Source: Phycisphaerae bacterium
GTDB taxonomy: Bacteria > Planctomycetota > Phycisphaerae > JAAYCJ01
DNA length: 44,705 nt
Reading direction: 5' to 3'
Assembly: GCA_012729815.1 (NCBI GenBank)
Contig: JAAYCJ010000226.1
Span: 1 to 44,705 of the forward strand
Part shown: positions 1 to 44,705 of the stretch, piece after piece
How the letters are laid out: every line of letters begins with the position of its first letter
Numbering within the stretch: the stretch's first letter is position 1
The notes under the pieces: generated by a model
What the model was told of the DNA's origin: nothing
The model's input: only the letters and a program-made list of their open reading frames with translations
Database searches by the model: none
Made by a program: the position numbers and the translations under genes

Positions 1-2
1 AC

Positions 3-122
3 GCACGCACCGGCCGGCGGCTGGGCGATGAGGCGTTCGTGACCCGGATCGAGCGACGGCTTGATCGGACCCTGAGGAAACTGAAACCCGGACCCAAACC
101 CCGTCAATCGAAGAGGAATTAA
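3..122 (+). pseudogene. C-terminal fragment of a REP-associated tyrosine transposase (partial at window edge)
   Basis: The frame beginning at base 3 reads ARTGRRLGDEAFVTRIERR, then a basic Lys/Pro tail, and stops at TAA 120-122. The RTGR-LG-E-AFV-R-E pattern followed by a basic tail is what I know from the C-terminus of Y1/REP-associated tyrosine transposases (RAYT, IS200-like HUH family). The rest lies outside the window, so I cannot tell whether the gene is intact. A second remnant with the same motif lies at 3640-3790, so copies bracket the RHS locus. Identification rests on this short motif only. Confidence 0.6.
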
Positions 123-232
123 GTATGATGTCCCTGGAACTCCTGGTGTCCCTGGAACTCCTGGTGTCCCTGGAACTCCGAATGTCCCTGGAACTCCGAA
201 AGAGGAATTAAGTATGGTGTCCCTGGAACTCC
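111..232 (+). repeat. 15-mer tandem repeat array after the transposase end
   Basis: Five exact copies of TGTCCCTGGAACTCC begin at 129, 147, 165, 183 and 218. The first four have an 18-bp period. The 17-mer AAGAGGAATTAAGTATG, which includes the transposase stop codon, occurs at 111-127 and again at 200-216, so the transposase 3' end plus one repeat unit has been duplicated. The last copy runs directly into RHS coding sequence at 240 and is in frame with it, with no stop between 129 and 240. Confidence 0.9.
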
Positions 233-239
233 GGCCGGG

Positions 240-1268
240 TTGGCGTTCGCGCGGACCTGGCAGGGGCCAGCCGCTTGGACCATCACGGTTCCGGCGTTCG
301 ACGGGAACGGGAACCTGGTTGAGCTGCTGGACGTTAGCGATGGCGATCCCAACGCCGTGGCGTCGGTCGCCAGCTACCAGTACGATCCGTACGGGAACCT
401 GCTGACCAGCGCCGGCGAGGCGGCGGAGGCGTTTCCGCTGCGGTTTTCGAGCAAGTACAGCGACGGTGAGACCGGGCTTGCGTACTTTGGGTATCGGTAC
501 TATGATTCGGGGATGGGGAGGTGGATGAATCGGGATCCGATTGGAGAAATAGGTGGAACCAATCTCTATGCGTACGTCGAGAACACACCGTTGGAGAAGA
601 TCGACTGGCTCGGAGCCCTGACGGATCTTGGTGTCTTCCGTGAACTATTCATGCACTGGTGGTTTCCGAATGGCAATGCGCTCTTTGCTCGAACAGGAGG
701 GGAATGGGGTGAATATATGATGAGTCAGCCGAATGTTAAAAATGTAGCCTATACGGAGCTTCTACTTAAAGCCCGCGAGAAATGGGCCTTGTCCAGGGAG
801 CATGCCTGTATTGATGGCGTCTTGGCAACACGCGAACGGACGGTAATCCTGGAGGAAATATCCGACTCATGGTACCCTTGGATTCGTTCATCCCTCAACG
901 GTGTGAGCTATTACATTCGTGGACGCTACAGAGTCGATGCGTGTCTGGGAGTCACCTTCTATTCGATGGTCCATGAGGTGAACGATGTGGGTGATTTTCA
1001 CCTCAGCAAATGGGACTTCATCCTCTTTCTCTCCATGTGGGTGGGGGAGGTCGCGGGCGAGTTTGGCAACGTCTCTGAATCGCTTCGGCAGTACCAGCCG
1101 TTCCCGATAAAGGTCTCTTGGGGAACAGAACCTATCTACTTTCCTGCTGACGAAGATGGCGGAATTTCGGGCGGATGCGGAGGGTGGCCCTTCGAACGAT
1201 GTATAAAGACTATGAGATGCACGGGTGCCTGTGGCACGCGGACATGGAAGCAGAATAGCTGCAGATGA
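240..1268 (+). CDS. 5'-truncated RHS-repeat core protein with a unique C-terminal tip
   Basis: The open frame starts with a TTG at 240 inside RHS sequence and continues upstream without a stop to 129, so there is no convincing native start. Residues 1-100 are the RHS-associated core, with motifs such as YQYDPYGNLLT, LRFSSKY, GLAYFGYRYYDSGMGRW and NRDPIGE. About 230 residues follow that I do not recognise, Trp-rich with scattered Cys, at visibly lower GC. Core plus variable tip is the architecture of RHS polymorphic toxins; the tip could be a toxin domain, but no catalytic motif is evident. A small membrane protein follows 54 bases downstream. Several thousand bases of N-terminal RHS sequence are missing, so this is probably a displaced tip module or decaying gene rather than a secreted protein. 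Confidence 0.7.
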   Translation: MAFARTWQGPAAWTITVPAFDGNGNLVELLDVSDGDPNAVASVASYQYDPYGNLLTSAGEAAEAFPLRFSSKYSDGETGLAYFGYRYYDSGMGRWMNRDPIGEIGGTNLYAYVENTPLEKIDWLGALTDLGVFRELFMHWWFPNGNALFARTGGEWGEYMMSQPNVKNVAYTELLLKAREKWALSREHACIDGVLATRERTVILEEISDSWYPWIRSSLNGVSYYIRGRYRVDACLGVTFYSMVHEVNDVGDFHLSKWDFILFLSMWVGEVAGEFGNVSESLRQYQPFPIKVSWGTEPIYFPADEDGGISGGCGGWPFERCIKTMRCTGACGTRTWKQNSCR

Positions 1269-1322
1269 TTTGGCGTTGTGGTAAGTAACGGATTCCGACG
1301 GCAATAAAGCGGAGATCGACCA

Positions 1323-1745
1323 ATGGCCGTGAGGTTATTTCTGAAGGTGATGACAATCGCGGCGGTATGCGCCTTTTTTCTGCCTTTCACCGAGGTCTTC
1401 GTACCGGTGCCAGTATCCGTGAAGCACTTTCTGAAAGTGGAGGTGCTCTTCTTGGCGATCATGGGGCTCTCAGCCGCGTGGGGTATTGTGACTCTGATGG
1501 TCCTCAAAGGCGGACAACTCAGCGAATTCAGGCAAGGAATTGTGGTCCTGGCAGTGCTCCTGCTTGTGGGGCCGTCTGCTGGAAGAACGCTCCCGCCTTA
1601 TCTACACATCTCGCAGACCCTGTCTGCGGTGTTATACTATGGACTGCTGTTGCTTGTTGTTGTGGCTGTGGCTGTGAACTACCGGCAGCGCCACAAGCAG
1701 GCTGTCGTTTCAGCGGTCACAAGAGATGATGAGAAATGCCAGTGA
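1323..1745 (+). CDS. Small multi-pass membrane protein (candidate immunity protein)
   Basis: 140 residues from ATG 1323. There are about four hydrophobic segments, near residues 7-27, 40-62, 72-90 and 100-120, with a short basic C-terminal tail. I do not recognise the family. It follows the first RHS tip in the same orientation, and a similarly sized multi-pass protein follows the second RHS tip. In RHS and CDI loci the gene directly after the toxin tip is usually its immunity protein, and membrane immunity proteins are known, so an immunity role is a reasonable inference from position only. GC is lower than in the housekeeping genes, as in the tip before it. Confidence 0.55.
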   Translation: MAVRLFLKVMTIAAVCAFFLPFTEVFVPVPVSVKHFLKVEVLFLAIMGLSAAWGIVTLMVLKGGQLSEFRQGIVVLAVLLLVGPSAGRTLPPYLHISQTLSAVLYYGLLLLVVVAVAVNYRQRHKQAVVSAVTRDDEKCQ

Positions 1746-1748
1746 CAG

Positions 1749-3044
1749 TTGTTGAGCCGCGAAGTAATTCGGCCGATATCATGTCTGAGTATCTTGTCAT
1801 CTTGCTCCATCCACGCGATGGCGTGGGCCGATCCGAACGATGCGGTGGCGTTCGACCGGGCGACCGATCCGAACAACCCGCAGACCGGTGACGCGTACGG
1901 CGACTATTTCTACCGGCAGTTCCTGGCTGACAACTCGGCCAACGCCTTCTTCGATAGCATCGAGACGCTGGTCAACGGCCAGCCGGCGGGCGGGCAGGAT
2001 GCCTACCTGGCTGCTACGCCCGAGGAGTTCACCTACGATGAGGATGGGAATTTGATCGAAGACGGGCGGTGGAGCTACCGCTACGACGGTGAGAATCGGC
2101 TGGTGGCGATGGAGGCGAGCGATCCGAACACGGCGGTCGGGCCGGCGCTGCGGCTGGCGTTCAGCTACGACTACCAGGGTCGGCGGACGGCCAAGGTGGT
2201 CTACGGGTGGAGCGGCAGCGCCTGGACACTGGCGGCGACGACGCGGTTTGCCTGGGACGGCTGGCTGATGGCGGCTGAGCTGGGACCGGATAACTCGCCG
2301 ACCCGGACGTATGCCTGGGGGCTGGACCTCTCGGGCAGCCGCGAGGGTGCGGGCGGCATCGGCGGCTTGGCGTTTGCGCGGACCTGGCAAGGTCCGACGG
2401 CTTGGACGGTCGCCGTTCCGGCGTTCGACGGGAACGGGAATCTGGTCGAACTGCTGGATGTCACCGATGGCGATCCCAACGCCGTGGCGTCGGTCGCGGG
2501 CTACCAGTACGATCCGTACGGGAACCTGCTGACCAGCGCCGGCGAGGCGGCGGAGGCGTTTCCGCTGCGGTTTTCGAGCAAGTACACCGACGCCGAGACC
2601 GGCCTTGCGTACTTTGGGTATCGGTACTATAATTCGGGGATGGGAAGGTGGATCAATCGGGATCCGATTGAGGAGGAAGGAGGTATCAATATCTACTGCT
2701 TTGTGGCAAATAGCCCCCCCAATCTTTGTGATCCAGATGGCAGAGTAGCTCCTCTTGTCATTTTGGGTATCAAGGTGTTTTTCACCGGAAGTGCGGTAAA
2801 CAATGGCATTCTAGCTATGTGCTATGGGTACTATTGCACTAGGTGTCTCTTAGACATGCAGAATATTGCCGATGGCGCAGCCCGTGCTTGGCCAGACGAC
2901 CCCCCAAGGGTTCAGCGGTGGGTGTGGGATGCGATGGGTAATTGTGTTCCTTTGTGCTCGGCTGCTGGGAAAAGGACGATCCAAGCCGCGTTTTGGGTTG
3001 GCGGAAGGCTGGTAATTCTCCGAGGAATCATACGAACGCAATGA
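1749..3044 (+). CDS. Second 5'-truncated RHS-repeat core protein with a different tip
   Basis: 431 codons from a TTG at 1749, immediately after the previous gene. The first 20 or so residues look non-native; recognisable RHS sequence begins at about 1818 (AWADPNDAVAFDRATDP). YD-repeats follow, such as FTYDEDGNLIEDGRW and RYDGENRLVAME, then the same core as the first copy, ending NRDPIEEEGG. Bases 2367-2673 align without gaps to 240-546. The tip after about residue 315 is about 115 residues, Cys-rich, with a hydrophobic stretch near its start, and is unrelated to the first tip. The stop overlaps the next gene's start as ATGA (3041-3044), suggesting translational coupling of tip and partner. 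The N-terminal RHS shell is absent. Confidence 0.7.
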   Translation: MLSREVIRPISCLSILSSCSIHAMAWADPNDAVAFDRATDPNNPQTGDAYGDYFYRQFLADNSANAFFDSIETLVNGQPAGGQDAYLAATPEEFTYDEDGNLIEDGRWSYRYDGENRLVAMEASDPNTAVGPALRLAFSYDYQGRRTAKVVYGWSGSAWTLAATTRFAWDGWLMAAELGPDNSPTRTYAWGLDLSGSREGAGGIGGLAFARTWQGPTAWTVAVPAFDGNGNLVELLDVTDGDPNAVASVAGYQYDPYGNLLTSAGEAAEAFPLRFSSKYTDAETGLAYFGYRYYNSGMGRWINRDPIEEEGGINIYCFVANSPPNLCDPDGRVAPLVILGIKVFFTGSAVNNGILAMCYGYYCTRCLLDMQNIADGAARAWPDDPPRVQRWVWDAMGNCVPLCSAAGKRTIQAAFWVGGRLVILRGIIRTQ

Positions 3045-3496
3045 GGAACGAGCGCACACGTAGGACCTGTGTTGCAGTATCAGTCTTCGTTCTGGTTGGC
3101 GTCATAGTCTTGGTCTGGCCAGATCTGTTCCGCTATGGTGATGACAAGGAAGGCCGTCCCTCCGTTGCCTTCTACCTAGTGGTCCCTGTGTTTGGGGCGG
3201 GAGCAGTGTTCTTGGCAACCGCTCTCCTCGACTTATGCAGAATAGAAAGGTGGAGACTTCTCATTGCCGTGACTATTGCACTTGGAACACTGGAGGGACT
3301 TTTTCTTTTTCTGTTTCCTCGATACTTCATGGCGGGCGTTGTAGAAGGTGGGCTGAGGACGATCCTCGTAGTAGGGGCCATCGGCTATGGCCTCCTTTCG
3401 GTCGTACTACTTCTCGGCTTATCAATCTTCAGTTGCATACGAAGTTCTCGAAGCAGCGGATTACAGACAGCAAACAGAAATGGTGAAAAGGAATAG
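3041..3496 (+). CDS. Small four-TM membrane protein coupled to the RHS tip (candidate immunity protein)
   Basis: I place the start at ATG 3041, which overlaps the RHS stop by ATGA; a longer open frame runs upstream but only through RHS coding sequence. The 151 residues carry a basic N-terminus, hydrophobic segments near 12-30, 45-68, 74-95 and 110-135, and a charged C-terminal tail. The family is not recognised. Tight coupling to the preceding tip and the parallel with the 1323-1745 protein make a tip-specific membrane immunity protein the best guess, unsupported by any motif. Confidence 0.6.
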   Translation: MRNERTRRTCVAVSVFVLVGVIVLVWPDLFRYGDDKEGRPSVAFYLVVPVFGAGAVFLATALLDLCRIERWRLLIAVTIALGTLEGLFLFLFPRYFMAGVVEGGLRTILVVGAIGYGLLSVVLLLGLSIFSCIRSSRSSGLQTANRNGEKE

Positions 3497-3639
3497 CCCC
3501 TGGCAGTCCGCAGAGTTCCGAAGGGAATTTCGGGGATACCATATAATGGCACTAATAGGCCTTTTTCCTGACCTTCGATCGCGGGACTTTGAGGAACGCG
3601 TCGCGTTTGGTTTTGGTGTCTGATCGGGCGGGGGCGATG

Positions 3640-3790
3640 CGGTTTGGGTGGCGGGGATTCTTGGCGGTGGCTGTCGATGACGCAATCCGCAGGCTTCTGC
3701 CTCGCCACGAACGGACCGGCCGGCCGGTGGGCGACGGGGCGTTCGTGACCCGTATCGAGCGGTGCCTTCATTGGACCGTAAGGAAGAAAG
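3640..3790 (+). pseudogene. Transposase C-terminal remnant (REP-associated tyrosine transposase)
   Basis: One frame reads WRGFLAVAVDDAIRR, then RTGRPVGDGAFVTRIERCL, matching the C-terminal signature also seen at 3-122 (RTGRRLGDEAFVTRIERRL). There is no catalytic HUH domain and no start; the basic tail is replaced by unrelated sequence. It is a decayed fragment of the same transposase family, 3' of the second RHS module. Confidence 0.55.
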
Positions 3791-3794
3791 AGAT

Positions 3795-3816
3795 GGTGGA
3801 TGTGGGAACATCCACC
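3795..3816 (+). repeat. REP-like hairpin, 9-bp perfect stem
   Basis: GGTGGATGT (3795-3803), loop GGGA, ACATCCACC (3808-3816). It lies directly after the transposase remnant, where REP palindromes mobilised by RAYT enzymes would be expected. The GNRA-type loop would make a stable RNA hairpin. No T-tract follows, so a classical terminator is unlikely. Confidence 0.6.
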
Positions 3817-3871
3817 CTACGCGATTCTGCGGGGATGACAGAAGGGGGGCTGGGATGGGTATCGGGCGGTG

Positions 3872-3892
3872 GGGCAACCACACGGGTTGCCC
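3872..3892 (+). repeat. Second REP-like hairpin, 8-bp perfect stem
   Basis: GGGCAACC (3872-3879), loop ACACG, GGTTGCCC (3885-3892). It lies 55 bases after the first hairpin in a gene-free stretch (3497-4099) that otherwise holds only the transposase remnant and the promoter-like site upstream of the transporter. Possibly part of a BIME-like cluster. Confidence 0.5.
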
Positions 3893-3962
3893 GTACGGAT
3901 TGGGGACGGCGTTTTTGCGGCCGCAGCCACGTGAGCTTACGTCCGAGGGGTGCGATTTTCGC

Positions 3963-3992
3963 TTGACTCCCGATCGGCTTGGGCAATATATG
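3963..3992 (+). promoter_or_regulatory. Possible sigma70-type promoter of the transporter
   Basis: TTGACT (3963-3968), an 18-bp spacer, then TATATG (3987-3992), about 110 bases before the transporter start. The match is moderate and the spacer long. Confidence 0.35.
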
Positions 3993-4099
3993 ATGGGCAG
4001 GGTTTGAGAGGGCGTGCGGCAGGTTATCCTATCGAGTTATCGAGTGGGCCGGATTTTGGCGTTCGCGGCAAGCATCCGGCGATGAAGGAGTGACGCGAC

Positions 4100-5709
4100 G
4101 TGGAGGAACCCAGAGCAGGCCAACGGGAGTCGTGGGGGACGAAACTCGGGATCATCATGGCGGTGGCTGGCAGCGCGGTGGGGTTGGGGAATTTTCTGCG
4201 GTTTCCGGGCGAGGCGGCGGCCAACGGGGGCGGGGCGTTCATGATCCCGTACTTCGTCTGCATCATCCTGTTGGGGATACCGCTGATGTGGGTGGAGTGG
4301 GCGATCGGGCGTTAGGGGGCGGTTTCGGGCATGGGACGGCGCCGGGGATTTTTCACACGATGTGGCGGAAGAACCGCTTTATCAAGTATTTCGGGGTGAT
4401 TGGGATTCTGGGGCCGATTCTCATTTATACGTATTACGTGTACATCGTATCGTGGCTGCTGGGTTTCGCGTTTTTTTCGGTCTCGGGGAGCGTGATGACG
4501 GCGGCGGAGTCGCAGGATAGCATCACGGCATTTCTGAACGGTTACCGTGGCATTTTGAGGAACGAGTGGTTCAGCGGGATCGGCTGGGCGTACCTGTTTC
4601 TGGTGGTCACGCTGGGACTGAACACGTGGATTCTCCTTCGTGGGATTCGGGGCGGCATCGAGCTGCTCTGCAAGATCGCGATGCCGGTCTTGCTGGTGCT
4701 TGGGGTGGTGTTGGTGGTGCGGGTATTGACGCTGGGCGCGCCGGACCCCGCTCAGCCGGCGTGGAACGTCGGGGGCGGCATGGGTTTTCTGTGGAATCCG
4801 GATTTCAGCGTGCTGGGGCGTTCGCAGGTCTGGCTGGCGGCGGCGGGACAGGTGTTCTTTTCACTATCGGTGGGGTTCGGGGTGATTCTGACGTATTCGA
4901 GCTATTTGAAGCGGGGCGATGACGTGGCCCTTTCGGGGCTGACCGCGGTGTCCACGAATACGTTCGCCGAGGTGATTCTGGGCGGCAGCATCGTGATTCC
5001 GGCTGCGTTCGCCTTTTTCGGTCCGATGGCGACGCAGCAGATCGCCCAGAGCGGGTTCGATCTGGCGGTGGTGACCATGCCGATGATTTTCGCGAAGATG
5101 CACTTCGGGCAGTTGTTCGCGGTTTTGTGGTTTACGCTGCTGTTCCTGGCCGGCATCACCTCATCGGTGTCGGTGGCCCAGCCGGCGGTTACGTTCCTGG
5201 AGGATGAACTGGACGTTGGGAAGGGCACGGCGGTGGCGATCTTCGCCACGGGGACCTTTATCCTGATTCAGTTGCCGGTGTTCCTGCTGAGCCACGGGGT
5301 TTTGGACGACATGGACTTTTTGGCGGCCAACTTCTTCGTGGTGGTCTTCGCCCTGATCGAGGTGGTGCTGTTCGCGTGGGTTTTCGGGATGAACCGGGCG
5401 TGGGAGGAGATTCATCACGGGGCGCAGCTGCGCATCCCTCGCGTTTACAAGTACATCATCAAGTTTGTGACGCCGAGTATTCTGATTGTGATCCTCGGCT
5501 GGTGGTTCTATGAGCGATGGCTTGACGTTCTGCTGCTGCGGAAGACACTGGAGGGGGGCGAGATCAGTCCGACGGACCGGCCGATCATTCTGGCTTCACG
5601 TTTGTTGATTTTGCTGATGATCTGGGGAATGATCGTGATGGTGAAGCTGGCCTGGCGACGGCGTCAGGCCGCTCCGGCGGTTTCGCAGGCGGGAGAGACA
5701 CCGACGTAA
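4100..5709 (+). pseudogene. Na+-dependent NSS/SNF family symporter, interrupted by a 1-base frameshift near 4313
   Basis: Start GTG 4100 with AAGGAG at 4085-4090. The first frame gives the family's N-terminus: TM1 [19 protein letters not shown], then [13 protein letters not shown], and a stop at TAG 4313. The next frame continues at once with GGGFGHGTAPGIF and runs to 5709 with the expected hydrophobic segments. NSS proteins normally read R-Y-G-x-x-x-G-H-G here, so one base lost from the Tyr codon restores the family pattern. NSS transporters import amino acids or related amines with Na+; the substrate cannot be read from sequence. The MetS-like small gene downstream suggests a methionine/alanine-type two-component carrier. 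Either the gene is freshly inactivated or the assembly has an error here; the rest shows no other damage, which favours error or recent mutation. Confidence 0.85.
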
Positions 5710-5765
5710 AGCGTTGGCTGGGCTGGGTTTCGCGATCGGCCCGGCTATAAGGAGGATGTGGCGCG

Positions 5766-5879
5766 ATGAGTCTCGGCGGTTTGCTGTTCTGTATGGTCTC
5801 CTGGGCCGTCATTCTGTTATTGATGGTATTTTGTTTTTATCGGGTTTTTCAGGGGGATGATCGCGCCGGGAGTGTCTGA
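5766..5879 (+). CDS. MetS-like small subunit of the NSS transporter (37 aa)
   Basis: ATG 5766, preceded by AAGGAGG (5749-5755) at ideal spacing; stop 5877-5879. The product is one TM helix (about residues 4-28) followed by FQGDDRAGSV. A one-helix peptide of 30-60 residues encoded directly after an NSS carrier matches the MetS type small subunit described for the Corynebacterium MetPS methionine/alanine importer. Gene position, size and the very strong ribosome binding site support a real gene. Sequence similarity to MetS itself could not be checked. Confidence 0.7.
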   Translation: MSLGGLLFCMVSWAVILLLMVFCFYRVFQGDDRAGSV

Positions 5880-5943
5880 TTGGCCGGTCGTGGCAGCGGC
5901 GTGTGGCGGATGTACAGCGACAGTGGCGGCTGTGTGTTTTTCA

Positions 5944-5971
5944 TTGACTTTGGTTAATGAAAAGCTATTCT
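5944..5971 (+). promoter_or_regulatory. Probable promoter of ino1
   Basis: TTGACT (5944-5949), 16-bp spacer, TATTCT (5966-5971), in an AT-richer patch. The leader to the ino1 start is about 120 bases and includes a small hairpin GTTCCA / TGGAAC at 6046-6062. Confidence 0.55.
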
Positions 5972-6098
5972 TGGGTCTGTTTTCGGAAGGCGCATAGGGT
6001 CTTGGATTGATCTGGAGGTTTGGAGGCGCGCCTTTCGTAGACGGCGTTCCAAAGGGTGGAACTTGTTGGAGTGATTCTAGCATCGGGAGATTTCGCTC

Positions 6099-7250
6099 AT
6101 GGGAAAGATACGCTTGGCTATTGTGGGAGTGGGCAACTGTTCGTCATCGCTGATTCAGGGCACGTTTTACTACCGTAACGGTCGCGACCTTTCGAACGCG
6201 GGGCTGCTGCATCCTCGGATCGGGCCTTATGCGATGGAGGATATCGAGGTGGTTGCGGCGTTCGACGTGGACTCCCGCAAGGTGGGCAAGGACGTTTCGG
6301 AGGCGATCTTCGCCCTGCCGAACTGCACGAAGGTTTTCTGCAGTGACGTCCCGAAACTCGGAGTGACGGTGCAGATGGGTCACGTTCTGGACGGGGTTCC
6401 GGCCCACATGGCTGAGTATCCGGAGACTCGTGCGTTCCGGGTGGCCGAGGGCAAGGGCGTGGACGTGGTGAAGGTGCTCAAGGAGGCGCGGGCGGACGTT
6501 CTGGTGAGCTATCTGCCGGTGGGATCGGAGGAGGCGACGCGGTTTTATGCCGAAGCGGCTTTGGAGGCTGGTTGCGGGATGGTGAACTGCGTGCCGGTGT
6601 TCATCGCGTCGGACCTGAAGTGGGGTAAGCGCTTTAAGGATCGCGGGTTACCGATCGTGGGCGACGATATCAAGAGTCAGTTCGGGGCGACGATCACGCA
6701 TCGGGTGCTGACCAAGCTGTTTGAGGACCGCGGGGTGAAGCTGGAGCGGACGTACCAGCTTAACACGGCTGGCAACACGGACTTTTTGAACATGCTGAAT
6801 CGCGACCGGCTCAAGAGCAAGCGGATTTCGAAGACCGAAGCGGTCCAATCGCAGCTTACCGAGCCCTTGGACCCGCAGAACATCCACATCGGGCCGAGCG
6901 ACTTTATTCACTGGCAGGACGACAATAAGGTGTGCTTCATCCGGATGGAAGGGCGGCAGTTCGGGGATGTGCCGTTCAACCTGGAGCTGCGGCTGAGCGT
7001 GGAGGATTCGCCGAACAGCGCGGGTGTGGCGGTGGACGCGATCCGCTGCTGCAAGCTGGCGATGGACCGTGGGATCGGCGGTCCGCTGACGGCGATCAGC
7101 GCGTTCACGATGAAGCATCCGCCGCAGCAGTATGCGGACTGGCAGGCGCGGGAGCTGCTGGAGGGTTTCCTGTGCGAGAAGTGCGTTGCGGAGGTTCCGA
7201 GCCGGGTGGAGACGCTCAAGCCGTCGCCGGCTGCGTCGGCGAAGGTCTAG
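6099..7250 (+). CDS. ino1: Inositol-3-phosphate synthase (myo-inositol-1-phosphate synthase)
   Basis: Converts glucose 6-phosphate to 1D-myo-inositol 3-phosphate with NAD+ as a recycled cofactor, the committed step to inositol lipids and other inositol compounds. The 383 residues match the shorter prokaryotic (actinobacterial/archaeal-like) form. The N-terminus has the Rossmann NAD loop IVGVGNCSSSLIQG (residues 7-20). The central catalytic region includes VNCVPVFIASD, GDDIKSQFGAT and the NTAGNTDF motif, all typical of the family. Start ATG 6099 fits the NAD loop; only a weak purine run (GGGAGA) precedes it. The gene is monocistronic with its own promoter, and its 3' end overlaps the convergent radical-SAM gene by 35 bases. 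Confidence 0.93.
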   Translation: MGKIRLAIVGVGNCSSSLIQGTFYYRNGRDLSNAGLLHPRIGPYAMEDIEVVAAFDVDSRKVGKDVSEAIFALPNCTKVFCSDVPKLGVTVQMGHVLDGVPAHMAEYPETRAFRVAEGKGVDVVKVLKEARADVLVSYLPVGSEEATRFYAEAALEAGCGMVNCVPVFIASDLKWGKRFKDRGLPIVGDDIKSQFGATITHRVLTKLFEDRGVKLERTYQLNTAGNTDFLNMLNRDRLKSKRISKTEAVQSQLTEPLDPQNIHIGPSDFIHWQDDNKVCFIRMEGRQFGDVPFNLELRLSVEDSPNSAGVAVDAIRCCKLAMDRGIGGPLTAISAFTMKHPPQQYADWQARELLEGFLCEKCVAEVPSRVETLKPSPAASAKV

Positions 7251-8574
7251 CGGGGCCGGTTTGGGGCGGAGGGTTATCGTTGCCAAGGCGGGCGGCGATC
7301 CGGTCCCAGTGACAGCTCACGTCAAAGCGTCGGAAGCTGCGGTTCCAGCAGTCGTTGCAATCGCGTAGTTCGGCTGCGATCTTGTAGAACCGCTCGGAGG
7401 CCATGATGTCCGGCAGCGACGCCTCGTAGAGGTTTCCCAGGTGGTGTTGCGGGTCGAGCTTGTCGGTGCACCAGGTGACCTGGCCTCGCTCATTGATGCA
7501 TACTTTGGTGTAGCCGCTGGTGCATGGGGCTCGCAGGCGGCCATGGTACCAGGTGACGTAGGTGTCGCAGAAGCGCCGGTCGAGATCGCTGACGACCGGA
7601 CTGCGATGGAGCAATTCGGAGAATTGGGGGAGTTTTTTGAGCATGATCTCCGCCGTCGGCAGGCCCTCGAACTGCTGCCACTCGCGGTAGATGATGGGCG
7701 CCAGGTAGAGGCCCAACTCGCGGCAGAGCGCCTCGACGTGTTCGAAGTCCTCCAATTCGGTGAACGGACCGATTACGATGGCGACGATGACGGTGGTTCC
7801 GGGGCGTTTGACCAGTCCGCGAAGCGTCCGCACCACGCGGTCATAGCCGTCCACGCCGCGGATACGCTGGTAGGCGCGCGGTCCGCCGTCGAGCGACACG
7901 CTGAACTTGACGATCCCGTGCTGGTCGCAGGACTTCCAGATCTGTTCGGGGAGGAGGCCGTTGGTCAGGACGAGAATGTCGTCCTTGACGCGGATTCGCT
8001 GAAAGAGGGTTTGCCACTGGGGATGGCAGTAGGTCTCGCCGCCGGCAATGTAGTGGTTGGTTCGCGGGTAGGCATTGATGGTATCGGCGACCCGATCGAT
8101 ATCGAGGTGGACCTGAGGACTGCGCCAGTAGCCGCAGATATTGCAGCGGGAATTGCAGGCTGAGGTGATGATCCAAGAGATGGTGTTCAACTCTCGCCGG
8201 CTCAGCGTCAGGGCATAGTCCAGCAGGTCTCCCCGCACGATTCCGGGCCGGCCCGGGTCGAGGCCGAGCCGTCTGAGGCAGCCTTCGTAGGTGGGAAAGG
8301 TGAAGACGATGATGTCGGCGTTTTCGAGGACCGATCGGGTCGGCGGCTGGACCCGCAGCGTACCTCGGGTCATTCTGCCCTTGCCCGGCTGATCGTCCAG
8401 GATGGCTGAGACCTTTGCGGCGTTTCCGGTTTCGTGGACAAAGCTCCAGACCTTGGGAAAGATGTTGCCGACCCCGTAGATGACGATGGACTGGGCCTGA
8501 TCCATGGCTTGACGGGTCTGGTCGATGAGTTCGGCGAAAGGTACGGAACCGGAGCAGTCTGAGTGTGGGTTCAT
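7216..8574 (-). CDS. Radical SAM protein with N-terminal Rossmann-like domain and C-terminal Cys motif (paralogue 1)
   Basis: About 452 residues from ATG 8574 (reading MNPHSDCSG); the open frame extends 15 codons further upstream without a better start. Residues 1-130 form a nucleotide-binding-like domain with IVIYGVGNIFPK and AILDDQPGKG. The radical SAM core follows with TSACNSRCNICGYW (CxxxCxxC for the 4Fe-4S cluster and SAM), then GGETYCHP and SVSLDGG. The C-terminus has spaced cysteines including WC-TD and CNDCW plus GNL, resembling a SPASM/twitch auxiliary-cluster region. It is strikingly similar to the gene at 10868-12175, including the GVDG-D-V--TLRGL--RPGT segment. Substrate unknown. 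The pair flanks a glycosyltransferase, which hints at modification of a sugar or glycosylated protein. The 3' end overlaps ino1. Confidence 0.82.
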   Translation of the reverse strand: MNPHSDCSGSVPFAELIDQTRQAMDQAQSIVIYGVGNIFPKVWSFVHETGNAAKVSAILDDQPGKGRMTRGTLRVQPPTRSVLENADIIVFTFPTYEGCLRRLGLDPGRPGIVRGDLLDYALTLSRRELNTISWIITSACNSRCNICGYWRSPQVHLDIDRVADTINAYPRTNHYIAGGETYCHPQWQTLFQRIRVKDDILVLTNGLLPEQIWKSCDQHGIVKFSVSLDGGPRAYQRIRGVDGYDRVVRTLRGLVKRPGTTVIVAIVIGPFTELEDFEHVEALCRELGLYLAPIIYREWQQFEGLPTAEIMLKKLPQFSELLHRSPVVSDLDRRFCDTYVTWYHGRLRAPCTSGYTKVCINERGQVTWCTDKLDPQHHLGNLYEASLPDIMASERFYKIAAELRDCNDCWNRSFRRFDVSCHWDRIAARLGNDNPPPQTGPARPSPTQPATA

Positions 8575-8790
8575 GATAACCGAGATATCGACAGGGGTGA
8601 AACGGCCACTTGAGGGCAAGGCGTGGAGGCCCGATAAAAAAGGCGTTTTTGATGTTCCGACGCAGGTTTTGGCAGGCTTCGAGGCGATCTTTTCTCACCG
8701 GGTGGCCTCTGGTCGGCCGATAGGTGGTTATAGGACGTGGCCAGCGGGCGGACGGCACCCGTGGGCATCACGGTGAGTGGAGAACGATAA

Positions 8791-11022
8791 GTGACGCAGT
8801 CATTTCAGGCGAACTTCCGCAAGAACCTGGCCGTTCTGGGGCGGAGGCACGGGACGGTGCTTGCCAAGGCGGTGGCGGATGCCGCCGGCGGGTTTAAGAT
8901 GAGGGTGGACCCCGGCCACAATCCGCCGGTGGTGGCGCTGGAGCTTGACGGTGAGGAGATGATCCTGAACGACGGACCGTATGAGGAAATGGTTCGGCGA
9001 ACGCTTAGGGAGCTGGAAGGGTCGCTCCGGTTGGGATCGGCGATCCTCTTCAATGGTCTGGGGAACGGTTTGTATCTGGACATCGTCTTTGAGAATCAGC
9101 CCGCGCTTCTGCTGGGCATGCTGAATCCGCTGTACGTTCTGGAACAGCGGCTTGAGGTGCTGGTGGCCAATCTGTTCCTTCGCGACTGGCGGCGTCTGAT
9201 CGAGGCGGAGAACGTTTACTTCTTCGCGGGGCCCAACTGCCTGGACCAGTTTGCGGAGTTTCTGCGGCAGCGATCGAGCAAACTCCTTCCGGTGCATATG
9301 GTCCGGTCGTCGACGCCGACACAGGGGGATGTCACGGCTGTAGTCGAAGGGTTGGGGCAGGAGCGCAAGGACCGCTACGAGAAGCTGGTGCAGCAGATCG
9401 GGCAGTACTACAGCCGCATTCCGCCGCAACGGTACGCCCAGCTCTTCGGCGCCCACCCGCCGCGTCGGCCGCGGGTGTATCTGATTACCACGATCTTTTC
9501 AACCGTGCTGCAGTATTCGACGCGCGACGCGGCCGACGCATTTGAGCAGTTGGGATGGGAGACGTTCATCGACATCGAAGAGGACCGGACGGACCGAAGC
9601 ACGGGAAGCACTCTTGCCGAGAAGGTGTGGGACTTCAAGCCGGACCTGGTGTTCCAGATCGACCACGTGCGGCGTGAGTGGCCCAAGGGGGTTTTTCCGG
9701 CGTCGCTTCCGTATATCACGTGGATTCAGGACCGCATGCCGGACCTCTACTGCCACGGGGCCGGTCGGCGGCTCGGCCTGACGGACCTGATTTTCACGAT
9801 CAGCCCGATCTGCGACCTGACGTTGAACTATGACTATCCCGAGAAGCAGGCGTTCTATTTCCCGATGGTGGCGAATCGCCGTCGGCTTGCGGGCGCGGCG
9901 GGCAGCGATCCGGCGCGGCAGATCGTTTTCGTTTCGCACGCCAGCCAGACGACGGATCAGCTCTTCGCGGAATTCGACGCGATGTTCGGCAAGACGTTGG
10001 GAGAAGAGGATCACCCCGTAGTCCGCGGCGCGATCGCCGAACTGGTCGAGGACATGAGACGTCGGTTCGCCGAGGGCGAGTTTGTTTTGATCAAGCTGCA
10101 GTGGGAACAGCGGCTGGTCGACGCCCTGCGGTCTCGCGGCATCGACCTGGACATGGTCCCGCAACTGCGGCCGACGATCGGCGACTTTGTGTTTACCAAG
10201 TTCGGGAACGGGATATACCGGCATCAGATTCTCGAGTGGGCGGCTGAGAGCGGCTACCCGCTGAAGCTGTACGGCCGGGGATGGGAGCGGCATCCGACGC
10301 TTGGCCGTTACGCGTGCGGTGTGATCGAGAACGGACCGCCTCTGGCGGAACTTTACCGCAACAGTGCGGTTGCGTTGCAGGCGGTAATCACCGGCAACGG
10401 CCACCCGCGTCTTTTCGAAGGGGTCGCCGCGGGGGGGTTTTTCCTTTTTCCGAGGCATCCGAACGACGATTCGGCGGTTGTGATGGGGGACATGCTGGAG
10501 TGGTTTGGCCGGCAGAGCGGACGGCGATTTGACGATGTTCTTGCGTCGAGCGAGTTGGACGAGGTGCAGCGGCTGGCGTTGAGCCACCTTCGCGGGACCG
10601 TGTTTCGGGCGTTCGATCGGGTGGACGACGACATCATCCGGGCGGCTGGGATTCTGACGCAGACCGGCCATTGGCTTAGCGCGTTCCTCGGCGAGTCGAT
10701 ACGCGAGGTCTACTACACGACGCGTGAGCAATTTCACGAACGTCTTGCCTGGTTCTTTGAGCATCCCGAGGATCGGGCGAGGATCCTGGCCCAGATGCAG
10801 GAACACCTGGCGCGGTGGGATCTGCCGATGGTTCTGGGGGCGAGGCTGCGGGAGATATCAGGGTACCTCAGTCAACTGCCGCCGCTGGACAGCGGTCCTG
10901 TCGGTTCCTCGCCTGGTGGAGATAGAGATCAAAGCGACGGTTTGTCGCACACCAGCAGTCGTTGCAGTGGTGGAGCTTGCGGGCAATCTCGTAGAACCGC
11001 TCGGACCGGACCAGATCGGTGA
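8791..11022 (+). CDS. Large glycosyltransferase: DUF115/Maf-like N-terminal region plus CgeB-type GT-B domain
   Basis: 743 codons from GTG 8791, with GTGGAGAA as a weak ribosome site. Residues 5-175 (FRKNLAVL, ILNDGPYEEM, AILFNGLGNGLYL, FENQPALLLGMLNP) resemble the start of motility-associated-factor (Maf, DUF115) glycosyltransferases, which attach nonulosonic acids to proteins; this match is from memory and moderate. Residues 230-690 are a GT-B glycosyltransferase of the CgeB/Glyco_trans_1_2 type: DLVFQIDHVRREWP, a donor-side region LKLYGRGWERHPTLG and HPRLFEGVAAGGF. The last 50 or so residues are low-complexity and lie antisense to the C-terminus of the next gene, so they probably arose by stop-codon loss. 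Its neighbours are two radical-SAM paralogues pointing towards it. Confidence 0.75.
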   Translation: MTQSFQANFRKNLAVLGRRHGTVLAKAVADAAGGFKMRVDPGHNPPVVALELDGEEMILNDGPYEEMVRRTLRELEGSLRLGSAILFNGLGNGLYLDIVFENQPALLLGMLNPLYVLEQRLEVLVANLFLRDWRRLIEAENVYFFAGPNCLDQFAEFLRQRSSKLLPVHMVRSSTPTQGDVTAVVEGLGQERKDRYEKLVQQIGQYYSRIPPQRYAQLFGAHPPRRPRVYLITTIFSTVLQYSTRDAADAFEQLGWETFIDIEEDRTDRSTGSTLAEKVWDFKPDLVFQIDHVRREWPKGVFPASLPYITWIQDRMPDLYCHGAGRRLGLTDLIFTISPICDLTLNYDYPEKQAFYFPMVANRRRLAGAAGSDPARQIVFVSHASQTTDQLFAEFDAMFGKTLGEEDHPVVRGAIAELVEDMRRRFAEGEFVLIKLQWEQRLVDALRSRGIDLDMVPQLRPTIGDFVFTKFGNGIYRHQILEWAAESGYPLKLYGRGWERHPTLGRYACGVIENGPPLAELYRNSAVALQAVITGNGHPRLFEGVAAGGFFLFPRHPNDDSAVVMGDMLEWFGRQSGRRFDDVLASSELDEVQRLALSHLRGTVFRAFDRVDDDIIRAAGILTQTGHWLSAFLGESIREVYYTTREQFHERLAWFFEHPEDRARILAQMQEHLARWDLPMVLGARLREISGYLSQLPPLDSGPVGSSPGGDRDQSDGLSHTSSRCSGGACGQSRRTARTGPDR

Positions 11023-12175
11023 TGGGTGCGTCGGCCAGGTTGCCGATCCGGAAGGCCGGGAGTTTTTTCTGGCCGCACCAGTAGAGGTCCGCGTATTGGT
11101 CGACGTATGGGGTGGTGAACCCGGCTGTGCACGTGAGCTTCAATCGTCGGCGGAATCCGTCGGCGTAGATTCCATGTACGTGCCGGTCCAGTTCGGAGAT
11201 GACGGGGCTGTTGCGGATCAACTCATCGAAGCGATGCAGTTCCTCGTCGTTCCACGCGGCTTCGGGCAGGCGCGGGTCGGTCTGGTGGTAGCGGGCCACG
11301 GCGAAGTAGAGGCCCAGTTCGCCGCAGATCTGTTCGACGGTCTTGAAGTCCTGGGCCGTCTTGTCCGGCGTGATGACGAAGGTGACGTTCACGATCGTCC
11401 CCGGCCGCTGTTTGAGGCCGCGCAGGGTCGTCATGACCTTGTCGAAGCCGTCGACGCCTCGGACGCGGCGGTAGGTTTCCGGACCTCCGTCGAGCGAGGC
11501 GGCGAAGCGGGTGATTCCGTACTCGTCGCAGGCCTGGAAGGCGCGGTCGGGCAACAGGCCGTTGGTGAAGAGCAGCATGTTGTCCTTGTTGCGGATACGG
11601 CTCAGGATGCTTCGCCACTGCGGATGGCAGAAGAACTCGCCGCCGGAGAGGGTGTGGGTGGTTTCGGGGAGGGCGTTGACCGTCTCGACGATCAGATCGG
11701 CGTCGAGGTGGACGACGTCCGAGTTCCAGTAGGCGCAGAAGACGCAGCGGGAATTGCAGGCGCTGGTGGTGACCCAGTTGACGCGGGTCAGTTTGTGCTC
11801 GCAGACGGCCAGGGCGTAGTCGAGCATGTAGCCTTCGACGACGGCCACGGCGTCTCGTTCGATTCCGAGTTTGGCGAACACGTCGTCGCCGGGCGGGAAC
11901 GCGAAGATGACGGCCTCGGCTGAGGTCAGGTCCTCGGGCTTGGGCGGACGGGAGGCGATCCCGTCGATGACGACGTCCCACTTGGCTGGGCTGTCATCGA
12001 GGATGGCTTTGATTCGGTCGCCGCCGCCGCAGGACTTGACGAATCGGATGAGCTTGGGCACGACGTAGCCGCAGCCGTAGATGACGATCGGACCGGTTCC
12101 AGAGCACGCCTCGCGAATATCGGTGATGATCCTGCCCAGTTCGTTCCGCAGGGCCTCGACGCTGCTGCGATTCAT
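10868..12175 (-). CDS. Radical SAM protein with N-terminal Rossmann-like domain (paralogue 2)
   Basis: 435 residues, ATG 12175, preceded by AGAGGG on the coding strand. Architecture equals the gene at 7216-8574: IVIYGCGYVVPK and AILDDSPAKW in the N-terminal domain, TSACNSRCVFCAYW as the CxxxCxxC radical SAM motif, GGEFFCHPQWRSIL, AASLDGGPETYRRVRGVDG, and a C-terminal HHCNDCW with upstream Cys residues that could hold an auxiliary Fe-S cluster. The C-terminus stays similar to paralogue 1 as far as RRFD, so it is native, whereas the overlapping tail of the glycosyltransferase is not. Transcribed divergently from the third radical-SAM gene. Substrate unknown. Confidence 0.82.
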   Translation of the reverse strand: MNRSSVEALRNELGRIITDIREACSGTGPIVIYGCGYVVPKLIRFVKSCGGGDRIKAILDDSPAKWDVVIDGIASRPPKPEDLTSAEAVIFAFPPGDDVFAKLGIERDAVAVVEGYMLDYALAVCEHKLTRVNWVTTSACNSRCVFCAYWNSDVVHLDADLIVETVNALPETTHTLSGGEFFCHPQWRSILSRIRNKDNMLLFTNGLLPDRAFQACDEYGITRFAASLDGGPETYRRVRGVDGFDKVMTTLRGLKQRPGTIVNVTFVITPDKTAQDFKTVEQICGELGLYFAVARYHQTDPRLPEAAWNDEELHRFDELIRNSPVISELDRHVHGIYADGFRRRLKLTCTAGFTTPYVDQYADLYWCGQKKLPAFRIGNLADAPITDLVRSERFYEIARKLHHCNDCWCATNRRFDLYLHQARNRQDRCPAAAVD

Positions 12176-12190
12176 CGATTTCCCTCTTGT

Positions 12191-12218
12191 TTGATCCTGA
12201 AGTGGCCGATCGTATACA
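12191..12218 (+). promoter_or_regulatory. Probable promoter of the third radical SAM gene
   Basis: TTGATC (12191-12196), 16-bp spacer, TATACA (12213-12218). The -35 box coincides with the TTG that would open the longest frame, which argues against that TTG as a start codon. The palindromic GTATAC could also serve the divergent gene. Confidence 0.45.
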
Positions 12219-12280
12219 TATCATGTTATTCGGACGTACGGCGGTTTTGCTTTACTGTTGACGGCAGGAATTCTCCAAGG

Positions 12281-13318
12281 GTGACAATAAAAGATAAGTA
12301 CAGGTACTCGGAGCGGGACAAATTCGTTTCCCTTCTGGCCAAACAGGATTTCCACGAGGTCATGGCGGCGGTCAAGGGGGAGGCGTTTCGAGAGTATCGC
12401 CGGCAGTGGGATTGTGCCGGGCGGTTTGAGCTGGAGACGCCGGTTCCGCTGCACTGTGATTTCGAGTTCAGCACCGGGTGCAATCTGCGATGTTCGATGT
12501 GCCCGCACGGGATGCCCCGGCAGGCCCGGCCGGCGGGTTTCGATCGGGTTTCGGGGCGGTTTCCGTTTGAGTTGTTTCGCAAGGTGATCGACGAGGGTGT
12601 GCCGCTGGGGCTGCGGGCGATTGACTTGAGCTACTACAACGAGCCGCTATTGCGAGACGACCTTCCCGAGTTCATCGAGTACGCGGGGTCGCACGGCATT
12701 CTGGACATTCTGTGCAGCACCAATGCGCAACTGCTGGATGCGGAATGGACCGAACGGCTGTTGGATACGCCATTGACGCGGCTGAAGGTGTCGCTGGACG
12801 CGGACAGCTCTGAGACGTACGCGGCGATCCGGTCCGGCGGCGACTTTGGGGCGGCGGTGGGCAACCTGGAGCGTTTTATCCGGCGCAAGGCTGAGCGCGG
12901 GCAGGTGTTGCCGATCACGCGGGTCAGCTTCGTCAAGACGCGTCTAAACGAGCACGAGTTGGATGGGTTTCTGGCCCGATGGACGGGATTGGCTGACTAC
13001 GTGTGCGTCCAGGAACTGATCGAGTTTGACGAGATGAAGGTCGATCTGACTCCGGCCAGCCGGATCGTCAATCGCGATTTTCGGTGTCACCATCCGTGGC
13101 ATCAACTGACGTTCCGCGTGGACGGCCAGGCGCTGCCGTGCTGCACCATATGGGGCCAGCAGATTCCCGTCGGCAACGTCGCTGAGCAGTCGCTCGCGGA
13201 GATCTGGACCGGCCCGGCGATGAAGGCTTTGCGCCGGCTCCATCGCGAAGGCCGCTACCAGGAGAACCCGGTCTGTCTCAAGTGCGCCAAGAGCAGCGTG
13301 GCGGGTCAGGGCGATTAG
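12281..13318 (+). CDS. Radical SAM/SPASM-domain protein
   Basis: I choose GTG 12281 (about 345 residues, MTIKDKYRYSERDK) because the in-frame TTG at 12191 falls on a probable -35 box; ATG 12361 is another possibility. The radical SAM core has STGCNLRCSMCPHG (CxxxCxxC), DLSYYNEPLL and LKVSLDADSSETYAAIRSG. The C-terminal part has CHHPWHQLTFRVDGQALPCC, GNVAEQSLAEIW and CLKC, the layout of a SPASM domain that binds auxiliary Fe-S clusters. Such proteins include peptide-maturing and sugar- or alcohol-oxidising enzymes. No precursor peptide is evident nearby, and the flanking glycosyltransferase makes carbohydrate work as likely. It differs from the two paralogues by lacking the Rossmann-like N-terminus. 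Confidence 0.82.
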   Translation: MTIKDKYRYSERDKFVSLLAKQDFHEVMAAVKGEAFREYRRQWDCAGRFELETPVPLHCDFEFSTGCNLRCSMCPHGMPRQARPAGFDRVSGRFPFELFRKVIDEGVPLGLRAIDLSYYNEPLLRDDLPEFIEYAGSHGILDILCSTNAQLLDAEWTERLLDTPLTRLKVSLDADSSETYAAIRSGGDFGAAVGNLERFIRRKAERGQVLPITRVSFVKTRLNEHELDGFLARWTGLADYVCVQELIEFDEMKVDLTPASRIVNRDFRCHHPWHQLTFRVDGQALPCCTIWGQQIPVGNVAEQSLAEIWTGPAMKALRRLHREGRYQENPVCLKCAKSSVAGQGD

Positions 13319-13351
13319 CCCGGAGGCAGCCGGAGTCTCGTTCTCTGGACC

Positions 13352-14419
13352 TCAGTATGATCCGAGTTTTTTGGCGAGTGCGACGATGTGTCGGAAGTCT
13401 TCGAGGCTGACGCTTGAGGGCACGGAGTGGTCGGATGAGAAGACGTAGCCGCCGTTTTCCTTCATGACCGGCAGGACGCGTTCCATCTCGGCTTTGATCT
13501 GGTCGGGATGGTCCCAGAGTACGGCGTTGATGCCGCCGTGCAGGACCAGGTCTTGGCCGTAGGTCTTCTTGAGGTGGACCGGGTCCATTCCCGCTTTGAC
13601 CTCGAGCGGATTGAGGGCGTCCAGGCCGATCCCGATCAGCTCCGGCACGAACGGGTTGATGTTGCCGCAGGAGTGGAGGTGGGTCTTGACGCCTTTGGCG
13701 TGGGCCCATTCGATGGCCCGCTGGTGGTAGGGCTTGACCATTTCGCGGTAGGCGGCCAGCGAGAAGAACTGGGTGCCCTTGTATCCCATGTCGTCGGGCC
13801 AGGAGACGGAGTCGAATTCGTATCCGGCGTCCCAGATCATGTCGAGCAGGGCCAGGTGCGTTTCGAGCTCGTGCGAGAAGATGTCGCGGCACCAGTCGGG
13901 GTCTTCCATCATGGCGAACAGCAGGCGCTCGGTGCCGACGATCCAGGAGTGGGTCACGTCGAAGCCGAACCAGAGGCCCGCGCTGATCCAACGTCCGGCT
14001 TTGCGCCATTTCGGGTAGTTTTCGCGCAGGTGCTGCCAGTCGATGCGGTCTTTGGAGGGGCGCATGCGGTCCTTGGCCTGCCGCCAGCTCTGGCGGTCGA
14101 CGATGGTGAAGTCGATGAACTCGGGGGTGGAGGCGGCGTGTTTCCAGCTTTTGAGCGTGGCGCCCCAGGCGGTGGTGTAGATGACGTACTCGTCGGTCTC
14201 TTCGAGGGTTTTGGCCTCGTAGCGGGGCGAGTTGTCGGCGCCGATATAGGCGGTGGCGTCGAGGCCGAAGAAGTCGACGTAGTCCACATCGGCCGGCATG
14301 CCTTCGCGGTGCCAGCGCTCGATGGTGGAACTCCAGGGCGAGTCGATGATGGGGATGCGGTCGGCTTGGCGATGTTCGAACATGCGGGTGAATCGTTCGT
14401 GAGATGTCATGGCGGCCAT
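13352..14419 (-). CDS. Uroporphyrinogen-decarboxylase-fold protein (URO-D family)
   Basis: 355 residues from ATG 14419, with GGAG seven bases upstream; a second ATG lies three codons in. The N-terminus MTSHERFTRMFEHRQADRIPI is the family's standard opening. It continues with the TIM-barrel pattern and KGVKTHLHSCGNINPFVPEL, whose His/Cys are where corrinoid or methyl-cobamide methyltransferases of this superfamily bind zinc, then DALNPLEVKAGMDP and LVLHGGINAVL. True HemE has a different, more conserved N-terminus, so I read this as a URO-D-related methyltransferase or catabolic protein of the kind common in Planctomycetes. It lies 88 bases downstream of a GH32-like gene on the same strand, so a role in sugar or glycoside breakdown is possible. 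Confidence 0.8.
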   Translation of the reverse strand: MAAMTSHERFTRMFEHRQADRIPIIDSPWSSTIERWHREGMPADVDYVDFFGLDATAYIGADNSPRYEAKTLEETDEYVIYTTAWGATLKSWKHAASTPEFIDFTIVDRQSWRQAKDRMRPSKDRIDWQHLRENYPKWRKAGRWISAGLWFGFDVTHSWIVGTERLLFAMMEDPDWCRDIFSHELETHLALLDMIWDAGYEFDSVSWPDDMGYKGTQFFSLAAYREMVKPYHQRAIEWAHAKGVKTHLHSCGNINPFVPELIGIGLDALNPLEVKAGMDPVHLKKTYGQDLVLHGGINAVLWDHPDQIKAEMERVLPVMKENGGYVFSSDHSVPSSVSLEDFRHIVALAKKLGSY

Positions 14420-14507
14420 GTTGTTTCTCCGTTTGTGTGCGGTGGTATTGGTTTGCCTTGGATCGTCCGGCTATCGCGTGTCGTTCAGCGTCCACCGCCA
14501 ATCGCCG

Positions 14508-16097
14508 TCAATACGGGTTTGACGGCATCAGTTCCCATACTTTGACCGAGGCGGCGTGGGCCTGGCCGCCGCGGGCGAAGAGTTTGACGCCTCGGCCGTT
14601 GAGGGTCGGATAGACGGCGCGGGCGACGGCTTGGCGGTCGTTGGCGTAGACTTCGACGATCGAGCGGTCGACGAAGACCCGCAGGGTCAGCGTTTCGCCG
14701 GGGCTGAGGGTGAAGGGCCCGCCTTCGACGGTTTTGCGTCCGAAGTCGAGTCCGGAGCGGGTGGTGTCGCAGAGGAGCTTGCCTTCGGCGGCGTCGTAGT
14801 AGAGGGCGGTTTCCTCGCGGCCGTCGTCCGAGCAGCAGACCTTGACGCCGCACTGGGCGGCTTGGCCCGGCGTGAGCGTGATTTCCAGTTCCATGAGCTC
14901 CTTGCCGAGGCCCTTGAGTTCGATTTCCCGGTCGGCTGGGATGGTGACGTTGCGGCGGGTCTTGGCCTTTTGCCGGAGTGTTTTGAGTTCGGCGACCGGG
15001 GCCATGCGGAGGGTTCCGTCGTGGCCGAGCCAGAGGGTTCGCGGCAGGCCGTACATGCCGTTCCAGCCGCTGGCCCGCCAGAGGGGTTCGGGCCGGTCGT
15101 CGAAGATCCACGCCCACATGATCTGTCGTCCGCGGTCGTCGACGAGGGCTTCCGGGGCGAAGTAGGCATTGTCGACCCAGGTCATGCGGCCGTGAGTCTC
15201 GGGGAGGAACTTGTCGTTGGCGGTGTCGTAGCGGCCGATGTAGTACTGGCAGCCCTTGTTGTGCGAGATGAAGAGCAGCAGGTGCTTGCCGCTTGGCTCA
15301 CCGCCGTCGGGGCCGGCGGGCAGCGGCAGGAAGACAGGGCACATGTCGTCTTCGCTGCGGTCGGTCCAGTCGCGGCGGGATTCGTAGAAGGGGTGGAGGT
15401 ATTCCCATTTCTCGAGATCGTCGGAGACGAAGAGGTACAGGCGGTCGCCCTGGTGTTCGGGCGGCGAGTCGTCGGCGCGGCCGTACTTGTTTAGGACCAG
15501 GAGGTTGCCGGTCAGCATGTAGTAGCGGCCGTCCTTGATCCAGATTTGCGACGGGTCGGCTGATCCGTAGACCAGCGGCCGGCCGTTGCGGTCGGTGGTT
15601 TCGGTCAGGCCCATTTCGGTGGATTGGATGACGGGGTTGGCTGGGCTCTTGGTCCAGCGGTCGTAGTGCTCGTCGTCGCTGAAGGCCAGGCAGATGCCGC
15701 GCTGGGCCCAGAGGCCCCAGTAGGAGAGGACGGCTCGGCCGTCGCGGTCGACGAAGCCGCCGCCGCTGAAGCAGCCTTCGTCGCCCTCGCCGGGCGCGAT
15801 CGCGTAGGGGTGATGCCGCCAGTGCAGCAGGTCCTTGCTCGACGCGTGGCCCCAGACGTAGCCGAGGTCGGCGTGGCTGTAGAGGTACATCAGGTGGTAG
15901 CGGCCGTTGGCGTAGAAGGCTCCGTTCGGGTCGCCGGGCCGGCCGTCGTCCTCGGGAAACGTGAAGTGGAAGCCCGGGCGGTGCGGGTCGGCCAGCAGCC
16001 GCCGGCGGAATTCGCGGGTGGCATGGATCACCGCATTGGTCACCGGCTGATCGGCCCGGTAGGTTTCGGACTGCTGGTTCGTCGCTTCGCTGGCCAT
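14508..16097 (-). CDS. Glycoside hydrolase family 32-like protein with an altered acid/base position
   Basis: 529 residues, ATG 16097 with GGAG six bases before it. GH32 enzymes hydrolyse fructosides (sucrose, levan, inulin). The five-blade propeller begins with PGDPNGAFYANGRYHLMY, where Asp56 is the expected nucleophile. GSADPSQIW carries Asp181, the likely transition-state stabiliser (RDP motif). The third motif reads EDDMCPVFLPL: the usual Glu of the Glu-Cys pair appears as Met252, so the acid/base residue is missing or supplied elsewhere, perhaps by Glu249 or Asp250/251. The C-terminal beta-sandwich is normal (LTLRVFVDRSIVEVYANDRQ). No signal peptide is seen. First gene of a probable operon with the URO-D-like gene. 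Confidence 0.85.
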   Translation of the reverse strand: MASEATNQQSETYRADQPVTNAVIHATREFRRRLLADPHRPGFHFTFPEDDGRPGDPNGAFYANGRYHLMYLYSHADLGYVWGHASSKDLLHWRHHPYAIAPGEGDEGCFSGGGFVDRDGRAVLSYWGLWAQRGICLAFSDDEHYDRWTKSPANPVIQSTEMGLTETTDRNGRPLVYGSADPSQIWIKDGRYYMLTGNLLVLNKYGRADDSPPEHQGDRLYLFVSDDLEKWEYLHPFYESRRDWTDRSEDDMCPVFLPLPAGPDGGEPSGKHLLLFISHNKGCQYYIGRYDTANDKFLPETHGRMTWVDNAYFAPEALVDDRGRQIMWAWIFDDRPEPLWRASGWNGMYGLPRTLWLGHDGTLRMAPVAELKTLRQKAKTRRNVTIPADREIELKGLGKELMELEITLTPGQAAQCGVKVCCSDDGREETALYYDAAEGKLLCDTTRSGLDFGRKTVEGGPFTLSPGETLTLRVFVDRSIVEVYANDRQAVARAVYPTLNGRGVKLFARGGQAHAASVKVWELMPSNPY

Positions 16098-16342
16098 CGG
16101 ATGCTCCGTTTGTTCGAATGCCGTCGCTGAGGCGGTGCGATCGGGCAGTCCGCCTCAAGCCGCTGATCGCCCGGTCCCCAGCGGACCGGAACGCGCCGCA
16201 TCCTATACGCGGGTTTGGGAGGCTTCAAGGGGATTTATTTGGTGGGTGGAAATGGGGTTCCGCCGCCCCCGGCGGAGTCTTCTCCCCTTTTGAAGATGAT
16301 AACCTGATGAGGGGTGCGTCGCCTCGATGCACCCTTTCGCTA

Positions 16343-17050
16343 CTAAGGTGCCATTCTCGATGTGGCATCCGCGGGGGGGTGTTCTTCATCATACGATCTG
16401 TTGGGTCCGTACGAATGCCAGAAGTAGACGCGGCGTCCGTCCGAAGCCGACAGGAATTCCCCGTCATTGTCGTAGTACACTTCGGCGGCTTCCGGCAGAT
16501 CGATATTTGGGAAGGCGGCTTTGAGGTGGACCAACGGCAGCTCCTCCACGCGGGTCTTCAATCGCCGGTGTTGGCGGATCAGAGCCATCAGGTCGGTCCG
16601 GCTGGAGATGACGCCGGCGTAGACCGATCCGTCGTTGAAGGTGTCGTGGATGCGGAGAACCTCCAGCGAGGCGGCCTCGACGGCGGCATCGCCGAGTATC
16701 GGCTTTAACCGGCGATCCGGCAGTGCGGAACGCACCGCCAGCGCGATCAGGACGGCGGACACCGCGAGCATCGCGACCCACGATATACGCAGACCAACCC
16801 ACCGCGAGACCAGCAGGAACAATCCCGCGTAACCGACGGCCACCGGCAACGTGAAAACCAAGCCGATTATGAACCACCCGCTGGTCCGGAACGGGAAGAA
16901 CCGCGTCTGCGGCGCGTAGTCGATTGACGCCATGCCAAACCATGCCGCGACCAGCAGGAGTGCTGCGCCGCTTGCAAGGAAACACGCTGTCGTTGCCCTA
17001 TGTTGAGGTTCTGTTCTGGAATTGACCCTATATAGCGTGAAAAGAGCCAT
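16343..17050 (-). CDS. Membrane protein with three TM segments and a soluble C-terminal domain
   Basis: I start at ATG 17050, with CAGGGG upstream; a TTG ten codons earlier extends the frame. The 235 residues comprise hydrophobic segments at about residues 22-42, 58-80 and 87-106, then about 125 soluble residues (EVLRIHDTFNDGSVYAGVIS, YYDNDGEFLSASDGRRVYFW). I do not recognise the family. It sits 40 bases after the nuclease-like gene on the same strand, so it might be a third member of that unit, but its base composition is closer to the host genes. Function unknown. Confidence 0.6.
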   Translation of the reverse strand: MALFTLYRVNSRTEPQHRATTACFLASGAALLLVAAWFGMASIDYAPQTRFFPFRTSGWFIIGLVFTLPVAVGYAGLFLLVSRWVGLRISWVAMLAVSAVLIALAVRSALPDRRLKPILGDAAVEAASLEVLRIHDTFNDGSVYAGVISSRTDLMALIRQHRRLKTRVEELPLVHLKAAFPNIDLPEAAEVYYDNDGEFLSASDGRRVYFWHSYGPNRSYDEEHPPADATSRMAP

Positions 17051-17090
17051 TGATCGCCCCTGAAACCTGCCGCAGGGCAAAAGAACGCGG

Positions 17091-17549
17091 CTAACCTCCG
17101 CCTCGTGGATTCATCCGCTCTATGCATTCCTCAAGTGAAATAGTACACCGCTGCATTGTACCTCCTTGGCGCGCGAGCCATCGCTCTAGCGCAAGGAGTT
17201 GTGAACACCGCAAGTCCGGTCGCTGAACACGTCGCAATACTACTCGCGCATGCACTACGTAAGGACTCATGGTCTCGCGCAAGCTCTCAATTGTAGACCG
17301 AAGCTGGCTCGCCGCCTTCTTCAAGTCGCTACCCTTAAGCTCGACAAAGCACACGGTGCCAAAGGAAGGGACACATAAGGCGAAATCGCAGACTTCACCT
17401 CGCGTGAGCATGCATCCATCGACACGGTATCGCAATACCCTGCGACCCTGAGGGTTTCGAGCGCGATATCGGCACCCTAGTTCTTCAAAGCAGGCGACAG
17501 TCCGTGCATCGTCGCTTAGCAGGCCATTTGTTCCTAGCCGAGTTTTCAT
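17091..17549 (-). CDS. Putative PD-(D/E)XK-type nuclease partner of the ATPase
   Basis: 152 residues. Its ATG (17549) overlaps the ATPase stop by ATGA, so the two are translationally coupled. The core reads CDFALC, then VCFVELKGSDLKKAASQL: Asp55, Glu70 and Lys72 in the spacing D-x14-E-x-K, on alternating hydrophobic strands, as in PD-(D/E)XK nucleases and Holliday-junction resolvase-like folds. The following amphipathic helix with spaced Gln/Arg fits that fold. Rich in Cys and Arg. The size would suit a minimal nuclease domain with no separate targeting domain, so specificity may come from the ATPase. I cannot name a known defence family for the pair. Catalytic assignment is by motif only. 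Confidence 0.6.
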   Translation of the reverse strand: MKTRLGTNGLLSDDARTVACFEELGCRYRARNPQGRRVLRYRVDGCMLTRGEVCDFALCVPSFGTVCFVELKGSDLKKAASQLRSTIESLRETMSPYVVHARVVLRRVQRPDLRCSQLLALERWLARQGGTMQRCTISLEECIERMNPRGGG

Positions 17550-18865
17550 CGCCGCGATCCGCTAGTCTCCAGTTGCAGGAGTGCATCCATGTCTCGATTG
17601 AGCAGATCGGAAGCACTGTCGATGAGCTCACATCGAAGGGCGGGCGTGTCTGTAGATAGTAGATTTTCTGTCGTGCCATCCGCTACAAAGTAGCCATTCA
17701 CCTGTGACGGGTCTAGCCAGACACCCTCCGGGATCACCCTACTTACATCATCAGGTTTAACGTGTTGTGCAAGATCATGTGCGTACATCATATTATTGAT
17801 GCAAGTGAGGGCGTAGGGGGAATGCGTTGTAAGCACGAAGTCACATTTGATTGCGTTGAAGACGAAGACAATGTATTCAAGCAGGTCCTTCTGTGCAATG
17901 GGGTAGAGGTGTGCCTCTGGCTCTTCGATCACGACAAGAGAGCGTGATCGCTCAAGTACGAGAAGGAACAACAAGAGGAGTATCCATACCGATTCCTGTT
18001 GCCCAGACGAAGCATAGTTGATCTTGGTGAAGATGTCGTCTGAGACGTAAAGCTTGCCCCCCTCTTTGTCGTGGCGATACTCGCCCTTGAGTACTCGCTT
18101 AACAAATGATTGTGCTCTTCTGACAGCAGAGAACCAAACGGACGCGGTTGATAGGGCCTGGCGGTCACGTACTATCTCGTCTAATGACTTGTCAAAGAAT
18201 GCCTTCGTAGCGTTCACCGTCTCGGTAAACTGGCGCATCGGGAAGTCCAGGAGGTGTGGGTGGACATACTGCATCTGATCGGAGAGAGTGGACAGAATGC
18301 TACGCCCAGAGGGGATAAACACAAGCTCATTCTGGTACCCAAAAATGGCATTGCATTCCTTGCGCACGCGGTCAAGAATAGCTGCTCTCTGCTGGTCTAC
18401 CGCAAGTTTCTTAACGGCGGATAGGAACGTCGGTTGTGTCCTTTGCGGACGAAGCTGCCCTTCCACACTGCTAATCAGCTCTAATATGCGTTGCCACGCC
18501 TCGTGAGAAAAAAAAGGAGATACGTAACGATGGTGCTGTCTGTCAAGCGTTACGCGTAGTTCACATCCATTTCCATAGTTGTAGGTCACATTCACATCGT
18601 GGCTAAGCTTCCCAGGGCCGAAAAACTCGACGAAGCGATTGCGCAGGCGCTTTTTGAGAGCGTAGTCTGGTCGGTTAGCCTCCGCGTTTTGTGCACGCTC
18701 CATTACAAAAGCCGTCACCTCATCACGGACGTGGAGACTGTAGTGGATGAGCTTCGCGATCGTGCTCTTGCCTGATGACTGCGGCCCAATCAGCACGAGG
18801 AATCGACTCATATCAACCGATGCGTCACGAATCGGTCCGAAATTGTGGATTGTCAACCTATGCAT
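17546..18865 (-). CDS. OLD/ABC-type AAA ATPase, first gene of a putative defence pair
   Basis: 439 residues from ATG 18865 (MHRLTIHNFGPIRDA), with GGAAG seven bases before it; an ATG 23 codons upstream has no ribosome site. Walker A GPQSSGKST at 27-35, an ABC-like signature SSGQQES near 286-292, Walker B SLVVIEEPEAHLYP near 309-322, and the H-loop TTHSPYA near 346-352. This is the head domain of RecF/SMC/OLD-like ATPases used as sensors in defence systems such as Septu, PARIS, Gabija and Rlo. There is no TOPRIM nuclease in the polypeptide; the nuclease-like function appears to be the overlapping next gene. GC is clearly lower than in flanking genes, a sign of transfer. Confidence 0.85.
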   Translation of the reverse strand: MHRLTIHNFGPIRDASVDMSRFLVLIGPQSSGKSTIAKLIHYSLHVRDEVTAFVMERAQNAEANRPDYALKKRLRNRFVEFFGPGKLSHDVNVTYNYGNGCELRVTLDRQHHRYVSPFFSHEAWQRILELISSVEGQLRPQRTQPTFLSAVKKLAVDQQRAAILDRVRKECNAIFGYQNELVFIPSGRSILSTLSDQMQYVHPHLLDFPMRQFTETVNATKAFFDKSLDEIVRDRQALSTASVWFSAVRRAQSFVKRVLKGEYRHDKEGGKLYVSDDIFTKINYASSGQQESVWILLLLFLLVLERSRSLVVIEEPEAHLYPIAQKDLLEYIVFVFNAIKCDFVLTTHSPYALTCINNMMYAHDLAQHVKPDDVSRVIPEGVWLDPSQVNGYFVADGTTENLLSTDTPALRCELIDSASDLLNRDMDALLQLETSGSRR

Positions 18866-19226
18866 TGAATCACTTCCGTCTTGCGTCGAGTAGCGATCAC
18901 GTCCGGCCGGTGGGGTGTTGACTTTGTCTTCCATTCGTGGTCACTCTGGGTTATGTGCCAGAGACATCTCCTGCAACGCACAGCCCTGCAGCTTGCCGAC
19001 CACCTGTGCTGACAACCACGTGCGCTGACATGGAGAGCTTGGGCCTAAGGTGAACACCACTGGGCTGTGCTGCGGTTGGCTGCTCTTGACGCATAACTGC
19101 AAATTCTCCGCACTCCCCATGCTTCCTGTGAGGCACGGAAACGCCACTTCATTACAACAACTGCATCATATTCGATTGCACTGTCGATAGCAAGTGGCAT
19201 TTCAACGCCCACGTCGGACTGTGCCG
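18866..19226 (-). other. Long leader/intergenic stretch before the ATPase gene
   Basis: About 360 bases with no gene I can support. On the minus strand a 35-codon frame (MKWRFRASQEAWG...) and a 68-codon frame are open, but neither has a good ribosome site. The stretch has a composition unlike either neighbour and contains short scattered inverted repeats only. It may be the edge of the horizontally acquired segment. Confidence 0.4.
19165..19193 (-). promoter_or_regulatory. Possible promoter of the ATPase-nuclease operon
   Basis: On the minus strand, TTGCTA (19188-19193), 17-bp spacer, TATGAT (19165-19170). It would give an untranslated leader of about 290 bases, long for a two-gene operon. 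Confidence 0.4.
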
Positions 19227-19799
19227 CTATTCGCGTTCAAGCAGGAGGACGTATTCTTGGTTTCCGCCTCGGCCGGGGAGGGGGGTTTGGGCTTGGTCTT
19301 GGAGGGTGAGGTTCCAGGTGGGGATTTGGGTGGAGAGATCGTGGGCGATGGTTTGGGCTTGGTCGGGGGTCAACTTGCCGTCGCGGAGGAGGTTTTTGGG
19401 GGCTTCGTACTGGGGTTTGAGGAGTGAGAGGATTCGGCCGTCGGGTTTGATGAGTTGGGCGGCTTTGGGCAGGCTCAGCCGCTGAGGGGTCCAGGCGAGG
19501 TCGATGGTCACCAGGTCGCAGAGTTCCGGCAGTCGGACGTGCAGGGCGCTGGTCCGTTCCATCACCACGACGCGTTCGTCCTTGCGGAGCTTGTAGTCGA
19601 GGACGCCGTAGCCGGTATCGACGGCGTAGACGCGGGCGGCTCCGCGCTGGAGGAGGCAGTCGGTGAAGCCGCCGACGTTGGCCCCCAGATCGGCACAGAC
19701 CATGCCGGCTGGGCTGAGGTTGAAGCGGTCGAGTGCCCAGGCGAGCTTGGCTCCGCCGCGTGAGACGAACTTGCCCAGGCTTTGTTCATCGAAGGTCAT
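19227..19799 (-). CDS. TlyA/FtsJ-like SAM-dependent rRNA methyltransferase lacking the S4 domain
   Basis: 190 residues, ATG 19799. It begins KFVSRGGAKLAWALDRFN, the segment that in TlyA joins the S4 RNA-binding domain to the methyltransferase, then CADLGANVGGFTDCLLQRGA (SAM-binding loop), VYAVDTGYGVLDYKLRKDERV and VVMERTSA, with LVTIDLAWTP and LLKPQYEA further on. The order and spacing match the TlyA family of 2'-O-methyltransferases, which modify cytidines in 16S and 23S rRNA, but the usual N-terminal S4 domain of about 60 residues is absent. Such short forms may use another binding partner or another RNA. Its start is only 17 bases from a long inverted repeat. Confidence 0.8.
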   Translation of the reverse strand: MTFDEQSLGKFVSRGGAKLAWALDRFNLSPAGMVCADLGANVGGFTDCLLQRGAARVYAVDTGYGVLDYKLRKDERVVVMERTSALHVRLPELCDLVTIDLAWTPQRLSLPKAAQLIKPDGRILSLLKPQYEAPKNLLRDGKLTPDQAQTIAHDLSTQIPTWNLTLQDQAQTPLPGRGGNQEYVLLLERE

Positions 19800-19816
19800 T
19801 GTGGGGCCTCTTGGCT

Positions 19817-19993
19817 TTTCGGGCTTTTTGCCGGTTCAGGGCATGAGGTCTTTATTAGAAGTAGTAGTGCATTGCGTCGTCCACGAATCATATCGCAGAT
19901 CATTCATTGCTGGGAGAGTAGCGGAAATCATTAATAAAGCCAATACATTGGCTTTGTTAATGATTATGCCCTGAACCGGCAAAAAGCCCGAAA
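19817..19993. repeat. 177-bp nested inverted-repeat element upstream of the TlyA-like gene
   Basis: The outer arms 19817-19844 and 19966-19993 are a perfect 28-bp inverted repeat (the right arm contains ATGCCCTGAACCGGC). Inside, 19926-19943 and 19948-19965 form an 18-bp hairpin with a single mismatch and the 4-base loop TACA; its right arm directly abuts the outer right arm. The 81 bases between carry a further weak imperfect repeat. No target-site duplication is obvious and there is no coding frame. It could be a MITE-like element or a highly structured RNA leader for the TlyA-like gene. Confidence 0.85.
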
Positions 19994-20021
19994 CTCAGCG
20001 GTTCGCGGCCTTCTTCTGCAC

Positions 20022-20054
20022 CAATAAAAAATGCCTGTCGAAACGACAGGCATT
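20022..20054 (-). terminator. Rho-independent terminator of rpsT
   Basis: Perfect 11-bp stem AATGCCTGTCG / CGACAGGCATT (20030-20040 and 20044-20054) with a 3-base loop. On the minus strand it is followed by TTTTTTATT, 30 bases after the rpsT stop. Confidence 0.92.
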
Positions 20055-20083
20055 GGGATATCGACTTATCAAGCGCTCAGCGG

Positions 20084-20362
20084 TCAGGCGGTCTGAGCGG
20101 CTTTGAGGGCCTGGAAGCGCTTGGCCAGCCGAGCCTTGCGGCGGGCGGCGGTGTTGGCGTGGATGGTGCCCTTGGCTGCGACCTGGTCGAGGGTCTTGTA
20201 GACCCGCTTGAGCTCTTCGCCGGCGGCGTCGACTTCGCGCTGCTGGATGAGCTTGAGGTACTTCTTGACTTCGGTCTTGAGGGCGCTGGTTCTCACCTGG
20301 TTGCGCATCCGCCGCGTTTCGTTCTGCCGAATTCGTTTCTTGGCCGAGATTGAATGTGCCAC
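20084..20362 (-). CDS. rpsT: 30S ribosomal protein S20
   Basis: 92 residues from GTG 20362, with AGGAG nine bases upstream. The sequence has the S20 pattern: MAHSISAKKRIRQNETRRMR, ALKTEVKKY in the middle, and KGTIHANTAARRKARLAKR near the end. S20 binds 16S rRNA in the body of the small subunit and aids assembly. Length is normal for the family. It has its own promoter (20427-20454) and terminator (20022-20054), so it is transcribed alone. Confidence 0.96.
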   Translation of the reverse strand: MAHSISAKKRIRQNETRRMRNQVRTSALKTEVKKYLKLIQQREVDAAGEELKRVYKTLDQVAAKGTIHANTAARRKARLAKRFQALKAAQTA

Positions 20363-20426
20363 GTAAACTCGCTCCTACAATCCGCTTATGGATGTCTCTT
20401 CTTTTGTACTATGGTCGAAAACCAAT

Positions 20427-20454
20427 ATTATATCATGCGCTTTGCCCGTGTCTA
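20427..20454 (-). promoter_or_regulatory. Promoter of rpsT
   Basis: Minus strand TAGACA (20449-20454), 16-bp spacer, TATAAT (20427-20432), in a marked AT-rich patch 65 bases before the rpsT start. Confidence 0.75.
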
Positions 20455-20481
20455 TAGTTTATTCGCAGGAAAGCGTGGCGA

Positions 20482-21483
20482 TCAGAGCTTTTCGACGACG
20501 ACCTTGAGCCAGGCCTGGTAGTGGCGCTTCAGGAGGTGGACGGGCTCCCAGAAGCCGTCCAGGACGAACGCTAACTTCTTGTCGGGTGGGACTTTGCGCG
20601 AGCCTCGGAGGCGGATCTGGATCCATCGGGAGAGCATCAGGGAGCTGAGGATGGGCCAGTGGGGGGGGATGGGGCGGACGGATTTGTAGCCGGAAAGGAA
20701 GCTGACGGTGCGGTCGGTGTCGATCAGCCACGGCTGGGTGAGGGAGCGGATATCGTCGGGGTCGAAGGGGTGGCGGTGGCGGGTGGCAAAGAACATCAGG
20801 GCGTCGCCGAGGTCGCGGAGGGTCGCGCCGCGGGCGGCGTAGTCGTAGTCGAGGACGGCGCTGACCTGTTTGCCTTCGAAGAGCAGGTTGCCCGGGTGGA
20901 AGTCACCGTGGATGATGGATTGTTCGAGGCCCTGATCGGTGCCTTCGAGGCCCAGGGCTACATCGTCGAGTTCGTTTGCCAGCGCGGCGAGCTGCTGTTT
21001 CTGGTCGGGTTTGGCGGGCAGGGCGGTGAGCTCGGTCAGCAGGGGTTTGAGGATCGTGACGTGGTCTTCGCGGATGAAATCGCGTTTGCCGGCGTGGTCG
21101 AACTCGAAGCCGAGTTGGTGGAAGCGGGCCAGGATGGCTCCAGCGGCGTTTAACTGCTTGAGGTCCGGGCTCGGCTGCATCTTGCCGGGCAGTTCGGCTG
21201 ACATTTCGTAGACGCCGTCGTCGAGTTGCAGCCAGGTTCGGCCGTCGGCGGCGGGCACGGGCGCGGGAGCGGGAAGATCGCGCTGGGCCAGGAATGACCG
21301 CAGGGCGTGGTCGTATTCGATCCAGGGGGTTTTGACCATGTCGGTTGGCCGTCGGCGCAGGATGTAGCGTGTGCCGGCGGTTTCGACCCGCACCTTGGGG
21401 CTGGCGGTGCCGCCGATGGGGCTCAGCTTCGCGCCTTTGGGCAGATCGTAATGTTTGAGAACTTTGTTCCAATCCATTGTCAT
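20482..21483 (-). CDS. APH/ChoK-fold phosphotransferase
   Basis: 333 residues. I start at ATG 21483 (MTMDWNKVLKHYDLP); the open frame continues upstream only as a shadow of the sulfatase gene. RYILRRRP is the small-lobe Lys/Arg region, and SIIHGDFHPGNLLF with VLDYDYAARG are the Brenner-type catalytic loop and metal-binding Asp of aminoglycoside phosphotransferase and choline/homoserine kinase-like enzymes. The substrate cannot be told from these motifs; a small amino alcohol or sugar is likelier than an antibiotic. It starts 16 bases after the sulfatase stop, so the two are probably co-transcribed. Confidence 0.83.
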   Translation of the reverse strand: MTMDWNKVLKHYDLPKGAKLSPIGGTASPKVRVETAGTRYILRRRPTDMVKTPWIEYDHALRSFLAQRDLPAPAPVPAADGRTWLQLDDGVYEMSAELPGKMQPSPDLKQLNAAGAILARFHQLGFEFDHAGKRDFIREDHVTILKPLLTELTALPAKPDQKQQLAALANELDDVALGLEGTDQGLEQSIIHGDFHPGNLLFEGKQVSAVLDYDYAARGATLRDLGDALMFFATRHRHPFDPDDIRSLTQPWLIDTDRTVSFLSGYKSVRPIPPHWPILSSLMLSRWIQIRLRGSRKVPPDKKLAFVLDGFWEPVHLLKRHYQAWLKVVVEKL

Positions 21484-21499
21484 GGTTGCTCGTCTTGGT

Positions 21500-23017
21500 T
21501 CAGGTCGGTCGTTCGTTCTGCGGCCATCGGGGAAACTGGAAGTTGCGGACGCCGAACTCCTCCTTGAGGGCTGGGTTGTAGCGGAACGGGCGGACCGGCA
21601 GTCGGCTGTTTTCCAGGAACGGCTGGCCGGGCAGGGCCTGGTAGTGGGCCACGAGGTTGTCGTAGAACTGCCGGCACAGTTCCGGGCGGCGATCGGCCTG
21701 GTCGTCGATTTCATCGCGCGAGGCGGCGATATCGAAGAGCTGCTGGCGGCCGCCGTTGACGCAGTAGATGTACTTCCAGCGGTCCTGCCGCCACATGAAC
21801 TTGAGGGTCACGGTTCGCGTTGAGGCCCTCGATACGGGGCTTCGCGTGGAGGTTTGGGCGTGTTCCAGGTGGCCGAACTCGCCGACGACGGAGTCGCGGC
21901 TGGCGGCGGCGGGATCGGCGGCGGCGGGCAGAAGGTTGACGCCGTAGACGCCGTCTGGCGTTTCGACGCCGGCGGCGTGAAGGACGGTGGTGAACACGTC
22001 CTGCAGGACGGCCAGGTGTTCTCGCTGTTGGTTCCGCGGCAGGGTTTTGGGCCAGGCGACGATCAGCGGCACGCGGGCGGCGGCTTCGAAGTAGGAGCGT
22101 TTGCCGTACTGGTAGTGGTCGCCGAGGAGTTCGCCGTGATCGGAGGTGAAGACGATCAGGGTGTTGTCGCGTTGGCCGGTCTGGTCGAGGGCGTCGAGGA
22201 TGTGGCCGAATTCGGCGTCGATGTGCGAGACGAGGCCGTAGTAGCGGCTGCGGATGGTTTTGGCTTTGTCGTCCGCGGTGAGTTCTCGCCACTTGCCGTG
22301 CGTCTGGGTGAGCAGAAACACGTCTTTGGGGTCGCGGTCGGCGTCGCAGCGGACGGGCGTCGGGATGTCGCGCGGGTCGTACAGGCGTTCGAATCCCCAC
22401 GGCGGATCGAACGGCGGATGCGGCTTGAGGAAACCGGTCATGCAGAAGAACGGCGTGTCGGTGCCGGCGGCCTGGCGGATGTAGGCGGCGGTCCGTCGGG
22501 CGGTCCAGGCGGTGGTCGTGTGCTGGGCGGGCAGGACGGAGATCTGCGGTTCGTAGTAGGTTTCGTGGCGCTGGCCGTGCGGTTCGAGCACGTGGCCCAG
22601 GCCGTTGTCACGCAAGTAGATCAGGTAGTCGTCCTGGTCGCGGTTTTCGGGGATTTCCTCGCTGAGTTCCATGTGGGCAAAGCCGTGCGGCTGGCGCGGC
22701 GGGTGGAAGTGCATCTTGCCGATGGCGGCGGTGGCGTAGCCGGCGCGGCTGAGGAGTTCGGCGAGCATGGGGAATCGGCCGATCGGTTCGTTGGCGTTAC
22801 CCAGCAGGTCAAGCTGATGGCTGTGGCGGCCGGTGAGCAGGTTCTGGCGGGCGGGCACGCAGACCGGGGTTTGGGAATAGGCGTTGGTGAAGGTCACACC
22901 GGTTTCAGCGAGGCGGTCGATGTTGGGCGTGCGGACGATCGGATGGCCGTAACAGCCGAGGACGTCGGCGCGGAGCTGGTCGCACATGACCACCAGTACG
23001 TTCGGCCGATCCCTCAT
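21500..23017 (-). CDS. Sulfatase (type I, formylglycine-dependent)
   Basis: Start ATG 23017 (MRDRPNVLVVMCDQLRAD), with AAGGA ten bases before; a GTG seven codons earlier is possible. The formylglycine motif is canonical: PVCVPARQNLLTGR, Cys53-x-Pro-x-Arg57. Metal-binding residues appear in CDQLRAD and FTSDHGELLGDH, with GKMHFH and KPHPPFDPP as the other active-site blocks. About 505 residues, a normal length. No clear signal peptide at this start, so location is uncertain. Likely removes sulfate esters from glycans or related molecules. It heads an operon with the phosphotransferase gene; activation would need an anSME- or FGE-type maturase, not present here. Confidence 0.9.
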   Translation of the reverse strand: MRDRPNVLVVMCDQLRADVLGCYGHPIVRTPNIDRLAETGVTFTNAYSQTPVCVPARQNLLTGRHSHQLDLLGNANEPIGRFPMLAELLSRAGYATAAIGKMHFHPPRQPHGFAHMELSEEIPENRDQDDYLIYLRDNGLGHVLEPHGQRHETYYEPQISVLPAQHTTTAWTARRTAAYIRQAAGTDTPFFCMTGFLKPHPPFDPPWGFERLYDPRDIPTPVRCDADRDPKDVFLLTQTHGKWRELTADDKAKTIRSRYYGLVSHIDAEFGHILDALDQTGQRDNTLIVFTSDHGELLGDHYQYGKRSYFEAAARVPLIVAWPKTLPRNQQREHLAVLQDVFTTVLHAAGVETPDGVYGVNLLPAAADPAAASRDSVVGEFGHLEHAQTSTRSPVSRASTRTVTLKFMWRQDRWKYIYCVNGGRQQLFDIAASRDEIDDQADRRPELCRQFYDNLVAHYQALPGQPFLENSRLPVRPFRYNPALKEEFGVRNFQFPRWPQNERPT

Positions 23018-23271
23018 CGAGTCGCATTCCTTTGCCACTTTGAGGCTGGGCTTCCCACACAGACGGGACCAATCCCTACGAATACGGGACGAGTGTAATG
23101 CGGGGCGGGACGGGCGTCAATAGCGGGTATGGCGGCCCGGGCGGAGGCGGTTGGTGGGCGGGTTGACCCTGGCGGCGGGAGTTGTTAGGATGAGTTATTG
23201 GGGTGCAGTGGTGTTGATGGACGGCGGGTATGGCTGGGCGCGCCAGGCGTCCCATGTTGGGAGACAGCCAA

Positions 23272-26200
23272 ATGCGTGGTGGAAAATGGGCCTGGATGTG
23301 CGTCGTTGGGGCGGTTCTGGCGGGGTTGTGGGTGCAGGCGGCGGCGGTGGAGCTGAGGGTAGCCGACTCAGCCGGGCAGGCGGGTGAGCAGATCATCGTT
23401 GAGGTCGAGGCGGATGACGCTGCGGATATGCTGTCGGCGGACCTGACGATCGGGTGGGACTGGGCTGTGCTTTCACCGACATCGGTGGAGGCGGGCGGGC
23501 TGACGTCGGAGTTTCTGGTGGCTTCGGTTGCCGGGCGGTCGAGCCTGAACGTGGCCATGGCGGCTGATCAGCCGGCGAGCGGCGGCAGCGGGGCGATCCT
23601 TCGGATCGGATTTGAGATCGCGGCGGACGCCGCGGACCAGGTCTGCGAGATCAGCATTGCCAAGGCGACGGTATATGGCTCGGACGGCGCGGCCGAGACG
23701 GCCACGGTAGCAGCGGGCTTGGTGACGATCGGCGATCCCAACGAAGCTGATCCCAACGATCCGGATCCCAATGCCATCGATCCGAATGAGACGGATCCGA
23801 ACGACGTGGATCCGAATGACACCGATCCCAACGACGCCGACCCGAACAACTCGGGTCCGATTACACCGGCGGGCGGCTGCATGATGATGGGCATGATCGT
23901 GGCGTTGGCGGTCTTTCCGGCGGTCTTTCTGCTGGGCGGGAAAATGCGCGGGCGGGGAACGAGGCGAAGTTTGCCGGCGTTTCTGGCCTTTGTCGCGTTC
24001 GTGGGACTAGCGGGTTTTGTCGCGGCTGAGACGGTGGGCGCGGCGCTGGGCGACGTCAACGGCGACGGCGATATCACGTCGATCGACGCGGCCATGGCGC
24101 TTCGGATCGCGGGCGGCGTCATCACACCTTCCACGGACCAGACGACTGCGGCGGATGTCGACGAGGACGGGCAGGTCACCCGCGCCGACGCCGAGATGAT
24201 TCTGTACTGGGCGGCGCAGGGATTTGGGACGCAGGTGCCGGAGATGTTCACCGAGCCGATGGTGCTGCCGGAACTGGCCAGCGTTTCGGGAGCGGTCGAC
24301 GCGGCGGGCGGGCAGGTCGCCCTCTCGAGCGGAACGTCGTTGATCCTCGCGGACGGGCAGTTGAGTGTGCCACGGACCTTCACGCTGAGCAAGTGCGACG
24401 TGTCGGAGCTGGACTCGGTGGGCAACCGGACGTGCTTCCAGGTGTCGCCCGATCCGTCGTACTATGCGGGAACCAAGCTGGTCGTTCTCTATTCGGACCT
24501 GACCAACCCGGTGGCCGGTCCCGAGGAGATCGCGGACGTCAAGCTGTTCTACTACGATCCGGCGACGCGGATGAACGAGGCGGTCAGCGTGGATTGTCGG
24601 GCGTTCGAGGATCGCCTGGAGATCGCCCTGGACGCCATCCGGCCCGCGGTCGGGTCGGCGACGGCCAAGACGGCGGCGGCCAAGGACTCCGATGATACCT
24701 CGATTCTGGGCATCCTCATCGCGGACATCTTCGGCGACTACATCCAGTCGCAGGAGACGGAGGTTATCCTGTCGGTGCCGTTTTACGAGCAGGGCGGGAC
24801 CGGTTTCTGTTGGGCGGCTTCGACGTGCATGGTGGCGAATTACCTGGAGGGCGCCGATCCGTGGAAGCCGTGGGAACTGGTCAATTCCCTGAATATCCCC
24901 GACGCGGGTAAGTGGGCCAGCTTCTACCACTCGTCTCAGTGGTATGGCGGACTGATCTATCGGCGGACGAACTGCATACCGCGGCGGGATTGCTGGGGCA
25001 AGACGGAGAAGAACAACCTCAAGTTGTACCTCGGCAAGCGGATCATGGACGACCGGGTGCCGGTGGTCCTGTTTCTGACCTCGGAAAGCCACGTGGTGAC
25101 GGTGGTCGGCTACGAGAAGGGAACGGGGATGTTGACCATCCACGACCCCGCGCGGTCGATGTACACGCGGCGCGGGTTCTCGTCGATCGAGGAGAAGTGG
25201 CAGCCCGGAGCGATCTATTACACCATGGTCCTGGACTGCACGGCGCGGTCGGCCAAGGCGGTCGCCTGCCTGCCCCTCAGCGCGATCGACAAGGGCAAGG
25301 GACTGGCGTTCGTCTCGCCCATGGAGGACGATCCGAACAGCGTCGATTCGCTTCGGCGGGTGAGTTTCAACTGGCGGGACGAGACGCTGGCGGCCAGTGC
25401 GTTTCGCAGCCACAACGGCGACGGCCAGACCGTCACGACGATTCCCAACTATTACGCGATGGATCTGCGGATGCGGCTTGGCAACGCGGCCCGTTCGACG
25501 GCCAGGGTCAAGGCGCTCTGGAGCCTGTGTCCGCAGGGGTCGAGCCAGAAACTGCTGTCCGGCGAGCGCGAGATGACGCTGCCGTTCGACGGCGGCGTTG
25601 CGGACGTGGCGTTTTTCTCGAATGAATTGAAGGGCAAGAACCTTAACGGCGACTACGTGCTGCTCGTGGAGGTCTACGACACCGAATCGTTCAAGACGTG
25701 CGATCGGTGGTCGCTGGGCCTTGGGTTCGACGAGGGGATCAAGCTTCAAGCGGCCAAGGAAACCGACACGACGGGCAAGAAGATAGTCAAATTGACGTGG
25801 AACGCGGTCCAGGGCGATTTCGACCGTTACCGGGTCTACAAGCGGACGTCAACGGCGAGAGCCTGGCAGTGGATCAACCGGACCAAAGCGCTGTCGCCGA
25901 CCGATACGGAGTTTCGCGACGAGGACTACGACGATCAGAAGGACGCGTATTACGTGCTCGCCGCGTTCAAGGAGTCCCGATACCTGCTGACCAGCGACGT
26001 GGTGTCGCTGCTGAAGCCTTTGCCGGTGACGGCTCATCTTCTGTACTCGGCGTTCACCGGCCAGGCGCTTCAGGGGGAGGTGCTGGACCTGACCACGGGG
26101 CAGTGGACCGCGATTCCCGCCGATCCCAATACCGCGATCGACCCGCTGGGGCTCTCGGACAGTGGAGTGGCCCTGTTTCACGTTGCGGGCGGGACGAATG

Positions 26201-27063
26201 AGAAGCATCTCTTCGCGGCTGGGAGTTGGGGCGCGGCATCGGCGGTCGATTTGAGCGCGGCCACGGGTGCGGAGCTGTACCGCCTTTCCGCTTTCGCGGT
26301 CGGTATCACCGGGGCCGGACGGGTGTACTTTACGGGCAAGCGGACGACCACCGACCCGAACGGGTTCGTGGAGGTTGAATACGCGATCTTCTCGTGCGAC
26401 GGCAACGGAGGGAATCCCGGCGTTCTGAAGTTCGACTGGGACGGGAACGGGGTTCTGGACGATTTTGCCCCGAACGATCTGGCGGTCTCGAAGGATGGAT
26501 CGGTGCTGCTGTTCAGCCGGAACGAGAACGACAAGGAATGGCTGATGCGGACCACGCCCAGCGGCGCGACGCCGAGCTACCTGACGGACAAGTTCTGCGA
26601 GGACCTGTACGTCTGCGCCAACGGGACGGTCTGTTCGTTCCAGATGCGACCCGAAGAAGGTGATTTCCACATGGCCGTTCTGGATATTTTCAGCGGGCGG
26701 TTGATCGATCTGGACGCGGCGACGGGTCTGATGGTCATGTCGGACCACGTGGGCCTGAGCCCGGACGGTTCGATGGCGTGTTTCCCGGGGATGAACGAGA
26801 CGACCCGGAGCGCCAAGCTGTACATCTATCACATCGGTACGGGAACGTTGACGCCGCTGGAGACCGGCACCGTCTTTGCCGGCTGCGCTGATTTCACTCA
26901 TGATGGGCAGAGCATCGTTTTTATGGGGCTCGACGCCAGCGTGCCGCAGGCCAGCCGGCAGATGGACATCTATACCATCGCCGTGGACGGAAACGGTTTC
27001 CAGAACGTGACCAACACGTCGGACCGGCAGGAGGCGTGGGACAGCGTGCAGTTCGTGAATTGA
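23272..27063 (+). CDS. Giant secreted/anchored protein: cohesin-like, DPN linker, two TM, dockerin, C39-like peptidase, FN3-like, beta-propeller
   Basis: 1263 residues; ATG 23272 is preceded by GGGAGA seven bases away, better than ATG 23230. Order: signal peptide 1-25; cohesin-like beta-sandwich about 26-153 (VELRVADSAGQAGEQIIVEVE...); eight Asp-Pro-Asn repeats 155-193; TM about 202-222; second hydrophobic segment about 232-255 that looks like another signal peptide ending FVAAE; dockerin type I about 260-320 (GDVNGDGDITSIDAAMALRI, DVDEDGQVTRADAEMILYW, two Ca2+ loops); C39-like papain-fold peptidase with Cys513 (GTGFCWAAS), His607 (SHVVTVVGY) and Asp625 (IHDPA); a fibronectin III-like stretch about 835-900; and TolB/WD40-like repeats to the end. 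The middle looks like the end of one protein joined to the start of another. Function is inferred: extracellular assembly or proteolysis. Confidence 0.8.
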   Translation: MRGGKWAWMCVVGAVLAGLWVQAAAVELRVADSAGQAGEQIIVEVEADDAADMLSADLTIGWDWAVLSPTSVEAGGLTSEFLVASVAGRSSLNVAMAADQPASGGSGAILRIGFEIAADAADQVCEISIAKATVYGSDGAAETATVAAGLVTIGDPNEADPNDPDPNAIDPNETDPNDVDPNDTDPNDADPNNSGPITPAGGCMMMGMIVALAVFPAVFLLGGKMRGRGTRRSLPAFLAFVAFVGLAGFVAAETVGAALGDVNGDGDITSIDAAMALRIAGGVITPSTDQTTAADVDEDGQVTRADAEMILYWAAQGFGTQVPEMFTEPMVLPELASVSGAVDAAGGQVALSSGTSLILADGQLSVPRTFTLSKCDVSELDSVGNRTCFQVSPDPSYYAGTKLVVLYSDLTNPVAGPEEIADVKLFYYDPATRMNEAVSVDCRAFEDRLEIALDAIRPAVGSATAKTAAAKDSDDTSILGILIADIFGDYIQSQETEVILSVPFYEQGGTGFCWAASTCMVANYLEGADPWKPWELVNSLNIPDAGKWASFYHSSQWYGGLIYRRTNCIPRRDCWGKTEKNNLKLYLGKRIMDDRVPVVLFLTSESHVVTVVGYEKGTGMLTIHDPARSMYTRRGFSSIEEKWQPGAIYYTMVLDCTARSAKAVACLPLSAIDKGKGLAFVSPMEDDPNSVDSLRRVSFNWRDETLAASAFRSHNGDGQTVTTIPNYYAMDLRMRLGNAARSTARVKALWSLCPQGSSQKLLSGEREMTLPFDGGVADVAFFSNELKGKNLNGDYVLLVEVYDTESFKTCDRWSLGLGFDEGIKLQAAKETDTTGKKIVKLTWNAVQGDFDRYRVYKRTSTARAWQWINRTKALSPTDTEFRDEDYDDQKDAYYVLAAFKESRYLLTSDVVSLLKPLPVTAHLLYSAFTGQALQGEVLDLTTGQWTAIPADPNTAIDPLGLSDSGVALFHVAGGTNEKHLFAAGSWGAASAVDLSAATGAELYRLSAFAVGITGAGRVYFTGKRTTTDPNGFVEVEYAIFSCDGNGGNPGVLKFDWDGNGVLDDFAPNDLAVSKDGSVLLFSRNENDKEWLMRTTPSGATPSYLTDKFCEDLYVCANGTVCSFQMRPEEGDFHMAVLDIFSGRLIDLDAATGLMVMSDHVGLSPDGSMACFPGMNETTRSAKLYIYHIGTGTLTPLETGTVFAGCADFTHDGQSIVFMGLDASVPQASRQMDIYTIAVDGNGFQNVTNTSDRQEAWDSVQFVN
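23734..23850 (+). repeat. 15-bp coding repeats (DPNxx)
   Basis: Seven 15-bp units plus one 12-bp unit encode DPNEA, DPNDP, DPNAI, DPNET, DPNDV, DPNDT, DPNDA, DPNN. They form a flexible acidic linker between the cohesin-like domain and the first membrane segment. The same Asp-Pro-Asn spacer appears in the lipoprotein at 39068-39610. Confidence 0.9.
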
Positions 27064-27119
27064 GCGAAGGCGTCGCGAAGGCAGGCGGCTGCGCTTTCCT
27101 GTCCGCCGGAGATGCGTCG

Positions 27120-28190
27120 CTAGATCATGTCCCAGGTCAGGACGTCGTCGGTTTGGATGTCGCGGGCGGCTTTGCGGCCGACGATGACGTCGAGGAACTG
27201 GGGGTGGATGCCGTAGCCGGGGCGTTTGACGGCGATCGCGTCGGCTCCGATGGTCTGGCCCATCTTGACCGCCCTGGCGGCGACGAGTGACCGGCGGGCC
27301 AGGTGGTACATCTCGAGTTCGCCCTCGCTGGTGCCTTTTTTGGGGGTGCCGAGGGCGGCCTGGGTTTCGCGGATGGCTTTGACCATGGCGGCGAGTTCGT
27401 CGGGCAGCAGGGCGTAGTGGTGGTCCGGGCCGGGCAGGGACTTATCGACGGTATAGTGTTTCTCGATCGCGCAGGCGCCGAGGGCGACGGCGGCGATGTC
27501 GCAGGCGTACCCGGTGGTGTGATCGGACCAGCCGACCGGCGTGCCGAAGGCCTGGGCCATGGTCTGGATGGCCCGCAGGTGCACGTCCTGAAAGCGGGGC
27601 GGATAGGCGATCTCGCAGTGGAAGAGTAAAACCTGTCGTCCGCCGGCCGACCAGATGGCCTCAAGGGCCTGCTCGATGTCGCCGAGGCTGGCCATGCCGG
27701 TCGAGAGGAGGATCGGTTTGCCCGTCTGGGCGCAGGCCTTGAGCAGGGGGTAGTGGACGATCTCGAACGAGGCGATCTTGTAGGCTGGGCAGCCGACGGC
27801 TTCGAGTTCCTCGACGGCCTCCAGGTCGAAGGGGGTCGAGAGGAAGGTGATGTTCTTCTGGCGGCAGTAGGCGGCGAGGTCCTTTTGCCACTGGCGCGGG
27901 ATCTCGATCGATTTGATCATGTCCCAGACGGTCTGGCCGGGCTTGAGGACGCCTTTCTCGTAGAGGTACTCCATGGTCTTGGTCTGCTTGGAGTACATCT
28001 GTTCGGCTGAGTAGGTCTGGAACTTGACCGAGTCGGCTTTGGCCTCGACGGCGACGTCGATGAGCCGGATGGCGAGGTCGAAGTCGCGGTTGTGGTTGGG
28101 CCCGGCTTCGGCGATGACGTAGACCGGGTGGCCGGGACCGACCTTGCGTTCGCCGAGGTCGATCTCGGCGGGAAAGTCGCGCAGCATCAT
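27120..28190 (-). CDS. NeuB/SpsE-type nonulosonic acid synthase
   Basis: 356 residues; ATG 28190 overlaps the spsF-like stop by ATGA and has AGGA eight bases before it. NeuB-family enzymes condense phosphoenolpyruvate with a 6-carbon N-acyl amino sugar to make sialic, legionaminic or pseudaminic acid. The TIM barrel shows YVIAEAGPNHNRDFDLA, KADSVKFQTYSAEQMYS, FLSTPFDLEAVEEL, PAYKIASFEIVHYPL, LLSTGMASLGDI, LLFHCEIAYPP and VGWSDHTTGYA. The C-terminal 60 residues (RRSLVAARAVKMGQTI) are the SAF/antifreeze-like domain. Which nonulosonic acid is made cannot be read from the sequence. Last gene of a four-gene operon. Confidence 0.87.
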   Translation of the reverse strand: MMLRDFPAEIDLGERKVGPGHPVYVIAEAGPNHNRDFDLAIRLIDVAVEAKADSVKFQTYSAEQMYSKQTKTMEYLYEKGVLKPGQTVWDMIKSIEIPRQWQKDLAAYCRQKNITFLSTPFDLEAVEELEAVGCPAYKIASFEIVHYPLLKACAQTGKPILLSTGMASLGDIEQALEAIWSAGGRQVLLFHCEIAYPPRFQDVHLRAIQTMAQAFGTPVGWSDHTTGYACDIAAVALGACAIEKHYTVDKSLPGPDHHYALLPDELAAMVKAIRETQAALGTPKKGTSEGELEMYHLARRSLVAARAVKMGQTIGADAIAVKRPGYGIHPQFLDVIVGRKAARDIQTDDVLTWDMI

Positions 28191-28903
28191 TTGATGGATC
28201 CTTTCGCCGCCAGCTCCGGATTGGCCTCCAGGAGCCTGAGCACGTCGCTCATGCCGAAGATTTTGCCGGGCTTGTAGAGGCGGTTGTAGACCTCGCGGAC
28301 GAAGAGCAGATCGTCGCGGGTGTCGACGGTCCAGTTCATGCCCGACAGGTCGATCGAGTTGAGGTATTCGGAGACCCGGAAATGGGTGGGGTTTTCGAGC
28401 AGGTAGGGCGTGACGTGCTCGCGCTGATGGGGGTCGGCGGCGCGGATGTCGAGTTCTTCGAGGACCAGCGGCCGGATCACCTCGACCGACTGGCCGCGCG
28501 GGAAGGTCCGGGTCATCATGTTGCTCACGTAGTCCACGCTGTCGCGATGTTCGAGGTATTGCTCGATGGCCCGGTCGATGACCACCGGGTCGATCAGGGG
28601 CGCGTCGCAGCAGACGCGGACGACCAGGTCGGCTTTGTAGTGTTTGGAGGCGGCGACGTAGCGGCTCAGGACGTCCTCTTCACTGCCGCGGAAGACCTGG
28701 GTTTCGAGGACCTTGGCCCAGTCGGCGACGATGTCGTCGACCGGGTTGTAGGACGTGGCCACCACCACCAGGTCGGCGCGTCGAACGGCCCGCAGGCGGT
28801 CGATGACGTGGGCCAGCATGGGCCGGCCGGCGATGGGGTAGAGCACCTTGCCGGGCAGCCGGCTTGATCCGAAACGCGCCTGGGCTATCAGCACCTTATA
28901 CAT
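28187..28903 (-). CDS. SpsF/NeuA-like cytidylyltransferase
   Basis: 238 residues, ATG 28903, six bases after the glycosyltransferase stop. The opening MYKVLIAQARFGSSRLPGKVL is the nucleotide-binding signature of SpsF and KdsB/NeuA-like enzymes, followed by MLAHVIDRL, FRGSEEDVLSRY, VVRVCCDAPLIDP and the metal-ligand region NWTVDTRDDL. These enzymes activate acidic sugars as CMP (or NDP) derivatives; next to a NeuB-type synthase, CMP-activation of its product is the obvious role. The SpsE/SpsF pairing is a common operon theme in surface polysaccharide and flagellin glycosylation loci. Confidence 0.87.
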   Translation of the reverse strand: MYKVLIAQARFGSSRLPGKVLYPIAGRPMLAHVIDRLRAVRRADLVVVATSYNPVDDIVADWAKVLETQVFRGSEEDVLSRYVAASKHYKADLVVRVCCDAPLIDPVVIDRAIEQYLEHRDSVDYVSNMMTRTFPRGQSVEVIRPLVLEELDIRAADPHQREHVTPYLLENPTHFRVSEYLNSIDLSGMNWTVDTRDDLLFVREVYNRLYKPGKIFGMSDVLRLLEANPELAAKGSIK

Positions 28904-28909
28904 CTGTAT

Positions 28910-30184
28910 TTACCGCAGCAGGGCCAGCGCCTGCTCCACCGCCCGATCGACGCAGTGGCCGTCGAGCTTGAAGAATGCATCGTGTACGTAACGCTCCGCC
29001 GCCTGTTGCACCTTGGGCGGAAGGCCTTCATCGAGTACGCGGTCGATCACCAGCCAGTCGGCTGCGTTGCGGACCTCCAGGGCCACGCCCTGGCCGGCGT
29101 AGTCGAGGTTGACGTTCCTGCCGTTCCAGTTGACCTCGATCAGCGGTTTGTCGAACGCCAGGACCTCCGCCCCCGCGCTGGTGCCGGTGCAGATCGCCAC
29201 GTCGCTGACCGCGATCAGCTTTCGCACGTCCTGCTCCTTGAACGACCGAAGCCGCGGGTGTTCGGTCCTGGCGGCCGCCTGTTCATCGTCCCGCTCGTGA
29301 GGGTGCCATTTGACGGCCAGGAAATAATTGTCGCGGGAATCGAGAAATTCAACCAGCGATTTGAGAATCTCCGCCGCTGGGACCCCGAAATGGAGCCGAG
29401 GGAGAACCAGCAGGAGGATTCGCTTGTTCCGCGGCAGACCGAACTCGGCTTTCAGTTCGTCGATGCGGCTCATGCCGTTGCGCTTGGCCTCATCGAGATG
29501 CATCGGCCCGGTGATCGTCAGTATGTCGGGGTCGGTGCCCTCGTTGAGCATCCATCGTCGCTGGGAGTCGCCCCACAGGCACATCTTCGAGGAGAATTGC
29601 CCAGTGAAAACGCCTTTGGACAGGTTGTTGTACGGCATTCCTTCGACAAAGCTCAGCACCGGGACGCCGCGGGCCAATGATTGGGCGCACAGCGGTCGGG
29701 TCCAGCAGTTGAACTCATGGAGCACCAGCACCAGTTCCGGCTCGACCGCGTCGAGCATCTTTTCGGCCAGGCGGTCGTAGTCCAAGCCGATCATGGTTCG
29801 CAGCCGCACCGCGGCCACCGGCAGTTCCTGCGACCACTTTGGGGCCTGGCGGACGGCGTTGGCGATCATTTTTTCGGCCCGGCGGTAGTCGCGGACCAGG
29901 TCGTTGGCCACCTCGGCTTCGAATCGCTCGGGCAGGAACATCATGTCCTTGCCCGCCCGAACCAGCGGGACTTCGAAGTCGCCCTTGAAGTCGCAGCCGA
30001 AGTTGACGTTCTGCGTGGTCGCGAAGGTCAGGTTGGCCCCGAGGGTTTCAAGCCGTTGGACCAGCGGGGCCAACTGCTGATAGTGGTGGGGCAGGCCGGT
30101 GAAGAACAGAATCCGGCACTCCTGGAGCCGCCAGGGATTGAACGTTGCGGGTTTCTCCGATGTCGATGCGTTCGCGGCTGCCAT
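28910..30184 (-). CDS. GT-B-fold glycosyltransferase/epimerase-like protein of the nonulosonate operon
   Basis: 424 residues. ATG 30184 shares one base with the previous stop (TGATG) and has GGAGGG upstream. The N-terminal half (RILFFTGLPHHYQQLAPLVQRLETLGANLTFAT) and C-terminal half (LAVKWHPHERD, VRKLIAVSDVAICTGTSAGAEVLAFDKPLIEVNW) have the two-Rossmann GT-B pattern of UDP-GlcNAc 2-epimerase, capsule Kdo-transferase and CDP-glycerol transferase relatives. The epimerase of sialic acid synthesis also has this fold, but the C-terminal SD-----GTSAGAEV segment is more like a glycosyltransferase. Exact activity is unknown; it may act on the product of the neighbouring synthase and cytidylyltransferase. 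Confidence 0.7.
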   Translation of the reverse strand: MAAANASTSEKPATFNPWRLQECRILFFTGLPHHYQQLAPLVQRLETLGANLTFATTQNVNFGCDFKGDFEVPLVRAGKDMMFLPERFEAEVANDLVRDYRRAEKMIANAVRQAPKWSQELPVAAVRLRTMIGLDYDRLAEKMLDAVEPELVLVLHEFNCWTRPLCAQSLARGVPVLSFVEGMPYNNLSKGVFTGQFSSKMCLWGDSQRRWMLNEGTDPDILTITGPMHLDEAKRNGMSRIDELKAEFGLPRNKRILLLVLPRLHFGVPAAEILKSLVEFLDSRDNYFLAVKWHPHERDDEQAAARTEHPRLRSFKEQDVRKLIAVSDVAICTGTSAGAEVLAFDKPLIEVNWNGRNVNLDYAGQGVALEVRNAADWLVIDRVLDEGLPPKVQQAAERYVHDAFFKLDGHCVDRAVEQALALLR

Positions 30185-31323
30185 CAGACCTTTCCCTCCA
30201 CCGAAGACGCGATGCGGGCAAGTTGCGAGACGATCCGGCGCGGCGAGGCCACCGGGTCGGGCCCCTCGAAGCCGAAGGCCCGCCACCAGCCTGCCAGGTC
30301 GCAGGCGATGGTCGGTTTGCCGTCTTGCCGCCAGACCCAGGTGTCGCGGCCGCCGACGAAGGTGACCACCGCGTCGGCCCCACCGGCCGCTTGGTAGTAG
30401 CGGTCGGTGTTGACCGTGACCCACCGCGGGTCCAAGTCTTCCAGCATGGTGCCCCATTTGGCCCAGAGCATCGCCGTGGTCTCTTCGCTCACCGCGGTCA
30501 GATGAAGCTCGATCCGCTCGGCCAGGCCGTTGGCGGCCAGTTCGCCCAGGATGGTCTTGAGCTGCCAGTTGTGCAGGAACGTCCAGTCCAGCAGGACGCT
30601 GGGACGGCCGCTCTCGCTGAAGCGCTGTGAGACCGGTTCGGCGATTCCGTCGAACAGATCAGGCTGCACCTGGCCGTTGACCGATTCGTTGGTTTTGCGC
30701 AGTTCGTGCAGGATTCGCTGGCCCGGCAGCAGCAGCGTGTCGCACGAGCCGCACCAGTGCGGGCTTAAGGGTCCGGTCACCGGGCCCAACGGCACGCCGA
30801 TCAGAGGGATACTCGCGGCGCGGTCGGACGGGCGGGCGGTGGCCAGCACCCGCTCGGGAAGTGGATAGTTGAAGTGGCTGCCGCCGGCGATCATCACCAG
30901 GTCGTAGGGCCCGCGGAGTTTTTGCAGGCCGGACCAGTCGAGTTCGCACGAGACGCGGTAGGGATAGATCAGTCCGTCGTAGCCGGTGGCGTCGAAGAGG
31001 TCCAGCCCGCTGACCGGCATGCGGATCTGCCGCAGCAACTCGACGCCCTCGAACCGCTGAAAGGACTCGCGGAAGGCCTGCTCATCGGGCACGGGTCCGC
31101 CGTGGACGATCGGGATCAGCGTGACGCGATCGCCGTCGGTTTTCAGGTCGGATGGGTAGTTGCCGCAGACGGTGATCCGTTGGGCTGGGAGCATCTGGAC
31201 CAGTCTCTCGACCATCCGGCACAGCCGCCGCCCCAGGCACAGGTGCGGATTGTCGATGGCGATAATCAGTACGTTGTCGGCCTGCAAGAGGCCCTGGTTG
31301 GAGGTCATGGTGTCTTCTCTCAT
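30184..31323 (-). CDS. Uncharacterised first gene of the nonulosonate operon, possibly a glycosyltransferase
   Basis: 379 residues from ATG 31323; AGGAGG lies only three bases upstream, so the second ATG six codons on (31305) may be the real start. N-terminus NVLIIAIDNPHLCLGRRLCRMVERL and later VTLIPIVHGGPVPDE, DLVMIAGGSHFNYPLPE, VVTFVGGRDTWVWRQDGKPTIACDL. The pattern of short hydrophobic strands, GG turns and a final FVGGRDT...GKPTIA block suggests a GT-B-like Rossmann fold in which the last block would bind a nucleotide sugar. I do not recognise a family. It is coupled by TGATG to the next gene, so it acts in the same pathway. Confidence 0.65.
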   Translation of the reverse strand: MREDTMTSNQGLLQADNVLIIAIDNPHLCLGRRLCRMVERLVQMLPAQRITVCGNYPSDLKTDGDRVTLIPIVHGGPVPDEQAFRESFQRFEGVELLRQIRMPVSGLDLFDATGYDGLIYPYRVSCELDWSGLQKLRGPYDLVMIAGGSHFNYPLPERVLATARPSDRAASIPLIGVPLGPVTGPLSPHWCGSCDTLLLPGQRILHELRKTNESVNGQVQPDLFDGIAEPVSQRFSESGRPSVLLDWTFLHNWQLKTILGELAANGLAERIELHLTAVSEETTAMLWAKWGTMLEDLDPRWVTVNTDRYYQAAGGADAVVTFVGGRDTWVWRQDGKPTIACDLAGWWRAFGFEGPDPVASPRRIVSQLARIASSVEGKV

Positions 31324-31435
31324 CTGCCTCCTGTGAGTGTGATACTGCTCAATGCATTAGGTTTTTATCGGCACTTGCCCCATCCCGCTTGAGGTCCCAC
31401 CCCACCGGCGGAGTATCCGGGCTGTCAGACTGCAC

Positions 31436-31464
31436 ACTTTAGCCGCACAGCCCGCCGTCGTCAA
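31436..31464 (-). promoter_or_regulatory. Probable promoter of the nonulosonate operon
   Basis: Minus strand TTGACG (31459-31464), 17-bp spacer, TAAAGT (31436-31441), leader about 110 bases. Confidence 0.45.
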
Positions 31465-31508
31465 GCGAGGGAACCTGGAATGGGTTGGTCTGGGGGATTT
31501 GGGCGAAG

Positions 31509-31541
31509 AAAAAGCCCCGGCCGATGGGACCGGGGCTTTTT
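31509..31541 (-). terminator. Terminator after tRNA-His
   Basis: AAAAAGCCCCGG (31509-31520), 9-base loop, CCGGGGCTTTTT (31530-31541). A U-run follows the stem on both strands, so it could work in either direction; here it ends the tRNA transcript 16 bases after the gene. Confidence 0.9.
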
Positions 31542-31556
31542 GATCTACTTCATAAG

Positions 31557-31630
31557 GGTGAAAGACGGGACTCGAACCCGCAACCCCCAGGACCACAACC
31601 TGGTGCTCTAACCACTTGAGCTACTTTCAC
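31557..31630 (-). tRNA. tRNA-His (anticodon GTG)
   Basis: The minus strand folds as a full cloverleaf: acceptor GTGAAAG / CTTTCAC, D-stem GCTC / GAGC, anticodon stem CCAGG / CCTGG with loop TTGTGGT (anticodon GTG), and T-arm GCGGG-TTCGAGT-CCCGT. A G precedes position 1 (base 31631) and can pair with discriminator C73 (31557), the extra G-1:C73 pair that identifies tRNA-His. CCA is not encoded. Confidence 0.97.
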
Positions 31631-31635
31631 CGTAT

Positions 31636-31691
31636 CCGGGCCAGCGGCCCGGTGCATCAACATTGTATCCGCATCGCGTGGGAATAATCAA
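31636..31691 (-). promoter_or_regulatory. Promoter-like site and GC hairpin before tRNA-His
   Basis: Minus strand TTGATT (31686-31691), 18-bp spacer, TACAAT (31662-31667). Between it and the tRNA is a perfect 7-bp hairpin CCGGGCC / GGCCCGG (31636-31652) without a U-run. The hairpin might weaken read-through from fba or guide 5' processing. Confidence 0.45.
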
Positions 31692-31728
31692 TACTCCCAA
31701 CGGCCTATCGGCGTCGTTTGCCGCCGAT

Positions 31729-32682
31729 CTAGACGCACAGGTCCGCCTTGCCGGCGCAGCCGAGGACGTCGATCTTGTGGGCCACGACCTTCTGGACCTC
31801 CTCGCGGGCCGGTCCGAGGTACTTGCGGGGGTCGAACTCGGCGGGTTTCTCGGAGAAGACCCGGCGGATGGCTGCGGTCAGGCCCAGGCGCAGGTCGGTG
31901 TCGATGTTGACCTTGCAGACGCCCAGCTTGGCCGCCTTGCTGATCGCCGCTTCGGGCACGCCCATCGCGTTGGGCATGTTGCCGCCGTACTTGTTGACCT
32001 CGTCGACGAGGTACTTCGGCACGGTGCTGCTGCCGTGCATGACCAGCGGGAAGCCGGGCAGACGGCGGGTCAGCTCTTCGAGCAGGTCGAAGGCCAGCTT
32101 GGGCTCCTTCTTGAACTTGTAGGCCCCATGGCTGGTGCCGCAGGCGACGGCGAGGCTGTCGCAGCCGGTCTTTTCGACGAATTCCACCGCCTGATCCGGA
32201 TCGGTCAGGAACTTGGCCAGATCTTCCTCGGACACGCCGACCACGTGCTCTTCGATGCCGCCGAGCCGTCCCAGTTCGGCCTCGACCGACACGTAGGGAT
32301 CGTGGCGGTGGGCGTAGTCGCAGACCTTCTTGGTCAGGGCGATGTTCTCTTCGAACGAGTGGTGCGAGCCGTCGATCATCACCGAGGTGTAACCCTCGTC
32401 GATGCACTCCTTGCACAGCTCGAAGGTGTCGCCGTGGTCGAGGTGGATCACGATCGGCAGGCCGGATTCGACGACCGCCACGTCGATCAGGGCCTTGAGG
32501 TACTTCATATTGGCGTACTGCCGAGCACCCTTGGAGATCTGGAGGATCAGCGGGGCGTTCTTTTCCGCACCGGCGTTGATAATGGCTTGGAGCAGTTCCA
32601 TGTTGTTGACGTTGAAGCCGCCGATGGCGAAGCCGCCGTCGTAGGCTGCCTTGAACATCTTTTTCGTGGCTACCAGGGGCAT
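31729..32682 (-). CDS. fba: Class II fructose-bisphosphate aldolase
   Basis: 317 residues, ATG 32682 preceded by AAAGGAG at optimal spacing. Class II aldolases use Zn2+ to cleave fructose 1,6-bisphosphate to dihydroxyacetone phosphate and glyceraldehyde 3-phosphate, or the reverse. Visible blocks: GGFNVNNMELLQAI, VIHLDHGDTFE (Zn ligand His and catalytic Asp), VSVEAELGRLGG, ACGTSHGAYKF (Zn His and phosphate site), LVMHGSSTVP (Zn His) and KVNIDTDLRLGLTAAIR. Complete and of normal length. The gene has a near-perfect promoter and may read through to tRNA-His, 98 bases downstream. Confidence 0.95.
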   Translation of the reverse strand: MPLVATKKMFKAAYDGGFAIGGFNVNNMELLQAIINAGAEKNAPLILQISKGARQYANMKYLKALIDVAVVESGLPIVIHLDHGDTFELCKECIDEGYTSVMIDGSHHSFEENIALTKKVCDYAHRHDPYVSVEAELGRLGGIEEHVVGVSEEDLAKFLTDPDQAVEFVEKTGCDSLAVACGTSHGAYKFKKEPKLAFDLLEELTRRLPGFPLVMHGSSTVPKYLVDEVNKYGGNMPNAMGVPEAAISKAAKLGVCKVNIDTDLRLGLTAAIRRVFSEKPAEFDPRKYLGPAREEVQKVVAHKIDVLGCAGKADLCV

Positions 32683-32804
32683 CGGTTACTCCTTTTGAGG
32701 TATTGTGCCGGGTGTTGGCTGTGTTTCCGTGTTTCCGCCGTTGTGCCGACCCGTGCTGCGCCGGTTTCCGGGAAACCAAGGTTTGCGCGGCACCAAAAGG
32801 GAGA

Positions 32805-32832
32805 ATTATACGAACTGGCCAATGCCTGTCAA
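32805..32832 (-). promoter_or_regulatory. Consensus promoter of fba
   Basis: Minus strand TTGACA (32827-32832), 16-bp spacer, TATAAT (32805-32810): both hexamers match the sigma70 consensus. The leader of about 115 bases includes a short hairpin GGTTTC / GAAACC at 32763-32777. Confidence 0.85.
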
Positions 32833-32875
32833 ACAGTTTTGGGCCCAAGACGCGGCGGAAAGTGAACCGGTTGCC

Positions 32876-34411
32876 CTAGTCGAAGCCTCCCCTGAGCGGG
32901 GTTTTGCGCTTTTTCTGGGGTTTGGCCGGTTCGGCGGCGGGTTGATCCGTCAGGTCGCCGGTGTAGTCGGGCATGGAGGAGAGCTGTTTGACCGACAGGG
33001 CGATCCGCCGGGCGTCCTCATCGACGCTGAGGACCTTGGCTTTGACGGTATCGCCGGTCTTGAGCACGTCGGTGACCGAGCGGACGCGGCCTTCGGTCAG
33101 TTCGCTGATATGGATGAGGCCTTCGACGCCGTTGGTCAGTTCGACGAAGGCTCCGAAATCGGTGGTGCGGGTGACGGCGCCTTGGACGACGGTGTTGACC
33201 GGCCAGCGGGCGGAGGCTCCGGTCCACGGGTCGTCGCCGACCTGTTTGACCGAGAGGCTCATCCGCTTGTTGGGGGCGTCGAGATTGAGCACGCGGGCCT
33301 GGATGATTTCGCCTTCGTGAAGGACCTCGCTGGGATGGCGAAGCCGGCGGTCGTAGGTGATCTCGCTGATCGGCAGGAGGGCCTCGATGCCCTCCTCGAC
33401 CTCGACGAAAGCGCCGAAATCGGCGAGCCGGGAGACGCGGCCGGTGACCACGGCGTTGACGGGCCACTTGGCCTCGGCCCCTTGCCACGGATCGGGCATG
33501 ACCTGCTTGAGGCCCAACGAGATTCGCCGCGCCTCGCGGTCGATCTTGAGGATCATCAGCTCGAGCTGCTGGCCCTGCTTGACCACCTCGCTGGGGTCGG
33601 CGACGTGCTTGTGGGCCATGTCGCGGACGTGGAGCAGGCCGTCGACGCCGCCGATATCGACGAAGGCCCCGTAGGGCATGATATTGCGGACGGTGCCGTG
33701 GACCACGCTGCCTTCGGTGAGGGTCTGGAAGGTCTGTTCGCGTTTCTCAGCGGCCTCTTCCTCGAGGACGGCGCGTCGCGAGACGACCAGGTTCTTTTCC
33801 GAGCGTTTGACCTCGGTGATGCGGCAGCGGACCTTCTGGTTGACGTAGGACGAGAGGTCGTCCTCGACCCGCCAGAGTTCGATCTGGCTGATGGGCATGA
33901 ACGCCCGGATGCCGTTGATGTTGAGTTCGAGACCGCCCTTGTTATGGCCGGTGACGCGGCCTTCGACGACCTGATCCTTGGCCACGCTGTCCCAGTCGGC
34001 CTCTTCGGCTGCGCCCGGGCGGGCCAGGAGCATCAGGCCTTCTTCCTCGTTGTAGCTGCGGATCACTACGTCGATCCATTCGCCGACCTTGGGCAGCGGG
34101 TCGTCGGCGTAGTGGCTGGCCGGCAGGAGGCCCTGGGTCTTGCCGCCGAAATCGACGAAGATATCGTCGCCGTGGATGGCGAGGACCTTGCCCTTGCGGG
34201 CGGCTTTGGAGCCTCGGGAGGCGGCCTCTTCGGCGTCCATCATGTCGAAGACGGTGGCCCCTCCAAAGGCCTCTTCGAGTTCCCGCTGGAGCTCGTCGTC
34301 GGTGTTTTCACCGGCTGCGCCGGTAAGGCGGCGCTGGTCGTCGGCGCTCATCTGGGGCTGGTTTTGGGGTGCCTGGTTTTCCCGCTCGAATGCGTTCTGT
34401 TCGCTGGTCAT
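32876..34411 (-). CDS. rpsA: 30S ribosomal protein S1
   Basis: 511 residues from ATG 34411 with GGAAGGA upstream; the longer open frame has no ribosome site. An acidic N-terminal extension of about 60 residues is followed by five S1 (OB-fold) repeats. The first two are divergent (KVLAIHGDDIFVDFGGKTQG and RVTGHNKGGLELNINGIRAFMP), as in ribosome-binding repeats. The next three are canonical (NIMPYGAFVDIGGVDGLLH, RLADFGAFVEVEEGIEALL, TTDFGAFVELTNGVEGLIH), each closing with a RRISL or RMSLS-type strand. S1 brings mRNA to the small subunit. The enterobacterial form has six repeats; forms with four or five are common elsewhere. Basic C-terminal tail KPQKKRKTP. Confidence 0.93.
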   Translation of the reverse strand: MTSEQNAFERENQAPQNQPQMSADDQRRLTGAAGENTDDELQRELEEAFGGATVFDMMDAEEAASRGSKAARKGKVLAIHGDDIFVDFGGKTQGLLPASHYADDPLPKVGEWIDVVIRSYNEEEGLMLLARPGAAEEADWDSVAKDQVVEGRVTGHNKGGLELNINGIRAFMPISQIELWRVEDDLSSYVNQKVRCRITEVKRSEKNLVVSRRAVLEEEAAEKREQTFQTLTEGSVVHGTVRNIMPYGAFVDIGGVDGLLHVRDMAHKHVADPSEVVKQGQQLELMILKIDREARRISLGLKQVMPDPWQGAEAKWPVNAVVTGRVSRLADFGAFVEVEEGIEALLPISEITYDRRLRHPSEVLHEGEIIQARVLNLDAPNKRMSLSVKQVGDDPWTGASARWPVNTVVQGAVTRTTDFGAFVELTNGVEGLIHISELTEGRVRSVTDVLKTGDTVKAKVLSVDEDARRIALSVKQLSSMPDYTGDLTDQPAAEPAKPQKKRKTPLRGGFD

Positions 34412-34532
34412 GCTTTTCCTTCCGAACCCTGTCAATCCACCATGACGGCGACGGGGGAAGCGTTCGGAGATCCACCGGTCGCGCGTTGCTGCACGTGGCC
34501 GGGGCCGCACAAGTCAAGCCCCGACGACGGGA

Positions 34533-34560
34533 ATTATACTCATAAGTTAACCGAAGGCAA
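34533..34560 (-). promoter_or_regulatory. Promoter of rpsA
   Basis: Minus strand TTGCCT (34555-34560), 16-bp spacer, TATAAT (34533-34538), giving a leader of about 115 bases. Divergent from the GH29-like gene. Confidence 0.75.
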
Positions 34561-34738
34561 CGGTTTGTCGGGGCCGGACGATGCATAAATGGCGGGGCGT
34601 CGGTGGGGCGGTGGACGGCGGTCGGTACGGCCGCCGGTGGCCGAGCGGGGGCTTGTCGGGGTCCGTTCGGCTGGATATGCTTGTCCGCCAGTGTTTTGGG
34701 CGGTCAGATCGACTGGGACTGTAAGTGGAGCGATGGCG

Positions 34739-35695
34739 ATGCCGGATACGACGTGGTTTGCCGAATGCGGGTGGGGAGCGTTCTGTCACTATTTGACGGG
34801 GCCGGAGACGACGGCGGCCGAGTGGAACCGCCGGGTGGAGTCGTTCGACGTGGGCCGGCTGGCTGAGCAATTGGTGGAGGCGGGGGCGAGGTTCTTTTTC
34901 ATTACCTTAGGGCAGGGGTCCGGGCACTACTGTGCGCCGAACGAGACGTACGACGAAATCACCGGCATTCGGCCGAGCAAATGTTCGCAGCGGGACCTGG
35001 TGAGCGATCTGTACGAGTCGCTGAGCCGCGAGGGGATCGAACTTCTGGCCTATGTGCCGGCGGACGGGTCGTGGGCGGACCATGAGGCCCGCAAGGGGCT
35101 GAAGATGCCGGTACACTGGAGCGACGGCGTGAAGCACGAGTGGCACAATCCGGAGGACTGGAAGAAGTTTCGCCAGCCGGAGTTTCAGAGCCGCTGGGAA
35201 CAGGTGTGTGCGGACTGGTCGCGGCGGTTCGGCGGCAAGGTCCGCGGCTGGTGGGTCGATGGGGCGTACGCCCAGCCGCAGCGGTACCCGGAAGACGAGC
35301 CGCCGAATTTCGCGACCTTTGCCGCCGCCCTTCGGGCGGGCAATCCGGAGGCGATCGTGGCGTTCAATCCGGGCGTCATGACGCCGGTGATTCACTACAC
35401 CGAGCACGAGGATTATACCGCTGGTGAGATTTCCGATGCGCTGCCGGAGTGTCCCGGCCCGTTCGTCGAAGGGCCGACCGGCCACAAGGACCGCTACCAT
35501 ATCCTCTCGTACCTGGGCAAGTTCTGGGGCAGCGGCGAGCCGCGTTTCCCGGACGCCCTGGTTGGCGGCTATACGCGACACGTGGTCGAGAAGGGCGGCG
35601 TCGTGAGTTGGGACGTGCCGATTTCCGGGGACGGGGTGATTCCGGCTGCGTTTCGGAGCCAGCTCAAGGCGATCGGGCAGTACGTGGGGAAGTGA
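34739..35695 (+). CDS. GH29-like (alpha-L-fucosidase-type) TIM-barrel protein
   Basis: 318 residues. I prefer ATG 34739 (GGAG eight bases before); ATG 34733 is the alternative, and the longer frame upstream is shadow. It opens TTWFAECGWGAFCHYLTG, comparable to the WF---GFGMFIHWG motif of GH29, then ARFFFITLGQGSGHYCAP, PSKCSQRDLVSDLYES and KVRGWWVDGAYAQPQRYP, where the Asp in WWVDG fits the GH29 nucleophile. The C-terminal beta-sandwich of full fucosidases is missing, and residues of the fucose pocket differ (His-Trp replaced by His-Tyr), so the true substrate may not be fucose. No signal peptide. Confidence 0.72.
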   Translation: MPDTTWFAECGWGAFCHYLTGPETTAAEWNRRVESFDVGRLAEQLVEAGARFFFITLGQGSGHYCAPNETYDEITGIRPSKCSQRDLVSDLYESLSREGIELLAYVPADGSWADHEARKGLKMPVHWSDGVKHEWHNPEDWKKFRQPEFQSRWEQVCADWSRRFGGKVRGWWVDGAYAQPQRYPEDEPPNFATFAAALRAGNPEAIVAFNPGVMTPVIHYTEHEDYTAGEISDALPECPGPFVEGPTGHKDRYHILSYLGKFWGSGEPRFPDALVGGYTRHVVEKGGVVSWDVPISGDGVIPAAFRSQLKAIGQYVGK

Positions 35696-35705
35696 AGAAT
35701 TCAGT

Positions 35706-35721
35706 ATTCAGAACTCAGAAT
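35706..35721 (+). repeat. Dispersed 7-bp-based repeat, copy 1
   Basis: The 16-mer ATTCAGAACTCAGAAT lies directly after the GH29-like gene, preceded by another heptad unit (ATTCAGT at 35699-35705). An identical 16-mer is at 38997-39012, again just after a stop codon. Confidence 0.75.
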
Positions 35722-35835
35722 TTGGAGAGCCCATCGCAGAGCGGCCCCAAGCCACTCGGAGTGATAAGGATTGACAGGCGATTCAGTGAGGCGTATTCTA
35801 AAGCTTGTACGGCGGCGATTCGGCTGGGAGGTTCG

Positions 35836-36036
35836 ATGTCAGATTTGGTAAGCCATGATCGGAACGAGGAGACGATCGAAGCCAAGGCGCGTTGGTTTCA
35901 ATCGCTGCCGATGGAACAGCGTATGGAACTGCTGTGCATGTTCACCGATCTGGCGTTGTCGGTGAACCCGGACGTACAGGATCGCGACGATGCTCAACCG
36001 GCTTCAGGACGTATTCAGGTGCTTTCAGGAGCATGA
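35836..36036 (+). CDS. Small protein overlapping a nucleotidyltransferase gene (66 aa)
   Basis: ATG 35836 with GGGAGG four bases before it. Reads MSDLVSHDRNEETIEAKARW, then FQSLPMEQRMELLCMFTDL and LSVNPDVQDRDDAQP, ending GRIQVLSGA. Acidic and helical, with no transmembrane segment. I recall similar short proteins preceding nucleotidyltransferase genes in other bacteria, which suggests a conserved two-gene module, but I cannot name the family. The 3' end overlaps the next gene by 47 bases in another frame, a sign of co-translation. It may be an antitoxin or accessory factor. Confidence 0.6.
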   Translation: MSDLVSHDRNEETIEAKARWFQSLPMEQRMELLCMFTDLALSVNPDVQDRDDAQPASGRIQVLSGA

Positions 36037-36451
36037 GGTCAGGTACGTGGTGATCGGAGGGATCGCCGCCATTCTGCACGGGGTTCCTCGCGCGACCTTT
36101 GATCTGGACCTTCTGATTGACCCCACCTCCGATAATGCAGCCCGGCTGTTGAAAGCCCTCCTCGATGCCGGTATGGCGACGGCTTCGATGACAACGGCGG
36201 AGGAACTCCTGGCAAACGAGATTACCGTATTCAAAGATCGAATGCGGATTGATGTGCAGACTTCCACGCCGGGGGTGAATTTCGAAGATGCCTGGCGACG
36301 TCGAGAGAAACTGTCGTACCAGGGACAGGCCTTCTATGTTCTGTCGAGAAGGGACCTCATTGCTTCCAAGCGCGCGGCTGCGCGGAAAGTAGATCTGGAG
36401 GATGTCCGGCTCTTGGAGCTACGGGACCCGGATCGGAAGAAGGATGATTAG
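35990..36451 (+). CDS. AbiEii-like minimal nucleotidyltransferase
   Basis: 153 residues from ATG 35990, with AGGA about eight bases before it. VRYVVIGGIAAILHGVPRATFDLDLLID (residues 17-44) is the GG-x9-D-x-D signature of the polymerase-beta-type nucleotidyltransferase superfamily, as in AbiEii toxins and DUF-type relatives; RMRIDVQT carries the third acidic residue. The C-terminus YVLSRRDLIASKRAAARKVDLEDV, with a Lys/Arg-rich helix, is also typical of AbiEii-like domains. It overlaps the 66-aa gene, so the pair may form a toxin-antitoxin or modifying unit; a housekeeping nucleotidyltransferase role is also possible. Confidence 0.75.
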   Translation: MLNRLQDVFRCFQEHEVRYVVIGGIAAILHGVPRATFDLDLLIDPTSDNAARLLKALLDAGMATASMTTAEELLANEITVFKDRMRIDVQTSTPGVNFEDAWRRREKLSYQGQAFYVLSRRDLIASKRAAARKVDLEDVRLLELRDPDRKKDD

Positions 36452-36567
36452 TCGCTGAAGGCCTCCGGGGCGGTCGACCGTTCGTGATTTCTGAGACAGC
36501 CAGAGGTTGTCTGGCGGGTTGTGATCGGGCAGCGTCGGCGAAGCGATAGGCGAAGGAAAACCTCGTG

Positions 36568-37692
36568 ATGGATGTTTTTGGGGTAGCCGAGTTGCTGGTG
36601 GACCATGCGGTCCGGCAATGCGAGCAAGAGATCGATCTTGTCGGTTACTATGGATCGCATGCCCGAGGTGACGCACGGGACGATTCGGACTTGGACATCT
36701 TCTACATTCCCTCCGACGGCATGAACCCGCCGGCGGGTCGGACGTTCCTGCTCGACGGCCGGCTTTTTGATTTCTGGGCGATCACGTGGGATACGATGGA
36801 GGGCTTCGCGACCGGTCGGATTCGCGGCTGGGCGTTTGCGCCGGCTTTGGTTCATCAGGCGAAGGCGCTCTACGCCAGAACGCCGCGGTCGGTCGAGCGA
36901 TTGAACGCGTTGAAGCAGATGGTTCTCGATCTGCAGAAGCCCGAAGCCCGGCTGAAGATGGTCCGGCGGGCCATGCAGGCGTTGACCAGCGTTCTTGCTC
37001 ACGCGGCGGTTCTTCGGATCGCCGCGGCCAACGGAAACGCCACCGATGCGCGATGCGCCGGATGGCGGGTTGTCTGTGGCGTCGTGGAGTGTCTGGCCCT
37101 GGCCAATCAGGTGTTTTTCGAACGCGGGCTGGGAAAGGCTCTCAATGAGCTTGACAAGCTCGAACGCCGGCCGGACGGGATCGGGCAATTGATCGCGACG
37201 GTTACCACGGCGGACAATGCCGATGACGTGCTCGCGGCGGGCGAGCGGCTGGCGATGGCGACGCGCGAGGTCCTGCTGGCGATTTACCGCGAGATACCGT
37301 CGGACGCGCCGAGCCCGGATCGTTTTCGGCAGGCGTATCCAGAACTGCGGGACATGGTGAGCAAACTGCTGGCGGCGTGTCGGCGCGGCGACCGTATCGC
37401 CGCCAGCGCCGAAGCATGGCTTCTGCAGTCGGAGGTGGTGGCGATGCTGTGCCGGACGGCTGTGGGTCTGGGCGGCAGCGGCGTGGAGCTGTATTCCGAG
37501 TGTGCCTCGGCGTATCGCGAGCATGGGCTGCCGGACCTTGTGGCGCTCGTTTCAGGCGACCTGGATGAGCTGGCCCGGCAGGCCGGCATCCTCGACCAGA
37601 CGCTTCGGCGATTCTTCAGGGATCAGTCCGTGGACCTGTGCGAATTCGCCTCGCTTGACGATCTTCGAGAAGCCCTGAAAGCTCATCCGTGA
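36568..37692 (+). CDS. Nucleotidyltransferase with long helical C-terminal domain
   Basis: 374 residues from ATG 36568 (AAGGA ten bases before); a GTG one codon upstream is also possible. [20 protein letters not shown] (residues 26-45) is the GS-x-ARG--R-DSD-D motif of MNT/kanamycin-nucleotidyltransferase-like enzymes, with the paired Asp that bind Mg2+. The remaining 300 or so residues are almost entirely helical and of unknown family, possibly HEPN- or four-helix-like, as in aminoglycoside and lincosamide nucleotidyltransferases. It follows the smaller nucleotidyltransferase by 116 bases on the same strand; the sequences are not alike apart from the fold. Substrate unknown. Confidence 0.75.
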
Positions 37693-37697
37693 GGCGG

Positions 37698-37726
37698 TTG
37701 CGTTGAGGGGGTTGTGCGGGTACACT
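37698..37726 (+). promoter_or_regulatory. Possible promoter of the phosphoglycerate mutase gene
   Basis: TTGCGT (37698-37703), 17-bp spacer, TACACT (37721-37726), about 50 bases before the start codon. Confidence 0.35.
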
Positions 37727-37778
37727 GCCTGTCTTGTGATCGATTACACGCACGCTGTACGGATAAGGAGGCATACTG

Positions 37779-38987
37779 ATGGCCAAGGCTTTGTTTGTGG
37801 TGCTGGATGGGCTTGGGGATCGGGGGGCCAAGACGCCGCTGTCGGAGGCAAAGACGCCGAATTTGGATAAGCTGACGCCGAGTGCGTCGTTGGGCTTGAT
37901 GTATACGCTGGGACCGGGGCAGATTCCGGGTTCGGACACCGCTCACCTGGCTTTGTTCGGCTACGACCCGCACAAGTACTATCCCGGCCGCGGACCGTTC
38001 GAGGCGCTGGGCGCGGGCATGGAACTGAGGACGGGCGACGTTTCGTTCCGGGTGAACCTGTGCACGCTCGATGAGAAGGGGACTATCGTCGATCGCCGGG
38101 CGGGTCGGGCTGCGTATGGTCTGGACAAGATCTTCCAGACGCTGGACGGGACGAAGATCGGCGACGTGACGGTGCGGATGGTGCATACGGTGGAGCATCG
38201 CGGGGCGGGCGTGCTGTCGGGACCGGGGCTTTCGGCGGCGGTGAGCAACACCGATCCGCACGAGACGGGCCAGCCGGTGGCCGAGGCCAAGCCGCTGGAC
38301 AGCTCGGCGGAGGCCAGGAAGACGGCCAAGGCCCTCAACGATTTCACGGCCAAGGCCAGAGAGCTTCTGGCGGACCATCCGGTGAACCTGGAGCGGAAGG
38401 AAAAAGGCCTGAAGCCCGCGAACATGGCGGTGCTTCGCGGACCGGGGCTCTATCAGCAGGTGCCCAGCCTGGTCGATCGGTTCGGCCTCAAGGCGGTCTG
38501 CGTGGCCGGCGGCGCGCTGTACAAGGGCGTGGCGTCGTACGTGGGCATGAAGGTGCTGGACGTGGCGGGGGCGACGGGCACGACCGAGACGGACCTGAAG
38601 GCCAAGGCCCAGGCGGCGGTGAAGGCCAGGGACGAGGCCGATTTGATCTTCGTGCACATCAAGGGCACCGACGCGGGCGGCCACGACGGCAACTTCGAGG
38701 TCAAGCGGAAGATGATCGAGCGGGTGGACGCTGAGTTCCTGCCGGGCGTGCTGGGGCAGTTCGATGTGGTTGTGCTGACCGGCGATCACAGCACGCCGGT
38801 GGCGGCCAAGCGTCACACGGCGGATGCTCCGCCGGTGCTGTTCTGGAGCGAGACGTGCCGTCCGGACGGGGCCAAGCGCTTTACGGAACTGGCGGCTGGG
38901 CACGGCTGCCTTGGCCAGTTCACCGGGACGGAGCTGATGCACTTCATCCTGGACTACATCGACAAGGGGCACATGTTCGGGGAGTAG
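37779..38987 (+). CDS. apgM: 2,3-bisphosphoglycerate-independent phosphoglycerate mutase, archaeal (ApgM) type
   Basis: 402 residues, ATG 37779 with AAGGAGG eight bases before. Interconverts 3- and 2-phosphoglycerate in glycolysis/gluconeogenesis. It belongs to the alkaline phosphatase superfamily: FVVLDGLGDRG (first metal Asp), TPNLDKL, GSDTAHLALFGYDP with the catalytic Ser, RGPFEALGAGM, VNLCTLDEKGTIVDRRAGR, FVHIKGTDAGGHDGN and VVLTGDHSTPV (second metal Asp/His pair). The length of about 400 fits ApgM rather than the 510-residue GpmI of most bacteria. Complete, no damage. Confidence 0.92.
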   Translation: MAKALFVVLDGLGDRGAKTPLSEAKTPNLDKLTPSASLGLMYTLGPGQIPGSDTAHLALFGYDPHKYYPGRGPFEALGAGMELRTGDVSFRVNLCTLDEKGTIVDRRAGRAAYGLDKIFQTLDGTKIGDVTVRMVHTVEHRGAGVLSGPGLSAAVSNTDPHETGQPVAEAKPLDSSAEARKTAKALNDFTAKARELLADHPVNLERKEKGLKPANMAVLRGPGLYQQVPSLVDRFGLKAVCVAGGALYKGVASYVGMKVLDVAGATGTTETDLKAKAQAAVKARDEADLIFVHIKGTDAGGHDGNFEVKRKMIERVDAEFLPGVLGQFDVVVLTGDHSTPVAAKRHTADAPPVLFWSETCRPDGAKRFTELAAGHGCLGQFTGTELMHFILDYIDKGHMFGE

Positions 38988-38996
38988 GAAGAGAGA

Positions 38997-39012
38997 ATTC
39001 AGAACTCAGAAT
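38997..39012 (+). repeat. Dispersed 7-bp-based repeat, copy 2
   Basis: ATTCAGAACTCAGAAT, identical over 16 bases to 35706-35721, ten bases after the phosphoglycerate mutase stop. Same orientation and same position relative to a gene end as copy 1. Confidence 0.75.
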
Positions 39013-39067
39013 GCAGCGTGGATGTTGTTCGCCGCTTGGCGTACCTGCGCAAGGCGGCGGCGTCGGC

Positions 39068-39610
39068 TCAGAGGTCTTCCGGATCGACCGCGGTCCAGCT
39101 TGTGCGGTAATCGCCGGCTTGGTCCCTGTAGAAGCGGATGAGGATGACCTGCTCGTAGGTGGGCGAGTCCTCGGCGTCGCCGAACGCGATGACGGGCGAG
39201 TTGATGCTTCGGCCGGCATTCTGGAGGTCGGACCATTTGCCGAATGCGGCTTGGTCGGAGCCGATGGTCTTGGTTTCGGAGCAGTTGAGCGTCAGTTCGA
39301 CCGTGGTGTTCGGATCGATCACGGTCGCCCCGTCGAAGTTGGCGTAAATGTTGCTGTCGACAAAGAGTTGCTCAGCGGACAGGACGTACTGGCTGACGTA
39401 GAGGTGGGGGTCGAGTTCGAGGTTTGTCTCGTTGATCAGATAGACGGTCAGGGTGGTAGGCTGTGGGTTGGCGTTGGGGTCGACCGCGTTCGGATCGTTG
39501 GCGTTCGGGTCGAGGGGGTCAATGGTGATGGTGCATCCGGCGACGGTCAGGGCGAGCAGGAGGCTGCCCAGGACGACGGAAAACCGCTTTGCGGTGGTGT
39601 TATCGAGCAT
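39068..39610 (-). CDS. Lipoprotein with DPN linker
   Basis: 180 residues from ATG 39610, with GGAGG nine bases before; the upstream codons in frame are untranslated leader. Signal peptide FSVVLGSLLLALTVAGC with lipobox LTVAGC at about residues 22-27, so lipid-anchored. The linker DPLDPNANDPNAVDPNANPQ echoes the linker in the 23272 protein. The remaining 130 residues are a beta-rich soluble domain (TLTVYLINETNLELDPHLYV, DPNTTVELTLNCSET) ending in a Trp/Asp-rich tail. Family not recognised. Likely surface or periplasmic. Confidence 0.75.
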   Translation of the reverse strand: MLDNTTAKRFSVVLGSLLLALTVAGCTITIDPLDPNANDPNAVDPNANPQPTTLTVYLINETNLELDPHLYVSQYVLSAEQLFVDSNIYANFDGATVIDPNTTVELTLNCSETKTIGSDQAAFGKWSDLQNAGRSINSPVIAFGDAEDSPTYEQVILIRFYRDQAGDYRTSWTAVDPEDL

Positions 39611-39831
39611 ATTATCGGACCTCCGTGACAAGTCGATGGCATTGAATCGCTCAGGGGCCGCTGTCGCCTATCGACGTATATTATCGGCCGCGGGGGATCG
39701 ATGACAACTGCTTTTCTTGGCGGGAGTTGCCGTGTTGGGCCACGGTCGGGCGGCGGAAAGGCCGTTGGCGAGCGAAGGTCGTTGGGGGACGTAAGCTTCG
39801 GTGAAACAGCGAATTAGGGGCATTTTTCCGC

Positions 39832-39860
39832 TTGCGGAAGACGGCGCGGGTCGGTAGGAT
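39832..39860 (+). promoter_or_regulatory. Possible promoter of the beta-propeller lipoprotein
   Basis: TTGCGG (39832-39837), 17-bp spacer, TAGGAT (39855-39860), about 55 bases before ATG 39918. Confidence 0.35.
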
Positions 39861-39917
39861 ACGATCAGGCCAACCTAAGCACGTTCCGCAACGTCCAGGC
39901 CCATGGAGGTTACGGTA

Positions 39918-42899
39918 ATGGGTAGCATCAATCACACAAGAGCAGCGGTGAGTCTGTGCCTGTTGGGGGTTTTGCTTACGGTTGGCTGTGCCCCGCCGAT
40001 CAGTAAGCTTGAGCCGGGTGACACCGAGTTCGAGTCGGTTCAGGGCGACTGGTACGGTGGGATGGGGGCGTTGGCGCCGACGAATGACGAGCAGAGGGAC
40101 CAAGGCGCGCCGGGCGAGGCTCCGACGGAGGGGGCGGATGAGGCGGTCCGCGAGATCGAAGAGGCGGACCTGGCCAAGCAAGTGGGTGACTATCTCTATA
40201 TCCTCCATGAATACCGGGGTTTCCGCGTGGTGGACGTTTCGGACTGGTCGTCGCCGAAACTGTTGGGCAAAGCCGAGGTGCTGGGCACGCCGCTGGAGAT
40301 GTACGTGGTGGACGGTCTGGCGGTGGTGGTCAGCAGCGACTGGCCGCGGTGCCGGCTGACCGCGACGGGCGAGGCGGAGCATGTCGGTGGCAGCCATGTT
40401 TATGCGCTGAGCCTGGCCGACCCGGACCACGTGGCGGTGCTGGACCGGTTCGACTTTGAGGGCCAGATCGCTGAGACCCGCCGGGTGGGCCAGGTGGTCT
40501 ACATCGCCGGGTATCGCGACGGTTGGGCGGGATGGGGCTATGCGGAACCGGCGCCGCTTGGCGACGCGGCTGTCTCGTCGGCGCAGGTGAACGCGGACAC
40601 GACGGGTGCCAACGACGGATTCGTGGCCTCGGTGAACATCGCCGACCCGAATGACGTTCAGTTGGTCGATCAGGTGGAATTCCCAGCCACGGCGAGCTAC
40701 ATCCACGCCACGACCGATGCGGTGTTTGTGGCTGGGTACAGTTGGCAGACCGATCGGACCAAGATCGTTTACGTCGATATCAGCGACCCGGCTGGGGCGA
40801 TCGTGGTGCGAAGCTCGGGAGCGGTGCCGGGTTATATACTGAATCGTTTTTCGCTGGACGCCTACGACGGTGTGCTTCGGGTGGTGACCGAGGCGTGGCC
40901 GCAGTGGCAGCCGGGACAGAACTGGGAGGATTTCAGCGGTCCGGCGGTGCGGCTGTACACCTTCGATATCAGCAACCCGGACGAGGTGACCTCGCTGGCG
41001 GAGTTGCCGATCGTCAGCGGCGAGACGGTGCGGGCGGTGCGGTTCGCCGGTCCGACCGGTTACGTGGTGACGTTCGAGCAGATCGATCCGCTGTGGGTGA
41101 TCGACCTGCGCGACGGCGCGGCGCCGGCGATCACCGGACACCTGGAGGTGCCGGGCTATTCGACGCACCTGGTGCCGGACGGCGACCGGCTGGTGGCGAT
41201 GGGTGTGGACGCGGGCGAGACGTGGCGGCCGTCGGTGGCGCTGTACGACGTGGCCGATCCGGAGAATCCATCGCAGCTATCGGTGGCGACGCTGGGCGAC
41301 GGCTGGAGTTCGTCGGAGGCCAACTACGACGACAAGGCGTTCAAGGTGCTGCCGGAGGCCAAACTGGTCCTGGTGCCGGTTGATACGTGGGACGACAGCG
41401 GCAGCGTCAACGAGCTGCGAATGCTGGACTACGCCGAGGATGAGCTGGAGGAATTGGCGACGATCGAGCACCGCGGCTCGGCGATCCGGTCGGGCGTGGA
41501 CCTGGAGGACGCGGCGTTGTGGATCCTGAGCCGCCAGGCCCTTCAGACGCTGGACATCGCGGATCGGACCGCGCCGGAGTCGCTGGCGACGATTTCGCTG
41601 GCGGAAAACGTCCTGCGGTACAAGGTCGTGGGCGACTACGGTCTGCGGCTGGTGGGCAACGGGGATTACTGGTACGGCGCGGGCGGTCTGGAGCTTCAGG
41701 TGGTCCGGGCGGATCAGCCGGAGGCGGGCGAGGTGCTGGCGTCGGCGCCGCTGGAGGTGTTCGGCGGGTGTCTGAGCCTCCTCGATGACGAGCGTGCGGT
41801 GGTCAGCGGGTCGGACGGCGAAGGTAAGACGCGTCTGGCGGTGTTGGACCTGACGGCGCTTCCTGAATTGAAGGTTCTCGACGAACGGACGTTCGATTTC
41901 TACTCGACCGGCGGCTACTACTACGGCGGCTACGGCGGATACCCAGCGGCAGAGGATGCCGCCGCCAAGTCGTCGGTGGATATGGTCAGTCCGTGGGGCG
42001 GATATGGCGAGCCGCTGGTCCTGGAGAACGGGGCGCTGGTCTTCCAGTCCTATGACTGGTCGGAACAGGACTACGGCGGTTCGGTGTTGAAGATCGTAAC
42101 GATCAGCGACGCGGGCAAGGCCGCCCTTGCCGCCACGGTGGAACTGGGCGGGAGCAGTAGTGCGACGCGGATCAATGAAGTGGTCGGCGTGATGGCGTCG
42201 GGCGATGCGGTCTACGTCAGTTCGGTGGAGGTGTCGTTCGGCTTGGTGCCCTGGCTTGCGCCTCCGCGTTTGAAGTACTACCTGCGTGAGGTGGATTGCA
42301 GCGATCCGGTTCGGCCGGCGATGGGTCGGGCGGTGAACGTTCCCGGCATTCTGGTCGGCGTGGACGGGGAGTACCTGTTCACGCTGGACATGTACCTCGG
42401 CCGCAACTACGAGACGCAGTGGCGGTTCTGTTCGCTGAAGCGCGACGGGTCCAAGGCGGTGCTGCAGGAGGCGATCGATCTGCCGGAGGCCGGATGGGTC
42501 GATGCTCGCTGCCGCAACGGCATGGCGCTGCTGAGCCTTGAGGGACGGGGCTACTACGCCTCGAACGGCGCGGAGAGCGAGGATGACCGGTGCGGATGGG
42601 ACAAGGGCGTGTGGATGAGCATTGACATCCGCGACGGCCGCGACATTGAGGTGGTCAGCGAGCTGGAGCTGTCGCCCGCGCCCTCGGTGGTGGGCCTGAG
42701 CGACGCGTACGCGATCGGCCAGGTCAACTCGTGGGATGGCCAACTCGTGCTGCTGCGGATCGGCGAGGACAAGTCGCTGACGCTGGAAGGCGTGACGGAC
42801 GTCAAGGGCCAGGTGCAGGACATCTGGCTGCGGGACGGCGCGATGGACGTGGCGTGCGGTTACGGCGGCGTGGTGACGGTCGAGCTGGCCGGTCAATAA
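39918..42899 (+). CDS. Large lipoprotein with secreted beta-propeller domain
   Basis: 993 residues. ATG 39918 is chosen because GGAGGT ends seven bases before it; ATG 39903 overlaps that site. Signal peptide with lipobox near residue 24 (VLLTVGCAPP). Then repeated propeller-blade motifs: EADLAKQVGDYLYILHEYRGFRVVDVSDW, HVYALSLADPDHVAVLDRF, and several V-D-S-DP-and-L-type turns. This resembles the archaeal/bacterial secreted beta-propeller family (Beta_propel, COG4880). A Tyr/Gly-rich stretch near 660-680 (TGGYYYGGYGGY) probably is a loop. No enzymatic motif seen; binding or scaffolding is more likely. Codon use matches the neighbours. Confidence 0.75.
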   Translation: MGSINHTRAAVSLCLLGVLLTVGCAPPISKLEPGDTEFESVQGDWYGGMGALAPTNDEQRDQGAPGEAPTEGADEAVREIEEADLAKQVGDYLYILHEYRGFRVVDVSDWSSPKLLGKAEVLGTPLEMYVVDGLAVVVSSDWPRCRLTATGEAEHVGGSHVYALSLADPDHVAVLDRFDFEGQIAETRRVGQVVYIAGYRDGWAGWGYAEPAPLGDAAVSSAQVNADTTGANDGFVASVNIADPNDVQLVDQVEFPATASYIHATTDAVFVAGYSWQTDRTKIVYVDISDPAGAIVVRSSGAVPGYILNRFSLDAYDGVLRVVTEAWPQWQPGQNWEDFSGPAVRLYTFDISNPDEVTSLAELPIVSGETVRAVRFAGPTGYVVTFEQIDPLWVIDLRDGAAPAITGHLEVPGYSTHLVPDGDRLVAMGVDAGETWRPSVALYDVADPENPSQLSVATLGDGWSSSEANYDDKAFKVLPEAKLVLVPVDTWDDSGSVNELRMLDYAEDELEELATIEHRGSAIRSGVDLEDAALWILSRQALQTLDIADRTAPESLATISLAENVLRYKVVGDYGLRLVGNGDYWYGAGGLELQVVRADQPEAGEVLASAPLEVFGGCLSLLDDERAVVSGSDGEGKTRLAVLDLTALPELKVLDERTFDFYSTGGYYYGGYGGYPAAEDAAAKSSVDMVSPWGGYGEPLVLENGALVFQSYDWSEQDYGGSVLKIVTISDAGKAALAATVELGGSSSATRINEVVGVMASGDAVYVSSVEVSFGLVPWLAPPRLKYYLREVDCSDPVRPAMGRAVNVPGILVGVDGEYLFTLDMYLGRNYETQWRFCSLKRDGSKAVLQEAIDLPEAGWVDARCRNGMALLSLEGRGYYASNGAESEDDRCGWDKGVWMSIDIRDGRDIEVVSELELSPAPSVVGLSDAYAIGQVNSWDGQLVLLRIGEDKSLTLEGVTDVKGQVQDIWLRDGAMDVACGYGGVVTVELAGQ

Positions 42900-43019
42900 A
42901 GGCCTTGGGACCGGCTGGCGAATAGAGTAAGATGGACGTGCAAGCAGCCGCGGGAGGTGAGGGCGACCTTGCCTCCCGCGGTTCTGTTCCGGTGGTGCGA
43001 TCGAGACGGAGGGCGAACG

Positions 43020-44084
43020 TTGCGGGTAGTGGTGGTGATAGTCGATTCGTTGCGGCGGGACCATCTGGCCGCGTACGGCAATACGTGGCTGGAGTGTGCG
43101 AATGTTTCGGGTCTGGCCGAGCGGTCGGTGGTGTTCGAGAACGTGCGGACCGATCGTCCGGGCTGCGCGTCGTTCCGGTTCGAGCTGATGACGGGCCTTG
43201 CCGCGTCGCGGCTGCGGGATCTTGCGGCGGCGGGAGCATTGGCGGCTGCGGAGGCGACTCTGCCGGGCCTGCTGCGCGAGAAGGGCGTCTTTACGGGCCT
43301 GGTCAGCGATCATCGACGGGCAATGGAGGTCTACCGGCCGGCGTGCGATTTTGACTTTGTGCTGTATCAGCCCGGGCAGGGCGGCGACCCGATGCCGGAT
43401 GGTCCGGAACGGCTGGCCACGCCGTTTGAGGGCGGCGCCGGACGCGAGCCGATCGCTCCGCAGTTTGCGCCGGACCGGCTTTGGCTGGAGCGGTACTTTC
43501 GCAATCGCGCAGCCCTGGCGGGCGCATTCGATCCGACGGAGAAGCTTTTCGATCTGGCCTCGGACGCGGTGGTGCGGCTGGCCGATCGCGAGGATTGGCT
43601 GATGGTGGTGGATTGCCATGGATTGAGTCAGCCGTGGGACCCGCCGGAGGATTTCGCCCGGTATCGGCCGGAGAATCAGCTTGGCAAGCTGGCGTGGCTC
43701 GGGCCGCGGGCGGTGCGATCGGACGAGTTGGATGAGGGGCAGTTGCGGTTCCTCCGCTGCGCGTACGCCGACAGTTGCCTGTTTTTCGATCACGCGCTGG
43801 GCGGTTTTCTGGAGACGGTGCGCGGACAGGATGACGTGCGGTTGTGGCTGGTCAGCGATCACGGCGTGATGATCGGCGACGACGGGTTCGTCGGCTTTGA
43901 CGAATCGATGGCCAACGACGCGGTGCGGGAGTTGGTGCTGATGGCTTCGGGTTCGCAGGAGCGTGACGGCCGCGAGTCTGGTCCGGTTCGACCGGCGGAC
44001 CTGCACGCGACGCTGCTGGCGTTGGCGGGCGTGGAGTCGAAGTGGGCAGTCGACGGGAAGGTTATCGATCCGCTGGTCAAATAG
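43020..44084 (+). CDS. Sulfatase-fold (alkaline phosphatase superfamily) protein with degenerate active-site motif
   Basis: 354 residues from TTG 43020, with GGAGG seven bases before; the upstream frame has no ribosome site. MRVVVVIVDSLRRDHLAAYG is the N-terminal metal-binding segment of sulfatases, and LWLVSDHGVMIGDDG is the second metal site. Where the formylglycine motif Cys-x-Pro-x-Arg is expected, the sequence is PGCASFRFELMTG (Cys49-Ala-Ser-Phe-Arg53): Pro is replaced by Ser, which known maturases are not expected to accept. It is shorter than most sulfatases (about 350 against 450-550). It may be a phosphodiesterase-like relative or an inactive paralogue. Confidence 0.75.
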   Translation: MRVVVVIVDSLRRDHLAAYGNTWLECANVSGLAERSVVFENVRTDRPGCASFRFELMTGLAASRLRDLAAAGALAAAEATLPGLLREKGVFTGLVSDHRRAMEVYRPACDFDFVLYQPGQGGDPMPDGPERLATPFEGGAGREPIAPQFAPDRLWLERYFRNRAALAGAFDPTEKLFDLASDAVVRLADREDWLMVVDCHGLSQPWDPPEDFARYRPENQLGKLAWLGPRAVRSDELDEGQLRFLRCAYADSCLFFDHALGGFLETVRGQDDVRLWLVSDHGVMIGDDGFVGFDESMANDAVRELVLMASGSQERDGRESGPVRPADLHATLLALAGVESKWAVDGKVIDPLVK

Positions 44085-44130
44085 CGGGAGACATGCCCTA
44101 CCAGCCGGTTCGCTGCGGAAGATGCTTACC

Positions 44131-44161
44131 GGAGCGGATCATTCTCTATCAACTCCGCTCC
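44131..44161. terminator. Hairpin in the convergent gap, possible weak terminator
   Basis: GGAGCGGA (44131-44138), 15-base loop, TCCGCTCC (44154-44161), between convergent genes. No T-run follows on either strand, so a rho-independent terminator is not proven. The remaining bases of the 165-base gap show nothing else. Confidence 0.35.
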
Positions 44162-44249
44162 GCGTGGTCCGCGTGCTCTGTGCCATCCGAAAAGGAAGTC
44201 GAATAGCCGCGGCACAATCCCGCTCTCTCATGGCCGCAAGGTTCCGCCC

Positions 44250-44705
44250 CTATTCCGGTCCCTTTAGAAGATCTTGGTCGAATTCGGCCAGGCCGATGCC
44301 TTCAGCGGGCGCGGGCAGCGGGTCGTTTGGATAGCGCGGTTTGCCGTCGTGGACGGTGGCGCTGGCATTGTAGAAGACCAGGACGCGGCCGTTCCAGGCC
44401 ACGGGCGCCGCCCAGGACATGATCATGCCGCAGTCGAAGCGGCCCTTTTGGCCCAGGGGCAGGACGGGCCGCCGGTCATTTTCACGCCGCCAGGTCCAGC
44501 CGTCGAGGCTGGTCACGAGTTGGGCGTCCATGATCTGCTCGGCGGTGTGGTGCGTGTGGAGGAAACCGGCGTATCCCCGGCCGGCGCGGAAGGGGGTGAG
44601 CCAGTAGAACTGCACGTCGGGCGGGTCGAGGCGGTCGGGTTCGAGAATGGCGATCGGACCGGTCCATGAACCGTGGATGCTCGACGCCCGCCAGATCGAG
44701 ATCAT
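44250..44705 (-). CDS. Five-bladed beta-propeller glycosidase, 3' part (GH43/GH32-like), cut by the window edge
   Basis: 151 codons visible, open through the window end; the ATG at 44703-44705 is probably internal because the first residues (ISIWRASSIHGSWTGP) belong to a blade, not an N-terminus. Later motifs are VQFYWLTPFRAGRGYAGFLH, LVTSLDGWTWRREN, FDCGMIMSWAAPVAWNGRVLVFYNAS, as seen in GH43/GH32/GH68-superfamily propellers and related planctomycete hydrolases. The catalytic Asp of blade 1 lies outside the window. Stop TAG at 44250. Confidence 0.65.
   Translation of the reverse strand: MISIWRASSIHGSWTGPIAILEPDRLDPPDVQFYWLTPFRAGRGYAGFLHTHHTAEQIMDAQLVTSLDGWTWRRENDRRPVLPLGQKGRFDCGMIMSWAAPVAWNGRVLVFYNASATVHDGKPRYPNDPLPAPAEGIGLAEFDQDLLKGPE

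Follow-up and report, generated by a model that had tools for sequence, protein, structure and literature searches.

An overlapping pair of minus-strand genes

Positions 17091 to 18865 of the window, the whole 44,705-nucleotide stretch analysed here, are occupied by two genes on the minus strand. Gene A (17546-18865) encodes an OLD/ABC-type ATPase of 439 residues, which resembles WonA as well as PDC-M29A, matches Pfam AAA_15 (2.9e-24) and carries no fused TOPRIM domain. Gene B (17091-17549) encodes a predicted PD-(D/E)XK-type nuclease of 152 residues, similar to WonB and PDC-M29B. The stop codon of A and the start codon of B share an ATGA (17546-17549, minus strand), through which translational coupling of the two genes would be expected. 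We place the start of A at 18865, where the N-termini of the family align and a GGAAG lies a few bases upstream; a second in-frame ATG is found further upstream at 18934. The first-pass annotation had described an ATPase gene overlapping that of a 152-residue partner in a region of lowered GC, and all of this holds. Both reading frames are real, the ATGA can be read directly at 17549-17546, and the GC content is 0.525 over positions 17001-19000 compared to 0.58-0.67 in the flanks.

The pair stands alone among housekeeping and metabolic genes (an FtsJ-like methyltransferase, ribosomal protein S20, a GH32 and a sulfatase). Neither long flanking repeats nor a tRNA or an integrase marks the border of an element beside it, and no modification or self-protection gene adjoins it. 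Elsewhere in the window, a perfect 28-bp inverted repeat (19817-19993), with 121 nt between its arms and a nested 19-bp hairpin, separates the FtsJ-like gene from that of S20. The minus-strand RNA of this repeat folds at -86 kcal/mol (z-score -11); it is present in a single copy in the genome and matched no Rfam family. Further, two adjoining divergent radical SAM/SPASM genes lie at 10868-12175 (minus strand) and 12191-13318 (plus strand), and a 1277-residue secreted-type protein with cohesin, dockerin and C39-like peptidase domains is encoded at 23230-27063 (plus strand).

The four ATPase motifs named in the first-pass annotation are all found in A. Walker A is formed by GPQSSGKST (residues 27-35, including K33; 18761-18787), the ABC signature by SSGQQ (286-290; 17996-18010) and Walker B by IEEPE (313-317; 17915-17941), which includes the catalytic E315 and the EPE motif and in which E314, E315, P316 and E317 are invariant. 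The H-loop histidine H348 (17822-17824) is part of THSP (347-350). Moreover, R188 in the motif IPSGRS (18302-18304) is an arginine in 86/86 relatives. Pfam gave no OLD-TOPRIM match in gene A.

Among the PADLOC models, AriA has the top score on A (98.8 bits, 1.4e-28), while PDC-M29A reaches 79.6 bits (6.6e-23). AriA belongs to the same ATPase superfamily, and the pair might on this basis be read as a divergent PARIS, with A as AriA and with B in place of the TOPRIM-type effector AriB, which AriA would set free on detecting an anti-restriction protein of the phage. The AriA model also matches all 86 aligned relatives of A, as it matches the whole superfamily, but its best value there is 7.6e-43, compared to 1.5e-119 for PDC-M29A, which likewise matches 86/86. 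Against solved structures, the profile of A ranks Thermus OLD and PtuA (3e-13) above AriA. Further, the flanks contain no AriB gene, and B matches neither AriB, DUF4435 nor TOPRIM and is modelled with a PD-(D/E)XK core. We thus regard a PARIS identity as most improbable. The PD-T4-4 ATPase model also matches all 86 relatives of A.

Active-site residues and predicted fold of gene B

The first-pass annotation had pointed to Asp55, Glu70 and Lys72 of the small protein as lying in nuclease spacing. This spacing is more than chance, since the three residues are invariant across 86 aligned B proteins. The complete invariant set comprises D44, C54, D55, E70, L71, K72, G73, D75 and Q82, although the constancy from E70 to D75 was partly selected by the pattern used to retrieve B and is biased to this extent. 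When loci are retrieved by way of the ATPase only, D44, D55, E70, K72 and Q82 are still kept, while C54 and D75 vary. The five kept residues are the positions needed by a PD-(D/E)XK active site: D44 (17418-17420), a conserved aspartate before the core strand; D55 (17385-17387), the aspartate of motif I; E70-x-K72 (17334-17342); and Q82 (17304-17306), a RecB-like glutamine in the helix after the core.

A structural model of B agrees with this assignment. AlphaFold with a single sequence was uninformative (pLDDT 41), and an alignment of 82 sequences was used instead, which yielded a confident model (pLDDT 93.2, pTM 0.89). Strands 38-42, 56-60 and 65-72, helix 76-89 and strand 98-105 follow one another in the order of the nuclease core (beta-beta-beta-alpha-beta); D55 opens one strand, and E70 and K72 are placed in the next. 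Foldseek returned no significant match for this model, with a best E-value of 0.05 in the PDB. Among its best 50 PDB matches, many are restriction-fold enzymes (EndoMS, EcoT38I, PspGI, Can2, XPF/Mus81 and Nt.BspD6I), and the best viral fold match is a PD-(D/E)XK protein (probability 0.98). Searches of B against solved structures by phmmer and by profile gave nothing meaningful. Several B members show weak Pfam matches that include the restriction-fold families HSDR_N_2, PDDEXK_9, DUF2726, NucS_C, SfsA and PDDEXK_11. In PADLOC, the sole match of B is PDC-M29B, and this match is weak (1.8e-4); within the family, 40 of 86 B proteins match one PDC-M29B model and 8 the other, and a single one matches PD-T4-4_B. 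On the strength of residues, model, fold matches and Pfam matches, B can be assigned as a PD-(D/E)XK-type nuclease, a divergent version of the restriction fold that fits the label "novel REase". The minimal nuclease proposed by the first-pass annotation, for which a look at the predicted fold had been suggested, is thereby supported.

The many DNA endonucleases among the nearest solved folds (EndoMS, EcoT38I, PspGI and XPF) bring in the main rival to a reading modelled on WonAB. The pair may form a restriction-like unit, in which B would cut incoming phage DNA and A would serve as a sensor of DNA ends or replication. The OLD and Gabija relatives of this ATPase act on DNA, which favours such a unit. 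The lack of a modification or self-protection gene alongside the pair speaks against it, as does the closest studied system, WonAB, in which translation ceases and the DNA remains intact (PMC12137116). We consider restriction of phage DNA a possible but rather doubtful function of the pair.

Conservation, spread and genomic contexts of the pair

Scans of genomes and viruses with a single protein were fruitless. The first relatives of B came from two plasmid matches, each adjoining an AAA ATPase, and then from two gut phage contigs; these four weak matches gave a small alignment. With the resulting five sequences, 151 stretches were retrieved from GTDB genomes; 80 of these entered the set, together with 6 viral loci. 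In 87 of the 90 loci found through B, the ATPase lies immediately upstream, in most cases overlapping B or at most 20 bases away; of the other three, one sits at a contig end, one has a broken frame and one has a gap of 396 bases. The upstream reading frames are all homologous to A. Moreover, pairwise distances of A and B proteins are correlated (0.91; reached in 0 of 2000 permutations), which shows co-inheritance rather than contact, as shared ancestry of the host genomes adds to this value. Seeding with the ATPase alone led back to an adjacent B in 14/14 best loci (scores over 245 bits, with three near-identical copies among them) and in 0/31 weaker-scoring ones. Recovered from both sides, A and B are one conserved two-gene unit, as the first-pass annotation had proposed.

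The ATPase search also returned other partners. The ATPases of loci L118 and L116 are nested in the tree near those of the B-bearing loci L003 and L005, and B is not detectable beside them; the partner in L118 has 202 residues and a FIETK motif. These sequences suggest an exchange of the nuclease. More distant ATPases (L119-L123, L125, L128 and L130) are each followed by a protein of about 190-200 residues, most with an ELK motif, apparently representing another type of ATPase plus nuclease.

Relatives of the pair occur in Bacteroidota, Bacillota, Planctomycetota, Verrucomicrobiota, Nitrospirota, Cyanobacteriota and Thermodesulfobacteriota as well as on phage contigs and plasmids. In the ATPase tree, the protein of the window falls into a clade with members from Syntrophobacteraceae and Methylococcaceae (support 100/99), apart from a separate clade formed by four Planctomycetaceae pairs. 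A search for B found it in none of 100 related genomes. The PDC-M29B model likewise gave no matches in 392 genomes of the phylum; it missed the window's own copy as well and is thus too weak in this phylum to say anything on absence. A relative from the same family keeps the order of S20 and FtsJ, but has a different gene after FtsJ. Tree placement, absence from the related genomes, the comparison of the S20-FtsJ region and the dip in GC together point to horizontal gain, and the pair looks to have been acquired in this way.

Several relatives reside on mobile DNA. One is carried by a mobilisable plasmid, and another (L007, 4574-6321) is inserted between genes A and Q (replication and portal) of a P2-like prophage, a cargo site that old and tin occupy in P2. 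Of 5426 complete E. coli genomes, 10 carry this pair, with its genes annotated only as AAA ATPase and hypothetical protein. On a gut phage contig (L004, 980-6332), the pair lies downstream of another large gene and a gene that we take to be SIR2-like, and this region is likely a defence cluster. A further copy (L002, 3710-5414) is embedded in a glycosyltransferase/O-antigen-type locus of a Bacteroides finegoldii plasmid. The enrichment near defence genes for which the first-pass annotation had suggested a search was not clearly seen in a small sample. Comparing 133 neighbouring reading frames of 19 relatives with 133 distant ones on the same contigs, we found a few defence genes in both sets and no clear excess.

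A small nuclease whose gene overlaps that of its partner, with relatives on plasmids and in prophages, could also be a toxin-antitoxin module, in which A would silence B and the pair would be kept for maintenance of a plasmid or element rather than for phage defence. Toxicity of the WonAB nuclease depends on the presence and activity of WonA (PMC12137116), which excludes simple neutralisation for that system. An antitoxin role of A is thus very unlikely.

Proposed mode of action and relation to known systems

WonAB from the V. cholerae WASA-1 prophage consists of an OLD-ABC ATPase and a PD-(D/E)xK nuclease and blocks phage (Adams et al. 2025, PMC12137116). Defence needs both genes and is abolished by K34A, R182A, E300A and H333A in WonA and by K71A in WonB, and the outcome of infection is lysis-independent abortive infection (PMC12137116). 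Overproduction of WonB stops translation without loss of DNA, and this requires active WonA (PMC12137116). As translation stops while DNA stays intact, the target of WonAB is probably tRNA or rRNA.

By analogy, we infer that the pair acts in its host as WonAB does. The product of A, an ABC-type ATPase, would dimerise around ATP and sense infection, while its C-terminal extension would hold and license the small nuclease B. Upon infection, A would activate B, which would cleave a nucleic acid on which the cell depends, and growth would be arrested before phage particles are made. Going by WonAB, we lean slightly towards RNA as the target of the nuclease in the window. That the branch shared with Syntrophobacteraceae and Methylococcaceae represents a functionally separate WonAB subtype, with its own trigger or nucleic-acid target such as phage DNA, appears unlikely.

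Other systems share parts of this architecture. PARIS was weighed above. Septu and the retron PtuA-PtuB combine a related ABC-type ATPase with a small nuclease, but PtuB is an HNH protein and B has no HNH match; Septu was rejected for this reason. Gabija and the class 1-2 OLD proteins were rejected because A lacks a fused TOPRIM and a UvrD-type GajB partner. Rlo/AbiL systems (RloAB, RloC) were rejected since neither A nor B matches an AbiLii/RloB partner or a fused HNH anticodon nuclease; within the family, matches are confined to the generic AbiLi ATPase model. PD-T4-4 (Vassallo et al. 2022) is likewise a two-gene system of an OLD-like ATPase and a PD-(D/E)XK protein, and operons of this type are said to vary in their inserts, C-terminal extension and sometimes nuclease. 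It was rejected as well, because B in the window matches PDC-M29B and not PD-T4-4_B. The adjacent genes A and B both match the PADLOC candidate PDC-M29, on the B side weakly, and a literature search for this name found no paper.

The closest correspondence is with WonAB. In both, an ATPase gene is followed by a separate gene for a small PD-(D/E)XK nuclease, neither TOPRIM nor HNH is present, and the ATPase has a C-terminal extension; WonB has 16.1 kDa and the B relatives 15-20 kDa. Matched by published positions and motifs, K34, R182, E300 and H333 of WonA and K71 of WonB correspond to K33, R188, E315, H348 and K72 in the window. The distance from catalytic glutamate to H-loop histidine is 33 residues in both, whereas insertions lengthen the distances from lysine to arginine (155 in the window, 148 in WonA) and from lysine to glutamate (282 and 266). 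Genomic context differs as well, and viral scans found no locus with the exact residue spacing of WonAB. In PMC12137116, WonAB is assigned to the class that Krishnan et al. 2020 named "OLD-ABC ATPase + Novel REase", near PD-T4-4 and the candidates of Payne et al.; as given in PMC12137116 and PMC12409358, this class covers all WonAB homologues and occurs in 0.96% of genomes. The pair in the window shows the features of the class, namely an ABC ATPase with OLD motifs and without TOPRIM, a separate nuclease directly downstream and counterparts of the essential residues. Compared with WonAB by its published description, it is very probably a distant WonAB-like member of this class, a defence by an ATPase-controlled nuclease.

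The value of these results lies in what they show of the distribution and residues of a known system and not in a new mechanism. Work on the WonAB class has concerned one Vibrio prophage, with reports mainly from Gram-negative bacteria; the relatives found here show that the class is wide, and the 86-member alignment provides a sharp list of residues for testing. The first-pass annotation had considered the arrangement possibly undescribed, unless the pair matched a named system. It does match, not PARIS, Rlo or Septu but the PADLOC candidate PDC-M29 and the architecture published as WonAB (PMC12137116). The arrangement has thus been described and validated elsewhere as WonAB, and the pair in the window is very probably a new, distant member of this kind.
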